DNA of 64,000 nt from Gilvibacter sp. (GTDB taxonomy: Bacteria > Bacteroidota > Bacteroidia > Flavobacteriales > Flavobacteriaceae). Positions 1-64,000 of the stretch are shown piece after piece. Below the pieces are notes generated by a model. That model was not told the DNA's origin. It worked only from the letters and a program-made list of their open reading frames with translations, and ran no database searches. The position numbers and the translations under genes are program-made. Numbering within the stretch: the stretch's first letter is position 1; the number at the start of each line of letters is the position of its first letter. The stretch is taken from positions 1 through 64,000 of the forward strand of contig NZ_JABSPU010000003.1 of NCBI RefSeq assembly GCF_013214815.1, given 5' to 3'.

Positions 1-3000
1 GGCGATCCAACCCTCACGGTAACCTATCACGAGACGGAAGCCAACGCAGAGAGCGGACTATTGCCATTGACAAGTCCGAACAACAACATTGTATTTGGAA
101 CACAAACCATCTATGCGCGAGTAGAAACGCCTCTAGTAGAGGACTGTTTTGTAGTCGTAGAACTCCAACTCATCGTATTAGACACGCCTCAGATTGTTGA
201 TCCAGAACCACTTTTAGCCTGTGACGACAATGACGACGGCATTGTGGTATTTGATTTGACGGTGAAAGATCCGGAGATTTTGGATGGCTTGGATCCTGCG
301 GATTACACGGTAGAGTATTATGAGGATGCGGCCTTCACTTCACTGATCGCTCCGGCTACGGCCTATACGAACTTGACCAACCCACAGACGGTCTTTGTTT
401 TGGTGACGGATAACACCAATATGTGCAGCTCTACCACCACTTTAGAGCTGATAGTAAACTTCCCACCGCGGGTATTCCCACCGACTCCTTTGGAGCTGTG
501 TGATGTGAACAATCCGGGCGACGAGGTTGAGGAGTTTGATTTGGAGCTGGCCACGGCAGAGATCACGGGAGGAGACACTTCTTTGATTGTGACCTACCAC
601 GAGACTGCTGCTGATGCCGATGCGGGAGACAACCCACTGACGAGTCCCTACACCAACACGAGCAACCCACAGACGATCTTTGTACGGGTAGAAGACCCGG
701 ACACGGGCTGTTTTGTAAGTGATGTGGTGACCTTAGACTTACGAGTAAACCCACAACCGAGTCCCACACCAGATCCCACACCGATTGAGATCTGTGATGC
801 GGACAACGACGGTTTTGTAGACAGTTTTATACTGACCGATAGAGACATTGAGATCATCAACGGGGAGCCTGATGTTGTGGTGAGCTACCACGAGACCTTG
901 GCAGATGCCGAGGCCGATCTGTTCCCACTAGTATCCCCTTATGCGAACATTGTGGCCTACAGCCAGATTGTCTACGCCAGAGTAGAGAACACCCTAACGG
1001 GCTGCTTTGCCATTGTAGAGTTGGAGCTTATCGTACTGAACTCTCCAGAGCTTCCCTTAGAGATTGAAGACTTTGTGATCTGTGACGATGACGACGACGG
1101 CATCGCAGTGTTTGATCTAACGACGAAGGATCCAGAGATCTACGGCACACAGGACCCAGCGACGCTGGATCTGAGCTACCACTTGAGCGAGGCAGACGCC
1201 TTGGCAGGAGTGATGCCTATAGTAACGCCAACGGCCTTTGTGAACACGACCAACCCACAGACGATCTGGGTACGCCTGTTTGATCCACTAACGGGCTGCG
1301 CGAGTGTGGGCAGCTTTGAGCTGATTGTAAGTTTACCACCAGTGATTGCCGCACCGGGCGATCTGGATGCCTTGGAGCGTTGTGATGACGAGACAGCAGA
1401 TGGTTTTGCAAGCTTTGATCTGACTCAGGCAGAGGACGACATTACCCTAGGAGCGCCAGGCTTATTGGTACAGTACTATACCACAGAGACAGACGCACAA
1501 AACGATACGGATGCGATAGACCCAGCGACGGACTACACCAACACGGTGAACCCACAGACGATCTGGGTACGAGTGACGGACGGCGACACGGGCTGTGTGT
1601 CGTTTACGACCTTAACGATAAGAGTATTGCCTAACCCATCTCCGAACACGAACCCCGATCCGATCGAGGTGTGTGACGAAGTTACGGTAGGTGATGGGAT
1701 AGAGGTGATTGATCTGACCCAAAGAGAGGCAGAGATCATCGGCGGAGAACCCGGAGTATCGGCCAGTTATTATGAGACTGAGGCTGATGCACAGACGGGC
1801 GACCCACTACTGGCCATCCCAGACCCAACGGCCTACAGCAATACCGAGACGCCACAGATCATCTGGGTACGCATTACCAACGACACCACAGGCTGCTTCA
1901 CATTAGTAGAGCTACCGATCATTGTCCACCCACTACCAGAGACGCCAGAGGTGAGTGATTACATCATCTGTGAGCTGGCTACCGATGGAGTGGCGACCTT
2001 TGATCTGAACACCAAGATCCCAGAGATCTTAGGCGGACAAGATCCAACGGACCTAGTGATCACCTTCCACGAGGTGGAGGCCGACGCTGATGCGGGCATC
2101 AATGCGATTGCCACACCCGAGGCCTTTGTGAATGTGAGTAACCCACAGACGATCTATGTACGCATTACCAATACGGTGACGGGCTGTTACTCGGCCACGC
2201 AGAGTTTTAACATCGAGGTTAGAGAAGGCGCCACGGCCACCGCACCAGCAGCGGTGTACCGCATTTGTGATAATATAGGCGATGGCACGGACGGTATTGG
2301 GGAGTTCACCCTCTCTACACAAGATGCAGAGATACTAAACGGACAGGATCCGGTGATCTATGTAGTGAGCTACCACGAAAACGAGGTGGATGCCACCACG
2401 GGAGACAACGCACTACCGGACAGCTATATCAATACGAGCAACCCACAAGTGATCTGGGCACGGGTGACCAATACGGACACGGACTGCTTTGCTATCACTA
2501 CGGTGACCTTGGAGGTATCACCACTGCCGGTGATCACCTTGGAGGACAGCTACAGACTGTGTGTGGATGAGTTTGGTAATCCGATCCAGAACGAATCGGG
2601 TGAGTCTTCACCACCGGTGATCAACACGGGTCTAAGTGATCTGGACTACACTTTTGAGTGGTTCTTAAACGGCAATCCATTGCCAGAGACCACGGCGAGC
2701 ATCGTAGCCAGAGCGGGCGGCACCTATACGGTGATCGCTACGGAGACCACCAGCGGACTGGGCTGTAGTGCGGAGGCCTCGACCACGGTGACGGTATCTT
2801 CACCACCGACGAGCTTCAGTGCCGAGGTGATCAGCAACGCCTTTGCAGAGGATCATCAGATCCAGGCGGAGGCCACAGGGTTGGGAGTATACTTCTTCCA
2901 ATTGGATGACGGACCGCTTCAGGAGAGTGGACTGTTCACCAATGTGACTCCGGGAGATCACATTGTGACCATCGTGGATCAGAACGGCTGTGGAAGCGTG

Positions 3001-3285
3001 AGTATACCGGTAGGAGTGATTGACTATCCGCTGTTCTTCACGCCGAACCAAGACGGCTTCCACGACACTTGGAACATCATAGGAATCGCCAGTAACCCTA
3101 CGGCAAAAATTTATATATTTGACAGATTTGGAAAGTTACTCAAGCAGCTGAGTCCACTAGGTCCAGGATGGGACGGAACCTACAACGGCAACCCAATGCC
3201 GTCAAGTGATTACTGGTTCCAAGTGATCTATGACGAAGACGAAATTGAAAAAGAATTTAGAGGACACTTTACCTTAAAAAGATAA
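1..3285 (+). CDS. T9SS type B sorting domain (gliding motility-associated C-terminal domain) repetitive surface protein, 5' partial
   Basis: Reading frame open from base 1 (GDPTLTVTYHETEANAESG...). About 100-aa repeats (CD..DG...FDL...I..G..Y.NT.NPQTIWVRV...TGC) end in a CHU_C-like domain (FFTPNQDGFHDTWNI...IFDRFGKLLKQL...GWDGTYNGNPMPSSDYWF). Confidence 0.9.
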   Translation, partial: GDPTLTVTYHETEANAESGLLPLTSPNNNIVFGTQTIYARVETPLVEDCFVVVELQLIVLDTPQIVDPEPLLACDDNDDGIVVFDLTVKDPEILDGLDPADYTVEYYEDAAFTSLIAPATAYTNLTNPQTVFVLVTDNTNMCSSTTTLELIVNFPPRVFPPTPLELCDVNNPGDEVEEFDLELATAEITGGDTSLIVTYHETAADADAGDNPLTSPYTNTSNPQTIFVRVEDPDTGCFVSDVVTLDLRVNPQPSPTPDPTPIEICDADNDGFVDSFILTDRDIEIINGEPDVVVSYHETLADAEADLFPLVSPYANIVAYSQIVYARVENTLTGCFAIVELELIVLNSPELPLEIEDFVICDDDDDGIAVFDLTTKDPEIYGTQDPATLDLSYHLSEADALAGVMPIVTPTAFVNTTNPQTIWVRLFDPLTGCASVGSFELIVSLPPVIAAPGDLDALERCDDETADGFASFDLTQAEDDITLGAPGLLVQYYTTETDAQNDTDAIDPATDYTNTVNPQTIWVRVTDGDTGCVSFTTLTIRVLPNPSPNTNPDPIEVCDEVTVGDGIEVIDLTQREAEIIGGEPGVSASYYETEADAQTGDPLLAIPDPTAYSNTETPQIIWVRITNDTTGCFTLVELPIIVHPLPETPEVSDYIICELATDGVATFDLNTKIPEILGGQDPTDLVITFHEVEADADAGINAIATPEAFVNVSNPQTIYVRITNTVTGCYSATQSFNIEVREGATATAPAAVYRICDNIGDGTDGIGEFTLSTQDAEILNGQDPVIYVVSYHENEVDATTGDNALPDSYINTSNPQVIWARVTNTDTDCFAITTVTLEVSPLPVITLEDSYRLCVDEFGNPIQNESGESSPPVINTGLSDLDYTFEWFLNGNPLPETTASIVARAGGTYTVIATETTSGLGCSAEASTTVTVSSPPTSFSAEVISNAFAEDHQIQAEATGLGVYFFQLDDGPLQESGLFTNVTPGDHIVTIVDQNGCGSVSIPVGVIDYPLFFTPNQDGFHDTWNIIGIASNPTAKIYIFDRFGKLLKQLSPLGPGWDGTYNGNPMPSSDYWFQVIYDEDEIEKEFRGHFTLKR
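100..2520 (+). repeat. Tandem protein-coding repeats (~300 bp unit) inside the adhesin
   Basis: AACCCACAGACGATCT recurs at 664, 1252, 1549 and 2140, with related copies elsewhere; each is followed by a TGC motif and a spacer. Confidence 0.8.
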
Positions 3286-3289
3286 TTGC

Positions 3290-4288
3290 ATGAACTTGAA
3301 GAAATTATCCCCGATTATTGCCCTACTTGTATGCGGTATAATGAATGCACAGGAGGGAATACCTGTGTACTCGGATTACCTTTCAGATAATCTATATCTA
3401 CTCCATCCATCTATGGCTGGGGCTGCAAACAGTAACCAGATCAGGCTATCGGCTAGACAGCAATGGTTTGATCAAAATGATGCGCCGAACTTACAAACTT
3501 TGGCCTTTAATGCTAGACTTGGGGATCAGTCGGGAATTGGAGCAATCTTATTCAATGACCAAAACGGTTTCCACTCACAGACTGGAGGATACCTGACTTA
3601 TGCGCACCACATAATGTTTTCAAGATCTCCTGTAGATCTTAATCAATTATCATTTGGTTTGAGTGCTGGTTTGGTACAATCTTCCTTGGATGAGACCAAT
3701 TTTGACTTGAATGACTTTGACCCGGTAATTGCTGGGATTATTCAAAGTACGTCTTACTTTAACGTAGACGTTGGAGCGTCTTATAACTTCTTGGATTTTT
3801 CTGCACACTTTACGGTAAAGAACCTGATATTCAGAAATAGAGGTTTGTTCTCCGAAGAGTTTGAATCAGCAAATCAAAGACGTTACTTGCTTTCTGCTGC
3901 ATACACCTTTTCAACGCGTTACAGCGGATGGACCTTTGAGCCGTCCACTTTGTTTCAACTTACGGAGCGTACCGGAGAGAAGTTCATTGACTTAAACTTC
4001 AAAGCCTACAAGGAACTTGACTTTGGTACTGTTTGGGGTGCCTTGTCTTACCGCAGAAGTTTTGACGGAGCGGAGTTCTTAGATGGAGTGAATATTGGTG
4101 ATCAGAAGTTGCAGTTGGTTACTCCTATTGTTGGGGTGAACTACGGGCAGTGGATGTTCGCTTACACCTACTCTTACCAAATTGGAACGGTCCGATTCGA
4201 TACCGGTGGATTCCACCAGATCACCTTAGGTTTTGACTTTGGAAAACGCAGAGAGGAATACGATTGTAATTGTCCTGCGATTAACTAA
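3290..4288 (+). CDS. PorP/SprF family type IX secretion system membrane protein
   Basis: MNLKKLSPIIALLVCGIMNAQEGIPVYSDYLSDNLYLLHPSMAGAANSNQIRLSARQQW...; directly downstream of a type B T9SS substrate. Confidence 0.9.
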   Translation: MNLKKLSPIIALLVCGIMNAQEGIPVYSDYLSDNLYLLHPSMAGAANSNQIRLSARQQWFDQNDAPNLQTLAFNARLGDQSGIGAILFNDQNGFHSQTGGYLTYAHHIMFSRSPVDLNQLSFGLSAGLVQSSLDETNFDLNDFDPVIAGIIQSTSYFNVDVGASYNFLDFSAHFTVKNLIFRNRGLFSEEFESANQRRYLLSAAYTFSTRYSGWTFEPSTLFQLTERTGEKFIDLNFKAYKELDFGTVWGALSYRRSFDGAEFLDGVNIGDQKLQLVTPIVGVNYGQWMFAYTYSYQIGTVRFDTGGFHQITLGFDFGKRREEYDCNCPAIN

Positions 4289-4293
4289 TAAAG

Positions 4294-4325
4294 AAGCCCC
4301 GATGATTCGGGGCTTTTTCTTTTTC
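4294..4325. terminator. Intrinsic terminator between convergent genes
   Basis: AAGCCCCgatgattCGGGGCTTTTTCTTTTT. Confidence 0.8.
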
Positions 4326-4338
4326 TAGCTTGTTGTAA

Positions 4339-5508
4339 CTAGCGTTCCCAAGTGTAATTTTTCTTTTCTGCCTGCTTTTTAATGGCTTCCAGCATAGCGT
4401 TACCTAGGCCGTTAGTGCCTTCTTCTTTTTGCTTCTCTGCAATGAATAAGCGGCGTTTTTCATTGAGCTTTTGAATCTCCTTTTGAATCTCAGCTCTGAC
4501 CGCTGCCTGCTCAGCAACATAAGCTTTAATCTCTTCTGGAGTTTTTCCTTTCAGCTCTTCAGGGAGGTATTCTTCCTCTAATTCTTCCAATTCGAAATCC
4601 TCATCAGCTTCAATGGCATCAACAAGATCCCAAGAAGTATTCTTATACATTCCACTTCCCTTACTTACTGTTCTGCTCACTGCATTAGCTTTTCCGTAAG
4701 ATTCTGCATTGCTGTCTTGAACGGCTTGTTGTTCAGCCTTAGCATATCCAATGGCGCCATAACGCACATAGGTATTGTTGAGTTTAAGATTCAGTTGTAA
4801 GATCACATCGTCATAAGGCGATGCAATATGCACGGTACGCTGATTGTGGTCAATGGCCATATAATCTCCGTAAGTCAAATCCGCTCCATCCTTCCACTTC
4901 GTGTGAACTCCTTGATTGAAGTCTCCGCAGAAAATAGTATTAACGACCACTCCTTTTTCCTTAGCGTCTTGAGCGGCGTCAACATAGTTTACAGTTCCTT
5001 GAGTAAAGGGTTCGTTTCCGGCAATGAATACCATTTTAAGATCGTCTCCATCTTTACCCCAATTCAATTGGTTTAAGGAGGTCTGAACCACTTGTCCGCA
5101 GTACTCACTACCTCCATTAGTACTTAAAGAAAAAAGCTCTTTAGATACTTCATCCAAGTCATTGGTAAAGTTGAGCACCTGTCTGATATGTCCTTCCTGA
5201 CTCGGCAACCCATCATTGCCATATTCATAAAGAGCAATTTGCAAGTTGGGTTGTACTGATTTACAACGCGCATAAGAAAGTTCATTTACGATCTCCCAAA
5301 GTTGAGCCTTGGCCTGATCAATAAGACCGTCCATGGAATTACTGGTGTCTAATAAAAGGGCTACTTTAATAAAGTGCTTATTGGGATTGTTGGTTGTAGG
5401 TGCATTGGTAGCGATGGTCAGATCCTTCTCATTATCGCTTACTTCACCTTTGCAAGAGGGCAGTAATGTCATGCCCAGAATACAGCTTGCTATCAAAATT
5501 CGTTTCAT
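4339..5508 (-). CDS. VWA domain-containing lipoprotein
   Basis: Signal peptide/lipobox (LGMTLLPSC) and a MIDAS-like DTSNSMDGLIDQAK motif. Confidence 0.8.
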   Translation of the reverse strand: MKRILIASCILGMTLLPSCKGEVSDNEKDLTIATNAPTTNNPNKHFIKVALLLDTSNSMDGLIDQAKAQLWEIVNELSYARCKSVQPNLQIALYEYGNDGLPSQEGHIRQVLNFTNDLDEVSKELFSLSTNGGSEYCGQVVQTSLNQLNWGKDGDDLKMVFIAGNEPFTQGTVNYVDAAQDAKEKGVVVNTIFCGDFNQGVHTKWKDGADLTYGDYMAIDHNQRTVHIASPYDDVILQLNLKLNNTYVRYGAIGYAKAEQQAVQDSNAESYGKANAVSRTVSKGSGMYKNTSWDLVDAIEADEDFELEELEEEYLPEELKGKTPEEIKAYVAEQAAVRAEIQKEIQKLNEKRRLFIAEKQKEEGTNGLGNAMLEAIKKQAEKKNYTWER

Positions 5509-5705
5509 GTCGATATTTTTTATTTTACTGAGGTAAAACTAGCGGGACAGGTCTGAAAGAAAAAGTCAGAATGAGGCAACGATGCTAGTCGTTTAGGGAA
5601 CTTCACTCTGGTTTTAGGCAAGTGGTCAATTTTGGCCCAATATTAGCATTTATGGTCACTGAGCGGTTTTCTTTACTGCTTAAAAAAGCCTAAGTTTACA
5701 TCACT

Positions 5706-7955
5706 ATGCAAGCTCGATACACATATCTATTGCTTATACTACTTCTGTTTGGATTCGTTCCGATGAGCCTAGCTCAGGTCGATGCCAATAGTGATGGTCG
5801 AACGCGCCTGCAACCTCGTGAGAGTTTTACGCTTAAAGGGAGCATTTTTGACGATGAGCTTTTGGAACCGATCAGTAATGCCAACATCGAAATATCAGGG
5901 GGCGCTTACACTACAACAGATGCCGCAGGAGACTTTAGTATTCGCGCGCGCATTGGGGATCAACTCATCGTGACCAGTGATGCTTTTGAGACGGTTTATT
6001 ATGAAATTCAGGACGATCAATCGGTTCGGATTTTGGTCAAAAAAGCACCAGGCACAGAAAATGATGAACTAAGTCAGAAGAAGTTATCTTCTAGAAAGCA
6101 GCAGTACACCAATGTGTTTCCTAAGTATATTGATTCTGCCAAGAGTTATCTAAAGCAGGATGCGAAAAAGAGTATTGAGTATGTGACACAAGCTTTGGAA
6201 TCTACTCGCGATCAGCGCCCAACTCCGGCACAAAATGGAATTGCCTTTGAGACCTTGGGGGACATCAACGACTATTGGTTGCAACACGATCTGGCGGTGG
6301 AGAACTACAAAAGCAGTCTGCGCAGTCTTCCTAAAACAGAAGTAGAAATAAAGCTGGCGCGCACCTATCGCAACAACAAGAATCATCAAGAGAGCCTACA
6401 GGCCTATCAGCAGCTCTTGGAAAAGGATCTGACCAACTATCAAACTGTAGAGGTCTATGAAGGGCTGGGCGATACCTATATCGCCATTGGAGACTTAGAA
6501 AATGCAGTAGACAATTACCAACGCGGTCTTCAAGTAGCCAAAGATCATTTGATCACTCCAAAGATTACCAATCTTAATTCAAAAATTGGAGAGGCATACG
6601 CCGCAGCGGGTTCGCCAGCAATTGCCAATGATTATTTTGAAAGCTCTTTGGAATTAGCGGCAGATGAAAGCGAGGTTCGCTCCGTAAAAGAGCAAACTAA
6701 GGTGGCCGACTTTTACAATGCCAACCGTGACTTTGACAAAGAGATCAAGCTGCGTACGGAGACGCTCAATATGTTGGACTCTATTGACCTTTCTACCATT
6801 ACGGCAGCGGATGATGTGGTAGAAGACTTGACTCCACAACGTCAGAATTACAAAATTGCCAACGCTTTAGTCGCTCAAGACAATTACCAAGCGGCCATTC
6901 CTTACTTAGAGAAAAGTATTGCCCAGGCGGACGCGAGTGGTGATCTCGTGGTCCAAAAAGACGCGACCAGAAAACTATCAGAGGTATTCCGAGATCTGGG
7001 CATGGCAGAGAAGTCCGCCAGCAGTTATGAGAATTATGTTGCCGTGGTGGATGAACTCTATCGCAGAAAGGAGCAGGAGCTGTCTCAAGCAGCGCGTTTC
7101 AGTCGTGATATTGCCTTAAAGCAAAACCGCATTACCAGTTTGGAAAATGAGCGACAACTCAATGAGTCGCGCTATAAATTGGCTTTTGAGAATCAAGAAC
7201 TCATCGAAAAGAACAACAAAGTTCAAAAATGGATCATTGCCTCACTTGTAGCCTTGGCTGTCTTGCTTTTAGCGATGGCTTATTTCTTAAACAAAGGCAT
7301 TCGTCAGCAGAAATACGCCAACAACCTTTTGGCGTTAAAATCGTTGCGCACTCAGATGAATCCGCATTTTATTTTCAATGCCTTGAATTCTGTAAACAGT
7401 TTTATAGCCAGTAGTGACGAGCGCACTGCCAATAAATATCTATCTGATTTTTCCAGGCTGATGCGTTCCGTACTGGAAAACAGCGAGGAGGATTTTATTC
7501 CGTTATCTAAAGAGATCGACCTGTTGAGTATTTACACCAAATTGGAGCACTTCCGTTTTAAGGATAAGTTTGATTATGAGATCATCTTAGATGAAAAACT
7601 TCATGTAGACGATTTTGTGATCCCGCCTATGCTGCTGCAGCCCTATATTGAGAATGCGGTATGGCACGGACTGCGCTATAAAGAGACCAAAGGCAAATTG
7701 GAAGTGCGTTTTGATCAAACTGATTCAGAGACCATCACCATTACCATCACCGATGATGGAATAGGACGTAAAAAGTCTAAGGAGCTCAAAACGGCCAATC
7801 AGAAAAAGCAGCAATCTAAAGGAATGGGTAATATCAAAAAACGTATCCAGATCCTGAATCAAATGTATAAAGACAAGGTAGACGTCACTGTGAGTGATCT
7901 GCAAACAGATGGTAGCGGTACACGTGTAAGCCTTATTGTAAAGAAAGACCAATGA
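5706..7955 (+). CDS. Carboxypeptidase-regulatory-like domain + TPR sensor histidine kinase of the LytS/His_kinase type
   Basis: N-terminal beta-sandwich-like segment (FTLKGSIFDDELLEPISNANIEI), TPRs, one TM helix, then LRTQMNPHFIFNALNSVNSFI and HATPase motifs. Confidence 0.9.
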   Translation: MQARYTYLLLILLLFGFVPMSLAQVDANSDGRTRLQPRESFTLKGSIFDDELLEPISNANIEISGGAYTTTDAAGDFSIRARIGDQLIVTSDAFETVYYEIQDDQSVRILVKKAPGTENDELSQKKLSSRKQQYTNVFPKYIDSAKSYLKQDAKKSIEYVTQALESTRDQRPTPAQNGIAFETLGDINDYWLQHDLAVENYKSSLRSLPKTEVEIKLARTYRNNKNHQESLQAYQQLLEKDLTNYQTVEVYEGLGDTYIAIGDLENAVDNYQRGLQVAKDHLITPKITNLNSKIGEAYAAAGSPAIANDYFESSLELAADESEVRSVKEQTKVADFYNANRDFDKEIKLRTETLNMLDSIDLSTITAADDVVEDLTPQRQNYKIANALVAQDNYQAAIPYLEKSIAQADASGDLVVQKDATRKLSEVFRDLGMAEKSASSYENYVAVVDELYRRKEQELSQAARFSRDIALKQNRITSLENERQLNESRYKLAFENQELIEKNNKVQKWIIASLVALAVLLLAMAYFLNKGIRQQKYANNLLALKSLRTQMNPHFIFNALNSVNSFIASSDERTANKYLSDFSRLMRSVLENSEEDFIPLSKEIDLLSIYTKLEHFRFKDKFDYEIILDEKLHVDDFVIPPMLLQPYIENAVWHGLRYKETKGKLEVRFDQTDSETITITITDDGIGRKKSKELKTANQKKQQSKGMGNIKKRIQILNQMYKDKVDVTVSDLQTDGSGTRVSLIVKKDQ

Positions 7956-8683
7956 TCTTAAAAGCCATCATCGTAGAAGACGAAGAAACCAGCCGGGAAA
8001 TTCTAAGAAACTACCTCAAAAAATACTGTCCTAGTGTGGAACTGGTAGGGGAGGCAGCTGGAATTGAAGAAGGCCTGACCTTGATTCGCAATAATAGTCT
8101 GGAGCTGGTATTCTTGGATGTGGAAATGCCTTATGGTAACGCTTTTGATCTTTTGGACAAGGTAGGCGATAGAACCTTTGAGACTGTATTTGTGACGGCC
8201 TATGATCACTACGCCATCGATGCTCTTAATGCACACGCTTCTTACTATTTGCTTAAGCCGATCTCAATTGATGAGCTCATCAAGGCTGTGGACTATGTTA
8301 CAGAGATCAAACAGCAAGAAGAGCGTTTGCAAGATCAGGTTTTGGTGCCCTCATCAAAACAAGTTCAAGGGAAGATCACTATTCCGCTTCAATCGGGTTT
8401 TGAGGTTTTGGCGGTAGATGATATTCTCTATTGCCAGGCCGATGATAATTATACACAGATCTATTTAGAGAAGGGCAAGAAGCTGGTCAGTAAAACCCTA
8501 AAATACTTTGAAGATATCCTAGCCGATCAAGGCTTTGCCAGAATTCACAAATCCTATTTGGTGAATGTCAATGCCGTAGTAGCTTACAACAAAGGCAAGG
8601 GTGGGAGTGTGGTTTTGAGCAATGGAAAAGAACTCTTGGTCTCAGCCGCGAAGAAATCCGCCTTACTCTCTTACTTTAAATAA
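7952..8683 (+). CDS. LytTR family DNA-binding response regulator
   Basis: Receiver (VEDEETSREIL...VFLDVEMP...LLKPI) plus LytTR domain (DILYCQADDNYTQIYLEKGKKLVSKTLKYFEDIL...RIHKSYLVN); 4-bp overlap with the kinase. Confidence 0.95.
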   Translation: MILKAIIVEDEETSREILRNYLKKYCPSVELVGEAAGIEEGLTLIRNNSLELVFLDVEMPYGNAFDLLDKVGDRTFETVFVTAYDHYAIDALNAHASYYLLKPISIDELIKAVDYVTEIKQQEERLQDQVLVPSSKQVQGKITIPLQSGFEVLAVDDILYCQADDNYTQIYLEKGKKLVSKTLKYFEDILADQGFARIHKSYLVNVNAVVAYNKGKGGSVVLSNGKELLVSAAKKSALLSYFK

Positions 8684-8689
8684 CAAAGC

Positions 8690-9220
8690 ATGCATATTTT
8701 ACCCGTTCGCGGTATTCATCCGCAGATCCCCGAAGACTGTTTTATAGCACCCAATGCAACCATAGTTGGAGAAGTTACTATGGGCCCGCGCTGCAGTGTA
8801 TGGTTTAACGCGGTACTTAGAGGTGATGTGCATTATATTAAAATTGGCGAGCAAGTGAATATCCAAGACGGAGCAGTAATCCATGCAACCTACAAAAAGT
8901 CTCCGACTACCATTGGCAATAATGTTTCCATTGGTCACAATGCGATTGTTCATGGCTGTACCATTCACGATAATGTCTTGGTTGGTATGGGCAGTATAAT
9001 TATGGATGATTGTGTGGTGGAGTCGGGTAGTATCATTGCTGCCGGAGCTGTTCTAACCAAAAACACCCACGTTCCCGCTGGTAGTATTTTTGCAGGTATG
9101 CCTGCCAAGAAGATCAAATCGGTGAGTCCAGAGCTTTCTTCTGGTGAGATCGATCGGATTGCAAATAATTATGTGAAGTACGCTTCTTGGTTTACAGATC
9201 CGGATCAGAAATCTTTATAG
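8690..9220 (+). CDS. Gamma carbonic anhydrase family (left-handed beta-helix) protein
   Basis: Hexapeptide repeats and the family signature region (NIQDGAVIHATYKKSPTTIGNNVSIGHNAIVHGCTI). Confidence 0.9.
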   Translation: MHILPVRGIHPQIPEDCFIAPNATIVGEVTMGPRCSVWFNAVLRGDVHYIKIGEQVNIQDGAVIHATYKKSPTTIGNNVSIGHNAIVHGCTIHDNVLVGMGSIIMDDCVVESGSIIAAGAVLTKNTHVPAGSIFAGMPAKKIKSVSPELSSGEIDRIANNYVKYASWFTDPDQKSL

Positions 9221-9993
9221 CTGATGCTTTTTGGCGCGGGATGATCTTCCAAAATCTTTGAGATCACCTTTGGGTCCCCATTGGTGTAAAACTGATGGGA
9301 TGGCTTTTTATACGCATAACTCAGGGAGTGTTCTTCTAGAATTCTTTGGGTTTGACGCGCAACGGCTTCCCCGCTATCAATGATCTTTACCTCTTCATTT
9401 AACAAGGTTTTGATCTTGGGAATCAAATACGGGTAGTGACTGCAACCTAAAACCAAATGATCAATATTTGCCGCTTTCATAGGAGTTAGGTATTTCATTA
9501 ACAGCGATTCCATCTCTGGACTGTCTATTTGATCGCTTTCAATAAGCTCAACCAGGCCTGTACCTATGACCTCAATAACTTCAACGTCTTTGGCAAAGGT
9601 CTCTGAGGTCTTTGCAAACAGCGCGCTACTCAAGGTGCCTTGCGTGGCAAGGATACCCACGCTCTTGGTTCGCGTTTGGAGTGCAGCGGGTTTTATGGCG
9701 GGTTCTATGCCAATAAATGGAAGCTCGTAATTCTTGCGGAGATAATCAATAGCGTTGGTAGTGGCGGTATTACAGGCCACCACAATAATCTTTGCACCTG
9801 CCGCAATAAGAAACTCGGTGTTCTTTATACAAAGGCCTAAAATCGCTTCTTTGGACTTTTTGCCATAAGGTGCGTTCCTGCTATCGGCTAAATACAACGT
9901 ATGCTCTAAGGGCATTTGTGCTTCAATAGCACGCCAGATAGAAGTGCCGCCAACGCCAGAATCAAATATGCCAATAGGTCCTTTGAGCTTCAT
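9205..9993 (-). CDS. murI: Glutamate racemase
   Basis: GIFDSGVGGTSIWRAI, ACNTATTNAI and LGCSHYPYL motifs. Confidence 0.97.
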   Translation of the reverse strand: MKLKGPIGIFDSGVGGTSIWRAIEAQMPLEHTLYLADSRNAPYGKKSKEAILGLCIKNTEFLIAAGAKIIVVACNTATTNAIDYLRKNYELPFIGIEPAIKPAALQTRTKSVGILATQGTLSSALFAKTSETFAKDVEVIEVIGTGLVELIESDQIDSPEMESLLMKYLTPMKAANIDHLVLGCSHYPYLIPKIKTLLNEEVKIIDSGEAVARQTQRILEEHSLSYAYKKPSHQFYTNGDPKVISKILEDHPAPKSISYKDF

Positions 9994-10006
9994 ACGCTAA
10001 AAATAA

Positions 10007-10038
10007 AAAACTGCCTCCGGGATTCCGAAGGCAGTTTT
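10007..10038 (-). terminator. Intrinsic terminator downstream of ompH
   Basis: AAAACTGCCTcCGGgattCCGaAGGCAGTTTT. Confidence 0.7.
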
Positions 10039-10061
10039 GAAAAGTTTTGAGAAAGTATGGA

Positions 10062-10577
10062 TTAGATTCCCATCTCTTTCTTTACAGCATCCAATAGGTC
10101 TGGACCATCACAAAGGATAACTCCGTTTCCTACTGCACAATCCAATACGTATTGGTAACCTTGTGCACGAGCCACTTTTTGGATGGCTGCACGCGCTTTT
10201 TCCAATAGTGGAGTCATAAGGTCAACTTCTTTTTGTTGAAGGTCCTTAAGTGCGTTTTGCTGATACTCTTGAATTTTCTTCTGCATGTCCTGAACCTCTT
10301 TAGAGCGACGGATATTCTCATCATCAGTCTTGCTCTCAGCTTCAGCATTGTATTGCTTCATTTTAGCTTCCCACTCCTGAGCCATAGTTTTGATCTCAGC
10401 ATCGTAAGTGGCTTGCAACTTCTTTAATTGGTTTTGTGCGTCAACCATGCTCGGCATAGCTTCTACCAACTTTTGGGTGTCAATATGGGCAGTCTTAGCC
10501 ACATCTTGCGCCTGCACAAATCCGGTAGCTCCAACAAACAACACCAACGCTACGCATAAAGATTTCAAATGTTTCAT
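10062..10577 (-). CDS. OmpH/Skp family periplasmic chaperone
   Basis: Signal peptide followed by HIDTQKLVEAMPSMVDAQNQLKKLQATYDAE and a coiled coil. Confidence 0.9.
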   Translation of the reverse strand: MKHLKSLCVALVLFVGATGFVQAQDVAKTAHIDTQKLVEAMPSMVDAQNQLKKLQATYDAEIKTMAQEWEAKMKQYNAEAESKTDDENIRRSKEVQDMQKKIQEYQQNALKDLQQKEVDLMTPLLEKARAAIQKVARAQGYQYVLDCAVGNGVILCDGPDLLDAVKKEMGI

Positions 10578-10628
10578 TGTAATTGTATTAATGTTTATAA
10601 GTATTATAGATTATCAATTTTGTTTGAG

Positions 10629-11492
10629 TTATAGGCCTCCGCCATCATCATCGTCACCGTTATTATTTCGGCGGGCAGCACGTGCTGCATCGATGGAATC
10701 TTTTCTAGCTTGGCGCTCCGCTAGCAAACGTGCGCGCTTTGCATCAAATTCTGCTTTCTTAGCGGCGCGAACTGAATCACGAACTCGTTTGCGCTCTGCT
10801 AAAAGTGTTTCTCTTTCTGTCTTCTGAGCGGCAGCAGCTGCGGCTCGTTCAGCGTTCTTGGCTTCGATCTCTTGCTCTTTAGCAGTCACTACTGCATCTT
10901 CTTCTGCAGAAAGTGACTCACGAGCTTCAATCTCTTCTTTGTCCTTTTTAGACGTCGCTTGAGTACGTTTTGCCGCTCTGTTGATGGCCCGTACCACTTG
11001 ATCACTAATATCGTTGCGCTCCGCAGCGAATAGCATCACAATGTCTGCAGACTTGTCAAAGATGAAATCGTATTTCTTAGCCTGTGCGATCTCCTGAACA
11101 ATGTTGAAGACCTGATCTTGCACGGGCTGTACCAATTGTCTGCGTTGGATGGCCAAATCGCCATTAGGTCCAAATCGCTTTTGTTGGTAATCCAATACTT
11201 CATCTTGCTTGAGTTGAATCTCTTCTTCGCGTTCTTCAATGAGTTCCTTAGTAAGCAAAACACGTTCGTTACTAAGGTCCACCTTCATTTGATCCACCTC
11301 TGCCAATCTTTTTTCAATATCCTTTTTCCACTGTTGAACTTTGTTGTCCAATTGCAGGGAAGCCTCTTGGTATTCTGGAACGTTTTCCAGAATGTATTCC
11401 ATATCGATATAACCGATGCGCGCTCCGCGTTGCGCATAGCTCAAGCTGCCGATCATTAGGGCAGATACCAAGAGAATTAATTTTAATCGCAT
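10629..11492 (-). CDS. OmpH/Skp family chaperone (second copy); start moved to MRLKLILLVSALMIGSLSYAQ
   Basis: RIGYIDMEYILENVPEYQEASLQLDNKVQQWKKDIEK; signal peptide begins at the internal ATG, not at 11552. Confidence 0.88.
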   Translation of the reverse strand: MRLKLILLVSALMIGSLSYAQRGARIGYIDMEYILENVPEYQEASLQLDNKVQQWKKDIEKRLAEVDQMKVDLSNERVLLTKELIEEREEEIQLKQDEVLDYQQKRFGPNGDLAIQRRQLVQPVQDQVFNIVQEIAQAKKYDFIFDKSADIVMLFAAERNDISDQVVRAINRAAKRTQATSKKDKEEIEARESLSAEEDAVVTAKEQEIEAKNAERAAAAAAQKTERETLLAERKRVRDSVRAAKKAEFDAKRARLLAERQARKDSIDAARAARRNNNGDDDDGGGL

Positions 11493-11535
11493 AGTCTTAG
11501 TCAGTTGAGTAATAGAAAATATCGTGCCAAAGCGT

Positions 11536-14118
11536 TTAAAAGCGTTGACCAATTATAAAATGCGTTTCCCATCCATTAGGCTCGATTCCACCAGGAATAG
11601 GGTCGAAACCGTATCCGAAATCGATTCCCAAAAGTCCAAACGCAGGCATAAATATACGGATTCCTGCGCCAGCAGAACGATTAATAACGAAGGGATTATA
11701 ATCTCTAAAACTATCCCAAGCCGCTCCTCCTTCTATAAACGTCAGCGCGTATATTGTTGCCAGTTGTTTCAAACTGATAGGGTAACGCAATTCTAACGTA
11801 AATTTGTTGAAAATCGTATTTCCATCAATGGTGGATAAAGATTGGTTTGGATATCCACGCAGCTGAACCACTTCTCGTCCGTCCAAACTGAAAGCTCCTA
11901 GTCCGTCACCACCGACAAAGAAACGCTCAAAAGGAGGGATTCCACGGTCGTTGTTATAGGCTCCTAAGAAACCGAACTCCGCATGCGTTCTCAGTACAAG
12001 TTTGTCAACTACCCGCGTATACCAAGTCGCGTTGAATTTGATCTTATAGAATTCCAACCACTTGAATCGCTCTTGGTCAATTTTCGCTTGATCCGGATTT
12101 CCGTTAGCGTCTTGGAATTCTGGATCGTTCTGCAAGTTTCCAAAGTCTGTGCTGCTAAAGAGTGACCAAGGCGGCGTCAATTTAGCCGTAAGGGCAAATT
12201 GAGAACCTCCCAAAGGATAGATCGGGTTTACCGTAGTATTATCACGACTCACTCCAATGGTATAGGCCAAGTTGTTTGAGAATCCGTCACCAAAAGTAAA
12301 GAGGTTGGTGATGTAGTTCTTCAAGTCAAAGTGCTGGAAACTTACCGCGTGTGAGATCTGGAAGAAGTCATCCGGCCATTTCAAGCGCTTGGCAATACCT
12401 AGTGATCCACCTGTGATCAAGAATTTTCTAGATCGGTCTGCGTCTCTACTTCTAAAGTCGAAGAAGAACTGCACCGTGTGTGAGAACGAGGCTGAGAATT
12501 GGATCGGCTTACGTCCGCCTAACCAAGGCTCAATGAATGATAAGCTATAGGTTTGGAAGAACGTACTGGCCTGTGCACGTAAGGAAAGCGTTTGTCCGTC
12601 TCCCATAGGAAGCGGTTTATACGCTTTTCCGTTAAAGATGTTTCTGATCGAGAAGTTGTTGAACGACAGTCCAACGGTTCCTACGAATCCACCTCCACCG
12701 TAACCACCTTGAAGTTCGATCTGGCTAGAACCTTTCTCAACTACGGAGTATTCCATGTCTAAGGTTCCTGAGTTTGGATCAACGTTCTTGAAGTTTGGCG
12801 CGATCTGCTCCGGATCAAAATATCCTACTTGCCCTAATTCACGAACGGTACGTACCACATTGGCCTTAGAGTAGATCTCTCCAGGACGGGTTCTGAGTTC
12901 GCGATACACTACGTGGTCGTTAGTACGGGTGTTACCCACAACAGTTACGTGATCAAAATATGCAGGTTTCCCTTCAATGATACGGATCTCGAAATCTATG
13001 GTGTCGTTTCTTACGTTTACCTCTACTGGGTTAATTCTAGAGAAGAGGTAACCGTTATTCTGATATTGGTTGGTGAGGTCTAAAGCCTCTGGATCTCCTA
13101 CATCAGCAATGCGCTCTTCCAGCAACACCCCGTTGTAAGTGTCTCCTTTTTGGATTCCTAGAACACGGCTTAAAAGTTCGTCGCTAAATACACTGTTTCC
13201 AATGAAATCAATATCTCCAAAGTAGTATTGGTTTCCTTCTTCCACAGTAAGTTCCAGGGCAACAGTATTGTCATCTTTACGGATCAAGGTGTCGCTAACG
13301 ATACGTGCGTCGCGATATCCGTTTTCCTTGTACTTGTCCAAAATAGATTCTTTGTCGGCCTTGTAATCGTCTTCGATATACTTAGAGCGTTTCCAAAAAC
13401 GAAGCGGGAATCTCTTTTTGGTATTCTTCATGGCCTTTTGAAGTTTGGCATCCGTCAAAGCTTCGTTACCGTTAAAGGTGATCTCGTCTACCTTAACTCT
13501 TTCGCCTTTATCAATAGCAATGGCCAAGTCTTGTTTTGTTTCCAAACCAGTAATGGAATCCATTACATTGGTCGTACTCATAATTACCTGAGCATTCAAG
13601 AATCCTTGCTCACGGTATTTATTCAAGATGTAATTCTTGGTAGTGGTCAAGAGGTTTTGCGTAACCTTTTGCCCTTTTTTAAGTTCGTTGTCGTTAATGA
13701 TGTCACGTGCCTTTCTATCGCGGATCCCCGAGATAGAAACATTGTTCAGCGTTGGCAGTTCTTGGATGTTGATCTCCAGGTCAACCACATCGCCTTCCAT
13801 GCGGGTAACATAAATACTGATGTCTGAGAACAGGTTCTGATCCCAAAGGTTGGTAATGATATCGCTCAAACGTTGGCCAGGAACGTAAATGCGTTCTCCA
13901 GTTTTAAGGCCGGTAAAGGTAAGTACCGTTTGTGCGTTGTAACTTTTGAGTCCCGTGATCTCAATATTGCCGATCTCGTATTTGCGGTTTGCGTCAAGGT
14001 CACGTTTCTGACCGTAGCTCGAAAAGCTCAGCAAAAAGAATAAAAGGAGAAGGGGTAGTGTTCTTTTATAGGAATTCAAAAATATAGTGTTAGTTGAGTT
14101 GTTCACTGGTCTTTCCAA
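11536..14118 (-). CDS. bamA: Outer membrane protein assembly factor BamA
   Basis: POTRA repeats and Omp85 beta-barrel C-terminus (RYPISLKQLATIYALTFIEGGAAW...GIDFGYGFD...WETHFIIGQRF). Confidence 0.95.
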   Translation of the reverse strand: MERPVNNSTNTIFLNSYKRTLPLLLLFFLLSFSSYGQKRDLDANRKYEIGNIEITGLKSYNAQTVLTFTGLKTGERIYVPGQRLSDIITNLWDQNLFSDISIYVTRMEGDVVDLEINIQELPTLNNVSISGIRDRKARDIINDNELKKGQKVTQNLLTTTKNYILNKYREQGFLNAQVIMSTTNVMDSITGLETKQDLAIAIDKGERVKVDEITFNGNEALTDAKLQKAMKNTKKRFPLRFWKRSKYIEDDYKADKESILDKYKENGYRDARIVSDTLIRKDDNTVALELTVEEGNQYYFGDIDFIGNSVFSDELLSRVLGIQKGDTYNGVLLEERIADVGDPEALDLTNQYQNNGYLFSRINPVEVNVRNDTIDFEIRIIEGKPAYFDHVTVVGNTRTNDHVVYRELRTRPGEIYSKANVVRTVRELGQVGYFDPEQIAPNFKNVDPNSGTLDMEYSVVEKGSSQIELQGGYGGGGFVGTVGLSFNNFSIRNIFNGKAYKPLPMGDGQTLSLRAQASTFFQTYSLSFIEPWLGGRKPIQFSASFSHTVQFFFDFRSRDADRSRKFLITGGSLGIAKRLKWPDDFFQISHAVSFQHFDLKNYITNLFTFGDGFSNNLAYTIGVSRDNTTVNPIYPLGGSQFALTAKLTPPWSLFSSTDFGNLQNDPEFQDANGNPDQAKIDQERFKWLEFYKIKFNATWYTRVVDKLVLRTHAEFGFLGAYNNDRGIPPFERFFVGGDGLGAFSLDGREVVQLRGYPNQSLSTIDGNTIFNKFTLELRYPISLKQLATIYALTFIEGGAAWDSFRDYNPFVINRSAGAGIRIFMPAFGLLGIDFGYGFDPIPGGIEPNGWETHFIIGQRF

Positions 14119-14830
14119 ATCTGCGTTCTCTGTTTTGATAATTCAGGATAGCCTCGAGTAGATGTTCCTTTCTAAAATCGGGCCAAAGTACCTCTGTAAA
14201 ATATAATTCCGCATAAGCGATCTGCCATAGTAAAAAGTTGCTTATACGCTGCTCTCCACTGGTGCGAATCAACAGATCCACGTCCGGTAAATTAAGCGTG
14301 TAAAGATGCTTATTTATAACGTCTTCATCAATCTCTTCAATCGAAATTATATTATTTTTAACTTTGGAACTTATTTCTTTAATAGTTTTTGTGATTTCCT
14401 CTCGGGAGCCATAACTCAAGGCCAAAGTCAAGGTCATTCGCTCGTTGTCCTTGGTCGCTTCAATCACTTCATTCAATTCCGTTCTGGCCTTGCTGGGCAA
14501 GTCATTCAGCGCTCCAATAGCACCTAAGCGAATGTTGTTTTTCTGGAGGGTTTCTACTTCCTTTTTCAAACTGGAGACCAAGAGTTTCATCAGGGTTTGA
14601 ACCTCTAATTTGGGTCTATTCCAGTTTTCAGTGGAAAAGGCGTAAAGTGTTAAAAAAGGTATTCCTAATTCGGCTGCACATTCAACAATTTCTTTAACCG
14701 CTTTGGTACCACTTTCGTGACCCTTGGTTCTGAAAAGACCGTGCTTTTTTGCCCAGCGTCCGTTGCCGTCCATAATAACGGCCAGGTGCTTCGGAAGCTT
14801 TGCTTGGTCAATACGATCTAGTTTGCTCAT
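14090..14830 (-). CDS. uppS: Isoprenyl transferase (undecaprenyl diphosphate synthase)
   Basis: HLAVIMDGNGRWAKKHG...GH..G and LLIRTSGEQRISNFLLWQIAYAELYF motifs. Confidence 0.97.
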   Translation of the reverse strand: MSKLDRIDQAKLPKHLAVIMDGNGRWAKKHGLFRTKGHESGTKAVKEIVECAAELGIPFLTLYAFSTENWNRPKLEVQTLMKLLVSSLKKEVETLQKNNIRLGAIGALNDLPSKARTELNEVIEATKDNERMTLTLALSYGSREEITKTIKEISSKVKNNIISIEEIDEDVINKHLYTLNLPDVDLLIRTSGEQRISNFLLWQIAYAELYFTEVLWPDFRKEHLLEAILNYQNRERRFGKTSEQLN

Positions 14831-14832
14831 CC

Positions 14833-15528
14833 TTAGAAATTACAATAACACGGTTGTCGACCAAAGGTAAAACTCAGGGTTAGCCCTGTAAATACATACC
14901 AATCGTCGCTGTTTAAATTGCCGAATTTTAAGCTTTGGTCTTCGGCAAGATCCTTTACAGGATTACTTCCGTCCAAGGCGTCTGTTAAGGTATATCTGGC
15001 CCCAATTTCCAATCCGAGAATCATTTTAGTTCCCAGTGTGGCTTTGTAACCCACTACCATTGGGATCGCGAAATCCCAGGCGCTGTCAAATTTACGAATC
15101 ACATCGGTATTAGGGTCCCTAAAAAGGTTATTATATCGAAAATACGTCAAACCGGTGTATAAATACGGTGTACGCTGCGGTCTGCCGGAATACATGCTGA
15201 ATTCCACGAAGTTAAATTCCAAACCGAGAGAAGCTTCTGTTATGGAATTCGTGAAAGTTAAACCGCGTTGGGCACGTCTGGTTTCGCTGGATTTGTTATC
15301 GTCTCCTTTGAGGTTGGATTGGATCAAAGTAAAGCGAAATGCGTGTCTTGGTCCGCGATTCCATTTTAAGATCCCACCAAAGTGCAGGGTGTTGGGCGAG
15401 ATGTAATTGGTGCGTCCTACATCACCAATAAAATTGGTTCCACCTAGAACGGCTCCGATCTCGTAGGTTTGTCCGAAGCTCAAAAAGCTTCCTAATCCCA
15501 TAAAAAACAGCAAAAATAAGGCCCTCAT
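14833..15528 (-). CDS. DUF6089 family outer membrane beta-barrel protein
   Basis: Signal peptide; YEIGAVLGGTNFIGDVGRTNYISPNTLHFGGILKWNRGPRHAFRF; beta-barrel-like; between uppS and nadK. Confidence 0.75.
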   Translation of the reverse strand: MRALFLLFFMGLGSFLSFGQTYEIGAVLGGTNFIGDVGRTNYISPNTLHFGGILKWNRGPRHAFRFTLIQSNLKGDDNKSSETRRAQRGLTFTNSITEASLGLEFNFVEFSMYSGRPQRTPYLYTGLTYFRYNNLFRDPNTDVIRKFDSAWDFAIPMVVGYKATLGTKMILGLEIGARYTLTDALDGSNPVKDLAEDQSLKFGNLNSDDWYVFTGLTLSFTFGRQPCYCNF

Positions 15529-15621
15529 ATCCCTGAAAAAACGTGCAAATATAACAATAAACTTGAGGTATCCACAGCCTTCGCTGTATCCTCCGAGAAG
15601 TAAAACAGTAAAACGCCTGTT

Positions 15622-16515
15622 TTATTGTTTGAAATTGCGCTTGTCTTCGCCCCAAAGTAGCTTCTGGCGAATGGTTTTGATAAAGCTGTCGTGATTGAGC
15701 TGAACCAATGAAATTGTAAAGGGTGCTCGGGTGATCTCAACCTCGGTATCATTGCTTAAAGTAACGATTCGAGAATCCAAGGAAAGCAAATAAGAATCTT
15801 CCCTGCCGTAGACTTGCAGTCCGATAGTAGTATCGTCAGGAATCACAAAAGGTCTTGCATTCAAATTGTGCGGTGCAATTGGAGTGATCACAAAGGAATT
15901 GGATTGCGGATCAATTACTGGTCCACCACAGCTCAAGGAATACCCGGTGGAGCCAGTAGGTGTAGCAACGATCAAACCGTCTGACCAATAACTGGTAAGG
16001 TACTCACCGTTTAGCTCTGTCGCAACACGGATCATGCTGGTGGTGTTCTTTCTATTTACCGCTACCTCGTTGAGCGCAAAGTTCAAAACGCCATCCATGG
16101 CATTGGCAGGAGTGGTCTTAACCTGTAAAAGGCTGCGTTCGGAAATGCTATATTGGCCGTCGAGTATTTGATCAATATGTTCTTTGAGGTCGTCTTTTTG
16201 GATGGTGGCTAAAAATCCGAGACGTCCTGTGTTGATTCCAACAATCGGGATGTTTAGATCTTTGACATATGTAATGGAACGTAAAATGGTTCCATCACCA
16301 CCAATACTAAAGAACAGATCGTAAGAGTCGTCTAAGTGCGTGAAGGTTTCAAAGGCTTCGTAGTCTTTCTCAATGTTTTCATTAGCGCGGATGAGTTCCA
16401 AAAAGTTCGCTTCTATGAATACATCAGCTTGGGCTTTGTCAAGCGCATTGAGTACTGAAGCGATATAACCGCCTGAGTTCTTGTGATAAAACTGTCCGTA
16501 GATCGCGATCTTCAT
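15622..16515 (-). CDS. nadK: NAD kinase
   Basis: FFSIGGDGTILRSI, GINTGRLGFL and ATPTGSTGYSLSCGGPV motifs. Confidence 0.97.
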   Translation of the reverse strand: MKIAIYGQFYHKNSGGYIASVLNALDKAQADVFIEANFLELIRANENIEKDYEAFETFTHLDDSYDLFFSIGGDGTILRSITYVKDLNIPIVGINTGRLGFLATIQKDDLKEHIDQILDGQYSISERSLLQVKTTPANAMDGVLNFALNEVAVNRKNTTSMIRVATELNGEYLTSYWSDGLIVATPTGSTGYSLSCGGPVIDPQSNSFVITPIAPHNLNARPFVIPDDTTIGLQVYGREDSYLLSLDSRIVTLSNDTEVEITRAPFTISLVQLNHDSFIKTIRQKLLWGEDKRNFKQ

Positions 16516-16528
16516 GCCTGAGGCCTAA

Positions 16529-17191
16529 TTACATATTGAGGTATTTGTCCAAATACTTGGAACGCGCTTTTAGGCTGTCCAGATAGGTGTCCTCCGCATG
16601 TTGAGATACAATATTGTAGCCGTAACGTCTAAAGGTCTGTACAATGGTATTGATGCCGGTAGGCGCAATCTTTACCGTAGCTTGGATCAAATCGTTCTCC
16701 ATATGGGAAACAAAAACTCCCAATAATCGCGCATCGTTAGATTCCACAATTTGGCAGATCTCACTAAAGGAATAATCATTGACTCCCTTTTCAATAATGA
16801 TGATCCCTCCAGCTTCATGTAAGAAGGGCGTTTCGCTAAAGAGGTTCATGATATCACCCAACTCAAAATAGCCGAGATACTCTTGTTCCTCATTAAGGAC
16901 AGGCATGATGTTGCTGGAATGTTGCGCAAAAGCCTCTAATACATCCAACCAATTGGTATTCTCACGCACAAAGAATCCCTCCAAGGCATATTGCACCTCC
17001 AAGAGTGTCTTGTCGCTTTCAAAGCAATGCGCATCAGTCTCAGAAATACACCCTAAATAAGTGCCTTCATTATAAACCGGCAGATGGGAATAGGTGAGAT
17101 TGTTGAAGGTATTTTGAACTTCACTCACCATAGTTTCCAAGTTGAAAGGTCTAACGTCGTTAATAATGTATTCCGCAGTATTCAATGCCAA
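16529..17191 (-). CDS. CBS domain-containing protein
   Basis: Paired CBS-like segments (LPVYNEGTYLGCISETDAH; IMPVLNEEQEYLGYFELGDI). Confidence 0.85.
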   Translation of the reverse strand: MALNTAEYIINDVRPFNLETMVSEVQNTFNNLTYSHLPVYNEGTYLGCISETDAHCFESDKTLLEVQYALEGFFVRENTNWLDVLEAFAQHSSNIMPVLNEEQEYLGYFELGDIMNLFSETPFLHEAGGIIIIEKGVNDYSFSEICQIVESNDARLLGVFVSHMENDLIQATVKIAPTGINTIVQTFRRYGYNIVSQHAEDTYLDSLKARSKYLDKYLNM

Positions 17192-17245
17192 TAATTTTTA
17201 TGCAAATTAATCAATTTTAAGGAGCATGAGCCTTTATCATCTTCG

Positions 17246-17253
17246 TATTTTTG
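17246..17253 (+). promoter_or_regulatory. Bacteroidota -7 box (TATTTTTG) upstream of pdxJ
   Basis: Matches TAnnTTTG 18 bp before the ATG. Confidence 0.5.
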
Positions 17254-17270
17254 TATTCAAATATTAAGCC

Positions 17271-17987
17271 ATGACGCGATTAAGCGTAAATATTAACAAA
17301 ATTGCCACCCTGCGTAATGCACGAGGGGGTAATGTGCCCAACTTGCTTCAAGTTGCTTCAGATATTCAAGATTTTGGAGCCCATGGGATTACCATTCACC
17401 CAAGACCCGATGAACGTCATATTCGTTATCAAGACGCACGTGACCTCAAAGCTTTCGTTCACACGGAATTCAATATTGAAGGGAATCCGGTAGGTAGCTT
17501 TGTGGATTTGGTCAATGAAGTGGTGCCTGAGCAAGTCACTTTGGTGCCTGACTCCGTGGACGTTTTAACCTCAAATGCAGGTTGGGATACGGTAAAGCAC
17601 AAAGATTTTCTTACAGAGATCATTGCAGAATTCAAATACAAAGGCATGCGTACTTCCATTTTTGTGGATCCTGTTGCAGCCATGATTGAAGGAGCTGCCG
17701 AGGTTGGTACCGACAGAATTGAGTTGTATACAGAAGCTTTTGCCAGTGGTTACGGTGAGGGGAATAAGCAAGCCGTTAAACCCTATGCTGAATGCGCTCA
17801 GTTAGCGCACGAGCTTGGTTTGGGAATTAATGCAGGACACGATCTTTCCCTAGATAATGTTGCCTTCTTTGCGCAAGAGGTTCCACATTTGGCAGAAGTA
17901 TCCATAGGTCACGCCTTGATCTCAGAATCCTTGTACTTAGGCTTAGAAAATGTGGTGAATATGTATATCCATAAATTACAATCATGA
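17271..17987 (+). CDS. pdxJ: Pyridoxine 5'-phosphate synthase
   Basis: [19 protein letters not shown].., [25 protein letters not shown] and [12 protein letters not shown] motifs. Confidence 0.97.
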
Positions 17988-18748
17988 GTTTATTGCACTC
18001 TAGAATTGTCGGAGAGGGACAGCCTTTGATCATTCTTCACGGCTTTTTAGGCATGGGAGACAATTGGAAGACCTTGGCCAATAAATTTGCAGAAGCTGGA
18101 TTTCAGGTGCATTTGGTGGATCAAAGAAACCACGGGCGCAGCTTTCACGATTCCGGATTTTCTTATGCTTTAATGGCTCAAGACCTGCTCGCATATTTGG
18201 ACCATTATGGAATTGAATCGGCCAGTTTTATTGGGCACTCTATGGGCGGAAAAACGCTCATGGAATTCGCTACGCAAAATCCGCAGCGCGTGTCTAAAAT
18301 GATCGATGCAGATATCGCTCCAAAAGCTTATCCACAGCACCATCAGGCTATATTAAACGGATTGACCGTTCTTTGGGAAGCCTCATTAACAGGGCGTTCT
18401 CAAGCGGATGAGCTGCTGAGTCAATACGTTGCTGAACCCGGTGTGAGACAGTTTTTATTGAAGAATCTCTACTGGGTTGATAAAGGTGTTTTGGGGCTTC
18501 GGATGAACCTTCCCGCTTTGAAGCAGCATATTGAAGAAGTGGGCAAACCTTTGGCAGTTGAGGCACGCTTTGATGGACCGAGTTTGTTTCTTAAAGGTGC
18601 AAAATCAGACTATATACTTCCTGTGGATGAAATCATGATTAAAAGACATTTTCCTGCGGCAATCATCGATGAGGTCTCCGCCGCTGGACATTGGCTACAT
18701 GCCGAAAATCCTAGGGAATTTTACCAAAATGTTATAGATTTTTTATAA
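17984..18748 (+). CDS. Alpha/beta fold hydrolase (YbfF-like)
   Basis: [33 protein letters not shown] nucleophile elbow and [10 protein letters not shown]. Confidence 0.93.
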
Positions 18749-18803
18749 CATTGCACAACATTTATTATGTATGCATAATAAATAGGTAGTGCTTAAAAAG
18801 AAC

Positions 18804-18811
18804 TACCTTTG
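18804..18811 (+). promoter_or_regulatory. Bacteroidota -7 box (TACCTTTG) upstream of the FadL-like gene
   Basis: TAnnTTTG match about 43 bp before the ATG. Confidence 0.55.
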
Positions 18812-18853
18812 TAATTGAACTAATACTACAATCTAATTTTTTAATCCCTTTTT

Positions 18854-20104
18854 ATGAAAAAATTACTCATTTTCGCTGTTTTTGCGTTGACTGCGGCGGT
18901 GACTTATGCAGGTGGATACCGTGTGAGTCTTCAGGGGCAGAAATCTCTGGCTATGGGACACACGGGTGTGGCAGTCGTAAACAGTGCCGAATTGGTGTTT
19001 TTTAACCCTGCCGGTATGGTCTACCTGGAAAACAAACTGAACATCTCTGCTGGTGTTTCTGGTGTTTTCGCTGATGTAAAATTTCAGAATGCAGAATTCG
19101 GATATTCCACAGAGACTGATAGCCCTGTTGGAACTCCATTTTATCTGTATGCTTCTTACAAAGCTAACGACTGGTTAGCCTTTGGTCTTGGTGTTTACAC
19201 GCCTTATGGTAGTTCTGTTGAATATCCGAATGACTGGGAAGGATCTCACTTAGTGAACAACATTGAGTTGGCTGCGATCTTTGTACAACCAACGGTTTCT
19301 GTAAAGATCTTTGACGAGTTGAGTATCGGTGGTGGACCTATTTACGTGACTGGTTCTGTAAACTTCAACAGAAACTTGAACCGAACTTTATCTGACTTAG
19401 ACGGCAACCGAACAAACGTTACTGTTGATGCTTCTGGTGTTAATGCTTGGGGTTATACTATTGGTGCGATGTTCAAACCAACTGATAAGATCAATATTGG
19501 ATTCAATTACCGTTCAGAAATTATTCTAGACGCTGAAGGCGGAGAGGCTGACTTTGAGAATGTACCAAACTCACCTTTGACTCCTTTTGCGGATACTACT
19601 TTTGATGCGTCCTTGCCACTTCCGGCAGAATTGACCGTTGGTTTCTCTTACCAATTCCACAGCAAGTGGTTGTTTGCTTTTGACTTCAACCGTGCGTTCT
19701 GGGATGTGTACAATTCATTAGATATTGACTTTGCAGATCCTAACATTCCGGACTCATTCAACCGTAGAAACTATAAGAATGCTTCTATTTACCGTTTTGG
19801 TTTGCAGTATGAAGCTACTTCTAAGTTTACTTTACGTGCAGGTTACTACTTTGATGAGTCTCCGGTACAGGACGGATTCTTCGCTCCGGAAACTCCTCGT
19901 AACGATTCACAAGGGTACACTGCTGGTTTGACCTTCAACTTGAGTGATCGTTTCCAGATCGACGCTTCTTTCCTTTATTTGAGATTTAAAGAAGTTGATG
20001 CTTCTTACGATTTCTATTTTGAGGATGGTGTTGCCGTTCCATTTGGAGGGACTTACAAGTCGAGCTCTTTCATTCCAGGTCTTGGAATCTCTTATAGAAT
20101 GTAA
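18854..20104 (+). CDS. OmpP1/FadL family outer membrane transporter
   Basis: GGYRVSLQGQKSLAMGHTGVAVVNSAELVFFNPAGMVYLENKLNISAG and C-terminal beta-barrel. Confidence 0.93.
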   Translation: MKKLLIFAVFALTAAVTYAGGYRVSLQGQKSLAMGHTGVAVVNSAELVFFNPAGMVYLENKLNISAGVSGVFADVKFQNAEFGYSTETDSPVGTPFYLYASYKANDWLAFGLGVYTPYGSSVEYPNDWEGSHLVNNIELAAIFVQPTVSVKIFDELSIGGGPIYVTGSVNFNRNLNRTLSDLDGNRTNVTVDASGVNAWGYTIGAMFKPTDKINIGFNYRSEIILDAEGGEADFENVPNSPLTPFADTTFDASLPLPAELTVGFSYQFHSKWLFAFDFNRAFWDVYNSLDIDFADPNIPDSFNRRNYKNASIYRFGLQYEATSKFTLRAGYYFDESPVQDGFFAPETPRNDSQGYTAGLTFNLSDRFQIDASFLYLRFKEVDASYDFYFEDGVAVPFGGTYKSSSFIPGLGISYRM

Positions 20105-20128
20105 TCACAACTTAATCTGATAAGCCAT

Positions 20129-21661
20129 ATGAAAACATATATTAAATATTTATTTGTCGCTTCTGCAGCTTTCCTAGCAAGTTGTGAAGTTGAATTTGAA
20201 GAACCGATCACTGACGAAGGCTTTTACACTACTGGTGAAGCCAATATGTCAAGTTTTGTGGCCGTGGGTAACTCCCTTACTGCTGGTTTTGCAGACGGTG
20301 CACTTTATATCACAGGACAAGAGAACTCTTATCCGAACATTCTAGCGAACCAATTTGCTTTAGCTGGAGGTGGAGATTTCACTCAGCCTTTGATGAACGA
20401 TAATTTGGGTGGATTGCTTTTAAGCGGAAACCAGATTTCTCAAAACCGTTTTGTTTTAGCTGCGGATGCTGAAGGTAACTTAGGACCTGCTGTTCTAGGT
20501 GGTATGCCAACTACTGACGTTGCTAACGGATTAGCTAGCCCATTCAACAATATGGGTATTCCTGGTGCAAAGAGTTTCCACTTGGTGGCTCCTGGATACG
20601 GAGATGTAAACGGAGTTCTTACAGGAACTGCTAACCCTTACTATGCTCGTATCGCCACTAACGCTTCTGCAACTGTTGTTGGAGATGCAGCTTCTTTGAA
20701 CCCTTCTTTCTTTAGCTTGTGGATCGGAAACAACGATATCTTGAGCTACGCGACTAGCGGTGGTTCTGGTGTAGATCAACTTGGAAACTTGGATCCAACA
20801 ACTTATGGACCAAACGATATCACTGACCCTAATGTTTTTGCTTCTGTATTTAGCCAAGAAGTAGAGGCTTTGGCTGCTGGTGGATCTGGAGGAGTTGTGT
20901 TGAATATTCCTGATGTAACTTCTATTCCATTCTTTACTACAGTACCTGTAAACTCGGTTCCACTGGACGAGGCTACTGCTGCTGCATTGAATGCGAACTT
21001 TGCGCTTTACAATGACATCGTATTACCAACACTAGTTAGTTTTGGAATCATTAGTGCAGAAGAAGCTTCCTCACGTGTAGTTACTTTTGAAGCTGGATTG
21101 GGCAATGCGCCAATCATTGTGGATACAGACCTTACTGATGTTACTACGATCCTTCAAGGACCTCCTGCTAACTTGGATCCTGCCACTGCTGCATTGCTTG
21201 GGCAATTGCGTCAGGCAAATGAGAATGACTTGATCGTTCTTACTGCGGCTGGTGTTTTAGGAACTCAAGTTGGAGATGATCCTACAGCGATCAACGGGGT
21301 ATCTGTACCTCTAGCAAACCAATTTGTATTGACTGCTACAGAGCAAGCACGTGTTGCTGCTGCTGGAGCTGCTTACAATGCCGCAATTGAAGGTATTGCT
21401 GCTGCTAATGACATTGCCCTTGTAGATGCTAGAAGTGCTTTGGCACAAGTGGCTAACGGAGGAGTGATGAGCAACGGAGTAATGTTGACCAATGAGTTTG
21501 TAACTGGAGGAGCGTTTTCTTTGGATGGGGTTCACCCAACACCACGAGGATATGCTTACACGGCAAACTTGATCATTGATGCGATCAACGCCAAATACGG
21601 AGCTACTATTCCAAAGGTAGATATCGGAACTTTCGGAACTATTACCTTGAGTAACGATTAA
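20129..21661 (+). CDS. SGNH/GDSL-type lipolytic lipoprotein
   Basis: Lipobox (AAFLASC), FVAVGNSLTAGFADGAL, FSLWIGNNDILSY and SLDGVHPTPRGYA motifs. Confidence 0.9.
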   Translation: MKTYIKYLFVASAAFLASCEVEFEEPITDEGFYTTGEANMSSFVAVGNSLTAGFADGALYITGQENSYPNILANQFALAGGGDFTQPLMNDNLGGLLLSGNQISQNRFVLAADAEGNLGPAVLGGMPTTDVANGLASPFNNMGIPGAKSFHLVAPGYGDVNGVLTGTANPYYARIATNASATVVGDAASLNPSFFSLWIGNNDILSYATSGGSGVDQLGNLDPTTYGPNDITDPNVFASVFSQEVEALAAGGSGGVVLNIPDVTSIPFFTTVPVNSVPLDEATAAALNANFALYNDIVLPTLVSFGIISAEEASSRVVTFEAGLGNAPIIVDTDLTDVTTILQGPPANLDPATAALLGQLRQANENDLIVLTAAGVLGTQVGDDPTAINGVSVPLANQFVLTATEQARVAAAGAAYNAAIEGIAAANDIALVDARSALAQVANGGVMSNGVMLTNEFVTGGAFSLDGVHPTPRGYAYTANLIIDAINAKYGATIPKVDIGTFGTITLSND

Positions 21662-21684
21662 GACCATCTAAATATCACATGATA

Positions 21685-21716
21685 AAAAGCGTTATCTTCG
21701 GGTAACGCTTTTTTTT
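21685..21716 (+). terminator. Intrinsic terminator
   Basis: AAAAGCGTTAtcttcgggTAACGCTTTTTTTT. Confidence 0.85.
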
Positions 21717-21747
21717 ATGAAATGAGCACAAACAAATTTTCAAATTG

Positions 21748-22101
21748 ATGAACACGCTGATTAAAATCGCATTAACCGCTGGGGCGGTTCTTATACTGGC
21801 TAATGTTTTGCCCGGAGTATCTGTTTCTGGCTATTGGGGAGCGATAATTGTTGCGGTCGTTCTAGCGATCCTACGCCTTTTTGTAAAACCTTTATTGATC
21901 TTGTTTACTTTGCCGCTGACGATACTTACCTTGGGCTTATTTCTCTTTGTGATCAACGCCATAATTGTTTTGCTGGCCAGTGAGATGCTCGATGGATTTA
22001 GGGTAGATGGATTCTGGTGGGCGGTACTGTTCAGTATCTTGCTTTCCTTCTTGCAAGCCTTTGTCAATTCCCTGGTCAAAGAAGAAAAACCAAAGGCCTG
22101 A
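21748..22101 (+). CDS. Phage_holin_4_2-type (PF04020-like) membrane protein
   Basis: LANVLPGVSVSGYWGAIIVAVVLAILRLFVKPLLILFTLPLTILTLGLFLFVINAIIVLLAS; four hydrophobic segments. Confidence 0.88.
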   Translation: MNTLIKIALTAGAVLILANVLPGVSVSGYWGAIIVAVVLAILRLFVKPLLILFTLPLTILTLGLFLFVINAIIVLLASEMLDGFRVDGFWWAVLFSILLSFLQAFVNSLVKEEKPKA

Positions 22102-22143
22102 TAATCAAGTCTTGCTTCCCTTGCTGATGGCTTAAAAAAGTCG

Positions 22144-22151
22144 TAGTTTTG
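22144..22151 (+). promoter_or_regulatory. Bacteroidota -7 box (TAGTTTTG) upstream of tig
   Basis: TAnnTTTG with a TTG at 22121 about 20 bp upstream. Confidence 0.55.
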
Positions 22152-22179
22152 CACTCCGATTTTCAGAGAAAAATACATT

Positions 22180-23502
22180 ATGAACATCAGCAGAACCGAT
22201 ATTGATGATTTGAACGCCGTAGTAACAGTGGCGATCGAGAAAAAGGACTACGCAGACAAGGTAGAAACCATTTTAAACAATTACAGAAAGAACGCTAACA
22301 TTCCTGGCTTTAGAAAAGGACATGTGCCTATGGGCATGGTTAAGCGTCAGTATGGGAAGGCCGTTTTGGTCGATGAGGTAAACAAATTGCTTCAGGATTC
22401 CTTGCACAAATACCTTACTGAAGAGAAATTGGAGGTACTTGGAAACCCTCTTCCAAAAAATGAGACCGACATCAATTGGGACGGAGACGATTTCAACTTC
22501 GAATTTGAATTGGGTCTTGCTCCTAAGTTTGATGTAAATATGGCTCCAAAGAAAGCCGTTACTCAATACAAGATCGTTGCCGATGATGAAATGATCGACA
22601 ACCAAGTAACAAGCATTCGCAAGCAGTACGGAAAATTGATCAGCCAAGCTGAGGTTGTTGCAGATGCAGAGATCACCGGTACGTTCAAAAATGAAGAAGC
22701 TGGAATCGACAATAAAACTACACTATCGCTAGATCGCGTTGACGGAAAACGTCAGCAAAAAGCATTATTAGGAGCAAAAGCAGGAGAGACTGTTACTCTT
22801 AAAACCAAGTCTATGTTCAAAGACGATTTCCAAAACCAACAAGTTTTTGGAGTGTCTTCTGACGATGCAAAAGGACTTGACGTTGAAGTGGAGTTCGCTA
22901 TTGACGAGATCAACACCCGTGAGCTAGCTGAGATGAATCAGGAGCTGTTTGACAAACTCTTCGGAAAGGACGTAGTGAAGTCAGAAGAGGAACTTCGCGG
23001 AAAGATCAAAGAAGACGCAGAGCGTCAGTTTGCGCAACAAGCGGATCAAAAATTATTGAACGATGTGGTTGATTCATTGATCGACAACACCAAATTCGAT
23101 CTGCCTGATGGATTCCTAAAACGTTGGTTGCGTGTTGCAGGAGAGCAAGAGCTTTCTGAGGACGAGGCCAATGCAGAATACGAGCGCACTGAAAAAGGTT
23201 TGCGTTACCAATTGATTGAAGGCAAACTGCGTGCAGAGCACAATTTGCAAGTGACTTTTGACGAGTTGAAAGACTACGCGCAAAACATGATTAAAGCGCA
23301 AATGGCTCAGTTTGGTCAAATGGATCCGTCTCAAGAAGAATTGGATGGCATCACGGCTCGTATCATGAGCAACCAAGAAGAAGTTCAGCGTTTGCAAGAG
23401 CAGCTAAACGGTCAGAAAATGCTTGATTTCTTTAAGGAAAATGCAAAATTAAAGACTAAGGAGGTAACCTACGACGCCTTCGTAAAAGAGGCCTACAGTT
23501 AA
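22180..23502 (+). CDS. tig: Trigger factor
   Basis: Ribosome-binding signature NIPGFRKGHVPMGMVKRQYG; followed by clpP and clpX. Confidence 0.95.
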   Translation: MNISRTDIDDLNAVVTVAIEKKDYADKVETILNNYRKNANIPGFRKGHVPMGMVKRQYGKAVLVDEVNKLLQDSLHKYLTEEKLEVLGNPLPKNETDINWDGDDFNFEFELGLAPKFDVNMAPKKAVTQYKIVADDEMIDNQVTSIRKQYGKLISQAEVVADAEITGTFKNEEAGIDNKTTLSLDRVDGKRQQKALLGAKAGETVTLKTKSMFKDDFQNQQVFGVSSDDAKGLDVEVEFAIDEINTRELAEMNQELFDKLFGKDVVKSEEELRGKIKEDAERQFAQQADQKLLNDVVDSLIDNTKFDLPDGFLKRWLRVAGEQELSEDEANAEYERTEKGLRYQLIEGKLRAEHNLQVTFDELKDYAQNMIKAQMAQFGQMDPSQEELDGITARIMSNQEEVQRLQEQLNGQKMLDFFKENAKLKTKEVTYDAFVKEAYS

Positions 23503-23525
23503 ACCGGCTTATTTTAATTATCTTT

Positions 23526-23560
23526 AGGCGTCGAATCCGTGAGGATTCACGCCTTTTTTT
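23526..23560 (+). terminator. Intrinsic terminator downstream of tig
   Basis: AGGCGTcGAATCCgtgaGGATTCACGCCTTTTTTT. Confidence 0.85.
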
Positions 23561-23630
23561 GTCAATCAAAACTAAATTGTATAATTGATTTTCTCTTACA
23601 CAGTTTAGTTTAAAAATCAAACCCATTTAC

Positions 23631-24305
23631 ATGGATTACGGAAAAGAATTTAAAAACTTTGCTATAAAGGATCAAGGGATCAGCTCTACTTATTACGATA
23701 AGATCGTGAGCAGCATGTATCCGGTTGGTCTAACTCCAAACATTATTGAAGAGCGTCAAATGAACATTGCGATCTTTGATGTATTCTCCAGGTTGATGAT
23801 GGACCGCATCATCTTTTTGGGAACAGGCATCAACGATCAGGTGGCCAATATTATTCAAGCGCAATTGTTGTTCTTAGAAAGTACAGACAGCTCTAAAGAC
23901 ATTCAGATCTATATCAACTCTCCAGGAGGGAGTGTATACGCCGGATTGGGTATTTACGATACCATGCAGTTCATCAAGCCAGATGTGGCTACGATCTGTA
24001 CCGGAATGGCTGCTTCTATGGGAGCCGTATTGCTTTGTGCCGGAGCTCAAGGCAAGCGCAGTGGATTGACCCACTCTCGTGTCATGATACACCAACCGCT
24101 AGGTGGTGCGCAAGGACAAGCTAGTGATATTGAGATCACTGCCCGTGAGATCTTGATCTTGAAAGAAGAATTGTATCAAATCATCGCCAAGCATTCTGGC
24201 CAGACTTATGAGAAGATCTACCAAGACTCTGACCGTGATTACTGGATGAAGGCAGACAAAGCCAAGGAATACGGAATGATTGATGAAATACTAACCCGCG
24301 GATAA
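23631..24305 (+). CDS. clpP: ATP-dependent Clp protease proteolytic subunit
   Basis: [31 protein letters not shown] and [20 protein letters not shown]. Confidence 0.98.
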
Positions 24306-24340
24306 TTGCCGTTATACGCTTTACCTGAATACCTAGAAAG

Positions 24341-25573
24341 ATGGCTAAAGAAGAATTAGAATGTTCGTTTTGTGGGCGTAAAAAGTCAGAGACCAACTTG
24401 CTTATTGCAGGGCTGGATGCGCACATTTGCGACCGCTGTATAGAACAGGCTCATGGAATTGTGGTAGAAGAAGCTACCCACAGCAGCAATGCTGAACTTT
24501 CCAAGGAGCTCATGCTGAAGAAACCCAAAGCCATCAAAGAATTTTTGGACGAATACATCATTGGGCAAGAACACACCAAAAAGGTGATGTCTGTGGCTGT
24601 GTATAATCACTACAAAAGATTGTTGCAACCACCAACGGATGATGATATCGAGATTCAGAAAAGTAACATTGTCATTGTTGGGCAAACCGGAACGGGAAAA
24701 ACTTTAATGGCCAAAACAGTGGCACGTATGTTAAACGTGCCCTTGGCCATTGTAGATGCAACAGTGTTAACTGAGGCAGGATACGTTGGAGAAGACGTAG
24801 AAAGTATTTTGACGCGTTTGCTTCAAGCTGCAGATTACAATGTAGAGAAGGCGCAGAACGGAATCGTTTTTATTGATGAGATCGATAAGATTGCCCGTAA
24901 AAGCGATAACCCTTCCATAACCAGAGATGTTTCTGGAGAAGGAGTCCAGCAAGCCTTATTGAAGTTGCTAGAAGGAACTACCGTGAATGTACCGCCAAAA
25001 GGTGGGCGTAAGCACCCAGATCAGAAGTTCATTGAAGTCAATACGGAGAACATTCTATTTATTGCCGGTGGAGCTTTTGATGGCATTGAACGCGCCATAA
25101 CCAAGCGTTTGAACATGCAAGCGGTTGGTTTTAGCGCTTCTAAGTCAGACGACGCCTTTGAGCGTGACAACTTGCTTAAATACATTATTCCTAAGGATCT
25201 TAAAGACTTCGGATTGATTCCAGAGATCATTGGACGTCTTCCTGTTCTGACGCATATGGATCCGTTAGACAAAGGAACCCTAAGAGCCATTCTTACCGAG
25301 CCAAAGAACGCGATTGTAAAGCAATACAAGAAACTCTTTGAGATGGATGAGATTGACTTTGTGATCACAGAAGAAGCCTTGGATTACGTGGTTGATAAGG
25401 CCATTGAATACAAGTTGGGAGCTCGTGGATTGCGTTCGCTTTGTGAAGCGGTATTGACAGACGCTATGTTTGAGATGCCGGGTACGGATGACCGTCAATT
25501 GCATGTGACTAAAGAGTATGCAGAGAAAAAGCTCAACAAGTCAACCATTAAAAAGCTCAAGGCCGTTTCTTAA
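24341..25573 (+). CDS. clpX: ATP-dependent Clp protease ATP-binding subunit ClpX
   Basis: Zn finger [10 protein letters not shown]...CDRC, Walker [21 protein letters not shown]. Confidence 0.98.
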
Positions 25574-27084
25574 GCATTCAGCTGAAGTAATTCCTCTAAA
25601 TAATCGCGAGTATTGGCCAGGCGAGGCACCTTGTGTTGTCCGCCCAATTTGTCTTTGGCTTTCAACCAATCGTAGAAGACCTTTTCACGTCCAAAGTGAA
25701 CCGTAGGTAGGTTTAACGTGGTATTGTTATAGCGTTTAGCCTCATAATCAGAATTTACTTCTTGTAGGTATTGATCGAGTAAATTGGTGAACTGCTTTTG
25801 ATCAGTAGGTGGTTTTTTGAATTCGATGAGCCATTCGTGAGCGCCTTTTTCACGTCCCTCCATAAAAATAGGGGCCGCGGTATAATCTACAATTTCGCAA
25901 TTGGTTTTGGCCGCCACTTTTTTGAGTGCACTTTCTGCGTTTTCAATGATCAATTCCTCTCCAAAGACATTGATGTGATGTTTGGTGCGTCCACTCACTC
26001 GAATACGATAGGGTCTTACGGAGGTGAATCTAACGGTATCTCCAATCTTGTAACGCCACAATCCGCCGTTGGTGGTGATTACAATAGCGTAGTTCTTTCC
26101 AACTTCTACTTGATCTAAAGGAATCACGCGCTGCTCGGGAGTACCGTAGCAGTCCATCGGAATGAATTCGTAAAAGATTCCGTAGTCCAACATGAGCAAA
26201 AGGTCTTTGCTGTCATTCTTGTCTTGAATGGCAAAGAATCCTTCAGAAGCATTGTAAATCTCGTAGTATTTAAAGTCATCTCTGGGTAGGATCTGTTTGT
26301 ACTGATCCACATAGGGTTCAAAACTCACCCCGCCATGAAAATAGACTTCCAAATTCGGCCAAATATCAAAGAGGTTATTCTCTCCGGTAGAAGTCAGTAC
26401 CTCATTGAGCAAAACTAACATCCAAGAAGGTACACCCGCTAAACTGGTCACATTTTCTTGTATGGTTTCATTGACAATGGCTTGCATTTTGGTCTCCCAA
26501 TCGGCCATAAGCGACACCTCGCTGCTCGGCGTAGAACTGAATTCCGCCCAAAAAGGCATATTGTCTATCAAGATCGCGGATAAATCTCCAAAGGCAGTGC
26601 CGTTGCTTTTGTATAGTTCCTTGCTCCCGCCTAAGCGTAAACTCTTGCCCACAAATAGTTGTGAGTCGGGATTGTTATTCAAATACATACAGAGCAGATC
26701 CTTGCTGGCTGCATAATGACAATTCTCTAAGGACTCACCGCTTACCGGTATGAATTTGCTTTTGCTAGAAGTGGTTCCACTCGACTTTGCGAACCACTTG
26801 ATAGGGCTGGGCCAAAAAATATTGGATTCTCCTTGTCGTGAACGTTCTATGAGGTCTTTATAATCTTCATAAGAGCTAATGGGTACACGAGCCGCAAAGG
26901 TTTCGTAATCCTTGATATCTTCAAAGCCATAGCGCTTGCCAAGCTCCGTATCCTTGGCCTTTACCAAGAGATTGCTCAGCAGTTCACGTTGCACTTCATC
27001 GGGGTATTTTAAAAAGAGTTCTATCTGATGGAACCGCTTTTTTAAAAACCAGGAGGCAATAGAATTTACAATCGGTATTGGCAT
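25570..27084 (-). CDS. GH3 auxin-responsive promoter family protein
   Basis: [27 protein letters not shown] and [18 protein letters not shown] motifs. Confidence 0.92.
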
Positions 27085-27129
27085 TTATTTGCGCTATCTT
27101 TAGGCAATAAAAATAGGAATTTTAAGCAT

Positions 27130-27933
27130 ATGACCTATACAGGAGTACTCACAAAAATGAAGACGCAAAACGGCCAGCCCGTGCAGTATTTCTTGAACTT
27201 TGAGAATGATTTCATCAACGTTAATCAACTTTTGGGAAAGCGCATTAGTTTGCAGTTTCTCAAGTATGAGTGTTTGAGTTGTGGCAAAGACAAAAAAATC
27301 TTCAGACAAGGTTTCTGTTATGATTGTTTTAGCACCATTCCTCAAGCTGCGGATTGGATCATCAAACCCGAACTCAGCAAAGCCCATTTAGGTCAAGAAG
27401 ACCGTGACTTAGAGTATGAAAAGAAAATGCAATTGCAGCCGCATATTGTATACTTGGCCAATTCCAGTTCCGTAAAGGTTGGGGTGACTCGTAAAAGTCA
27501 AGTGCCAACGCGTTGGATTGATCAAGGTGCGCATGAAGCCATTGCTATTGTGGAGGTTCCCAACAGATATTTGGCTGGGATCACCGAAGTTGCCTTAAAG
27601 GATCAGGTGAGTGATAAGACCAACTGGCGGGCCATGCTTAAAAATGATATTAAAGACGAGGATCTTGTCGATTGGCGTGATAAACTCTTGCCTTTAGTAC
27701 CGGAGGAAGCCAAGGAGTATGTCTTGGAGCAGCAAACGGAAACGCATTTGGAGTTTCCTGTGCAGCAATATCCGGAGAAACCCAACAGCCTTAATTTAGT
27801 TAAAGATGGAGCCTATACAGGAACCCTAGTGGGTATCAAAGGGCAATACTTGATCTTTGAAGACCAAACGGTTTTCAATGTGCGCAGTAATGAAGGGCTT
27901 TATGTCGCCTTGGAGTTGGGGGTGACCGCCTAA
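27130..27933 (+). CDS. DUF2797 domain-containing protein
   Basis: CLSCGKDKKIFRQGFCYDCF zinc-binding-like motif and VYLANSSSVKVGVTRKSQVPTRWIDQGA. Confidence 0.88.
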   Translation: MTYTGVLTKMKTQNGQPVQYFLNFENDFINVNQLLGKRISLQFLKYECLSCGKDKKIFRQGFCYDCFSTIPQAADWIIKPELSKAHLGQEDRDLEYEKKMQLQPHIVYLANSSSVKVGVTRKSQVPTRWIDQGAHEAIAIVEVPNRYLAGITEVALKDQVSDKTNWRAMLKNDIKDEDLVDWRDKLLPLVPEEAKEYVLEQQTETHLEFPVQQYPEKPNSLNLVKDGAYTGTLVGIKGQYLIFEDQTVFNVRSNEGLYVALELGVTA

Positions 27934-28129
27934 AACTGTCTTTAACAGCTTTTTAATAAGTCCTTGCCAGAGATAGCGTTATTCTTTATAGGGCTATGAA
28001 ATGAGCACGAACAAATTTAATTACTAGTATATCCGACGGAATAATAAAATTTTTTGTGCGAAAGCGAAGCGGTTGATCTATACAGATAATTTTTATTCGA
28101 TTATCGGAGAAATAAAAATTTTTAAATAG

Positions 28130-28369
28130 ATGAATAAACTAAAACTTTCCGCCATGTCTTTGGTGTGGATCACCACACTACTATTGGTAACCTTAACGAT
28201 AATGGTTACAATGGATCTTCCTTTTAATTGGGTGTTTTATTTGAGTGTACTCGGACAGGTGTTTGTGGTATTGATGGTTTATCGCGTTTTGACTGATGAC
28301 TACACCACGGATAAAACTTTTGACGATTTTTACGAGGATTACGATGCTGAGGCCAAACGCTTTAGATAA
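28130..28369 (+). CDS. Small membrane protein of unknown function
   Basis: 79 aa, two hydrophobic helices and an acidic tail (DDFYEDYDAEAKRFR). Confidence 0.7.
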   Translation: MNKLKLSAMSLVWITTLLLVTLTIMVTMDLPFNWVFYLSVLGQVFVVLMVYRVLTDDYTTDKTFDDFYEDYDAEAKRFR

Positions 28370-29000
28370 CCCAAAGACGCAAGGCTTGCACCACGGCTAT
28401 ACCAATTAAGGCAATGCCGATCAGGGTATGCAAACAAACTTTACTGCGTTTTTTGGTCTCTTTCGAGGCTAAGCGTTTGCCCGTAGATCCGTAGATCATC
28501 AAGATTCCAACCTTGCCCAGAAAAACTCCGAAGAAAAAGAAAAGCAGAGAACTCAAATCAAGCATTGCAGACAGCTCCACATAATTGCTATTGACCAAAG
28601 CTACTGCTACTAACCAAAATAACAACACAGGTGGGTTGATAGCGGCCAAAAGGTAACCTTGAAGCAGTCTTGTACTCATACTTCCAGATTCATTGGACTT
28701 CTTTTTGCGTTTGGGAAGTTGTTGTTTAAATAAAAACAGGGTCCCAACAATCAAAAAAACACCAACAAATAAGACTTTGATCCAAGGATTCATCTTTAAG
28801 AAGTCAGCGACGAACATGCTATAACTCAAAGCAAGGAAAGCCAAAGAGATCTCGCCTAAACCAGCGCCATAGGCAATTTGCTGGCCTTGTCGTTGACGAC
28901 CTTTGGCTGCTGCGCTGATCACAGCAATATTGGACGCTCCAGGAAAGGCGCCGCCTATTCCAGCCAATAAAACTCCGATGACGAGATATAGTATAAACAT
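28362..29000 (-). CDS. LysE family transporter
   Basis: GGAFPGASNIAVISAAAKGRQRQGQQIAYGAGLGEISLAFLAL; multiple TM segments. Confidence 0.8.
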   Translation of the reverse strand: MFILYLVIGVLLAGIGGAFPGASNIAVISAAAKGRQRQGQQIAYGAGLGEISLAFLALSYSMFVADFLKMNPWIKVLFVGVFLIVGTLFLFKQQLPKRKKKSNESGSMSTRLLQGYLLAAINPPVLLFWLVAVALVNSNYVELSAMLDLSSLLFFFFGVFLGKVGILMIYGSTGKRLASKETKKRSKVCLHTLIGIALIGIAVVQALRLWVI

Positions 29001-29048
29001 GCCCTTTTAGTGGTGCATGAAAACAAGACCTTACATCTAAAGATGAGT

Positions 29049-29741
29049 TTAACGCAATTCTTCGCTGCCTCTAAGGCCAAATAAATGTCTGAGATAATAT
29101 ACTCCAGCGTAGAGTAGTGGCGTGTCTAAAAGCGCTACTAAGATCTTAAAAAGGAAGCCGCTAATGAGTAAACTGGTAAAGATCTCCCAAGGCAGTTTGC
29201 CAAAACTACAGAGCAGTAGAAGCACCGTAAAGGTGTCTACAAACTGAGAAGTGAAGGTAGAGAAGTTGTTTCTCAGCCATAGGTGTTTGCCTTTGGTAAT
29301 TCGCTTCCACCAGTGAAAGATCTGAATGTCTATATATTGTGCAAGTAGATATGCCATCATGGAAGCAAAAACAGCAACTGCAGTGGCTCCAAAGACTAAT
29401 GTGAAGATCTCATTGTCTAATGGACTTGTTGGGATGGCATTAAAATGATCGGCAGTCCAGACAATTGCTAAGGAGAAAAAAGAAGCAAAGATTCCAGTGG
29501 TTACCATTTGATTCGCCTTCTTCTTCCCATAGACCTCGCTTACAATATCTGTGATCAAAAATGTAATGGGGTAGGGCAAAATACCCACGGAGATCTCAAA
29601 GGTGTAAATCCCCAAAAAATCAATCGATACAAATTTTTGAAAGATCAGGTTAGAAACCACCAAAGAGGTGATGAACAAGGCGGCGAGAATCAGATAGATA
29701 CGATCGGCCAAGGGGCCGTTTTTTGGTATGGAATCACTCAC
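29049..29741 (-). CDS. Queuosine precursor transporter (YhhQ/VUT family)
   Basis: NLIFQKFVSI...PYPITFLITDIVSEVYGKKKAN and FVDTFTVLLLL. Confidence 0.93.
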   Translation of the reverse strand: MSDSIPKNGPLADRIYLILAALFITSLVVSNLIFQKFVSIDFLGIYTFEISVGILPYPITFLITDIVSEVYGKKKANQMVTTGIFASFFSLAIVWTADHFNAIPTSPLDNEIFTLVFGATAVAVFASMMAYLLAQYIDIQIFHWWKRITKGKHLWLRNNFSTFTSQFVDTFTVLLLLCSFGKLPWEIFTSLLISGFLFKILVALLDTPLLYAGVYYLRHLFGLRGSEELR

Positions 29742-29826
29742 TTAGCTAAGTTACGATTTTAATAAACACTGTTATTATCTTTTGCGGACTTTGCTTATTT
29801 TCGTTCTTACCTAATCACTGACCCTC

Positions 29827-30954
29827 ATCAAAGATAAACGCACCATATACCTCGCGCTCGGGAGCAATCAAGGCAACCGATTTGAACAACTGCAAGCGGC
29901 GGTGAATGCCCTTTTTGAGACTCTTGGTGATGTTAGAAAGATCTCTGCCGTATACAGCAGTCCAGCTATGGGCTTTGAAGGTCCTGAGTTTTTAAATTGT
30001 ATTGTGAAAATGGAGTCTGATCTGTCTAACTCCAAACTCATCAAAGAGGTGCTGCGTATCGAAAAACACCTGGGGAGGATTCGTGGCGAGTCTGCGGGCT
30101 ACAGTTCACGAACCATAGACATAGATGTCATTGCTATTGATGATGCAGAGGTAGATTCTAAGAGCCTAACGGTGCCGCATCCAGCTATGCAAGACCGACT
30201 TTTTGTTTTGCAGCCCATGCACGATTTGGCTCCCGATTGGAAACATCCTAAACTGAGAAAAACCGTTACAGAATTGTTGGAGGCATGCAGTGATGAATCC
30301 AGTCTGGCTAAACAGTCCAAATGGCTCCGGAATCCAAAGAAAAACCTCCAATTGGATCAGTTTAAATACTTGGCCATTGAAGGGAATATCGGCGCTGGAA
30401 AAACCAGTCTGGCCACTTTGATCTCGCACGACTTTAATGCCAAGTTGGTCTTGGAACGATTTAAGGACAATCCTTTTTTGCCCAAGTTTTACAAGGATCA
30501 AACGCGCTATGCCTTTCCGTTGGAAATGTCCTTTTTGGCAGATCGGTATCAGCAGTTGTTGGATGATATTTCCCAATACGACCTCTTCAAGGAGTTCATT
30601 GTAGCGGATTACGATCTGTACAAATCACTCATCTTTGCCAAGGTTACCTTGCAGGACGAGGAATACGCCTTGTACAAAAAGCTCTTCCATTTGATGTATA
30701 AGGAGATTGCGCGTCCGGATTTATACATCTATCTCTATCAAACTACGGAAAGCCTTTTGGCTAACATCAAAAAGCGCGGCCGTTCTTACGAGTCTGACAT
30801 TCAACCGGAATATTTGGAACAGCTCAATCAGGGGTATCAAGAGTACATAAAATCCTTCCCAGAAGGAGGAGTAAAGGTCATTGATGTCTCTGGATTGGAT
30901 TTTGTGGCTAACAGAGCAGACTATTTAAAAGTGCTGCGAGCCATTGTTTCTTAA
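29827..30954 (+). CDS. folK: Bifunctional HPPK (FolK) / deoxynucleoside kinase fusion; start codon uncertain (non-canonical CTG 29818 or ATC 29827; the ORF track starts at GTG 29902)
   Basis: Upstream in-frame translation IKDKRTIYLALGSNQGNRFEQLQAAVNALF is the HPPK N-terminus; C-terminal half FKYLAIEGNIGAGKTSLATLIS...LVLERFKDNPFLPKFY is a dNK. Confidence 0.88.
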   Translation: MKDKRTIYLALGSNQGNRFEQLQAAVNALFETLGDVRKISAVYSSPAMGFEGPEFLNCIVKMESDLSNSKLIKEVLRIEKHLGRIRGESAGYSSRTIDIDVIAIDDAEVDSKSLTVPHPAMQDRLFVLQPMHDLAPDWKHPKLRKTVTELLEACSDESSLAKQSKWLRNPKKNLQLDQFKYLAIEGNIGAGKTSLATLISHDFNAKLVLERFKDNPFLPKFYKDQTRYAFPLEMSFLADRYQQLLDDISQYDLFKEFIVADYDLYKSLIFAKVTLQDEEYALYKKLFHLMYKEIARPDLYIYLYQTTESLLANIKKRGRSYESDIQPEYLEQLNQGYQEYIKSFPEGGVKVIDVSGLDFVANRADYLKVLRAIVS

Positions 30955-31493
30955 ACCTTTAGCAATAATTTCTGAAACAGATCCCAAAGAACCACTCCGG
31001 TACTCACAGAAATATTTAGCGAGTGTTTGGTGCCGATCTGCGGAATTTCTATCACGCCTGCACAGCGGTCAATAACTTTTTGCTGAACGCCTTTTACTTC
31101 ATTGCCAAAAACAATTGCCATGGGAGTTTTTTCTGGAGCAAAGTCGTTGAGCATCGTAGCATTTTCTGTTTGCTCTATGGCGTAACTGTTAATGTCCTCT
31201 TGACTCAATTGCTCAATGAGCTCTGCGCAGTTTTCGCGGTATTCCCAGTCTACGCTGTCTGTGGCTCCTAAGGCTGTTTTTTGAATGTCTTTATGCGGAG
31301 GTGTCGCAGTGATCCCGCAGAGGTAGATCTTTTCAATCCTAAAGGCGTCCGAAGTTCTAAAAACACTTCCCACATTATTCAAACTGCGGATGTCATCCAA
31401 AACTACAATTATTGGAGTTTTGTTTGCCGCTTTGAAGTCTGCTACGTTCAATCGGTCCAGTTGGCTATTGCGCAATTTTCTAAAGTCGCTCAT
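30951..31493 (-). CDS. TrmH/SpoU family RNA methyltransferase
   Basis: VLDDIRSLNNVGSVFRTSDAF, IVFGNEVKGVQ and IPQIGTKHSLNISVSTGVVLW motifs. Confidence 0.93.
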   Translation of the reverse strand: MSDFRKLRNSQLDRLNVADFKAANKTPIIVVLDDIRSLNNVGSVFRTSDAFRIEKIYLCGITATPPHKDIQKTALGATDSVDWEYRENCAELIEQLSQEDINSYAIEQTENATMLNDFAPEKTPMAIVFGNEVKGVQQKVIDRCAGVIEIPQIGTKHSLNISVSTGVVLWDLFQKLLLKV

Positions 31494-31596
31494 GTGCTTG
31501 CAAAGGTAGGAGATTGTTAATAAAAGGGAATAACTCTAGAGGGTTGATCTTCTCTAAAAATTCGAGTTTTTCTACTTTAGCTTTTCAACCCTGTTT

Positions 31597-34212
31597 ATGG
31601 CCACAAAAGTCACTCCTTTAATGAAGCAATACAATGCCATCAAGGCCAAACACCCTGATGCGCTTTTGCTTTTTCGTGTGGGCGATTTTTATGAAACCTT
31701 TGGAGAAGACGCCGTGCGTGCAGCCAAGATTTTGAACATCACCTTAACGGCCAGAAATAATGGGGGAGACAAAACAGAATTGGCCGGGTTTCCGCATCAC
31801 GCTTTAAATACCTATTTACCAAAATTGGTGACAGCAGGATGCCGCGTGGCGATCTGTGATCAGCTTGAGGACCCAAAGCAGACCAAGACCATTGTCAAAC
31901 GCGGAGTGACCGAATTAGTAACTCCCGGAGTTGCCATAAATGACGATATTCTTCAGGCCAAAAAGAACAACTTTTTGGCAGCGATCTATCCTTCAAAAAA
32001 GGAATTGGGTGTTGCCTTTCTGGACATCTCCACAGGCGAATTCTTAGTGGCTGAGGGCAGTTTGATCTACATTCAAAAACTACTGCAAAATTTCAGCCCG
32101 GCTGAGGTACTTTTCTCCAAGCAAAAGCGAACTTGGTTTAAAGAGCATTTTTCTGCTGCCTTGAATGTTTTCTATTTAGAAGATTGGGTATTCCAGCCTG
32201 AATACGCCAAAGAGAAGCTAACTCAACATTTTGGGACGCTCAATTTAAAAGGATTTGGTGTGGAGCAGTTAACCCAGGCGCAGATTGCTGCTGGAGCCAT
32301 TATGCACTATTTGCAAGAGACTCAGCATTCGCGTTTGGATCACATTACCAATATTGCTAGAATCGCTGCGGACAAATACCTGTGGATGGACCAATTCACC
32401 ATTCGCAATTTAGAACTGTATCACCGTTCCAGTCCTGAGGCCGTGACCTTGTTGGATATTTTGGATCATACGCAATCACCCATGGGTGGGCGTTTGATGC
32501 AACGTTGGTTGGCCTTGCCTTTAAAAGATTTGGATGCGATCAACCGCAGGCATGATCAAGTGGCACACTGGGTGGCTAATCCAGAGGCCTTGGAACGTCT
32601 TAGGGGACAATTGGGATACATTCGTGATTTGGAGCGCTTAGCATCTAAAGTTGCCACAGGGAAAGTGAATCCACGCGAAGTGGTGCAGCTCAAGAATTCC
32701 TTGGAAGGATTGATTCCGCTCATCCAAGGCGTTGAAGCAGATTCAGGAACGATATTCAAGGACCTATTAGCCAAGTTAGATCCCTGTGATTCTCTCAGAG
32801 AACAGATCAAAGAAACCTTAGATGAAGAGGCGCCGATATTGTTGTCCAAAGGAAAGGTAATTGCTGCCGGATTCAATGCAGAACTGGATGAGCTCAGAGA
32901 GATCGCTGGAGGTGGAATTGCCTATTTGGATAAGATGGTTGAGCGTGAAGCCGAGCAAACCGGTATCACTTCCTTGAAGATCGCCTCTAACAATGTATTT
33001 GGATACTATATAGAAGTTAGAAACACGCATAAGGACAAGGTGCCGGAGCACTGGATCAGAAAGCAAACCTTAGTGAATTCTGAGCGCTATATTACTGAAG
33101 AACTCAAAGAATACGAGCAAAAGATCCAAGGTGCTGAGGCGCAGATAGCCGTGCTGGAATCGCAATTGTATCAGGAACTGTTGCAAGCCATTCTTCCTTT
33201 TATTGGAAAACTTCAGGCAAACGCGCAAGCGGTTGCGGCTGTTGATTGTTTGTGCAGTTTTGCGCACTTGGCCATCACTGCCAAATACAACCGCCCGCAA
33301 ATGAACGATGGCTTTGAGATCAACATCAAAGACGGGCGCCATCCGGTCATTGAAAAACAATTGCCGCCAGATACTCCGTATGTGGCCAACGATGTCTTTT
33401 TGGATCGGGAGCAACAGCAACTCATCATGATTACTGGACCCAATATGAGTGGTAAGTCTGCTATTTTACGTCAGACTGCGCTTATCTCGCTATTGGCGCA
33501 AATGGGGAGTTTTGTTCCTGCAGCAAGCGCAGACCTCGGTGTAGTGGATAAGATCTTTACCCGGGTTGGGGCGAGCGATAATATTTCCATGGGGGAATCT
33601 ACCTTTATGGTTGAAATGAACGAGACGGCGAGTATTTTGAATAATATCTCTGAGCGTTCCTTAGTGCTGTTGGATGAAATTGGTCGCGGTACCAGTACCT
33701 ACGACGGAATCTCCATAGCTTGGGCCATTAGTGAGTATTTGCACGAGCATCCAGCGCGTCCTAAAACCTTGTTCGCCACTCATTATCATGAACTCAATGA
33801 AATGACCGAGCGCTTTGAGCGCATTAAGAACTACAATGTCTCGGTGAAGGAAACCTCAGACAATGTATTGTTCTTGCGCAAGTTGGTTCCCGGAGGTTCA
33901 CACCACAGTTTTGGTATACATGTCGCTAAGATGGCGGGAATGCCAGATACGGTGATCCGCAGATCTAACAAAATTCTTAAGCGCTTGGAAAACTCGCATT
34001 CCTCTGAGCAGCTGAACGATAAGATGAGTCAAGTAGCAGAAGAGGAGCTGCAGCTCAGTTTTATTCGTTTGGACGATCCTTTGTTGGAGGAAATTCGCGA
34101 TGAGATTTTAGAGTTGGATATAGATACATTGACTCCAGTAGAGGCATTGATGAAACTCAACGAGATCAAACGCCTATTGAGCCGCAACCGCGCAGAACGT
34201 CTCAAGAAATAG
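31597..34212 (+). CDS. mutS: DNA mismatch repair protein MutS
   Basis: GDFYETFGEDA, TGPNMSGKSAILRQ, LLDEIGRGTSTYDGISIAWA. Confidence 0.98.
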   Translation: MATKVTPLMKQYNAIKAKHPDALLLFRVGDFYETFGEDAVRAAKILNITLTARNNGGDKTELAGFPHHALNTYLPKLVTAGCRVAICDQLEDPKQTKTIVKRGVTELVTPGVAINDDILQAKKNNFLAAIYPSKKELGVAFLDISTGEFLVAEGSLIYIQKLLQNFSPAEVLFSKQKRTWFKEHFSAALNVFYLEDWVFQPEYAKEKLTQHFGTLNLKGFGVEQLTQAQIAAGAIMHYLQETQHSRLDHITNIARIAADKYLWMDQFTIRNLELYHRSSPEAVTLLDILDHTQSPMGGRLMQRWLALPLKDLDAINRRHDQVAHWVANPEALERLRGQLGYIRDLERLASKVATGKVNPREVVQLKNSLEGLIPLIQGVEADSGTIFKDLLAKLDPCDSLREQIKETLDEEAPILLSKGKVIAAGFNAELDELREIAGGGIAYLDKMVEREAEQTGITSLKIASNNVFGYYIEVRNTHKDKVPEHWIRKQTLVNSERYITEELKEYEQKIQGAEAQIAVLESQLYQELLQAILPFIGKLQANAQAVAAVDCLCSFAHLAITAKYNRPQMNDGFEINIKDGRHPVIEKQLPPDTPYVANDVFLDREQQQLIMITGPNMSGKSAILRQTALISLLAQMGSFVPAASADLGVVDKIFTRVGASDNISMGESTFMVEMNETASILNNISERSLVLLDEIGRGTSTYDGISIAWAISEYLHEHPARPKTLFATHYHELNEMTERFERIKNYNVSVKETSDNVLFLRKLVPGGSHHSFGIHVAKMAGMPDTVIRRSNKILKRLENSHSSEQLNDKMSQVAEEELQLSFIRLDDPLLEEIRDEILELDIDTLTPVEALMKLNEIKRLLSRNRAERLKK

Positions 34213-34304
34213 CTCGAATTTCTTTTAAAAAAATACTTTAGTATTCTCATAAAAGTTTTAAATTTGCCTCCGCTCTTACAACAAAGAGCACGTTCTTTAA
34301 ACAC

Positions 34305-34377
34305 GCGAAAATAGCTCAGTTGGTAGAGCGCCACCTTGCCAAGGTGGAGGTCGCGGGTTCGAATCCCGTTTTTCGCT
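34305..34377 (+). tRNA. tRNA-Gly(GCC)
   Basis: Acceptor GCGAAAA/TTTTCGC; anticodon arm CCACC-TTGCCAA-GGTGG; T-arm GCGGGTTCGAATCCCGT. Confidence 0.95.
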
Positions 34378-34408
34378 CTAATGATATTATTGTCATTAAG
34401 TCCAAGTT

Positions 34409-34494
34409 GCAGAAGTGGTGGAATTGGTAGACACGTTGGACTTAAAATCCAATGGGCAGTAATGCCCGTGCGGGTTCAAGTCCCGCCTTCTGTA
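34409..34494 (+). tRNA. tRNA-Leu(TAA)
   Basis: Class II tRNA; anticodon arm TTGGA-CTTAAAA-TCCAA, long variable arm TGGGCAGTAATGCCCG, T-arm GCGGGTTCAAGTCCCGC. Confidence 0.95.
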
Positions 34495-34504
34495 CTAATA
34501 AGCG

Positions 34505-34536
34505 AAAACCCCGACTCGAATGAGTCGGGGTTTTTT
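34505..34536 (+). terminator. Intrinsic terminator after the tRNAs
   Basis: AAAACCCCGACTCgaatGAGTCGGGGTTTTTT. Confidence 0.85.
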
Positions 34537-34582
34537 GTTTTCAAAGCGCGTGAAGTTTACTTCTAAGCGCGAATGAAAAACA

Positions 34583-34614
34583 AAAAACCCCCTGTGCTTT
34601 TGCACAGGGGTTTC
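34583..34614. terminator. Terminator-like hairpin, A-tract on the 5' side (better minus-strand terminator)
   Basis: AAAAAACCCCCTGTGCttttGCACAGGGGTTTC. Confidence 0.6.
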
Positions 34615-34643
34615 ATTTACATCTCGACTGGGCGGGACTCACG
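34611..34643. repeat. Direct repeat copy 1 (31/33 identity with 34792-34824)
   Basis: TTTCATTTACATCTCGACTGGGCGGGACTCACG. Confidence 0.8.
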
Positions 34644-34791
34644 CGAACAAGCCTCCTAAGCCGCAGGCTTTGGAGGCCGAAGAGTGAGCGTAAGTCCCTC
34701 TAGTTGGAAAATGGTCTTTAAACTGTCTACCCGCCAGCTGGCCCCTTCGCTAAAAGTGTCCACTGGACATTTTTTTAACGCTCGGTCCGGT

Positions 34792-34824
34792 TTTCATTTA
34801 CATCTCGACTTGGCGGTACTCACG
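34792..34824. repeat. Direct repeat copy 2
   Basis: TTTCATTTACATCTCGACTTGGCGGTACTCACG. Confidence 0.8.
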
Positions 34825-35391
34825 AGCGTCTCGACCTCCGAAGCTGAAGCGGAGGAGGTAGCGAGTAATTCCCGCTTCTGAAATCACGATGACCCCTCAC
34901 CCCGCGCCAGCGATTATTCCTTCTTTAATATTTTAAGTATAGGTAGTCATGAATGCTTCGCATTTAAGCGCTTGTTTGAGCTCTTTGCGGAGCAAAAGCG
35001 AGTAGCGAAAGCGCGGTGCCGTCGGCAGGCGCCCAAATCGGCATCTCAACAAACGCCTACCCGACGTTCATTGCGAAGTTCCAATTTTCAATTTGTAGTT
35101 AATAAATCTCCATGTTGTTGGATGTGGTTCTACTGTAATAAGTTTTTAGGATCAGCATAAAAATGTAAGTGTTTAGCTCAAAGAATAGCAGTCTGAATTT
35201 GCTTATGTCTTATTGTAAATAGGACCAGAAGGTTGATTTAACTTTCAATATGTTAAAAAAATTAACATATATACAGTAAGAAAAGACCTATAGTGATAAA
35301 ATTTGAAGATTTTGCGTTAAAAATCCACTAATACCCACTGAATAAGGTGTATAAATGTTAAAAAAATTACGGAAAACCCGTTTTTTAAAAT

Positions 35392-35481
35392 TTGTTCGTC
35401 GAGAGTAAAATGTCATTCGTCGATACTTAATTACTGTTAATCAAAATTTTTGACCGTTCGACGAGTTGGATTTTAAGTTTG
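35392..35481 (+). promoter_or_regulatory. EPS promoter P1 (ugd): tandem LytTR-like half-sites and -7 box TAAGTTTG
   Basis: Half-sites TTGTTCGT (35392), TCATTCGT (35413) and CTGTTAAT (35434), each 21 bp apart; -7 box at 35474. Confidence 0.65.
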
Positions 35482-35509
35482 CTTCATCAAAACCCAAATA
35501 CACTAAGAA

Positions 35510-36871
35510 ATGAAAATAGCAATTGTAGGAAGTGGATACGTAGGACTAGTGACTGGAGCATGTTTTTCTGAGGTCGGAGCCGAGGTAGTTTGTATCGATG
35601 TAGACAAGCAGAAGATTGATAACCTCAAAAAAGGAATTATACCAATTTATGAACCGGGGCTAGATACACTCATTACCAGAAATTATGATAAAGGTCGCTT
35701 GGATTTTACTACGGATATCTCAAATGCAGTAAAAGAGGCGCAGATTATTTTTATTTCCGTTGGTACCCCGCCTGATGAAGACGGAAGTGCTGACTTAAAG
35801 CACGTGATTGCTGTGGCAAGAGATTGTGGTCGTCATATGGATGACTACAAACTGGTTGTTACGAAAAGTACTGTTCCTGTAGGAACTTCATTAAAGGTTA
35901 AAACAGCAATCAATGAAGAGCTTGCCAAGCGCAATGCAGAGATTCCATTTGACGTTGCTTCAAATCCAGAGTTCTTAAAAGAGGGAGCAGCGATAAACGA
36001 CTTTTTAAAGCCTGATCGTATTGTTCTTGGAACGGAGTCTGAAAGAGCTGAAAAACTTTTAGCCAAACTTTATAAGCCATTCACCCTCAACGGACATCCA
36101 GTTTTATTTATGGACATCGTTTCTGCGGAGATGACAAAATATGCTGCCAATTCAATGTTGGCAACCAAGATTAGTTTTATGAATGACATCGCGAATCTAT
36201 GTGAAATAGTTGGAGCCGATGTAAATAAAGTGAGACGCGGTATTGGATCGGACGGACGTATCGGGAATAAGTTTATCTATCCTGGTATCGGATACGGAGG
36301 ATCCTGTTTCCCTAAAGATGTCAAAGCATTGATCAAAACCGGAAAACAGCACAAATACGATCTAAAAGTTCTTGAAGCTGTGGAGGAAGTCAACGAAGCG
36401 CAGAAATCCGTGCTTTTCAACAAGATCAGTAACTTCTTTAATCAAAAGCTGGTTGGGAAAACTATTGCTATCTGGGGGCTTTCATTCAAACCACAAACCG
36501 ATGATATGCGTGAAGCTCCTTCTTTGGAGATCATCACTAAACTCTTGGAGGCGGGAGCTAAGGTTAAAGCCTATGACCCTGTAGCGAATGAAGAAGCTAA
36601 ACATCATTTTGGTGACAGTATTGCTTACTACGACAATCAGTATGAAGCATTGAACGGAGCAGATTGTCTGGCAGTTTTAACAGAATGGTCTGAGTTCAGA
36701 ATTCCTGATCATCAAGAGATTCAAACCCGCATTAATGCAAAAGTAGTTTTTGATGGACGTAATATTTATGACATCAATGACATGCACGATCGCGGATATC
36801 ACTATCAGTGTATTGGAGTGGATACGAGCAAGAATGCTCCAATTATTAAGTCAGAGCTGATTTCGGCTTAA
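35510..36871 (+). CDS. ugd: UDP-glucose 6-dehydrogenase
   Basis: [46 protein letters not shown] catalytic Cys. Confidence 0.96.
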
Positions 36872-36894
36872 TCCAATTTTCAAAATACAATAGT

Positions 36895-37872
36895 ATGAAA
36901 GCAAAGAGAATTTTAGTCACGGGAGGTGCAGGATTCGTAGGTTCCCACCTTTGTGAGCGCTTGCTCGCCGATGGACATGAAGTTTACTGTTTAGATAATT
37001 ATTTTACAGGTAGAAAGGACAATGTGATGCACCTGTTAGGCAATCCTAGATTTGAGTTGATTCGCCACGATGTGACCACACCTTTCTTCATTGAAGCCGA
37101 TGAGATCTACAATTTGGCTTGTCCGGCTTCTCCTGTTCACTATCAATACAATCCGATCAAAACCCTAAAGACTTCTGTCATGGGAGCTATGAATATGCTG
37201 GGGTTAGCTAAACGTCTAAACGCCAAGATTCTTCAAGCCTCAACAAGTGAGGTCTATGGAGATCCAGAGGTACACCCTCAAGCAGAAGGTTATTGGGGGC
37301 ATGTTAACCCAATCGGAGAGCGTTCCTGTTATGATGTGGGTAAACGCGCTGCAGAAACCCTATTTAAAGATTATCACGTTCAAAACAATGTGAGAATTAA
37401 AATTGTGAGAATCTTTAATACTTACGGCCCTAAAATGAACCCAGAGGATGGGCGTGTGGTGTCTAATTTTATTGTCCAAGCACTGCGTGGTGATGACATC
37501 ACAGTTTTTGGAAAAGGAGACCAGACCAGAAGCTTTCAATTCGTTGACGACTTGGTAGAAGGTATGGTGAAAATGATGGATTCCGGGGAAGATTTTACAG
37601 GTCCCGTGAATATTGGAAACCCGCATGAATTCACAATCCTGCAATTGGCACAACGCATTGTCGAGCTTACGGGTTCTGATTCTAAAATAATCTTTAGAGC
37701 GCTTCCGTCTGATGATCCAATGCGCAGAAAGCCAGATATTTCTCTGGCAAAGCAGAAGCTAGACTGGACTCCACATGTGGCCCTAGATGATGGATTGCGC
37801 AAAACGATCGCCTATTTCAAAACTGTTCTTGAAGAGGAGCAGCCTGAATTATTCACCTTGGTAAAAGCATAA
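36895..37872 (+). CDS. UDP-glucuronate decarboxylase / NAD-dependent epimerase (UXS family)
   Basis: [64 protein letters not shown]. Confidence 0.92.
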
Positions 37873-37874
37873 TT

Positions 37875-38261
37875 ATGAAAAAGCAAATACTTGTAGTTGA
37901 CGATGAACAAACCCTGTGTTTACTGCTTCAGAATTTTTTGCAAAAGGAGTATGAAGTGATCAGTAAGAACTCGGGAAAAGAAGCTCTTGAATGGTTGAAA
38001 TCCAATTTGCCAGATCTAATAATTTCTGATATCCAAATGGAAGATATGAGCGGATTTGATCTATTGGAAGAAGTTCGTTTGACGGGCTTTACTAAGCACA
38101 CTCCTATCATCATGCTTTCTGGAAAAACCGAGAGTAATGAACGCATTAAATGCTATAAAATGGGAGCTCAAGATTATTTGACCAAACCATTTAATCCAGA
38201 GGAGTTGAAAGAGGTGGTGAAAAAGAACCTCTTCCCAATTCACTACGCAGCCTCTTGGTAG
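37875..38261 (+). CDS. Stand-alone (CheY-like) response regulator receiver
   Basis: ILVVDDEQTL, DLIISDIQMEDMSGFD, DYLTKPFNPEEL; conserved DD/D/S/K all present. Confidence 0.92.
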   Translation: MKKQILVVDDEQTLCLLLQNFLQKEYEVISKNSGKEALEWLKSNLPDLIISDIQMEDMSGFDLLEEVRLTGFTKHTPIIMLSGKTESNERIKCYKMGAQDYLTKPFNPEELKEVVKKNLFPIHYAASW

Positions 38262-38301
38262 GCACTAAAAACCTTACACAAATCATAATTCAGCCCCGAA
38301 G

Positions 38302-39495
38302 ATGAGAATTCTGTTTGTAGGTACTTATGAGAGATACCTAAATTTTTTCGACAATACTGAAGCAGTTCAAATAACTGCCGTTAGAAACGGATATGAAGCT
38401 ATCAAATACTTAGATAGTAACGCAGGATTGACAGACATTTTGATCTCTGAATACCAATTGCCAGGAAACGATGGCTTGTACTTGTATGAGAAGATCAAAT
38501 CAACTCTGAAATCTCAAGAGATTCCGTTTGTAATCTTACAGCAAGAGTTCAATGGTGGAGTATATAAAAAGGCCTTTGATCTTGGAATAGCAGATTATTT
38601 TGTGTGTAATTCAACCACGCCAGAATCTGTTTTTAAACGTGCTGTGAAATTGGTAGAATCGAAAGATCCAATCATAAAAAAGCAAGCAGTGATGCCTGCG
38701 ATGAAGCCCGTAAAATTACCTTGGTCTAAGCGTTTATTTGATATTGTTTTTGCTTCTACGGCCTTATTGTTGGCTTCACCGTTTTTAGCCTTAATTGCCT
38801 TGGCTATTCGTTTGGAGTCCAAAGGGAAAGTATATTATATCGCTAAACGCGTAGGTAGAAAGACCTTTGACTTCTACAAATTCAGATCTATGCGAACGGG
38901 CTCAGATAAGCTGATTAAGCAGTTGGCTAAAGACAATAATCAATACAGCGCTGTACAGGAAGAAGAGCCGGTTCAACAAGAGCCGCAAAACTGCCCTAAA
39001 TGTGCAGCATTGCCGGAAGGCGAAACCTGTTCACCGATCATATATGTGGACAATGGTTCTCTCTGCGAGAGCTGGCATCATCATCAATTAAAACTCAAGA
39101 AAGAATCGGAATCTACTTTCATAAAAATATCAAACGATCCTCGTATCACCCGAGTTGGTAAGTTCATTAGGAATACCAGTATAGATGAGCTCCCTCAGCT
39201 GATCAATGTACTCAAAGGTGATATGTCCATAGTCGGAAATCGTCCCTTACCAGTATATGAGGCAGAAATGCTTACAGAAGACATGATGTCTAAACGCTTT
39301 CTGGCGCCGGCGGGAATTACCGGTCTTTGGCAAGTAGAATTAAGAGGACAAGGTGGTGTAATGTCTGAAGAAGACCGTATGGCTTTAGACAATAGTTATG
39401 CCGATAAATTTATAGATAACAGCTACTCTTTCTGGTACGATATCAAACTAATCCTGCGTACCATTCCAGCATTGCTGCAGAAAGACACTGTTTAA
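38302..39495 (+). CDS. Pseudo-receiver domain fused to a bacterial sugar transferase (polyprenyl-phosphate phosphoglycosyl transferase)
   Basis: N-term receiver-like segment (DILISEYQLPGNDGLYLYEKI), then PWSKRLFDIVFASTALLLASPFLALIALAIRLESKGKVYY...FYKFRSMRTGSD...ITRVGKFIRNTSIDELPQLINVLKGDMSIVGNRPLP. Confidence 0.92.
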   Translation: MRILFVGTYERYLNFFDNTEAVQITAVRNGYEAIKYLDSNAGLTDILISEYQLPGNDGLYLYEKIKSTLKSQEIPFVILQQEFNGGVYKKAFDLGIADYFVCNSTTPESVFKRAVKLVESKDPIIKKQAVMPAMKPVKLPWSKRLFDIVFASTALLLASPFLALIALAIRLESKGKVYYIAKRVGRKTFDFYKFRSMRTGSDKLIKQLAKDNNQYSAVQEEEPVQQEPQNCPKCAALPEGETCSPIIYVDNGSLCESWHHHQLKLKKESESTFIKISNDPRITRVGKFIRNTSIDELPQLINVLKGDMSIVGNRPLPVYEAEMLTEDMMSKRFLAPAGITGLWQVELRGQGGVMSEEDRMALDNSYADKFIDNSYSFWYDIKLILRTIPALLQKDTV

Positions 39496-39542
39496 CATCA
39501 ATTCTTACAACCGCATGAAATTGTAAAATCTAAGGTAAACAA

Positions 39543-39611
39543 CCATTCGTCTACGCTTATCTTCGGTCAATCGAAAATTAACCCCCTCAGAACGAGACTA
39601 ATGTATGTTTG
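39543..39611 (+). promoter_or_regulatory. EPS promoter P2 (TolC-like gene): LytTR-like direct repeat and -7 box TATGTTTG
   Basis: Half-sites CCATTCGT (39543) and CGGTCAAT (39564); -7 box at 39604. Confidence 0.65.
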
Positions 39612-39638
39612 TGGTGATACATAATCAAAGATTAAACC

Positions 39639-40373
39639 ATGAAAATCAAAATAACACAAGTGTTGACTGTCAGTCTTATCTGTGGGGTATTCCTACAAGC
39701 TTTTGGGCAGGTAGAAAACACCACCGCTCCAAGTTCTGAGTTTGATTTTATACTGCCTAAGGTTGAATTGTTTATCGAGGCTGCACATGCTAGAAGCGGC
39801 ATGCTTAACTACCAAAAACTCGATATTGAAGTCTTAGAGACCGATGTTAAAACTCAAAGTCGTATTTGGTCCCAAAATATGGGGGTAAGAGGCGACCTTC
39901 GCTACGGAACATTCAACAACTTTATCTCCAGTACCACAGGAGCTGAAAACACAAACATTGCCACGCTGAGTCAGCAGCTCAATTACGGAATTGGCTTGTA
40001 TTTGCAGCTACCCATATTTGATGTTTGGAACCGGAAGAATCAGGTGAAACGCGCAAAGTTGGAAGTAGAACAAGCATACAGTCTTGTCGAAGAGCAAAAA
40101 CAAGTTATAGAACAAGAAGTAATTCGCATGTATGAGGCCGTTGTGCTTCGTTATGAGCTCCTCAAAGTACAATCTACCAACTACGGAAACTCCAGAGTAA
40201 ATATGGAAATGGTGGAGAAGGAGTTCAGAAATGGAAACATTATTGCCTATGAATATGTGAGGCTCAATGATATTGCCGCTCGAATCCAATCAGATTACGA
40301 GACAGCCAAATCCAACTTTCTATTGGCTAAGAGATTATTAGAGAATTATACCGGACTAAAAATCGCGCAATGA
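39639..40373 (+). CDS. Half-size TolC/OEP-like outer membrane protein
   Basis: Signal peptide; GLYLQLPIFDVWNRKNQVKRAKLEVEQAYSLVEEQKQVIEQEVIRMYEAVVLRYELL and VRLNDIAARIQSDYETAKSNFLLAKRLLENYTGL; 244 aa only. Confidence 0.75.
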   Translation: MKIKITQVLTVSLICGVFLQAFGQVENTTAPSSEFDFILPKVELFIEAAHARSGMLNYQKLDIEVLETDVKTQSRIWSQNMGVRGDLRYGTFNNFISSTTGAENTNIATLSQQLNYGIGLYLQLPIFDVWNRKNQVKRAKLEVEQAYSLVEEQKQVIEQEVIRMYEAVVLRYELLKVQSTNYGNSRVNMEMVEKEFRNGNIIAYEYVRLNDIAARIQSDYETAKSNFLLAKRLLENYTGLKIAQ

Positions 40374-42757
40374 GACTCATAGAATTTATACGATTATTGC
40401 TTAAGCATAAGTTTCTTCTAGGAGGCGTTCCGGTCTTGTTGGCGGCATTGGTATTCTTGCTGACCTCAAATCCCAAGTACGACTACTACTCAGAAACAAT
40501 GATGTTTACGGGCCTTGCAACGGGATCCTCCATAGAGATGGATAAATCCTTCAACTATTTTGCCACAAACATCGCTTTTGACAACCTTATTAACATTGTC
40601 AATTCACGGGATACTCAAGAAGAAGTAGCTATTCGACTGTTAAGTCAGCATTTAATGCTAGACGGAGCTGATCCGAGATATATCTCAGAAGCCTCATATG
40701 AAGCTTTTATGGAAACTGTTCCAGAAGAGCTCTTTGATTTGGTGGTACAATCAGACGAAGTAGCTGACGCCACCACCGAGGTAGATAGTACGGTTGCTAC
40801 GGAGCTTACAGCCCTATATCCGCGTACGATCAATCGACAGGCCTACGAGCAAACGGTAGCTAACCTAACAGCCTATATGATGGAGACCAATGACAATTTT
40901 GTCTATGAGCTGTTGAATTATGAAGACGATCATTATTCCATCAAGGCTATTTCTGAGATAAAGGCTGTGCGTATGTCCAATAGTGATTTGGTCAAGTTGA
41001 GCTATCAAGTCGATGACCCTGGGATATGTCAGCAGACCTTGGCGATTTTCTCGGAAGTCTGTCAAAGAAGATATAAAGGAGTTAAAGAAAATGGATCCGA
41101 TGCCGTAGTTAAGTACTTCGAAGAGCAATTGCGTTTGGCTGAGCAGAAATTGAAGCAGGCGGAGAACACGCTGTTGCAGTTTAACAAGGATTACAATATC
41201 ATCAACTACTACGAACAGAGTAAGGCGGTGGCTATTGTAAAGGAAGAGATGGAGGTAAATTACAATACCAAGAAGGCGGAGTTGGCAGGTGCAATTGCTT
41301 CTACGGAGGTCATTGAACAAAAACTGAAGATCCAAGAGCAGGTTCAAGCAAAGACTCAAGAGGTTTTGGATAAAAAGAAGCGCTTGGGTGAACTGAACTT
41401 TGAAGTCGCTATGTTGGAATCTGCAGATTCAGATGACGAAAATACTCAGCAGCGTATTAAAGCTTTAGAAGATGAGTCAAAGCAGTTGGACATTGATATT
41501 CGCGCTGGAATCAATGAACTGTATTCATTTCAGAATTCTGTAGAGGGAGTTCCCTTGGGAAAAACTTTACCAGATTGGATGGATAATGTAGTGAAGTCAG
41601 AAGACCTCAAGGCTAAGCTCGACGTGATGGAAGACAGAAACGAAGAGTTTAAGCAACAGTATTCCATTTATGCTCCAGCCGGGGCAAACTTAAAGAGAAT
41701 TGAACGAGAAATTGCAGTTTCTGAGCAAGGATATCTCGAGATATTGCACGGTTTGAATTTAGCGAAGCTCAAGTCTCAAGACAATGAGTTGAGTTCGAAC
41801 TTAAAAACGATGGATCCACCATATTATCCGTTGTCTCCAATTCCAACTAAACGCAAGTTGTTGGTTATAGCCTCACTTTTTATTGGCTTTATTCTGTTGC
41901 TGGCCTTGATTTTAGGAATGGAGTTCTTTGACAATACTCTTAAGAATTTAAAGCGATCCACCAAGATCATCCGTGTGCCAGCATTAGGTTTAGTTTCCAA
42001 GGTTCTTCACAATCCTGGAAAGGTGAATCAGGATGTAGTCTTGCAACGATTGATGCAGATTATTGTGCAAAATCTCAAACGTGCTTGCAGAACGGAAGCC
42101 AATACAGAATCTACCAAAACCGTCATGATGCTCAGCACTCAGGATAAGGAAGGCAAGACTGTGATTACGCAAAACACGGCTAAATTTCTGGCCGATCAAG
42201 GCAAGCGTGTTTTAGTATTAAATTATGAGGATGTCGCTTACCAAAGTGAGAGTAAACCAGGAAGGTATCCGATCCTGAATCGTATTCTTGGCTACTCAGA
42301 TACACGCGTTGGAGTGAACAACGCCTTCTTAAAAACCACATTGACTTCAATCAACAATATTGATTGTATCACCTACAGCGATTCTGATGCGTTCAACGCG
42401 GTGGGAAGCTATCAAGAAATTTTAGAAAAAGCGGGCATTAGCTTAGAGTACACACCTGATTTTGTGTTCATAGAACTTAAAGGCTTGCTCAATAATAATT
42501 ACCCAATGGACCTTGTGGCAAATGCTGATTTGTCAATTCTGGTTTGCCGCGCCAACCGTTTGTGGTCGGAGGCTGACAGTAATATGGTTGAGAACTTAAA
42601 GTTCCTTACCAAGAATAAGGTCCAGCATGTACTCAATGGAGTAGAATTGGAAGAAGTAGAACCGATTTTAGGAGAGTTTCCTAAGAACAGATCTGCATCG
42701 CGCAGAAGAATTAAAGACCTCTTGCGCTTACAGTTTCACGCCAGAGAGTCTATTTAG
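40370..42757 (+). CDS. Wzc/GumC-like polysaccharide co-polymerase with degenerate C-terminal ATPase domain
   Basis: Wzz topology with two TM segments, long coiled coil, C-term STQDKEGKTVITQNTAKFLADQGKRVLVLNYED. Confidence 0.85.
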   Translation: MRLIEFIRLLLKHKFLLGGVPVLLAALVFLLTSNPKYDYYSETMMFTGLATGSSIEMDKSFNYFATNIAFDNLINIVNSRDTQEEVAIRLLSQHLMLDGADPRYISEASYEAFMETVPEELFDLVVQSDEVADATTEVDSTVATELTALYPRTINRQAYEQTVANLTAYMMETNDNFVYELLNYEDDHYSIKAISEIKAVRMSNSDLVKLSYQVDDPGICQQTLAIFSEVCQRRYKGVKENGSDAVVKYFEEQLRLAEQKLKQAENTLLQFNKDYNIINYYEQSKAVAIVKEEMEVNYNTKKAELAGAIASTEVIEQKLKIQEQVQAKTQEVLDKKKRLGELNFEVAMLESADSDDENTQQRIKALEDESKQLDIDIRAGINELYSFQNSVEGVPLGKTLPDWMDNVVKSEDLKAKLDVMEDRNEEFKQQYSIYAPAGANLKRIEREIAVSEQGYLEILHGLNLAKLKSQDNELSSNLKTMDPPYYPLSPIPTKRKLLVIASLFIGFILLLALILGMEFFDNTLKNLKRSTKIIRVPALGLVSKVLHNPGKVNQDVVLQRLMQIIVQNLKRACRTEANTESTKTVMMLSTQDKEGKTVITQNTAKFLADQGKRVLVLNYEDVAYQSESKPGRYPILNRILGYSDTRVGVNNAFLKTTLTSINNIDCITYSDSDAFNAVGSYQEILEKAGISLEYTPDFVFIELKGLLNNNYPMDLVANADLSILVCRANRLWSEADSNMVENLKFLTKNKVQHVLNGVELEEVEPILGEFPKNRSASRRRIKDLLRLQFHARESI

Positions 42758-42819
42758 GTGGCGGCAATTTTAGCTGTTTTTGAATAAAAATGGCTTTTAG
42801 ACTAATCTATGGATTTTTT

Positions 42820-42888
42820 CCATCGGTCTATACAAAATGGCTGTCAGTCGAAATATAATAAACGCAACACGGTACGCAAGTATGTTTG
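42820..42888 (+). promoter_or_regulatory. EPS promoter P3 (wzx): LytTR-like direct repeat and -7 box TATGTTTG
   Basis: Half-sites CCATCGGT (42820) and CTGTCAGT (42841); -7 box at 42881. Confidence 0.65.
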
Positions 42889-42912
42889 TTACCGTAAAGA
42901 GCTAAAACAATA

Positions 42913-44307
42913 ATGAAATCGCTTGTAAACAAATTGATCCGAGAAGACAATTTCCTGTCCTTGACAGGTAATGTGGTGATCGCCATACTTGGGATTGGAG
43001 GGTTTGCGATTCTTGCCCGGACGCTGAGCAAAGAGCTCTTTGGGGAATGGGTGTTGTTTGTGGCTGCGGCCTCACTGTTGGAAATGTTTCGCTTTGGAAT
43101 TACCAGTATCGGATTGATACGATTCCTATCCGGAGCCAATCAACAGGAGCGCAAGGCACTCATTGGTGCAAATCTGACCATAGGCATTGTATTTTCTGTG
43201 CTGATTGCCTTGATCGTTTTTGGAATTAATTGGTTTTTTAGCGACGCATTAGCGGACTCAGGATACGTTTTGTTTTTTAAATATTATCCAGCCTTGGTGT
43301 TGGTAAATCTCTTCTGGAACAATGCTATATGTATTCTACAGTCGGATCTTAGTTTTGGTAAAATATTGACCATTAAATCAATCAATAGTGGTCTGTTTTT
43401 CCTTTGCCTGCTGTTTCACGCATTTGTAACGGCCTTGACCTTAGATCAATTGGTGTATTGCCTAATCGCAGTGAACCTTGTGACATCGGTATTTACCTTT
43501 CTTAAAGGATGGGATGAATTGGCCGCGTTGGGTCAAACTACAAAATCTGCAATTAATACGCTATTGAACTTTGGAAAGTATACAACCATTACCCTTTTGG
43601 GAACAAATCTGCTGCGCAACGCAGACAGTTTTATAATCGGTTTAAGTCCATTAGGACCAGCAGCAGTTGCTTTGTACAGTATTCCGGTGAAACTAACGGA
43701 GCTTCAGCAAATTCCATTGAGAAGTTTTGCAGCAACCGCTTTCCCAAAGATGTCAAAAGCAAGTGGAGCTGGAGATCTTAAGAAATTAAAAGATTTATTC
43801 TATACCTATTCTGGAGCTTTGACCTTGCTTTTCGCCCTAGGTAGCTTGGTCACATTCTTATTCGCAGACTTATTGGTTCTGATCTTATCTGGAAACCAAT
43901 ACGCGGGAATCGACCCGATTACTGGATTTAATGCTGCAGATATTTTAAGAGTTTTTGCTTTGTATGGGCTGTTGCTGCCTATAGATCGCATGACTGGAAT
44001 TGGATTGGACAGCATCAACAAACCCAAGATCAATGCACTCAAAGTATTGGTTATGTTGAGCTTTAATATTGTAGGGGACCTCATCGCCATTTTCATGTTT
44101 GAATCCTTGATGATGGTAGCTTGGGCTACAATTCTATTCACCTTCATTGGGATATGGCTTGGGTTTGTATTTATGGACCGCGCTGTCGATTTGTCTTTTA
44201 GACGAATTTTTACTGAAGGAATTAAGTTTTACGTTCAGGGTTGGGCTCAGTTAAAGACCCGACTTGGAAGTAAAAATGTTGGACCCGTAAATCGCGAATT
44301 GCCATGA
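42913..44307 (+). CDS. Oligosaccharide flippase (Wzx-like)
   Basis: Polytopic; GNVVIAILGIGGFAILARTLSKELFGEWVLFVAAASLLEMFRFGI. Confidence 0.88.
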   Translation: MKSLVNKLIREDNFLSLTGNVVIAILGIGGFAILARTLSKELFGEWVLFVAAASLLEMFRFGITSIGLIRFLSGANQQERKALIGANLTIGIVFSVLIALIVFGINWFFSDALADSGYVLFFKYYPALVLVNLFWNNAICILQSDLSFGKILTIKSINSGLFFLCLLFHAFVTALTLDQLVYCLIAVNLVTSVFTFLKGWDELAALGQTTKSAINTLLNFGKYTTITLLGTNLLRNADSFIIGLSPLGPAAVALYSIPVKLTELQQIPLRSFAATAFPKMSKASGAGDLKKLKDLFYTYSGALTLLFALGSLVTFLFADLLVLILSGNQYAGIDPITGFNAADILRVFALYGLLLPIDRMTGIGLDSINKPKINALKVLVMLSFNIVGDLIAIFMFESLMMVAWATILFTFIGIWLGFVFMDRAVDLSFRRIFTEGIKFYVQGWAQLKTRLGSKNVGPVNRELP

Positions 44308-45791
44308 ACGAGCTGACCAACATAAATCCATTTAATAACGGGCGAGGAAATGGTTCAGCAGCTGTTTTGCGAACTCAAATACTTGTGTTGATAGCTGGAG
44401 TAATGGTGCTAGCGGCTGTATTATTGGCCAAACTTGAATTACTTGGTGGTGTTGCCTGTATTGGCCTTGTTGGCGTATTAGGATTCCTGTATCTGGTTTT
44501 TCAATATCCGCGTTTTGGGATTTTGGCCATACTGGTGATGGGATTCTTTGCCACTGGACTTTCAAGATATGTACCGCTGCCGTGGGGCTTGTCTGTAGAT
44601 GGCATAATAATGCTGGTTTATCTCGCATTATTCTTTAAAGCATTCAAGACTAAAATTCAATGGCGAAAGGCAAAGTCAATGCTGACTTTAGTTACTAGTC
44701 TTTGGTTTATCTATGTTCTGGCACAACTAGGAAATCCAGAAGCCGTAAGTCTAGAAGCTTGGTTCTATGCGATGCGTGGACTTGGTATGTATCAGTGTTT
44801 GTTTATTCCTTTAGCCTTTGTGTTGTTTAGCAAACCGAGAGACCTCAAACTCTTCTTTATAATGTGGGGAGTATTGTCTGTTTTGGGGACACTGAAAGGA
44901 ATCATGCAATTCAAGTTTGGTGTAGATCCTTTTGAACAGGCTTGGTTGGATGCCGGTGGTGCAGAAACACACGTCTTGTTTGGAAAACTCAGAATCTTCT
45001 CATTTTATTCTGATGCTGGACAATTTGGAGCTTCTCAAGCCCATGCTGGATTAGTCTTCGGAATTTTAACCCTCTTTTGTAAGCACAGTAAAAAGATGCG
45101 AATCTTCTTTGCTGGTGTTGCCTTGATGGGTCTTTTCGGTATGGTGATTTCAGGAACTCGAGGCGCTATTGCTGTACCGGCAATCGGTGGTATGATGTTT
45201 CTGATCGTTAGAAAAAACATAGCGATACTTGCCTTAGGCGCGCTTATGGGCATTGGAGTATATATCTTTTTTGCGCATACAAACATTGGTCAAAACAACG
45301 CAGAGATCAGACGGATGCGCACTGCCTTTGATCCTAATGAGGCTTCGCTTCAAGTGCGTCTTAACAATCAAAAGAAATTATCTGGCTATCTCGCCTCACG
45401 TCCGTTTGGTGGAGGTGTAGGAGCCACAGGCAACTGGGGGCAACGTTTTTCCCCACATACCTTTTTGGCCAATACTGCCACGGATAGTTGGTATGTAATG
45501 ATCTGGGCCGATACCGGAGCCTTTGGTCTAACAATTTATTTGCTCATCATTTTTGGCATCCTGTTTCAGGGGGCGTATAACGTAATGAGTAAAATCAAAG
45601 ACGATTGGCTTAAAGGGCAGATTACAGCTCTTGTAGCGGGTATGGCCGGAATAATGATGGCCTCTTATGGAAACGGTGTCTTTGGCCAGTTTCCAACAGG
45701 AATTTTAATGTACCTGGGCATGGTTTTCATGTTCGTGGCTCCTCAATGGGAGACTAAATATAAGAATACACTAAAGCAGCAGCTTTACTAA
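44304..45791 (+). CDS. O-antigen ligase/polymerase family protein (Wzy-like)
   Basis: Polytopic; MVISGTRGAIAVP motif and large loop with ASRPFGGGVGATG...DSWYVMIWADTGAFGLTIYL. Confidence 0.85.
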   Translation: MNELTNINPFNNGRGNGSAAVLRTQILVLIAGVMVLAAVLLAKLELLGGVACIGLVGVLGFLYLVFQYPRFGILAILVMGFFATGLSRYVPLPWGLSVDGIIMLVYLALFFKAFKTKIQWRKAKSMLTLVTSLWFIYVLAQLGNPEAVSLEAWFYAMRGLGMYQCLFIPLAFVLFSKPRDLKLFFIMWGVLSVLGTLKGIMQFKFGVDPFEQAWLDAGGAETHVLFGKLRIFSFYSDAGQFGASQAHAGLVFGILTLFCKHSKKMRIFFAGVALMGLFGMVISGTRGAIAVPAIGGMMFLIVRKNIAILALGALMGIGVYIFFAHTNIGQNNAEIRRMRTAFDPNEASLQVRLNNQKKLSGYLASRPFGGGVGATGNWGQRFSPHTFLANTATDSWYVMIWADTGAFGLTIYLLIIFGILFQGAYNVMSKIKDDWLKGQITALVAGMAGIMMASYGNGVFGQFPTGILMYLGMVFMFVAPQWETKYKNTLKQQLY

Positions 45792-45803
45792 AAACCCAAA
45801 TCT

Positions 45804-46790
45804 ATGAACTACCGATCTATTAAAGACTTAAACGAAATCATACTCAAGAGATTGAGTATCATTCCAAGAGATATTGACCTCATAGTGGGTGTTCCAAGAA
45901 GTGGAATGCTTCCAGCAAACCTGTTGGCACTTTATCTGAATCGTCCATACACTGATATTGACTCCTTTTTAAAAGGACATGTCTATAAAGCCGGTGCACG
46001 CGGACAATTCATTAATATAGATGCTATTAAAAAAGTGCTCGTGGTTGATGACAGTATTGCCTCGGGTGGTGCTTTGCGTGAAGTTAAAGAGCGTTTGAAG
46101 GACCAAGCAGAGAAATTCAAAATTGAATACGCAGCAATTTATGTTGCGGCTGGAAAAGAACGCGATGCCGATTATTACTTTGAAACGGTTCCTACGCCGC
46201 GTTATTTTCAATGGAATATCTTCAATCATACCTCACTAAGCAAAGCTTGCTTCGATATAGATGGTGTGCTTTGTGTGGATCCTACTCCAGATCAGAATGA
46301 CGATGGTGAAAAGTATCGCAGTTTTATTTTGAATGCAGCACCCTTGTATCTGCCAGGCAGTAAAATAGGTACGCTAGTAACCTCTCGTTTGGAAAAGTAC
46401 AGAGAAGAAACCGAAGTGTGGTTGGAAAAGCATGGGGTTCAATATGATAAATTGGTGATGCTAGATCTTCCTGATGCAAAGGCGCGTCAAAGATTGAACA
46501 ATCATGGACAGCATAAGGCCAATGAGTTTTCAGAAAGTCAATACTCATTGTTCGTTGAAAGCGAACTGCCTCAGGCTTTAGAAATCAACAGAATTACCAA
46601 GAAGCCTGTATTCTGCACAGAAACATTCTCTATGGTTTATGATTCACAGTCCCTCTTATACAACATCAAGAGTGGAAGACATCTACCTATTCTGAGAAAA
46701 GTAGCCCTCAAGCTTCGTGATATTATCAAAGGGAAAAAATCGACCTCATTGGTTCCGAGTAGTAAATCCTTTTCAGCCAAGCAATTTTAA
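45804..46790 (+). CDS. Phosphoribosyltransferase-HAD-like fusion protein
   Basis: PRPP loop VLVVDDSIASGGAL after DLIVGVPRSGMLPANLLALYL; C-terminal HAD-like CFDIDGVLCVDPTP...LVTSRLEKYREETEVWL. Confidence 0.8.
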   Translation: MNYRSIKDLNEIILKRLSIIPRDIDLIVGVPRSGMLPANLLALYLNRPYTDIDSFLKGHVYKAGARGQFINIDAIKKVLVVDDSIASGGALREVKERLKDQAEKFKIEYAAIYVAAGKERDADYYFETVPTPRYFQWNIFNHTSLSKACFDIDGVLCVDPTPDQNDDGEKYRSFILNAAPLYLPGSKIGTLVTSRLEKYREETEVWLEKHGVQYDKLVMLDLPDAKARQRLNNHGQHKANEFSESQYSLFVESELPQALEINRITKKPVFCTETFSMVYDSQSLLYNIKSGRHLPILRKVALKLRDIIKGKKSTSLVPSSKSFSAKQF

Positions 46791-46799
46791 TCTAAGGGT

Positions 46800-48005
46800 A
46801 TGAGTGTGTTAACTATTCTTTGGAACATTGTAGAAAGTGCTGCTTTACTGTACTTAGGAATCGCGAGTGTGTACATCTTTGTATTTGCTTTTGCCGGTCT
46901 GTTCAGACGTTCTCGAGTACAAAGTGCAGCAAAGAAAAACACTTTTGCAGTAATGATTCCTGGTTATAAGGAAGACGAGGTGATCGTTGAGGTGGCTAGA
47001 AAGGCACTAGAACAAGACTACCCCGCAGACCACTACCGTGTTTTTGTAATTGCTGATTCGTTTCAACAAGATACTTTGAAACAACTCAATAGCTTACCCA
47101 TATCGGTTATTGAGGTTTCTTTTGATAAGAGCACTAAAGCCAAGGCGCTCAATAAAGCTTTGGAACAGATTGATACTGACTTTGATGCTGCTCTGATCTT
47201 AGATGCGGACAATATCATGGAGGCCAAATTTCTGGAGAAGATCAACGCTGCCTTCAATCAAGGAAACAAGGTGGTTCAAGGTCGTCGAGTAGCCAAGAAC
47301 AGCAACACTTCCTTTGCCATATTGGACGGTATTAGTGAGTCGATCAACAATCACATTTTTAGGCAAGGCCACCGTGCATTGGGACTCTCCTCCGGAATCA
47401 TTGGTTCTGGGATGGCTTTTGACTTTAGTTTATTCAAGGAGCTTATGCATGAGATCAAAGCTGTTGGAGGCTTTGATAAAGAATTGGAGTTTCGCTTGTT
47501 TGAACGCGGGCTGTTTGTAGAATATATCAAGGAAGCCGTTGTCTATGACGAAAAGATTCAGCAGTTGGGTGATTTTAAAAATCAGCGCCGCAGATGGCTT
47601 TCTACTAAATCAGTCTACTTCAGCAAGTTTTTAGGATCTGCACTACGTCAGTTTTTCCTAAAAGGAAATCTCAATATGGCAGATAAGCTATATCAAATGA
47701 TCATGCCTCCACGCGTACTTCTTTTAGGTGGGGTTCTTGCCATGGCAGCATTAAAATTAGTGCTCGATCTCGCGCAATGGAATACCGCCGTTTGGTTCTC
47801 TGCTGAGCTTTGGTACGGGATAGCAGGCTTGGTTGTGATCACCTTTATCATATCAACGCCTAAAAGCTACTACACCAAGCAAACTTTTAAGGCGGCACTT
47901 TCTGTACCGAAAGCTTTTGTTGTAATGTTTGGGCTCTTGTTCAAGTTGAAAGGAGCGAATAAGACTTTTATTCATACCAAACACAATTCAATTAATAATT
48001 CTTAA
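46800..48005 (+). CDS. Glycosyltransferase family 2 membrane protein
   Basis: FAVMIPGYKEDEVIVEVARKALEQDYPADHYRVFVIAD...LILDADNIM...NQRRRWLSTK. Confidence 0.92.
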   Translation: MSVLTILWNIVESAALLYLGIASVYIFVFAFAGLFRRSRVQSAAKKNTFAVMIPGYKEDEVIVEVARKALEQDYPADHYRVFVIADSFQQDTLKQLNSLPISVIEVSFDKSTKAKALNKALEQIDTDFDAALILDADNIMEAKFLEKINAAFNQGNKVVQGRRVAKNSNTSFAILDGISESINNHIFRQGHRALGLSSGIIGSGMAFDFSLFKELMHEIKAVGGFDKELEFRLFERGLFVEYIKEAVVYDEKIQQLGDFKNQRRRWLSTKSVYFSKFLGSALRQFFLKGNLNMADKLYQMIMPPRVLLLGGVLAMAALKLVLDLAQWNTAVWFSAELWYGIAGLVVITFIISTPKSYYTKQTFKAALSVPKAFVVMFGLLFKLKGANKTFIHTKHNSINNS

Positions 48006-48015
48006 ACCACGAATC

Positions 48016-49182
48016 ATGAGAATTGGAATTGAAGCACAAAGACTATTTAGACCAGAAAAACACGGGATGGACCGTGCAGTCTTGGAGTTGATCAAGAACC
48101 TACAGGTCTTAGATCATGAAAACGAGTATTTCATTTTTGTTCAGCCTGATGAAGACTCGGCAGTGATCCAAGAAACAGCCAATTTTAATATTGTTGAAGT
48201 TGATGCAGGATCCTACCCAGTTTGGGAACAAATCAAACTTCCTAAGGTCGCTAAAAAGCTCAACTGTGACATTTTGCATTGTACCAGTAATACAGCGCCA
48301 TTGTTCACGGCTACTCCGTTAATGACTACCATCCATGATGTGATCTATATGGAAGGAAGTGTCAAAGCACTTTTAAAGAGTAAGGCCTCTGCGTATCAGA
48401 AATTTGGAAACCTTTACCGAAGGTTGATTTTTTCTAAAGTTGCCAAGAACAGCAAGCAGATTCTAACTGTATCAGAATTTGAAAAAGAAAATATTACGGC
48501 CCACTTAAGCAAAACCGAGGCCGAAAAACTCACGGCCATTCACAATGGCGTGAGTGGTCATTTCCACAACGAGCGCAATGAACAAAGACTGCAAGAAGTA
48601 CGTGAAAAGTATGGCTTGCCTCAAAATTATATGCTGCACTTGGGAAGTAAAGATCCAAGAAAGAACACCAAGCGCGTATTACAAGCTTTTGGGGATTACC
48701 TCAAAGCAAGTGGTGAAACGCATAAGCTTGTGTTGATGGGGTATAACAAAACCACCTTGCAAGCGGATTTGGCAGAACTCCAGCTCCATGAGGTAGAACA
48801 ACATATCATTTTACCAGGATATGTGGCGGATCAAGATTTGCCACAAGTGTTTCAAATGGCAGAACTGTTTTTGTTCCCGTCCCTGAGAGAAGGTTTTGGA
48901 ATACCTGTAATTGAGGCAATGGCCTGCGGAATTCCAGTGATCACTTCCAATACCTCGTCTATGCCAGAGGTAGCTGGCGATGCCGCTCACTTAGTAGATC
49001 CTTATAGCACGGAACAAATTGTTTCGGCTATAGCCTCTATTCGAGATTCTAAGGTATACTATCAGTCTTTGGTTGCCAAAGGATTGAATCGTGCCAAAGA
49101 ATTCTCGTGGGAAGCCATGGCGCAAAAAGTATTGGAAAAATATAAGGTCATGTTTAATCAAACTCAAAATCTACAATCATGA
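48016..49182 (+). CDS. Glycosyltransferase family 4 (GT-B)
   Basis: [25 protein letters not shown]...[41 protein letters not shown]. Confidence 0.94.
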
Positions 49183-50405
49183 TTAAAGGAAGAGATATCG
49201 TAGTACTCAGTATTCAACCTTGGGACATCAAGATTGGAAGCAATTGTAAAAACATTGCGACCGAATTCTCAAAGCACAACCGGGTCTTGTATGTAAATCC
49301 ACCCTTGGATCGAATTACGCGCTACAAGGACAAGAATTCAGAGCAAGTTCAGAAACGCCTGCGAGTGATCAAAGGAAAAGAAAACGGCTTGTTAGAACTT
49401 CAAGACAATTTGTGGAATTTATATCCAAAGCATTTGTCAGAATCCATCAATTGGCTCAGTCCAGGAATGTTGTTTGATAAACTCAACAGAAGAAATTGTA
49501 GGCTTCTTGCTCGTGACATTCGTGAAGCCATTGATGCCTTAGGTTTTAAGGATTTTATCTTGTTCAATGACAGCTCCATGTTTCTTGGGCAATATTTAGA
49601 GTCTGATCTGAAACCAGTGCAGTACACCTATTACATGCGTGATTTTTTAATCAAAGAGCCTTATTGGGGCAGGCATGGCGCAAAGGCAGAACCTCAACTG
49701 ATGCGCGCTGTAGATCTAATTTTGAACAATTCAGAATACTACACAGAGTACAGTGCTCAATTCAACCCAAACAGTATTATGGTGGGGCAAGGATGTGACC
49801 TGGAAGCTTTTGATGACACCAATGATCAATTGGAGATTCCGAGTGATCTTGCAGCCATTGATGGGACCATTATAGGCTATGTAGGATCCTTAACAACATT
49901 GCGTTTGGATTTGGAACTCTTAGAATTCATTGCAAGACAACGCCCCGATTGGCAACTTGTTCTGGTAGGGCCAGAGGATGAAAACTTTAAAAATTCAGTT
50001 TTGCATGAACTCAGCAATGTCCAATTTCTCGGTAACAAAAAGCCAGAACAATTAGCCTCCTATATAAAAGGATTTGATGTAACCATCAATCCGCAAGTAG
50101 TCAATGATATCACGGTGGGTAATTACCCCAGAAAAATTGACGAATACCTCGCACTAGGTAAACCCGTAGTAGCCACATACACTAAGGCTATGGAGATGTT
50201 TAATGAACACGTTTATCTAGGTCATAACAAAGAAGATTATATCGTCCTCATTGAGCGTGCCTTACAAGAGCACAATCAAGATAGAGCAATGCTTCGTGCT
50301 GGTTTTGCAAAAGGCCATACTTGGCAAAATAACGTCGCTGAAATATATCAAGCGATCAACCAATCCCTTAAATCAAAGAACTATGCAACTAGCCCATCGA
50401 ATTAA
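49179..50405 (+). CDS. GT-B glycosyltransferase
   Basis: IIGYVGSLTTLRLDLELLEFIARQRPDWQLVLVGPED...DEYLALGKPVVATYTKAMEMF. Confidence 0.85.
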   Translation: MIKGRDIVVLSIQPWDIKIGSNCKNIATEFSKHNRVLYVNPPLDRITRYKDKNSEQVQKRLRVIKGKENGLLELQDNLWNLYPKHLSESINWLSPGMLFDKLNRRNCRLLARDIREAIDALGFKDFILFNDSSMFLGQYLESDLKPVQYTYYMRDFLIKEPYWGRHGAKAEPQLMRAVDLILNNSEYYTEYSAQFNPNSIMVGQGCDLEAFDDTNDQLEIPSDLAAIDGTIIGYVGSLTTLRLDLELLEFIARQRPDWQLVLVGPEDENFKNSVLHELSNVQFLGNKKPEQLASYIKGFDVTINPQVVNDITVGNYPRKIDEYLALGKPVVATYTKAMEMFNEHVYLGHNKEDYIVLIERALQEHNQDRAMLRAGFAKGHTWQNNVAEIYQAINQSLKSKNYATSPSN

Positions 50406-51000
50406 ATCAAATGACAGACTCAAGCGTCTTGTTCATTGGATGATCGTTATCCCTGGACAAGCCAGACCCAGACTTTGGATTAAATGGTTTGTGAATCCAT
50501 TCATTCACAAACGAGGCAATCAATCTTGTATCCGCAGAAGAACGCGACTTGATGTTGTGCCTTGGAACAAATTTGAGTTGGGGAGCCAATCGACAATTGA
50601 AGACTTTACGGCCATAAACAATGGTGTAGGTGATGTTATTATTGGATCAAGAACTCGAATCGGACTGAGCAATACGGTGATCGGTCCGGCTAAGATCGGA
50701 AACGATGTTAGGCTTGCACAAAATGTAGTCCTTTCCGGGTTGAACCACAATTATCAGGGGATCGATATTCCGATTCACGAACAAGGAGTAACTACGCAGC
50801 CCATTGTGGTTGAAGATGAATCTTGGATTGGAGCCAATGCAGTCATCGTTCCTGGGGTTACCATAGGAAAACACTGTATTGTAGCTGCCGGAAGCGTGGT
50901 CACTAAAAGTGTACCTGCTTATTCTGTAGTTGCCGGAAACCCCGCCAGAGTGATTAAAAAATATGATCCCAGTATTGATCAATGGATTAAAGCTAACTAA
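50383..51000 (+). CDS. Hexapeptide-repeat (LbetaH) acyltransferase; start moved to internal ATG
   Basis: GNDVRLAQNVVLSGLNHNY...WIGANAVIVPGVTIGKHCIVAAGSVVTKSVPAYSVVAGNPARVIK. Confidence 0.92.
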   Translation: MQLAHRIKSNDRLKRLVHWMIVIPGQARPRLWIKWFVNPFIHKRGNQSCIRRRTRLDVVPWNKFELGSQSTIEDFTAINNGVGDVIIGSRTRIGLSNTVIGPAKIGNDVRLAQNVVLSGLNHNYQGIDIPIHEQGVTTQPIVVEDESWIGANAVIVPGVTIGKHCIVAAGSVVTKSVPAYSVVAGNPARVIKKYDPSIDQWIKAN

Positions 51001-51007
51001 TAACCCC

Positions 51008-52198
51008 ATGGAAACACTTAAACTTACTTTTTGGATTCTTTTGGCCGTAGTATTCTATACTTATGTAGGCTATGGAATTGTACTCTACCTAATGGTGGTC
51101 ATTAAAAGACGATTCTCTAAACCAGTGCCTGAATTACAAGATTCAGAATATGAGCCAGAAGTCACCCTTTTGATCCCGGCCTATAATGAAAGCGACTATG
51201 TCGCACAGAAAATGAAGAATAGTTTTGAGTTGGACTACCCCAAAGACAAACTCAAAATATGCTGGGTTACTGACGGTTCTAATGACGATACGCCAGATCG
51301 CGTTCGTGAATATGAGGGCGTAGGGGTATTCCATAGAGATGAGCGTTTAGGCAAGATCAACGCCATGAATCGTGTAATGCCGATGGTGGATACTCCGATA
51401 GTGGTGTTTAGTGATGCCAATACCATGTTAGGGAAAGAATCCATCCGACGTATTGTTCGAAAGTTTCAGAACCCACAAGTGGGTTGTGTCTCTGGAGAAA
51501 AGAGAATATTTGACAAATCAAAGGATGATGCAGCTGGTGCAGGTGAGGGCTTATACTGGAAATACGAGTCTACATTAAAAAAGTTGGATGCAGAACTTTA
51601 TTCTGTAGTTGGAGCAGCTGGAGAGCTTTTCGCTATTCGAACGGCACTCTATAATATTGTGGAGCCCGATACCATCCTGGACGATTTTATTATTTCTCTG
51701 CGAGTAGCCAAACAAGGATATACCATTCAGTATGACCCAGAGGCCTATGCGATTGAATCGGCGTCGGCAAATGTGAAAGAAGAGCTCAAGCGCAAGATCA
51801 GAATATCAGCCGGAGGAATTCAATCCGTTGTTCGTTTGAGAGCGCTCTTGAATATTTTTAAATACAAGACCTTGTCCTTCCAGTATATTTCCCATCGGGT
51901 ATTGCGATGGACAATTACCCCACTATGTCTTATTGCCATGATCCCAATTTTAACGGTCATTGCGCAAAATGCTGGACTTTGGGAGCCTAACCTCTGGTCA
52001 TTCTTATTCTGGTCTCAAGCATTCTTTTATGTGGCAGCCATTGTGGGTTATGTTCAGGAAAACAAACAGTTAAGAATAAAACTGTTGTTTGTGCCTTATT
52101 ATTTTATGATGATGAATTATTCTGTGATCATGGGATTATTCAGATACTTGAAAAAAGAACAGTCAGTGAATTGGGAAAGAGCCCAACGCGCTGCTTAA
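51008..52198 (+). CDS. Glycosyltransferase family 2 membrane protein; start moved to METLKLTF
   Basis: VTLLIPAYNESDYVAQKMKNSFELDYPKDKLKICWVTDGSNDDTPDRV...VVFSDANTM; C-terminal TM helices. Confidence 0.93.
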   Translation: METLKLTFWILLAVVFYTYVGYGIVLYLMVVIKRRFSKPVPELQDSEYEPEVTLLIPAYNESDYVAQKMKNSFELDYPKDKLKICWVTDGSNDDTPDRVREYEGVGVFHRDERLGKINAMNRVMPMVDTPIVVFSDANTMLGKESIRRIVRKFQNPQVGCVSGEKRIFDKSKDDAAGAGEGLYWKYESTLKKLDAELYSVVGAAGELFAIRTALYNIVEPDTILDDFIISLRVAKQGYTIQYDPEAYAIESASANVKEELKRKIRISAGGIQSVVRLRALLNIFKYKTLSFQYISHRVLRWTITPLCLIAMIPILTVIAQNAGLWEPNLWSFLFWSQAFFYVAAIVGYVQENKQLRIKLLFVPYYFMMMNYSVIMGLFRYLKKEQSVNWERAQRAA

Positions 52199-52218
52199 GA
52201 ATACAAATGTAGAAGAAG

Positions 52219-52680
52219 ATGATGAAAATAGGAGTAATAATAAACTATTACGATACCCTCGAACCTATTGACCGAGAGGTGTTTTATAAGAAATGCCAAG
52301 TTCCAGATAACATGGAGATCTGTGTTGTCAACAACAATAGCGATAACCTTACCGCGCAGGTATTGCAAGATATTGGGATTGACGTGCCTCGAATTAACGT
52401 GATCAATCTCAATCAACGTAAATCGGACCATGCCATGATAAAGGCAGCAACCCGGTTTATGACAAGTAATTTCAATTTATCCGTACTCGGGATTATTACC
52501 AACACAGAAGGTATTTCTTTGGTAAAAATCTTGGAAGCCATAGCTGAGAAGGGCCACATGCTTTTTAATCATGTCGATAATGCATTCGGCACCTCGCAGA
52601 TCAAGGCTTCAAGAAGTAATGAGTACGTATCTATAAAAATGTCGGAGTTGTTTTCAAAACCGAGCAATTTTGAAGTTTAG
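52219..52680 (+). CDS. Small EPS-cluster protein resembling a GT2 N-terminal Rossmann half
   Basis: MMKIGVIINYYDTLEPIDREVFYKKCQVPDNMEICVVNNNSDNLTAQVLQ; 153 aa, last gene of the EPS run. Confidence 0.6.
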   Translation: MMKIGVIINYYDTLEPIDREVFYKKCQVPDNMEICVVNNNSDNLTAQVLQDIGIDVPRINVINLNQRKSDHAMIKAATRFMTSNFNLSVLGIITNTEGISLVKILEAIAEKGHMLFNHVDNAFGTSQIKASRSNEYVSIKMSELFSKPSNFEV

Positions 52681-52839
52681 ACTGGATTTACACTAGGCTA
52701 AAAAAACGACTTATCGACACTTTTTTGCAATTGAACGTTGCAATGTGAAACCCTATAGAATTGCCGTAAATAAGGGCCTAGCAACCTTTATTTTTATGGC
52801 AAAACGTACTAACCAACCTCACATCAAAACTACCTTATT

Positions 52840-54879
52840 ATGATTATTGATATGAAAGCAATGCGGATTTTGACTGTCTTAACGATTTTGTGCTGTACGT
52901 TCTCTTGTTCTACACCAGAAATTGAGCAAATTCCTGATGAAGAAGGGACAACAGAAACAGGTAATGGTAATACCAATACCGATGACAATTTTTCAATCAA
53001 TATTCCAGAAGGATTTGATTACAGTACACACCGAGAGGTTAAATTGGTGATTACAGATGCTGCCTATGCGCGCTATGATGTGTTTGCCTATGTAGATGAA
53101 CCCTACCTTGTAGGTGTTGAAGAGTATGAGGATCAAACTGGAGAACCCGCCTCTGAGGTAGTTTACAGAAATGATGTGATCAACAAACAGATTCTTACTG
53201 CAGTGGTTCAAGGTGGGCAAATTGAACAAACCATCACTATTCCCAAGTTTTGTTCAAACCTTTACATCAGAAGAAATGAAAACTTAAATTTTTCTGCTGA
53301 GATCGTTCCCATTGTAGACGGAGAAGTAAATTATTTTTACGTGCCCTCTGGCGTTGCAAAGACTGGAGAAACAACTACAGTAGTTGAAGAATATTTGTTT
53401 TGCGTGAACGGTTCTGGAGAACACTTCCAAGTGGATCGTGATACTGGTGAGATGACGTATCTATCAGACATGCCAATGGGTAGTTGGACGGCGGCAGTAG
53501 ATCAAGACAATGGATATATGTATTCCATTGGACGTAGCAATCCGCATCCTCTAATGAGATATTCTATTGCTACAGGAAATTGGGACATTGTTGGGGATCT
53601 TGGAATGGGTGGACCTCGTTTAGCTTATAATTCCGACGACAACCTATTGTATTTTTCAGACAATCAGGGAAGACTATTTACCATTGATCCCTATACTGCA
53701 ACAGTTGTTGATCAGTGGCAAATAAATGGTCTACATAACAGTACTGGCGGAGATTTAGATTTTGCGGCAGACGGTACCATTTACCTGTGCACATTCTCAG
53801 GCCTTTATAGAATAGAATACAACGATGCTGATGATGACTACGACAGTTATAGAATCAGTGCAGACAACTTACCTTTCCAACCAACTTCAATGACCATTGA
53901 TTTCAATGGTGAACTTTGGTTGGCCGATAATGGCAGCAATTCCGATCTGATTATTATGGATACCACTACTGGCGGATGGGAAGTGCGTTATGGTGCAAGT
54001 GCAGGAAATGACACTAATTTTGGCCGCACAATCAATGATCTAACCACTTTTAAAGTGTTTAGTGATGTCGTTGACGAAACGGACACTGATGGAGATGGCG
54101 TAATTGATATTTTTGACACTTTTCCGGATGATGCGGACAAGGCTTATGAAATTTTTACCCCGAGTAAATACGGTACAGGAACCTTTGCTTTTGAGGATCT
54201 ATGGCCTTCACGCGGAGATTATGATTTCAATGACATGGCCTACAGTTACCGAGCGATTGTAATTTTGAATGCAGAAAACAAAGCGGTGCAATTAGATCTC
54301 ATTGGGTATGTAAAATCCAATGGAGCTGGCTTCAATAATGGTGTAGGTATTGAAATTGAAGGAATTTCTCCAGACATGGTTGAGAGTGTATCAGGTACGG
54401 TCATGACCAAAGATTATATCACCTTGAACCCCAACGGCACAGAAGCTAATCAGGATAATGCGGTGATCATTTTGACCGATGACGCAGATTATTTCACCTC
54501 TGAGACAACAATAACCATACGATTCACTAGCCCAATAGCAACAACTGTTTTGGGTAGCGCGCCTTTTAATCCATTCATCATAGTCAACGGTGAACGTGAA
54601 CGCGAAGTTCATTTACCCTATAGGCATAAAACGAATTTAGCACAAGAGACCTTTGAAGTCTCTGGTGTGAACGCAGATCCAGATGGAGACTATATTTCTG
54701 ACACAGGTTTGCCTTGGGCGATAAGTATTATTCATGACTTTAAAGTTCCTAAAGAGTCTGTGTCTATAGATCGTGCATACAATCATTTTGTGAATTGGGC
54801 GTCTTCTGGCGGAAACAATTATACAGATTGGTATAAAGACAATCCAGGCTATAGAAATACAAGTCTGTTAGACAATTAA
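52840..54879 (+). CDS. LruC domain-containing lipoprotein (start possibly 52852)
   Basis: Lipobox LCCTFSC; DTDGDGVIDIFDTFPDDADKAYEIFTPSKYGTGTFAFEDLWPSRGDYDFNDMAYSYRA is typical of LruC proteins. Confidence 0.88.
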   Translation: MIIDMKAMRILTVLTILCCTFSCSTPEIEQIPDEEGTTETGNGNTNTDDNFSINIPEGFDYSTHREVKLVITDAAYARYDVFAYVDEPYLVGVEEYEDQTGEPASEVVYRNDVINKQILTAVVQGGQIEQTITIPKFCSNLYIRRNENLNFSAEIVPIVDGEVNYFYVPSGVAKTGETTTVVEEYLFCVNGSGEHFQVDRDTGEMTYLSDMPMGSWTAAVDQDNGYMYSIGRSNPHPLMRYSIATGNWDIVGDLGMGGPRLAYNSDDNLLYFSDNQGRLFTIDPYTATVVDQWQINGLHNSTGGDLDFAADGTIYLCTFSGLYRIEYNDADDDYDSYRISADNLPFQPTSMTIDFNGELWLADNGSNSDLIIMDTTTGGWEVRYGASAGNDTNFGRTINDLTTFKVFSDVVDETDTDGDGVIDIFDTFPDDADKAYEIFTPSKYGTGTFAFEDLWPSRGDYDFNDMAYSYRAIVILNAENKAVQLDLIGYVKSNGAGFNNGVGIEIEGISPDMVESVSGTVMTKDYITLNPNGTEANQDNAVIILTDDADYFTSETTITIRFTSPIATTVLGSAPFNPFIIVNGEREREVHLPYRHKTNLAQETFEVSGVNADPDGDYISDTGLPWAISIIHDFKVPKESVSIDRAYNHFVNWASSGGNNYTDWYKDNPGYRNTSLLDN

Positions 54880-55057
54880 AAGTACTCGTTGTAGTACTTA
54901 GGTTTGGTTGAACGATAAAACTCCTTCGTTTCAGATTTCATGATTGGCTGAACGGATTAGAAATTGGATTTTTACTTCCTAGGGGCCTAGTCTTGTGACC
55001 ACAAGACTAAGTTCTTAAGGATGAGCAAAAAGGAATCAATTTTACTTCGCTAAATCA

Positions 55058-56413
55058 ATGACAAATTGGTTAAATAATGTAGAAGGCCTGAAGCACTATG
55101 CGGACTTAAGTGCGCGTAAAGTGCTGAGTATGAAAAGCAACAATATTTGGATGCTTGCCTTTGCACTAGTCATTTTTTGTTACTTCTTTATTATAAAATG
55201 GCATAACCCAAGTCTGATTGAGCCTATAAATGGTCAATTGGTATTTACCAGCTTGTTTTTAATTACGGGTGTTCTTCCACTGTATATTGAATCCTCCAGA
55301 AAGCACTACGACAACATCCTTTTTGGAACCGCCCTATTGTTCCAGATGTATTTGTTGTATGTGGGAATGCTCAATGATTTTTCTATGGACATGGTTCTGT
55401 CCACCCTAACATTTTTTGTTGGTGCTGCCTATACTTTGATTCAAGGTATATGGAGAAGATTGATCTATGCAATCATAACTTCCATCCTTGTCTGTATCAG
55501 TGTTTTTGTAGTAGAGGTGGAGCCAACGGTTCGCTATGCAATTTTAATGGCTTACGGTGTGAATTCAAGCATGTTGGCTTTGTCCAGTTCTATTTGGTTT
55601 AATTACAAGCGATTGGCTCGACACTTACAAAAGAAACTCAGAAAGGAGATTAATAATCAATTCATAGAAATAGAGAAGCAAAATAAGCTATTGACTGCCA
55701 ATAATAAACAATTGGAAACCTTTGCTTATGTAGTCTCTCACGATCTAAAAAGTCCCTTGCGAAATATGCATTCTCTGGTGGAATGGATGGATGAAGATGA
55801 TATTCACTTAAGTGAATCTAGTAGAGAACATCTGGCATTATTGAAAGAACAAGTCACTCAAATGGACTTAATTGTTGAAGGGGTTTTAGATTATTCTTTA
55901 CTGACTGTGAACGATGAAAATCAGGTCGACTCTATATGTTTTTCCGAATTTTTGGAAAAAATCGCAGCGGTGAATAGAAGCCTTAACTGTAAAATAAGTA
56001 TTCGGGGAGAATTCGGGCAAATCCTATATCCACGGTCGGAACTACTTCAGATCTTTCAGAATTTAATCAGTAATGCAATCAAGTACAACGATAAAGCATG
56101 CATAGAAATCGTTATTGGCGCGGAAAAATATGAAGGCGGTTACAAATGCTATGTTTCAGATAACGGTCCAGGGATAGCTGCCTGTTATCATGAGAAGATC
56201 TTTGAGCTCTTTCAGACCCTTGATTTGAAAGAGGGTGTAGACTCCGTAGGGATTGGACTTTCTGTGGTAAAGAAGATTGTTGAAAGCCACGGAGGTAGAA
56301 TATTTGTCGAGTCAGAGCCCGCTCACGGAGCTACTTTTTATTTCACGATCCCACAGCAATTTCAAATGCTTGGAGATGAGCATTATACCTTATCGCATTC
56401 TGAATCTGCCTGA
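55058..56413 (+). CDS. Membrane sensor histidine kinase (HisKA + HATPase_c)
   Basis: Multiple TM segments; FAYVVSHDLKSPLRNMHSLVEWM; NLISNAIKYN; DNGPGIA; GIGLSVVKKIVESHGG. Confidence 0.94.
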   Translation: MTNWLNNVEGLKHYADLSARKVLSMKSNNIWMLAFALVIFCYFFIIKWHNPSLIEPINGQLVFTSLFLITGVLPLYIESSRKHYDNILFGTALLFQMYLLYVGMLNDFSMDMVLSTLTFFVGAAYTLIQGIWRRLIYAIITSILVCISVFVVEVEPTVRYAILMAYGVNSSMLALSSSIWFNYKRLARHLQKKLRKEINNQFIEIEKQNKLLTANNKQLETFAYVVSHDLKSPLRNMHSLVEWMDEDDIHLSESSREHLALLKEQVTQMDLIVEGVLDYSLLTVNDENQVDSICFSEFLEKIAAVNRSLNCKISIRGEFGQILYPRSELLQIFQNLISNAIKYNDKACIEIVIGAEKYEGGYKCYVSDNGPGIAACYHEKIFELFQTLDLKEGVDSVGIGLSVVKKIVESHGGRIFVESEPAHGATFYFTIPQQFQMLGDEHYTLSHSESA

Positions 56414-56651
56414 TTCTATAAAATCTTCTCCATAAGGCCGATTAAATCTTGAACCATGCGTTCTTCAATGTCTTTCTTCTAAAAATTCATAGACTCCTTG
56501 CATTTCTTAAATAATGCTATGAAATGATAAGACGGAAGCAATTATAATTTAACATAATGCGATACCAATGATTTGTTAATCTTTCCCTTGTCATTGTGCT
56601 CTGGCACAACATTTGGAGCTTGCTTTGGCATATTAACTAAAATCATTGATT

Positions 56652-57310
56652 ATGAAAAAAACTACACTGCTACTGGCCTTTGTGCTGGCCACAACTGCTT
56701 ATGCTCAAAATCAGGACGATCGTTTTACTATTAGCCAAGGACTTGGGAACTAGGAGGAAATTTGGGTCTTTTCTGGAATGCTGCGGATGTCACCGAGGCC
56801 GATAGTGACCAACGGGATCTTGACAGTTTCTTTCTATTTGTCAGCCCTAATATTGGCTATGCCTTTGACGATAATTGGGTCGCGGGTTTAGGGTTGGACT
56901 ACCAATACCGTAAAGACAAGTCGATACTCAATACAGAAAGTGGGAACCAAACTATTACCAATGGCTACGGATTTTCGGCCTTTGTAAAAAGGTATATGGC
57001 TTAAGGTCAAAAGTTTGCTTTTAGCCTTACCGGTAGTTTGAATTATCAGATCTCCGATATAGAGTTTAGATCTGCAAACCCAGAAATAATCACTAGCGAA
57101 CAGGATAGCTCAATTTACGGGCTTGGACTCACTCCAGGCTTTGTCTACAGCCTGTCTCCAAAATTTCTGATCCAAGCCAACTTAGGAGCCCTTGCCTATT
57201 CTCGTAGAAAGACTACAGAATCTGGCGGGAGGGAATATGTTTCCAATAGTTTGACGTTCCGAATAAATCCAGAGAATATCAACTTTGGAGTTACTCACCT
57301 TTGGAATTGA
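56652..57310 (+). pseudogene. Decayed outer membrane beta-barrel protein gene (one frameshift, one internal stop)
   Basis: MKKTTLLLAFVLATTAYAQNQDDRFTISQG then TAG at 56751; +1 frame continues TWELGGNLGLFWNAAD...FVKRYMA; in-frame TAA at 57002; same frame resumes GQKFAFSLTGSLNYQI... to 57310. Confidence 0.85.
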
Positions 57311-57329
57311 TCAATTTGAGATAAGTAAG

Positions 57330-57351
57330 GCAGCCTTCGGGCTGCTTTTTT
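57330..57351 (+). terminator. Intrinsic terminator
   Basis: GCAGCCttcgGGCTGCTTTTTT. Confidence 0.8.
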
Positions 57352-57727
57352 ATTGCACCCGCCAAGGCGGATTCTTTCTGTTTTCACCACCCCAGAATAA
57401 AATTACCTTATTTCCTGCAGGGTCTTGTAAGCGAGCTTCTCTCCATCCCCAACTCTGGTCTGTAGGCAAGAGGTCAAAACTAAGTCCGGAGTCTTGCAAG
57501 CGCTTAACTTCTATATCCAGTGTTGCAGTTTCAAAATAGATCACTGGAGCTTCCCCAACTCCCAATTCATCAATTTCATGTATGGAAAAGGTGCTGTCAC
57601 CATCTGGGCATTCAAAACGCACATAACGCGGTGCGGCATCAACGATCAGTTTTAATCCAAGCAGCTCGTAAAAACGTGCGCTGGCCTCCATGTCGTTAGT
57701 GGGAACTGTTACTTGATTGAGGTTCAT
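57350..57727 (-). CDS. VOC (glyoxalase/bleomycin resistance) family protein
   Basis: MNLNQVTVPTNDMEASARFYELLGLKLIVD...WGWREARLQDPAGNKVILFW. Confidence 0.92.
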   Translation of the reverse strand: MNLNQVTVPTNDMEASARFYELLGLKLIVDAAPRYVRFECPDGDSTFSIHEIDELGVGEAPVIYFETATLDIEVKRLQDSGLSFDLLPTDQSWGWREARLQDPAGNKVILFWGGENRKNPPWRVQ

Positions 57728-57898
57728 ATTAGTGGTAGGCGGAATTTATAAATAGTGGTTATTACCGTTTGCGGCGATCAATAAATCCATCTAAGTTAAC
57801 ACCAAAATTTGACAATGTGACCTCCTCTAGGCGAGTAGCGATTTGTAAGAATTACAGAAAAACCGTAATAAATTTCGTACAATAGTTAAAAATTTATT

Positions 57899-57906
57899 TA
57901 TATTTG
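57899..57906 (+). promoter_or_regulatory. Bacteroidota -7 box (TATATTTG) driving the leader of the acidic-repeat lipoprotein
   Basis: TAnnTTTG match, ~265 bp upstream of the ATG at 58172. Confidence 0.5.
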
Positions 57907-57910
57907 TAGG

Positions 57911-58051
57911 AAACTACGCATAAGGAAGCGTGGTTTTATTTGACAGAAACTGTACGAAGTTTCTGAAAAATTACCGACCTCACACTTGACATTTTAAAAC
58001 AAAGAACTGTCCTGGTCTTTATGTAAAAGACTGAGGATCAGAGTTTTTTTT
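57911..58051 (+). ncRNA. Candidate structured leader RNA / small RNA ending in an intrinsic terminator
   Basis: Hairpins AAACtACGC/GCGTgGTTT (57911-57936) and CAGAAACT/AGTTTCTG (57944-57965); terminator hairpin 58007-58041 plus 8 T. Confidence 0.45.
58007..58051 (+). terminator. Intrinsic terminator inside the leader
   Basis: CTGtCCTgGTCTTTatgtaAAAGACtgAGGatCAG-AG-TTTTTTTT. Confidence 0.65.
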
Positions 58052-58171
58052 GGCATCTAGTGAAGGGTGTCGCATAAAGATTTTTGGGGCTGCAATCTTT
58101 ATTCATAGAAAGATTACGGCCGATTTATAATAATGATTAGTAACAACGTTTAACTAAAAACCTAACTTAAG

Positions 58172-58570
58172 ATGAATCGCTTAAAACTATTGTTCCCCAT
58201 TTGCGCCTTGGGCTTCCTATTTTTTGCTTGTGAAGCAGAACCCGTAGAAGAAGCTCTGGAAGCTAATTTTAGTGTGAGTGTTTCTGAGCTTGAAGCTACA
58301 GAAGACTTTACTGACAGCGATACGAATCAACGCGCCACAGACGATGACGATGATTACGTAGATGTAGATGGAAAGAGCGCACAAACAGACGACGATGACG
58401 ACTACGTGGACGTAGACGGAAAGTCAGCTCAAACCGATGACGACGACGATTATGTTGACGTTGACGGTAAGAAAGCAAAAACAGACGACGACGATTACGT
58501 TGATGTAGACGGAAGATCATCTCAAACAGATGATGACGACGACTACGTAGACGTAGACAGCCGCGGATAA
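58172..58570 (+). CDS. Small lipoprotein with tandem DDDDDYVDVDGKSAQT repeats
   Basis: Signal peptide/lipobox (GFLFFACEAEP) and five acidic repeats. Confidence 0.75.
   Translation: MNRLKLLFPICALGFLFFACEAEPVEEALEANFSVSVSELEATEDFTDSDTNQRATDDDDDYVDVDGKSAQTDDDDDYVDVDGKSAQTDDDDDYVDVDGKKAKTDDDDYVDVDGRSSQTDDDDDYVDVDSRG
58340..58567 (+). repeat. Tandem ~48-bp coding repeats, five copies
   Basis: Protein unit TDDDDDYVDVDGKSAQ; one copy is one residue shorter. Confidence 0.9.
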
Positions 58571-58708
58571 TTTTACCGGCAATTGCGGTTTTACCCGCAG
58601 TGAGTCAGTGGCTTTGCTGCTGACTTTTGATTTCTGGACCTCAGAAACAGGAGATTTGTGTTTTTTGGTTTGAATCCAAAGGCATAATCGGTTATATTGG
58701 GTCTCGAA

Positions 58709-60769
58709 ATGAGGCCGCGTAACTTGTATTTATCCGATATAAAGAAAACAGCCATACTCATCAGCCTGATGGGTATGGTTTGCTATTTTATAGTTTCTTG
58801 TAAACACGAGGGGCCTGCTGGTGCAGAAGTTCCCAACACAGTACAAGATTCGGTACTCTCCATTATTGACGAGGTGGCCGTGGGCGATCAGCCCAGAACT
58901 GTACTAAAATCTCAATTATTACGGGCCTATAGATTGCACGGATTGATCCAAAACGACTCTGTAAAAATGTTGGTGTTGGATTCGGTTGCGCGAAACAGCC
59001 TGCGTTATCGCAGTGATGAATTGGCCAGGATTTCTGCCGAACATCTACAAGATATCGCTGTTGCAGGTAGTGATACTCTGGGCATTGCAAAGGCACATTG
59101 GTATCTGGGCTTGTATTATTTGCGCAAGGATCAAATTGACAGTGCGGCAAACAAGTTCTACTATGCCGAGCGTTTCTACAGACTTTCTGGAGATTTTATA
59201 AATGCGGGTCGATCGGTACTCAACTTGGCGATTCTTCAAAAGAATCAGAAGGATTATATCGGCAGTGAACAAAGCACCGTAAGAGCCTTGGAATTTTTAG
59301 AGGGTGTGGAAGGAGAGCAGCGCCGGATCGCATCAGCCTACAACAACTTAGGCATCATTGCTAAGGATACCGAAAAGTATGACCTGGCTATTGAGTACCA
59401 CAATCAGGCTTTGGAGTACCGCAAAGAGATTGGCAATCCTGCCTTAGAGGCGAGCTCGTTCAACAATCTCGGTATTGTTTATACCAATATGGGGCAATAT
59501 GAAAAGGCCATAGAGACCTTCAATGAAGGACTGGACAATGACAGTTTGTATTACCAGCGCCCCATCACTTATGCCAAGCTTCTAGATAATAAAGCCTACG
59601 CGCAACTATTGGGTGGAAAAGAGCAGGGATATCCGGAGGCTTTTATGATTCCTTTCAGACTCCGAGATAGCATTTCTGATAAGTCTGGAAAAGTACAGAG
59701 CTATTTGAGACTTTCGGAGTACTATTTAATGATAGATTCCGTTTCGGTAAGCCATACTTATGCAAAGGATGCCCTGGCGCTGGCCAGAGAGATCGGGTAT
59801 CAGCGCGGGGAGCAAGAATCTTTGCAACTGTTGGCTAAGAACTCGGCCCCAGAGATCGCGCTGAACTATAACAACCGCTTTATTGCGATCAATGACAGTT
59901 TACAGAAGGCTGAACGTTCTTTCCAGGATCGATTTGCGCGCCTGCGATTTCAAACCGACGTTTTGGAGGATGAGCGCAACCGCGTGATCCAAACCAATAA
60001 ACAGCTGCAGTTGGTACTGTTGAGTTTAATTGCCTTTGCCTTGTTGGGGTATATTTTCATTCAACGTAGGGCCAACCGCAAGGAGTTGCGCTACCAAGCG
60101 GATCAGCAGAAAGCCAATGAAGAGATCTACAGTTTGATGCTCTCTCAGAAAGTAAAGCTGGAAGAAGGGAAGCAGATAGAAAAGCAGCGGATCTCAGAAG
60201 AGTTGCACGACGGGATTTTGAGTAAGCTGTTTGGAGCTCGATTGAGTTTGGACAGCTTGAATGCGAAAGTAGATGATAAATCTGTCGGTATTAGACAATC
60301 TTATATACAAGAGATCAAAAATATAGAGAGTGAGATCCGATCCATCTCTCACGAACTGAACGCCAGCGCCTTTAACAGTGAGGTGATGTATGTGGATGCG
60401 ATCGAGAAACTTCTGCGTGATCAATGTACCATTCACAATATAGATTTTGAGCTCAATAGCGATCATATGATCGAATGGGAAAAGATGTCCAACGACAAAA
60501 AGGTACACCTTTACCGAATCATTCAAGAGGCGCTTCAGAACATTATGAAACACGCGAAGGCAGATGAGATCTCTGTTCAATTTGCCCAACTGGTCAATGG
60601 GGTTCGTCTAACTATTGAAGACGACGGAGTTGGGATGAATACTAGCAAAGTCAAGCGTGGTATCGGCCTCAAGAACATCAAATCTCGTGTGAAACAAATT
60701 GAAGGTAATCTTCGCATTCAAAGTGAGGAAGGCAAAGGCACGCAGATCACTGTAGATTTCCTTGTTTAA
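58709..60769 (+). CDS. TPR-containing sensor histidine kinase (NarX-type HisKA_3)
   Basis: N-terminal lipobox-like FIVSC, TPRs, one TM helix, EKQRISEELHDGILSKLFGARLSL, HATPase DDGVGMNTSKVKRGIGLKNIKSRVKQIEG. Confidence 0.92.
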   Translation: MRPRNLYLSDIKKTAILISLMGMVCYFIVSCKHEGPAGAEVPNTVQDSVLSIIDEVAVGDQPRTVLKSQLLRAYRLHGLIQNDSVKMLVLDSVARNSLRYRSDELARISAEHLQDIAVAGSDTLGIAKAHWYLGLYYLRKDQIDSAANKFYYAERFYRLSGDFINAGRSVLNLAILQKNQKDYIGSEQSTVRALEFLEGVEGEQRRIASAYNNLGIIAKDTEKYDLAIEYHNQALEYRKEIGNPALEASSFNNLGIVYTNMGQYEKAIETFNEGLDNDSLYYQRPITYAKLLDNKAYAQLLGGKEQGYPEAFMIPFRLRDSISDKSGKVQSYLRLSEYYLMIDSVSVSHTYAKDALALAREIGYQRGEQESLQLLAKNSAPEIALNYNNRFIAINDSLQKAERSFQDRFARLRFQTDVLEDERNRVIQTNKQLQLVLLSLIAFALLGYIFIQRRANRKELRYQADQQKANEEIYSLMLSQKVKLEEGKQIEKQRISEELHDGILSKLFGARLSLDSLNAKVDDKSVGIRQSYIQEIKNIESEIRSISHELNASAFNSEVMYVDAIEKLLRDQCTIHNIDFELNSDHMIEWEKMSNDKKVHLYRIIQEALQNIMKHAKADEISVQFAQLVNGVRLTIEDDGVGMNTSKVKRGIGLKNIKSRVKQIEGNLRIQSEEGKGTQITVDFLV

Positions 60770-60895
60770 ATCAAAACATTTCGTTTTATCGGGTTTTTCC
60801 ACCTTTGGTCTGCTAGTGGGTTTAAAACAGGGCGGACTTTTTGTCTTTTCATTTAATAATCATATACTTAGACTTACTAACTAATACTTTTTATT

Positions 60896-61579
60896 ATGAA
60901 AAAATTCGTAGCAGAAGCCATAGGAACCTTTTGGTTGGTCTTTGGCGGATGTGGGTCTGCACTCTTGGCAGCCGGCGTTGAAAATGTTGGAATTGGATTT
61001 TTAGGAGTGTCCTTGGCCTTTGGATTGACCGTTGTGACCATGGCTTATGCAATTGGTCATATTTCTGGGGCGCATTTGAATCCCGCAGTTACCATTGGAC
61101 TCTGGGTAGGAGGTCGTTTTTCTGCCAAAGATGTTATGCCGTATATCATTGCCCAATGTTTGGGTGGATTGATCGCTGCTGCGGCGCTCTATGTGATTGT
61201 TACAGGTAACGGTTCCGAGATTGGAAGCTTTGCCGCTAATGGATATGGGGAATATTCTCCAGGCGGTTATTCCATGCAGGCAGGGATGCTTACCGAATTT
61301 ATTTTGACTTTGGTCTTTTTAGTGGTTATCATGGGAGCTACACACAAGAATGCAGCTTCAAAGTTTGCAGGCTTGGCTATTGGTTTGGCTTTGACGCTCA
61401 TTCACTTGATCAGCATTCCAGTGACCAATACTTCGGTAAATCCAGCCCGTAGTTTAAGTCAAGCAGCATTTGTTGGCGATTGGGCTTTAGGTCAACTTTG
61501 GGTTTTTGTTCTTTTTCCAATTGCAGGAGCAATAGTTGGAGGATTGTTATACCGTTGGCTCTCTGGTGGAAATGATTAA
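60896..61579 (+). CDS. aqpZ: Aquaporin Z
   Basis: [17 protein letters not shown] and [16 protein letters not shown] motifs; six TM. Confidence 0.95.
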
Positions 61580-61598
61580 GTGTTCCGCAAAACGACTT

Positions 61599-61625
61599 AA
61601 AAAGGAGCTTTTAAGCTCCTTTTTT
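61599..61625 (+). terminator. Intrinsic terminator downstream of aqpZ
   Basis: AAAAAGGAGCTTttAAGCTCCTTTTTT. Confidence 0.85.
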
Positions 61626-61774
61626 ATTGCTAAAACGTGAAGGAATTACGGTAAATAAGTAAATCTATCATTGCTTAAAAATTGGTATATTGTAGAAGCA
61701 ACAATAGCGATCGATTTTCGTTAAAAAAATCGAATACAGAATCCACAAGATGACTCCTAATAATTGATTCCATT

Positions 61775-62446
61775 ATGAAGACTAAATTAAATGTTCTGAT
61801 GGTCGATGATCACCCAATTATCATCGAAGGATACCGCAACACCCTGTACGACAACTTCAACGAACAGTACACTTTGATGATCGATGTGGTTTCTAATTGT
61901 GACGATGCGGCGAAGGCCATCAAAATGAATCGAAATGAGAAGCCTTATGACGTGGCACTCATCGATATAAAATTACCGCCCTCTAAAGATGGTAAATTGA
62001 CCTCCGGAGTGGATGTGGCGATACTCTTAAGACAGCTACACCCAAAATCCAGAGTCATTATTCTTACCATGCACAATGAGGATGGACGCATTCACAACAT
62101 CTTGCAGAACATCAATCCAGAAGGTTTCCTGATCAAAAGTGATCTCACCTCCAGTGAGCTGAGCCGAGCCTTTGAAGAAGTAGCTGATGGTCGCACGTAT
62201 TACAGCGCCACGGTGAACAACCACTTTAGAAAAATGATCAGTAATGATTTTTCTTTAGATCAAAAGAATCTTCAGATTCTATACCACCTTTCAAGAGGAG
62301 TGCAAACCAAGAATCTGAGCAATTATATCAACCTTTCTTTAAGCGCCATTGAAAAGCGTAAGAATCACATCAAAGAACTGTTTGATATCAAATCGGCCAA
62401 TGATGAGGTCTTGATTGAAGAGGCTCGCAGACGCGGATTCGTATAA
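61775..62446 (+). CDS. LuxR-type (receiver + HTH) response regulator
   Basis: VLMVDDHPIIIEGYRNTL...VALIDIKLPPSKDGK...; HTH-like LQILYHLSRGVQTKNLSNYINLSLSAIEKRKNHIKELFDI. Confidence 0.9.
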   Translation: MKTKLNVLMVDDHPIIIEGYRNTLYDNFNEQYTLMIDVVSNCDDAAKAIKMNRNEKPYDVALIDIKLPPSKDGKLTSGVDVAILLRQLHPKSRVIILTMHNEDGRIHNILQNINPEGFLIKSDLTSSELSRAFEEVADGRTYYSATVNNHFRKMISNDFSLDQKNLQILYHLSRGVQTKNLSNYINLSLSAIEKRKNHIKELFDIKSANDEVLIEEARRRGFV

Positions 62447-62462
62447 AGAAAAATTCAGGCAT

Positions 62463-62498
62463 AAAAAAAAGGACTTGCAAGCGCCAGTCCTTTTTTTT
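62463..62498. terminator. Intrinsic terminator between convergent genes
   Basis: AAAAAAAAGGACTtgcaagcgccAGTCCTTTTTTTT. Confidence 0.8.
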
Positions 62499-62520
62499 GT
62501 TGATGGTTACTTAAATAGTA

Positions 62521-62874
62521 TTAGATTCCATCTGCGTCATCTACCGAATCTTTCACTGCGTCAGCAGCTCCTTTAACGGCATCTTTGGCGCTATCAACAG
62601 CACCGTCAGCAGCGTCTTTTGCATCCTCTACAGCACCTTCAACGGCATCCGCAGCGTCACCAGCAGCTTCTCCAGCAGCATCCATAGCGTCAGAGGCAGC
62701 ATCTTCAACTGCATCAGCAGCATCAGAGGCAGCTTCTCCAGCAGCATCAGCAGCATCACCTGCAGCTTCAGCAGCATTTTCTACAGCGTCTTCTGCCTTC
62801 TTTTCAGTTTCTCTACATGAGGTGAAAGAAACAGCCATAAGCACAACAAATACGCCTAAAAATAACTTCTTCAT
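62521..62874 (-). CDS. Alanine/acidic-rich lipoprotein with 11-residue LEA-like periodicity
   Basis: Lipobox AVSFTSC; repeats AGEAASDAADA / VEDAASDAMDA / AGEAAGDAADA / VEGAVEDAKDA / ADGAVDSAKDA / VKGAADAVKDS. Confidence 0.8.
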   Translation of the reverse strand: MKKLFLGVFVVLMAVSFTSCRETEKKAEDAVENAAEAAGDAADAAGEAASDAADAVEDAASDAMDAAGEAAGDAADAVEGAVEDAKDAADGAVDSAKDAVKGAADAVKDSVDDADGI

Positions 62875-62973
62875 GATATATCTAGATTAGTGATTAAAGA
62901 ACCAAATGTACCATTTTTTTTAACATTTTAACAAATTTCTAACAATTTATGGAATACTCACCCAAGACGTGCA

Positions 62974-63018
62974 TTTTATCGATTTTCTACAGTATTTGAC
63001 TGCTTTTTTATCGATTTT
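62974..63018. promoter_or_regulatory. Direct repeat TTTTATCGATTTT x2, 32 bp apart
   Basis: Identical 13-mers at 62974-62986 and 63006-63018. Confidence 0.5.
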
Positions 63019-63044
63019 TCAAAACGCCGACAAATTAAAGGTTA

Positions 63045-63076
63045 GGAGATATTCCCATGACTTGGAATATTTCCAA
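63045..63076. promoter_or_regulatory. Candidate operator upstream of the S24-type regulator
   Basis: GGAGATATTCC (63045) and TTGGAA-TAT-TTCCAA (63062-63076). Confidence 0.45.
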
Positions 63077-63096
63077 AATTATCGTTAAATTGAGGC

Positions 63097-63870
63097 ATGC
63101 AACAGAATTTATCCACAGCGGCTATTCGCTTTAAAAAGGTGCGAGAATCATTAGGATTTACCCAACAAGAATTTGCTCAAAAGTTAGGAATCAGTAATTC
63201 CACAGCAGACATTGAAAGAGCTAAAACCAAGCTTTCGGGAGCTGTTGTAATGGAGCTGCTTAGGCAATTTCAAATCAATCCTTTATGGCTCTACGGAAAA
63301 AGTCTCTCGCAATATTTATCTCCGGAGGGTGTTTCTGTTATGCCTAAGGTCATTACTGTGAATGATGCCGATCAAGAGAATATACTATTAGTAAGTCAAC
63401 GTGCGGCCGCGGGCTATCCGCAAAATGTGGGTGATCCAGAATGGGTGCAGACCTTGCCTGCATTCTCCATACCCTTGCCCCAATATCGCAACGCGACCTA
63501 TCGCGGTTTCCAAGTAGAAGGAGACAGTATGTTGCCTAATATTAGACCTAACGAATGGGTTTTAGGGCGTTCGGTTGGTGATCTCGGTGAAGCTACAAAT
63601 AACAAGATCTACATTGTTGTGCTTCAAGATTCTGTTTTGGTCAAAAAACTAGAAAAACTCCCAGATCCCGCCAAGGTACGTTTGGTTTCATTAAATGCAG
63701 CTTACCTTCCCATAGATGTTCCTGTGCAGACCATTCAAGAACTGTGGCTGGTTAACAGTAAGATCAGTTTTGGTTTAGAGTCTGATGGAAACAACAGTTT
63801 ACTGCAACAATTGCAAGACTCCATGGACGAACTCAAAGGACAGATCAATAGATTACAAGCTGATGAATAA
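63097..63870 (+). CDS. XRE-HTH / S24 (LexA-like) transcriptional regulator
   Basis: RFKKVRESLGFTQQEFAQKLGISNSTADIERAK; FQVEGDSMLPNIRPNEWVLGR; VVLQDSVLVKKLEK (Ser/Lys dyad). Confidence 0.9.
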   Translation: MQQNLSTAAIRFKKVRESLGFTQQEFAQKLGISNSTADIERAKTKLSGAVVMELLRQFQINPLWLYGKSLSQYLSPEGVSVMPKVITVNDADQENILLVSQRAAAGYPQNVGDPEWVQTLPAFSIPLPQYRNATYRGFQVEGDSMLPNIRPNEWVLGRSVGDLGEATNNKIYIVVLQDSVLVKKLEKLPDPAKVRLVSLNAAYLPIDVPVQTIQELWLVNSKISFGLESDGNNSLLQQLQDSMDELKGQINRLQADE

Positions 63871-64000
63871 TCAAGGGCAAGGCTTTGAGAGCCTTATTGA
63901 ATTTTTGCGAAAACTACAGGCAAACAACTCCAAAGCCTGGATGGATCAAAACCGCAAAGAGTATCAAAGGGTGCGTGATTTTTACGTGGGTTGGTTAGAT
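63863..64000 (+). CDS. DUF2461 domain-containing protein, 3' partial
   Basis: ATG overlapping the previous stop; MNNQGQGFESLIEFLRKLQANNSKAWMDQNRKEYQRVRDFYVGWLD runs off the window. Confidence 0.75.
   Translation, partial: MNNQGQGFESLIEFLRKLQANNSKAWMDQNRKEYQRVRDFYVGWLD

Follow-up and report, generated by a model that had tools for sequence, protein, structure and literature searches.

A conserved putative LytTR operator shared by EPS promoters and an H-NOX operon in Flavobacteriaceae

The window analysed here, a stretch of 64,000 nucleotides from contig NZ_JABSPU010000003.1 of Gilvibacter sp., contains an EPS locus whose genes fall into three rows, each behind a predicted promoter of its own (P1, P2 and P3; Table 1). 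A LytTR response regulator gene lies elsewhere in the same window.

Table 1. Promoter elements and genes of the EPS locus, and the LytTR gene of the window
Feature	Position	Strand	Basis or remark
LytTR response regulator named by the sequence-only reading	7952-8683	+	very unlikely as the cognate regulator
P1 distal (third) half-site TTGTTCGT	35392-35399	+	sequence
P1 operator: half-sites TCATTCGT (35413-35420) and CTGTTAAT (35434-35441), conserved CAAAATTT tail	35413-35449	+	leave-window-out E 2.6e-6
P1 -7 box TAAGTTTG	35474-35481	+	sequence; 60 nt past element start
ugd, UDP-glucose/GDP-mannose dehydrogenase, first gene after P1	35510-36871	+	Pfam; synteny
NAD-epimerase, after ugd in the P1 gene row	36895-37872		Pfam; synteny
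REC-only protein, P1 gene row	37875-38261		Pfam; synteny
REC-like/WcaJ sugar transferase, P1 gene row	38302-39495		Pfam; synteny
P2 operator: half-sites CCATTCGT (39543-39550) and CGGTCAAT (39564-39571)	39543-39579	+	leave-window-out E 3.1e-10
P2 -7 box TATGTTTG	39604-39611	+	sequence
TolC-like outer membrane protein (OEP, PF02321), first gene after P2	39639-40373	+	Pfam; synteny
795-aa protein, Wzc-like by position, without Pfam match; after the TolC-like gene	40370-42757		
P3 operator: half-sites CCATCGGT (42820-42827) and CTGTCAGT (42841-42848)	42820-42856	+	leave-window-out E 1.1e-7
P3 -7 box TATGTTTG	42881-42888	+	sequence
wzx flippase, first gene after P3	42913-44307	+	Pfam
wzy, after wzx	44304-45791		Pfam
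Phosphoribosyltransferase-like protein, after wzy	45804-46790		Pfam
Glycosyltransferases, remainder of the P3 gene row	to about 52200		Pfam

The sequence-only reading had aligned three elements at these promoters, beginning at 35414, 39544 and 42821, without gaps, and both its sequences and its coordinates proved exact. The -7 boxes share the form TAnGTTTG in all three promoters, and each begins exactly 60 nt past the start of its element. Every element comprises two half-sites 21 bp apart, and P1 has, as had also been claimed, a further copy that precedes the next half-site by 21 bp. Nineteen of 36 columns are invariant across the three elements, compared with 2.4 expected for a fixed alignment. 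Under a search-aware null, in which shuffled 150-bp upstream regions were aligned three at a time in every possible gapless way and the best alignment was taken, that alignment averaged 13.2 invariant columns and reached at most 17 (300 trials). A leave-window-out profile, built from 24 sites that all come from other genera, ranked the P2, P3 and P1 sites first to third in the window, the next match having an E value of 1.5; the window sites score 22.8-35.4 bits, as against 11.7 bits for the best match in 30 shuffled windows.

The genome (2.99 Mb, 93% complete) was scanned with patterns and with a sequence model. Model R1, which derives from alignment A2 and contains no site of contigs C90 or C24, gave four matches with E<1e-3 in the whole genome besides the three EPS sites, and the next best match had an E value of 0.17; the full arrangement is thus not at background frequency. 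Two of the four matches (C90:9340 and C90:9288) lie upstream of an H-NOX operon, one (C90:15580) lies upstream of a STAS-domain gene that directly follows the LytTR gene of that contig, and one (C24:15790) lies upstream of a gene for a secreted protein. A 29-column pattern allowing three mismatches was unspecific, with 19 matches and another 19 in the reversed control. The pattern of the whole arrangement, including the -7 box, matched three times in the window's genome, three times in G224 and once in G364 among 400 genomes of the family, and the reversed control gave none; the three matches in G224 fall inside the EPS locus of that genome.

The EPS locus itself is conserved in Flavobacterium, Polaribacter, Lutibacter and other genera, where it comprises ugd, epimerase, REC, REC-like sugar transferase, OEP, Wzc-like, wzx, wzy, phosphoribosyltransferase-like (PRT) and glycosyltransferase genes. 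The REC-sugar transferase served as the probe for orthologous loci, the TolC-like protein being a poor one. Related loci of other genera carry the element too, at a spacing of 60 or 61 nt, and profile searches found three elements each in L060 (apparently the same genome as G407), L063 (F. lotistagni) and L071 (F. frigidimaris). The positions that the element occupies within the locus vary by genus (ugd/OEP/wzx, REC/OEP/PRT, ugd/wzc/PRT or ugd/OEP/wzy), which indicates that the copies are not merely inherited sequence. Nine of the 16 EPS-locus genomes checked (L057-L059, L061, L066, L067, L070, L073 and L083) have an orthologue of the LytTR regulator discussed below and no confident element at the EPS locus, so the link from regulator to EPS locus is not universal and the wiring changes between species.

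The consensus operator is CCATTCGTCTACACTTAACTTCCATCCATCGAAATATA, followed by about 23 variable bases and then by TAnnTTTG; its half-site is CCATTCGTCKACACTTA. Self-identity across 47 sites is highest at a lag of 21 (0.50, with 0.45 at lag 25, 0.40 at lag 17 and 0.17-0.35 at the others), and the second half-site is conserved less than the first. TAnnTTTG stands 60 or 61 nt after CAT (61 or 62 after the start of CCATT) in 38 of these sites and 63 nt after the start of CCATT in one more, and most of the remainder have CAnnTTTG near the same place. Conservation is limited to the operator and the -7 box, the spacer between them being variable, and the alignment of operator sites shows no conserved TTG at -33. 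LytTR proteins bind 9-bp repeats that are spaced by 12 bp and directly precede the -35 region (PMC6193735). The direct repeats and the 21-bp period found here follow that layout and, together with the LytTR genes of one subfamily that adjoin the elements in other genera, support the earlier suggestion of a LytTR-type operator.

These adjoining genes point to a regulator outside the window. In L060, L062, L071 and G364, the first element is immediately preceded by a LytTR gene of a single subfamily, and the LytTR orthologues beside elements share 68-73% identity with the first of them. The window's genome has eight LytTR genes, one of which belongs to the element-linked subfamily; its product is 59-63% identical to the element-linked members, as against 39% or less for the other LytTR proteins of the genome, and has a REC and a LytTR domain (PF00072, 5e-18; PF04397, 2e-20). 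This protein, encoded on another contig at G000:C90:14717-15433, is the likely regulator.

Its gene is the last of a predicted operon (G000:C90, 9440-15433) that encodes a REC protein, an H-NOX protein, a PAS-GAF kinase, a FIST (NosP-like) protein, a kinase, an Hpt protein and the LytTR protein, all on the same strand and closely packed or overlapping. Pfam matches are clear for HNOB (E 3e-37), FIST (3e-21), FIST_C (1e-23) and LytTR (2e-20), and weak for Hpt (0.002). The H-NOX (HNOB) gene overlaps the gene for a PAS-GAF-HisKA-HATPase protein, and the FIST protein (PF08495 and PF10442) is followed by the second kinase. The same module occurs in G224 and G364, where H-NOX likewise adjoins kinases; that of G224 has neither FIST nor the second kinase. 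The closest solved chain to the H-NOX protein is 6bdd (252 bits over 177 residues), and 6bdd and 6bde are presumably both the H-NOX of Kordia algicida, a very close homologue of the C90 protein. The Kordia protein is known as a structural and gas-binding object, and the open literature searched reports no downstream regulon for it. We rejected an assignment of the regulator to the LytTR Regulatory System (LRS) class, a class with positive autoregulation (PMC4227749, PMC6193735), because in such a system a partner membrane inhibitor, and no phosphorelay, controls the LytTR protein; here the regulator carries a REC domain, its gene follows those for kinases and Hpt, and no Pfam-recognised membrane inhibitor gene adjoins it.

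The same half-site marks the H-NOX operons inspected. It occurs within 450 bp upstream (at most 2 mismatches in 17) in all 21 operons, taken from as many genomes with operon starts hand-set near the REC gene, and it has a partner (at most 4 mismatches) at 20-22 bp in 19 of them; the corresponding frequencies in random windows of the same loci are 4.5% for the half-site and 1.9% for the partnered half-site. Among the 400 genomes, the element (E<=1e-3) was found in 125, the LytTR orthologue in 157 and H-NOX in 146. Element and LytTR coincide in 119 of the 125 element genomes (Fisher p 3e-59), and with one genome per genus (237) the odds ratio between them is 126 (p 1e-36), compared with 2.3 between the element and LytTR proteins of the 7952 type; the genomes are related, so these p values overstate independence and are descriptive, a limit that the genus table and the non-orthologous positions soften and do not remove. 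In five of the six genomes that have the element and no LytTR orthologue, the element has E>5e-4. H-NOX is present in 140 of the 157 LytTR genomes, with the LytTR gene 2.1-6.3 kb away from it in 123 of 135 cases, and some of the 17 in which H-NOX was not detected may use another input. The strong (best) elements lie within 20 kb of the LytTR gene in 115 of 149 cases. This linkage, the co-occurrence and the autoregulatory sites lend indirect support to the elements as putative LytTR-family operators.

We therefore favour, as the probable explanation, a model where the elements would be tandem operators of 21-bp period for a LytTR regulator that forms the output of an NO-sensing (H-NOX/NosP) phosphorelay, regulates its own operon and controls matrix genes. 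The haem sensors would set kinase activity, and phosphate would pass via Hpt to the LytTR protein. A LytTR dimer would then bind both half-sites, which immediately precede the place of the missing -33 box, and would recruit RNA polymerase at TAnnTTTG, so that binding would activate rather than repress. The predicted targets of this switch are the three EPS operons, the regulator's own operon, the neighbouring STAS-domain gene and the secreted-protein gene. Matrix production in biofilms would thereby be linked to NO in about a third of the Flavobacteriaceae genomes sampled. NO is the putative H-NOX ligand by homology to 6bdd, and its binding could either raise or lower EPS expression.

The sequence-only reading had tentatively suggested a regulator within the window, the LytTR protein encoded at 7952-8683, which has a TPR kinase of its own. 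Both its presence in the window and the direct-repeat binding mode common to LytTR proteins speak for this candidate, yet it is very unlikely to bind these operators: its identity to the subfamily encoded next to the elements is 24%, its orthologues, found in 128 of the 237 genus representatives, hardly track the element by the odds ratios given above, and R1 gives no match at the 7952 operon. We give next to no credence to the idea that the element lacks any regulator-specific function and is a leftover of the duplication of one promoter, or a transcribed leader or antitermination element. One locus does hold three similar copies, but the variable spacer between conserved operator and conserved -7 box, the different genes that the copies front in other genera, and the recurrence of the half-site before H-NOX operons and outside EPS loci all argue against such an origin. 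Lying upstream of the -7 box, the element would not be transcribed, and Rfam yielded two tRNAs only, so no known leader RNA is involved.

Two further readings keep the relay and change its sign or its input. It is unlikely, in our view, that the LytTR protein represses the EPS promoters (or that its phosphorylated form releases them), with the relay derepressing matrix genes. The precedent would be HnoC of Shewanella, which is described as repressing until it is phosphorylated and as feeding back on the regulon it controls (PMC8738867); the operators described here, however, lie wholly upstream of the -7 box, with a fixed spacing of 60 or 61 nt and no conserved -33 box, which is the layout of LytTR activator sites. 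Similarly small is the chance that the same circuit responds to something other than NO, with H-NOX and FIST sensing O2, the redox state or some other ligand. In obligate anaerobes, H-NOX proteins use a distal tyrosine to bind O2 (PMC7356049), not all FIST proteins are NosP, and the search for solved structures turned up no relative of the FIST protein; but the H-NOX protein is very close to the solved chain 6bdd, O2 rapidly leaves the pocket of Kordia (Ka) H-NOX in simulations (PMC7356049), and the bacterial H-NOX/kinase pairs described are NO sensors (PMC8738867).

The NO-responsive LytTR relay that we favour resembles several known systems in part. Among the regulators with which its output may be compared, SypG of Vibrio fischeri is a sigma-54 type regulator and HnoC of Shewanella oneidensis is, to our knowledge, not a LytTR protein; H-NOX proteins themselves are widespread. 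In the V. fischeri HnoX-HahK/syp system (PMC12369376), an NO-binding H-NOX controls a histidine kinase as it would here, and an Hpt domain relays the signal to a response regulator that binds DNA and controls a matrix polysaccharide locus; H-NOX inhibits HahK, and NO lowers syp biofilm. The output in that gammaproteobacterium, however, is SypG through SypF/SypE rather than a LytTR protein, and no operator common to EPS promoters and the hnoX operon is known to us there. The HnoC network of S. oneidensis likewise combines H-NOX and a kinase with response regulators, one of which is a transcription factor that feeds back on its regulon, but it has other outputs via c-di-GMP, HnoC is presented as a repressor, and its regulon is not described as EPS operons (PMC8738867, citing Plate and Marletta 2013). 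The LytTR regulators AgrA, ComE and HdrR share with the present system direct repeats of the 9-bp class with 12-bp spacing upstream of the -35 position (PMC4227749, PMC6193735); they belong to quorum-sensing or membrane-inhibitor systems, whereas the LytTR protein described here ends an H-NOX/FIST/Hpt relay and has a half-site of its own. In the open-access literature searched, the H-NOX outputs described are proteobacterial and run mostly via c-di-GMP or quorum sensing; none is described for Bacteroidota, and no H-NOX/LytTR/EPS circuit is reported.

It is reasonably likely that this dual-sensor (H-NOX plus FIST/NosP) NO phosphorelay with a LytTR output, which about 35-40% of the sampled Flavobacteriaceae genomes have, acts through an operator of its own as a master switch of the biofilm matrix, covering several EPS loci and surface proteins, and it would then be the first transcriptional regulon described in Bacteroidota that links NO to matrix. 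If this is true, NO would govern how a widespread bacterial group attaches and forms slime, and sequence alone, through the operator, would suffice to predict the regulon. Our analysis names a specific candidate regulator, describes an operator of about 36 bp whose geometry relative to the promoter is fixed, and lists genes that any culturable flavobacterium would allow to be tested.

Matrix and cell surface are the theme common to the predicted regulon. Two arrangements recur. In one, the relay or its elements stand before an EPS locus of the type seen in the window, the genes fronted differing by genus. In the other, elements precede the gene for an 868-aa protein bearing a type IX secretion tail (DUF6923), that for a CAP-domain protein, and a STAS/flippase/glycosyltransferase cluster. 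Secreted proteins with similar N-termini have an element upstream of their genes both in this genome (L005) and in G224 (L219).

The tandem operator of genome G224, which lies ahead of the H-NOX operon, would probably serve well as a naturally occurring probe in binding assays. In G407 (L197, L198), another of the genomes compared, the LytTR regulator is present twice, with one copy located within the H-NOX operon and the other adjoining the EPS locus, approximately 700 kb apart.

Features of the EPS locus and of element-associated loci (G000 denotes the Gilvibacter genome)
Feature	Location	Remark
Near-perfect tandem TCATTCGTCGACACTTATCCG/TCATTCGTCGACACTTAT	L121:5041-5081 (G224)	Upstream of H-NOX operon
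REC-only protein, then sugar transferase with REC-like N-terminus	window 37875-39495	
Phosphoribosyltransferase-domain protein	window 45804-46790	PF00156
Small STAS-domain protein	L122:10757-11047 (G000:C90)	Element upstream
Secreted protein	L005:663-1415 (G000:C24)	Element upstream
Secreted protein	L219:1699-2466 (G224)	Element upstream
868-aa DUF6923 protein	L209:8733-11336 and equivalents	Type IX secretion tail

Within the EPS locus, the pairing of a REC-only gene with a transferase carrying a REC-like N-terminus is conserved across Flavobacteriaceae and other Bacteroidota, which suggests that the initiating sugar transferase is under post-translational control. In most of the EPS loci that were inspected, the PF00156 protein is retained close to wzy and the glycosyltransferase genes, with an identity of approximately 65-74%.

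The 868-aa protein, a candidate matrix protein or adhesin, lies downstream of the relay (the predicted H-NOX operon) and the element in most genomes with the second arrangement. In several relatives (L200, L209, L213 and L227), the element likewise precedes a STAS gene, accompanied by a flippase and a glycosyltransferase. The element-preceded secreted proteins of G000 and G224 have the N-terminal motif QVGINTT in common.
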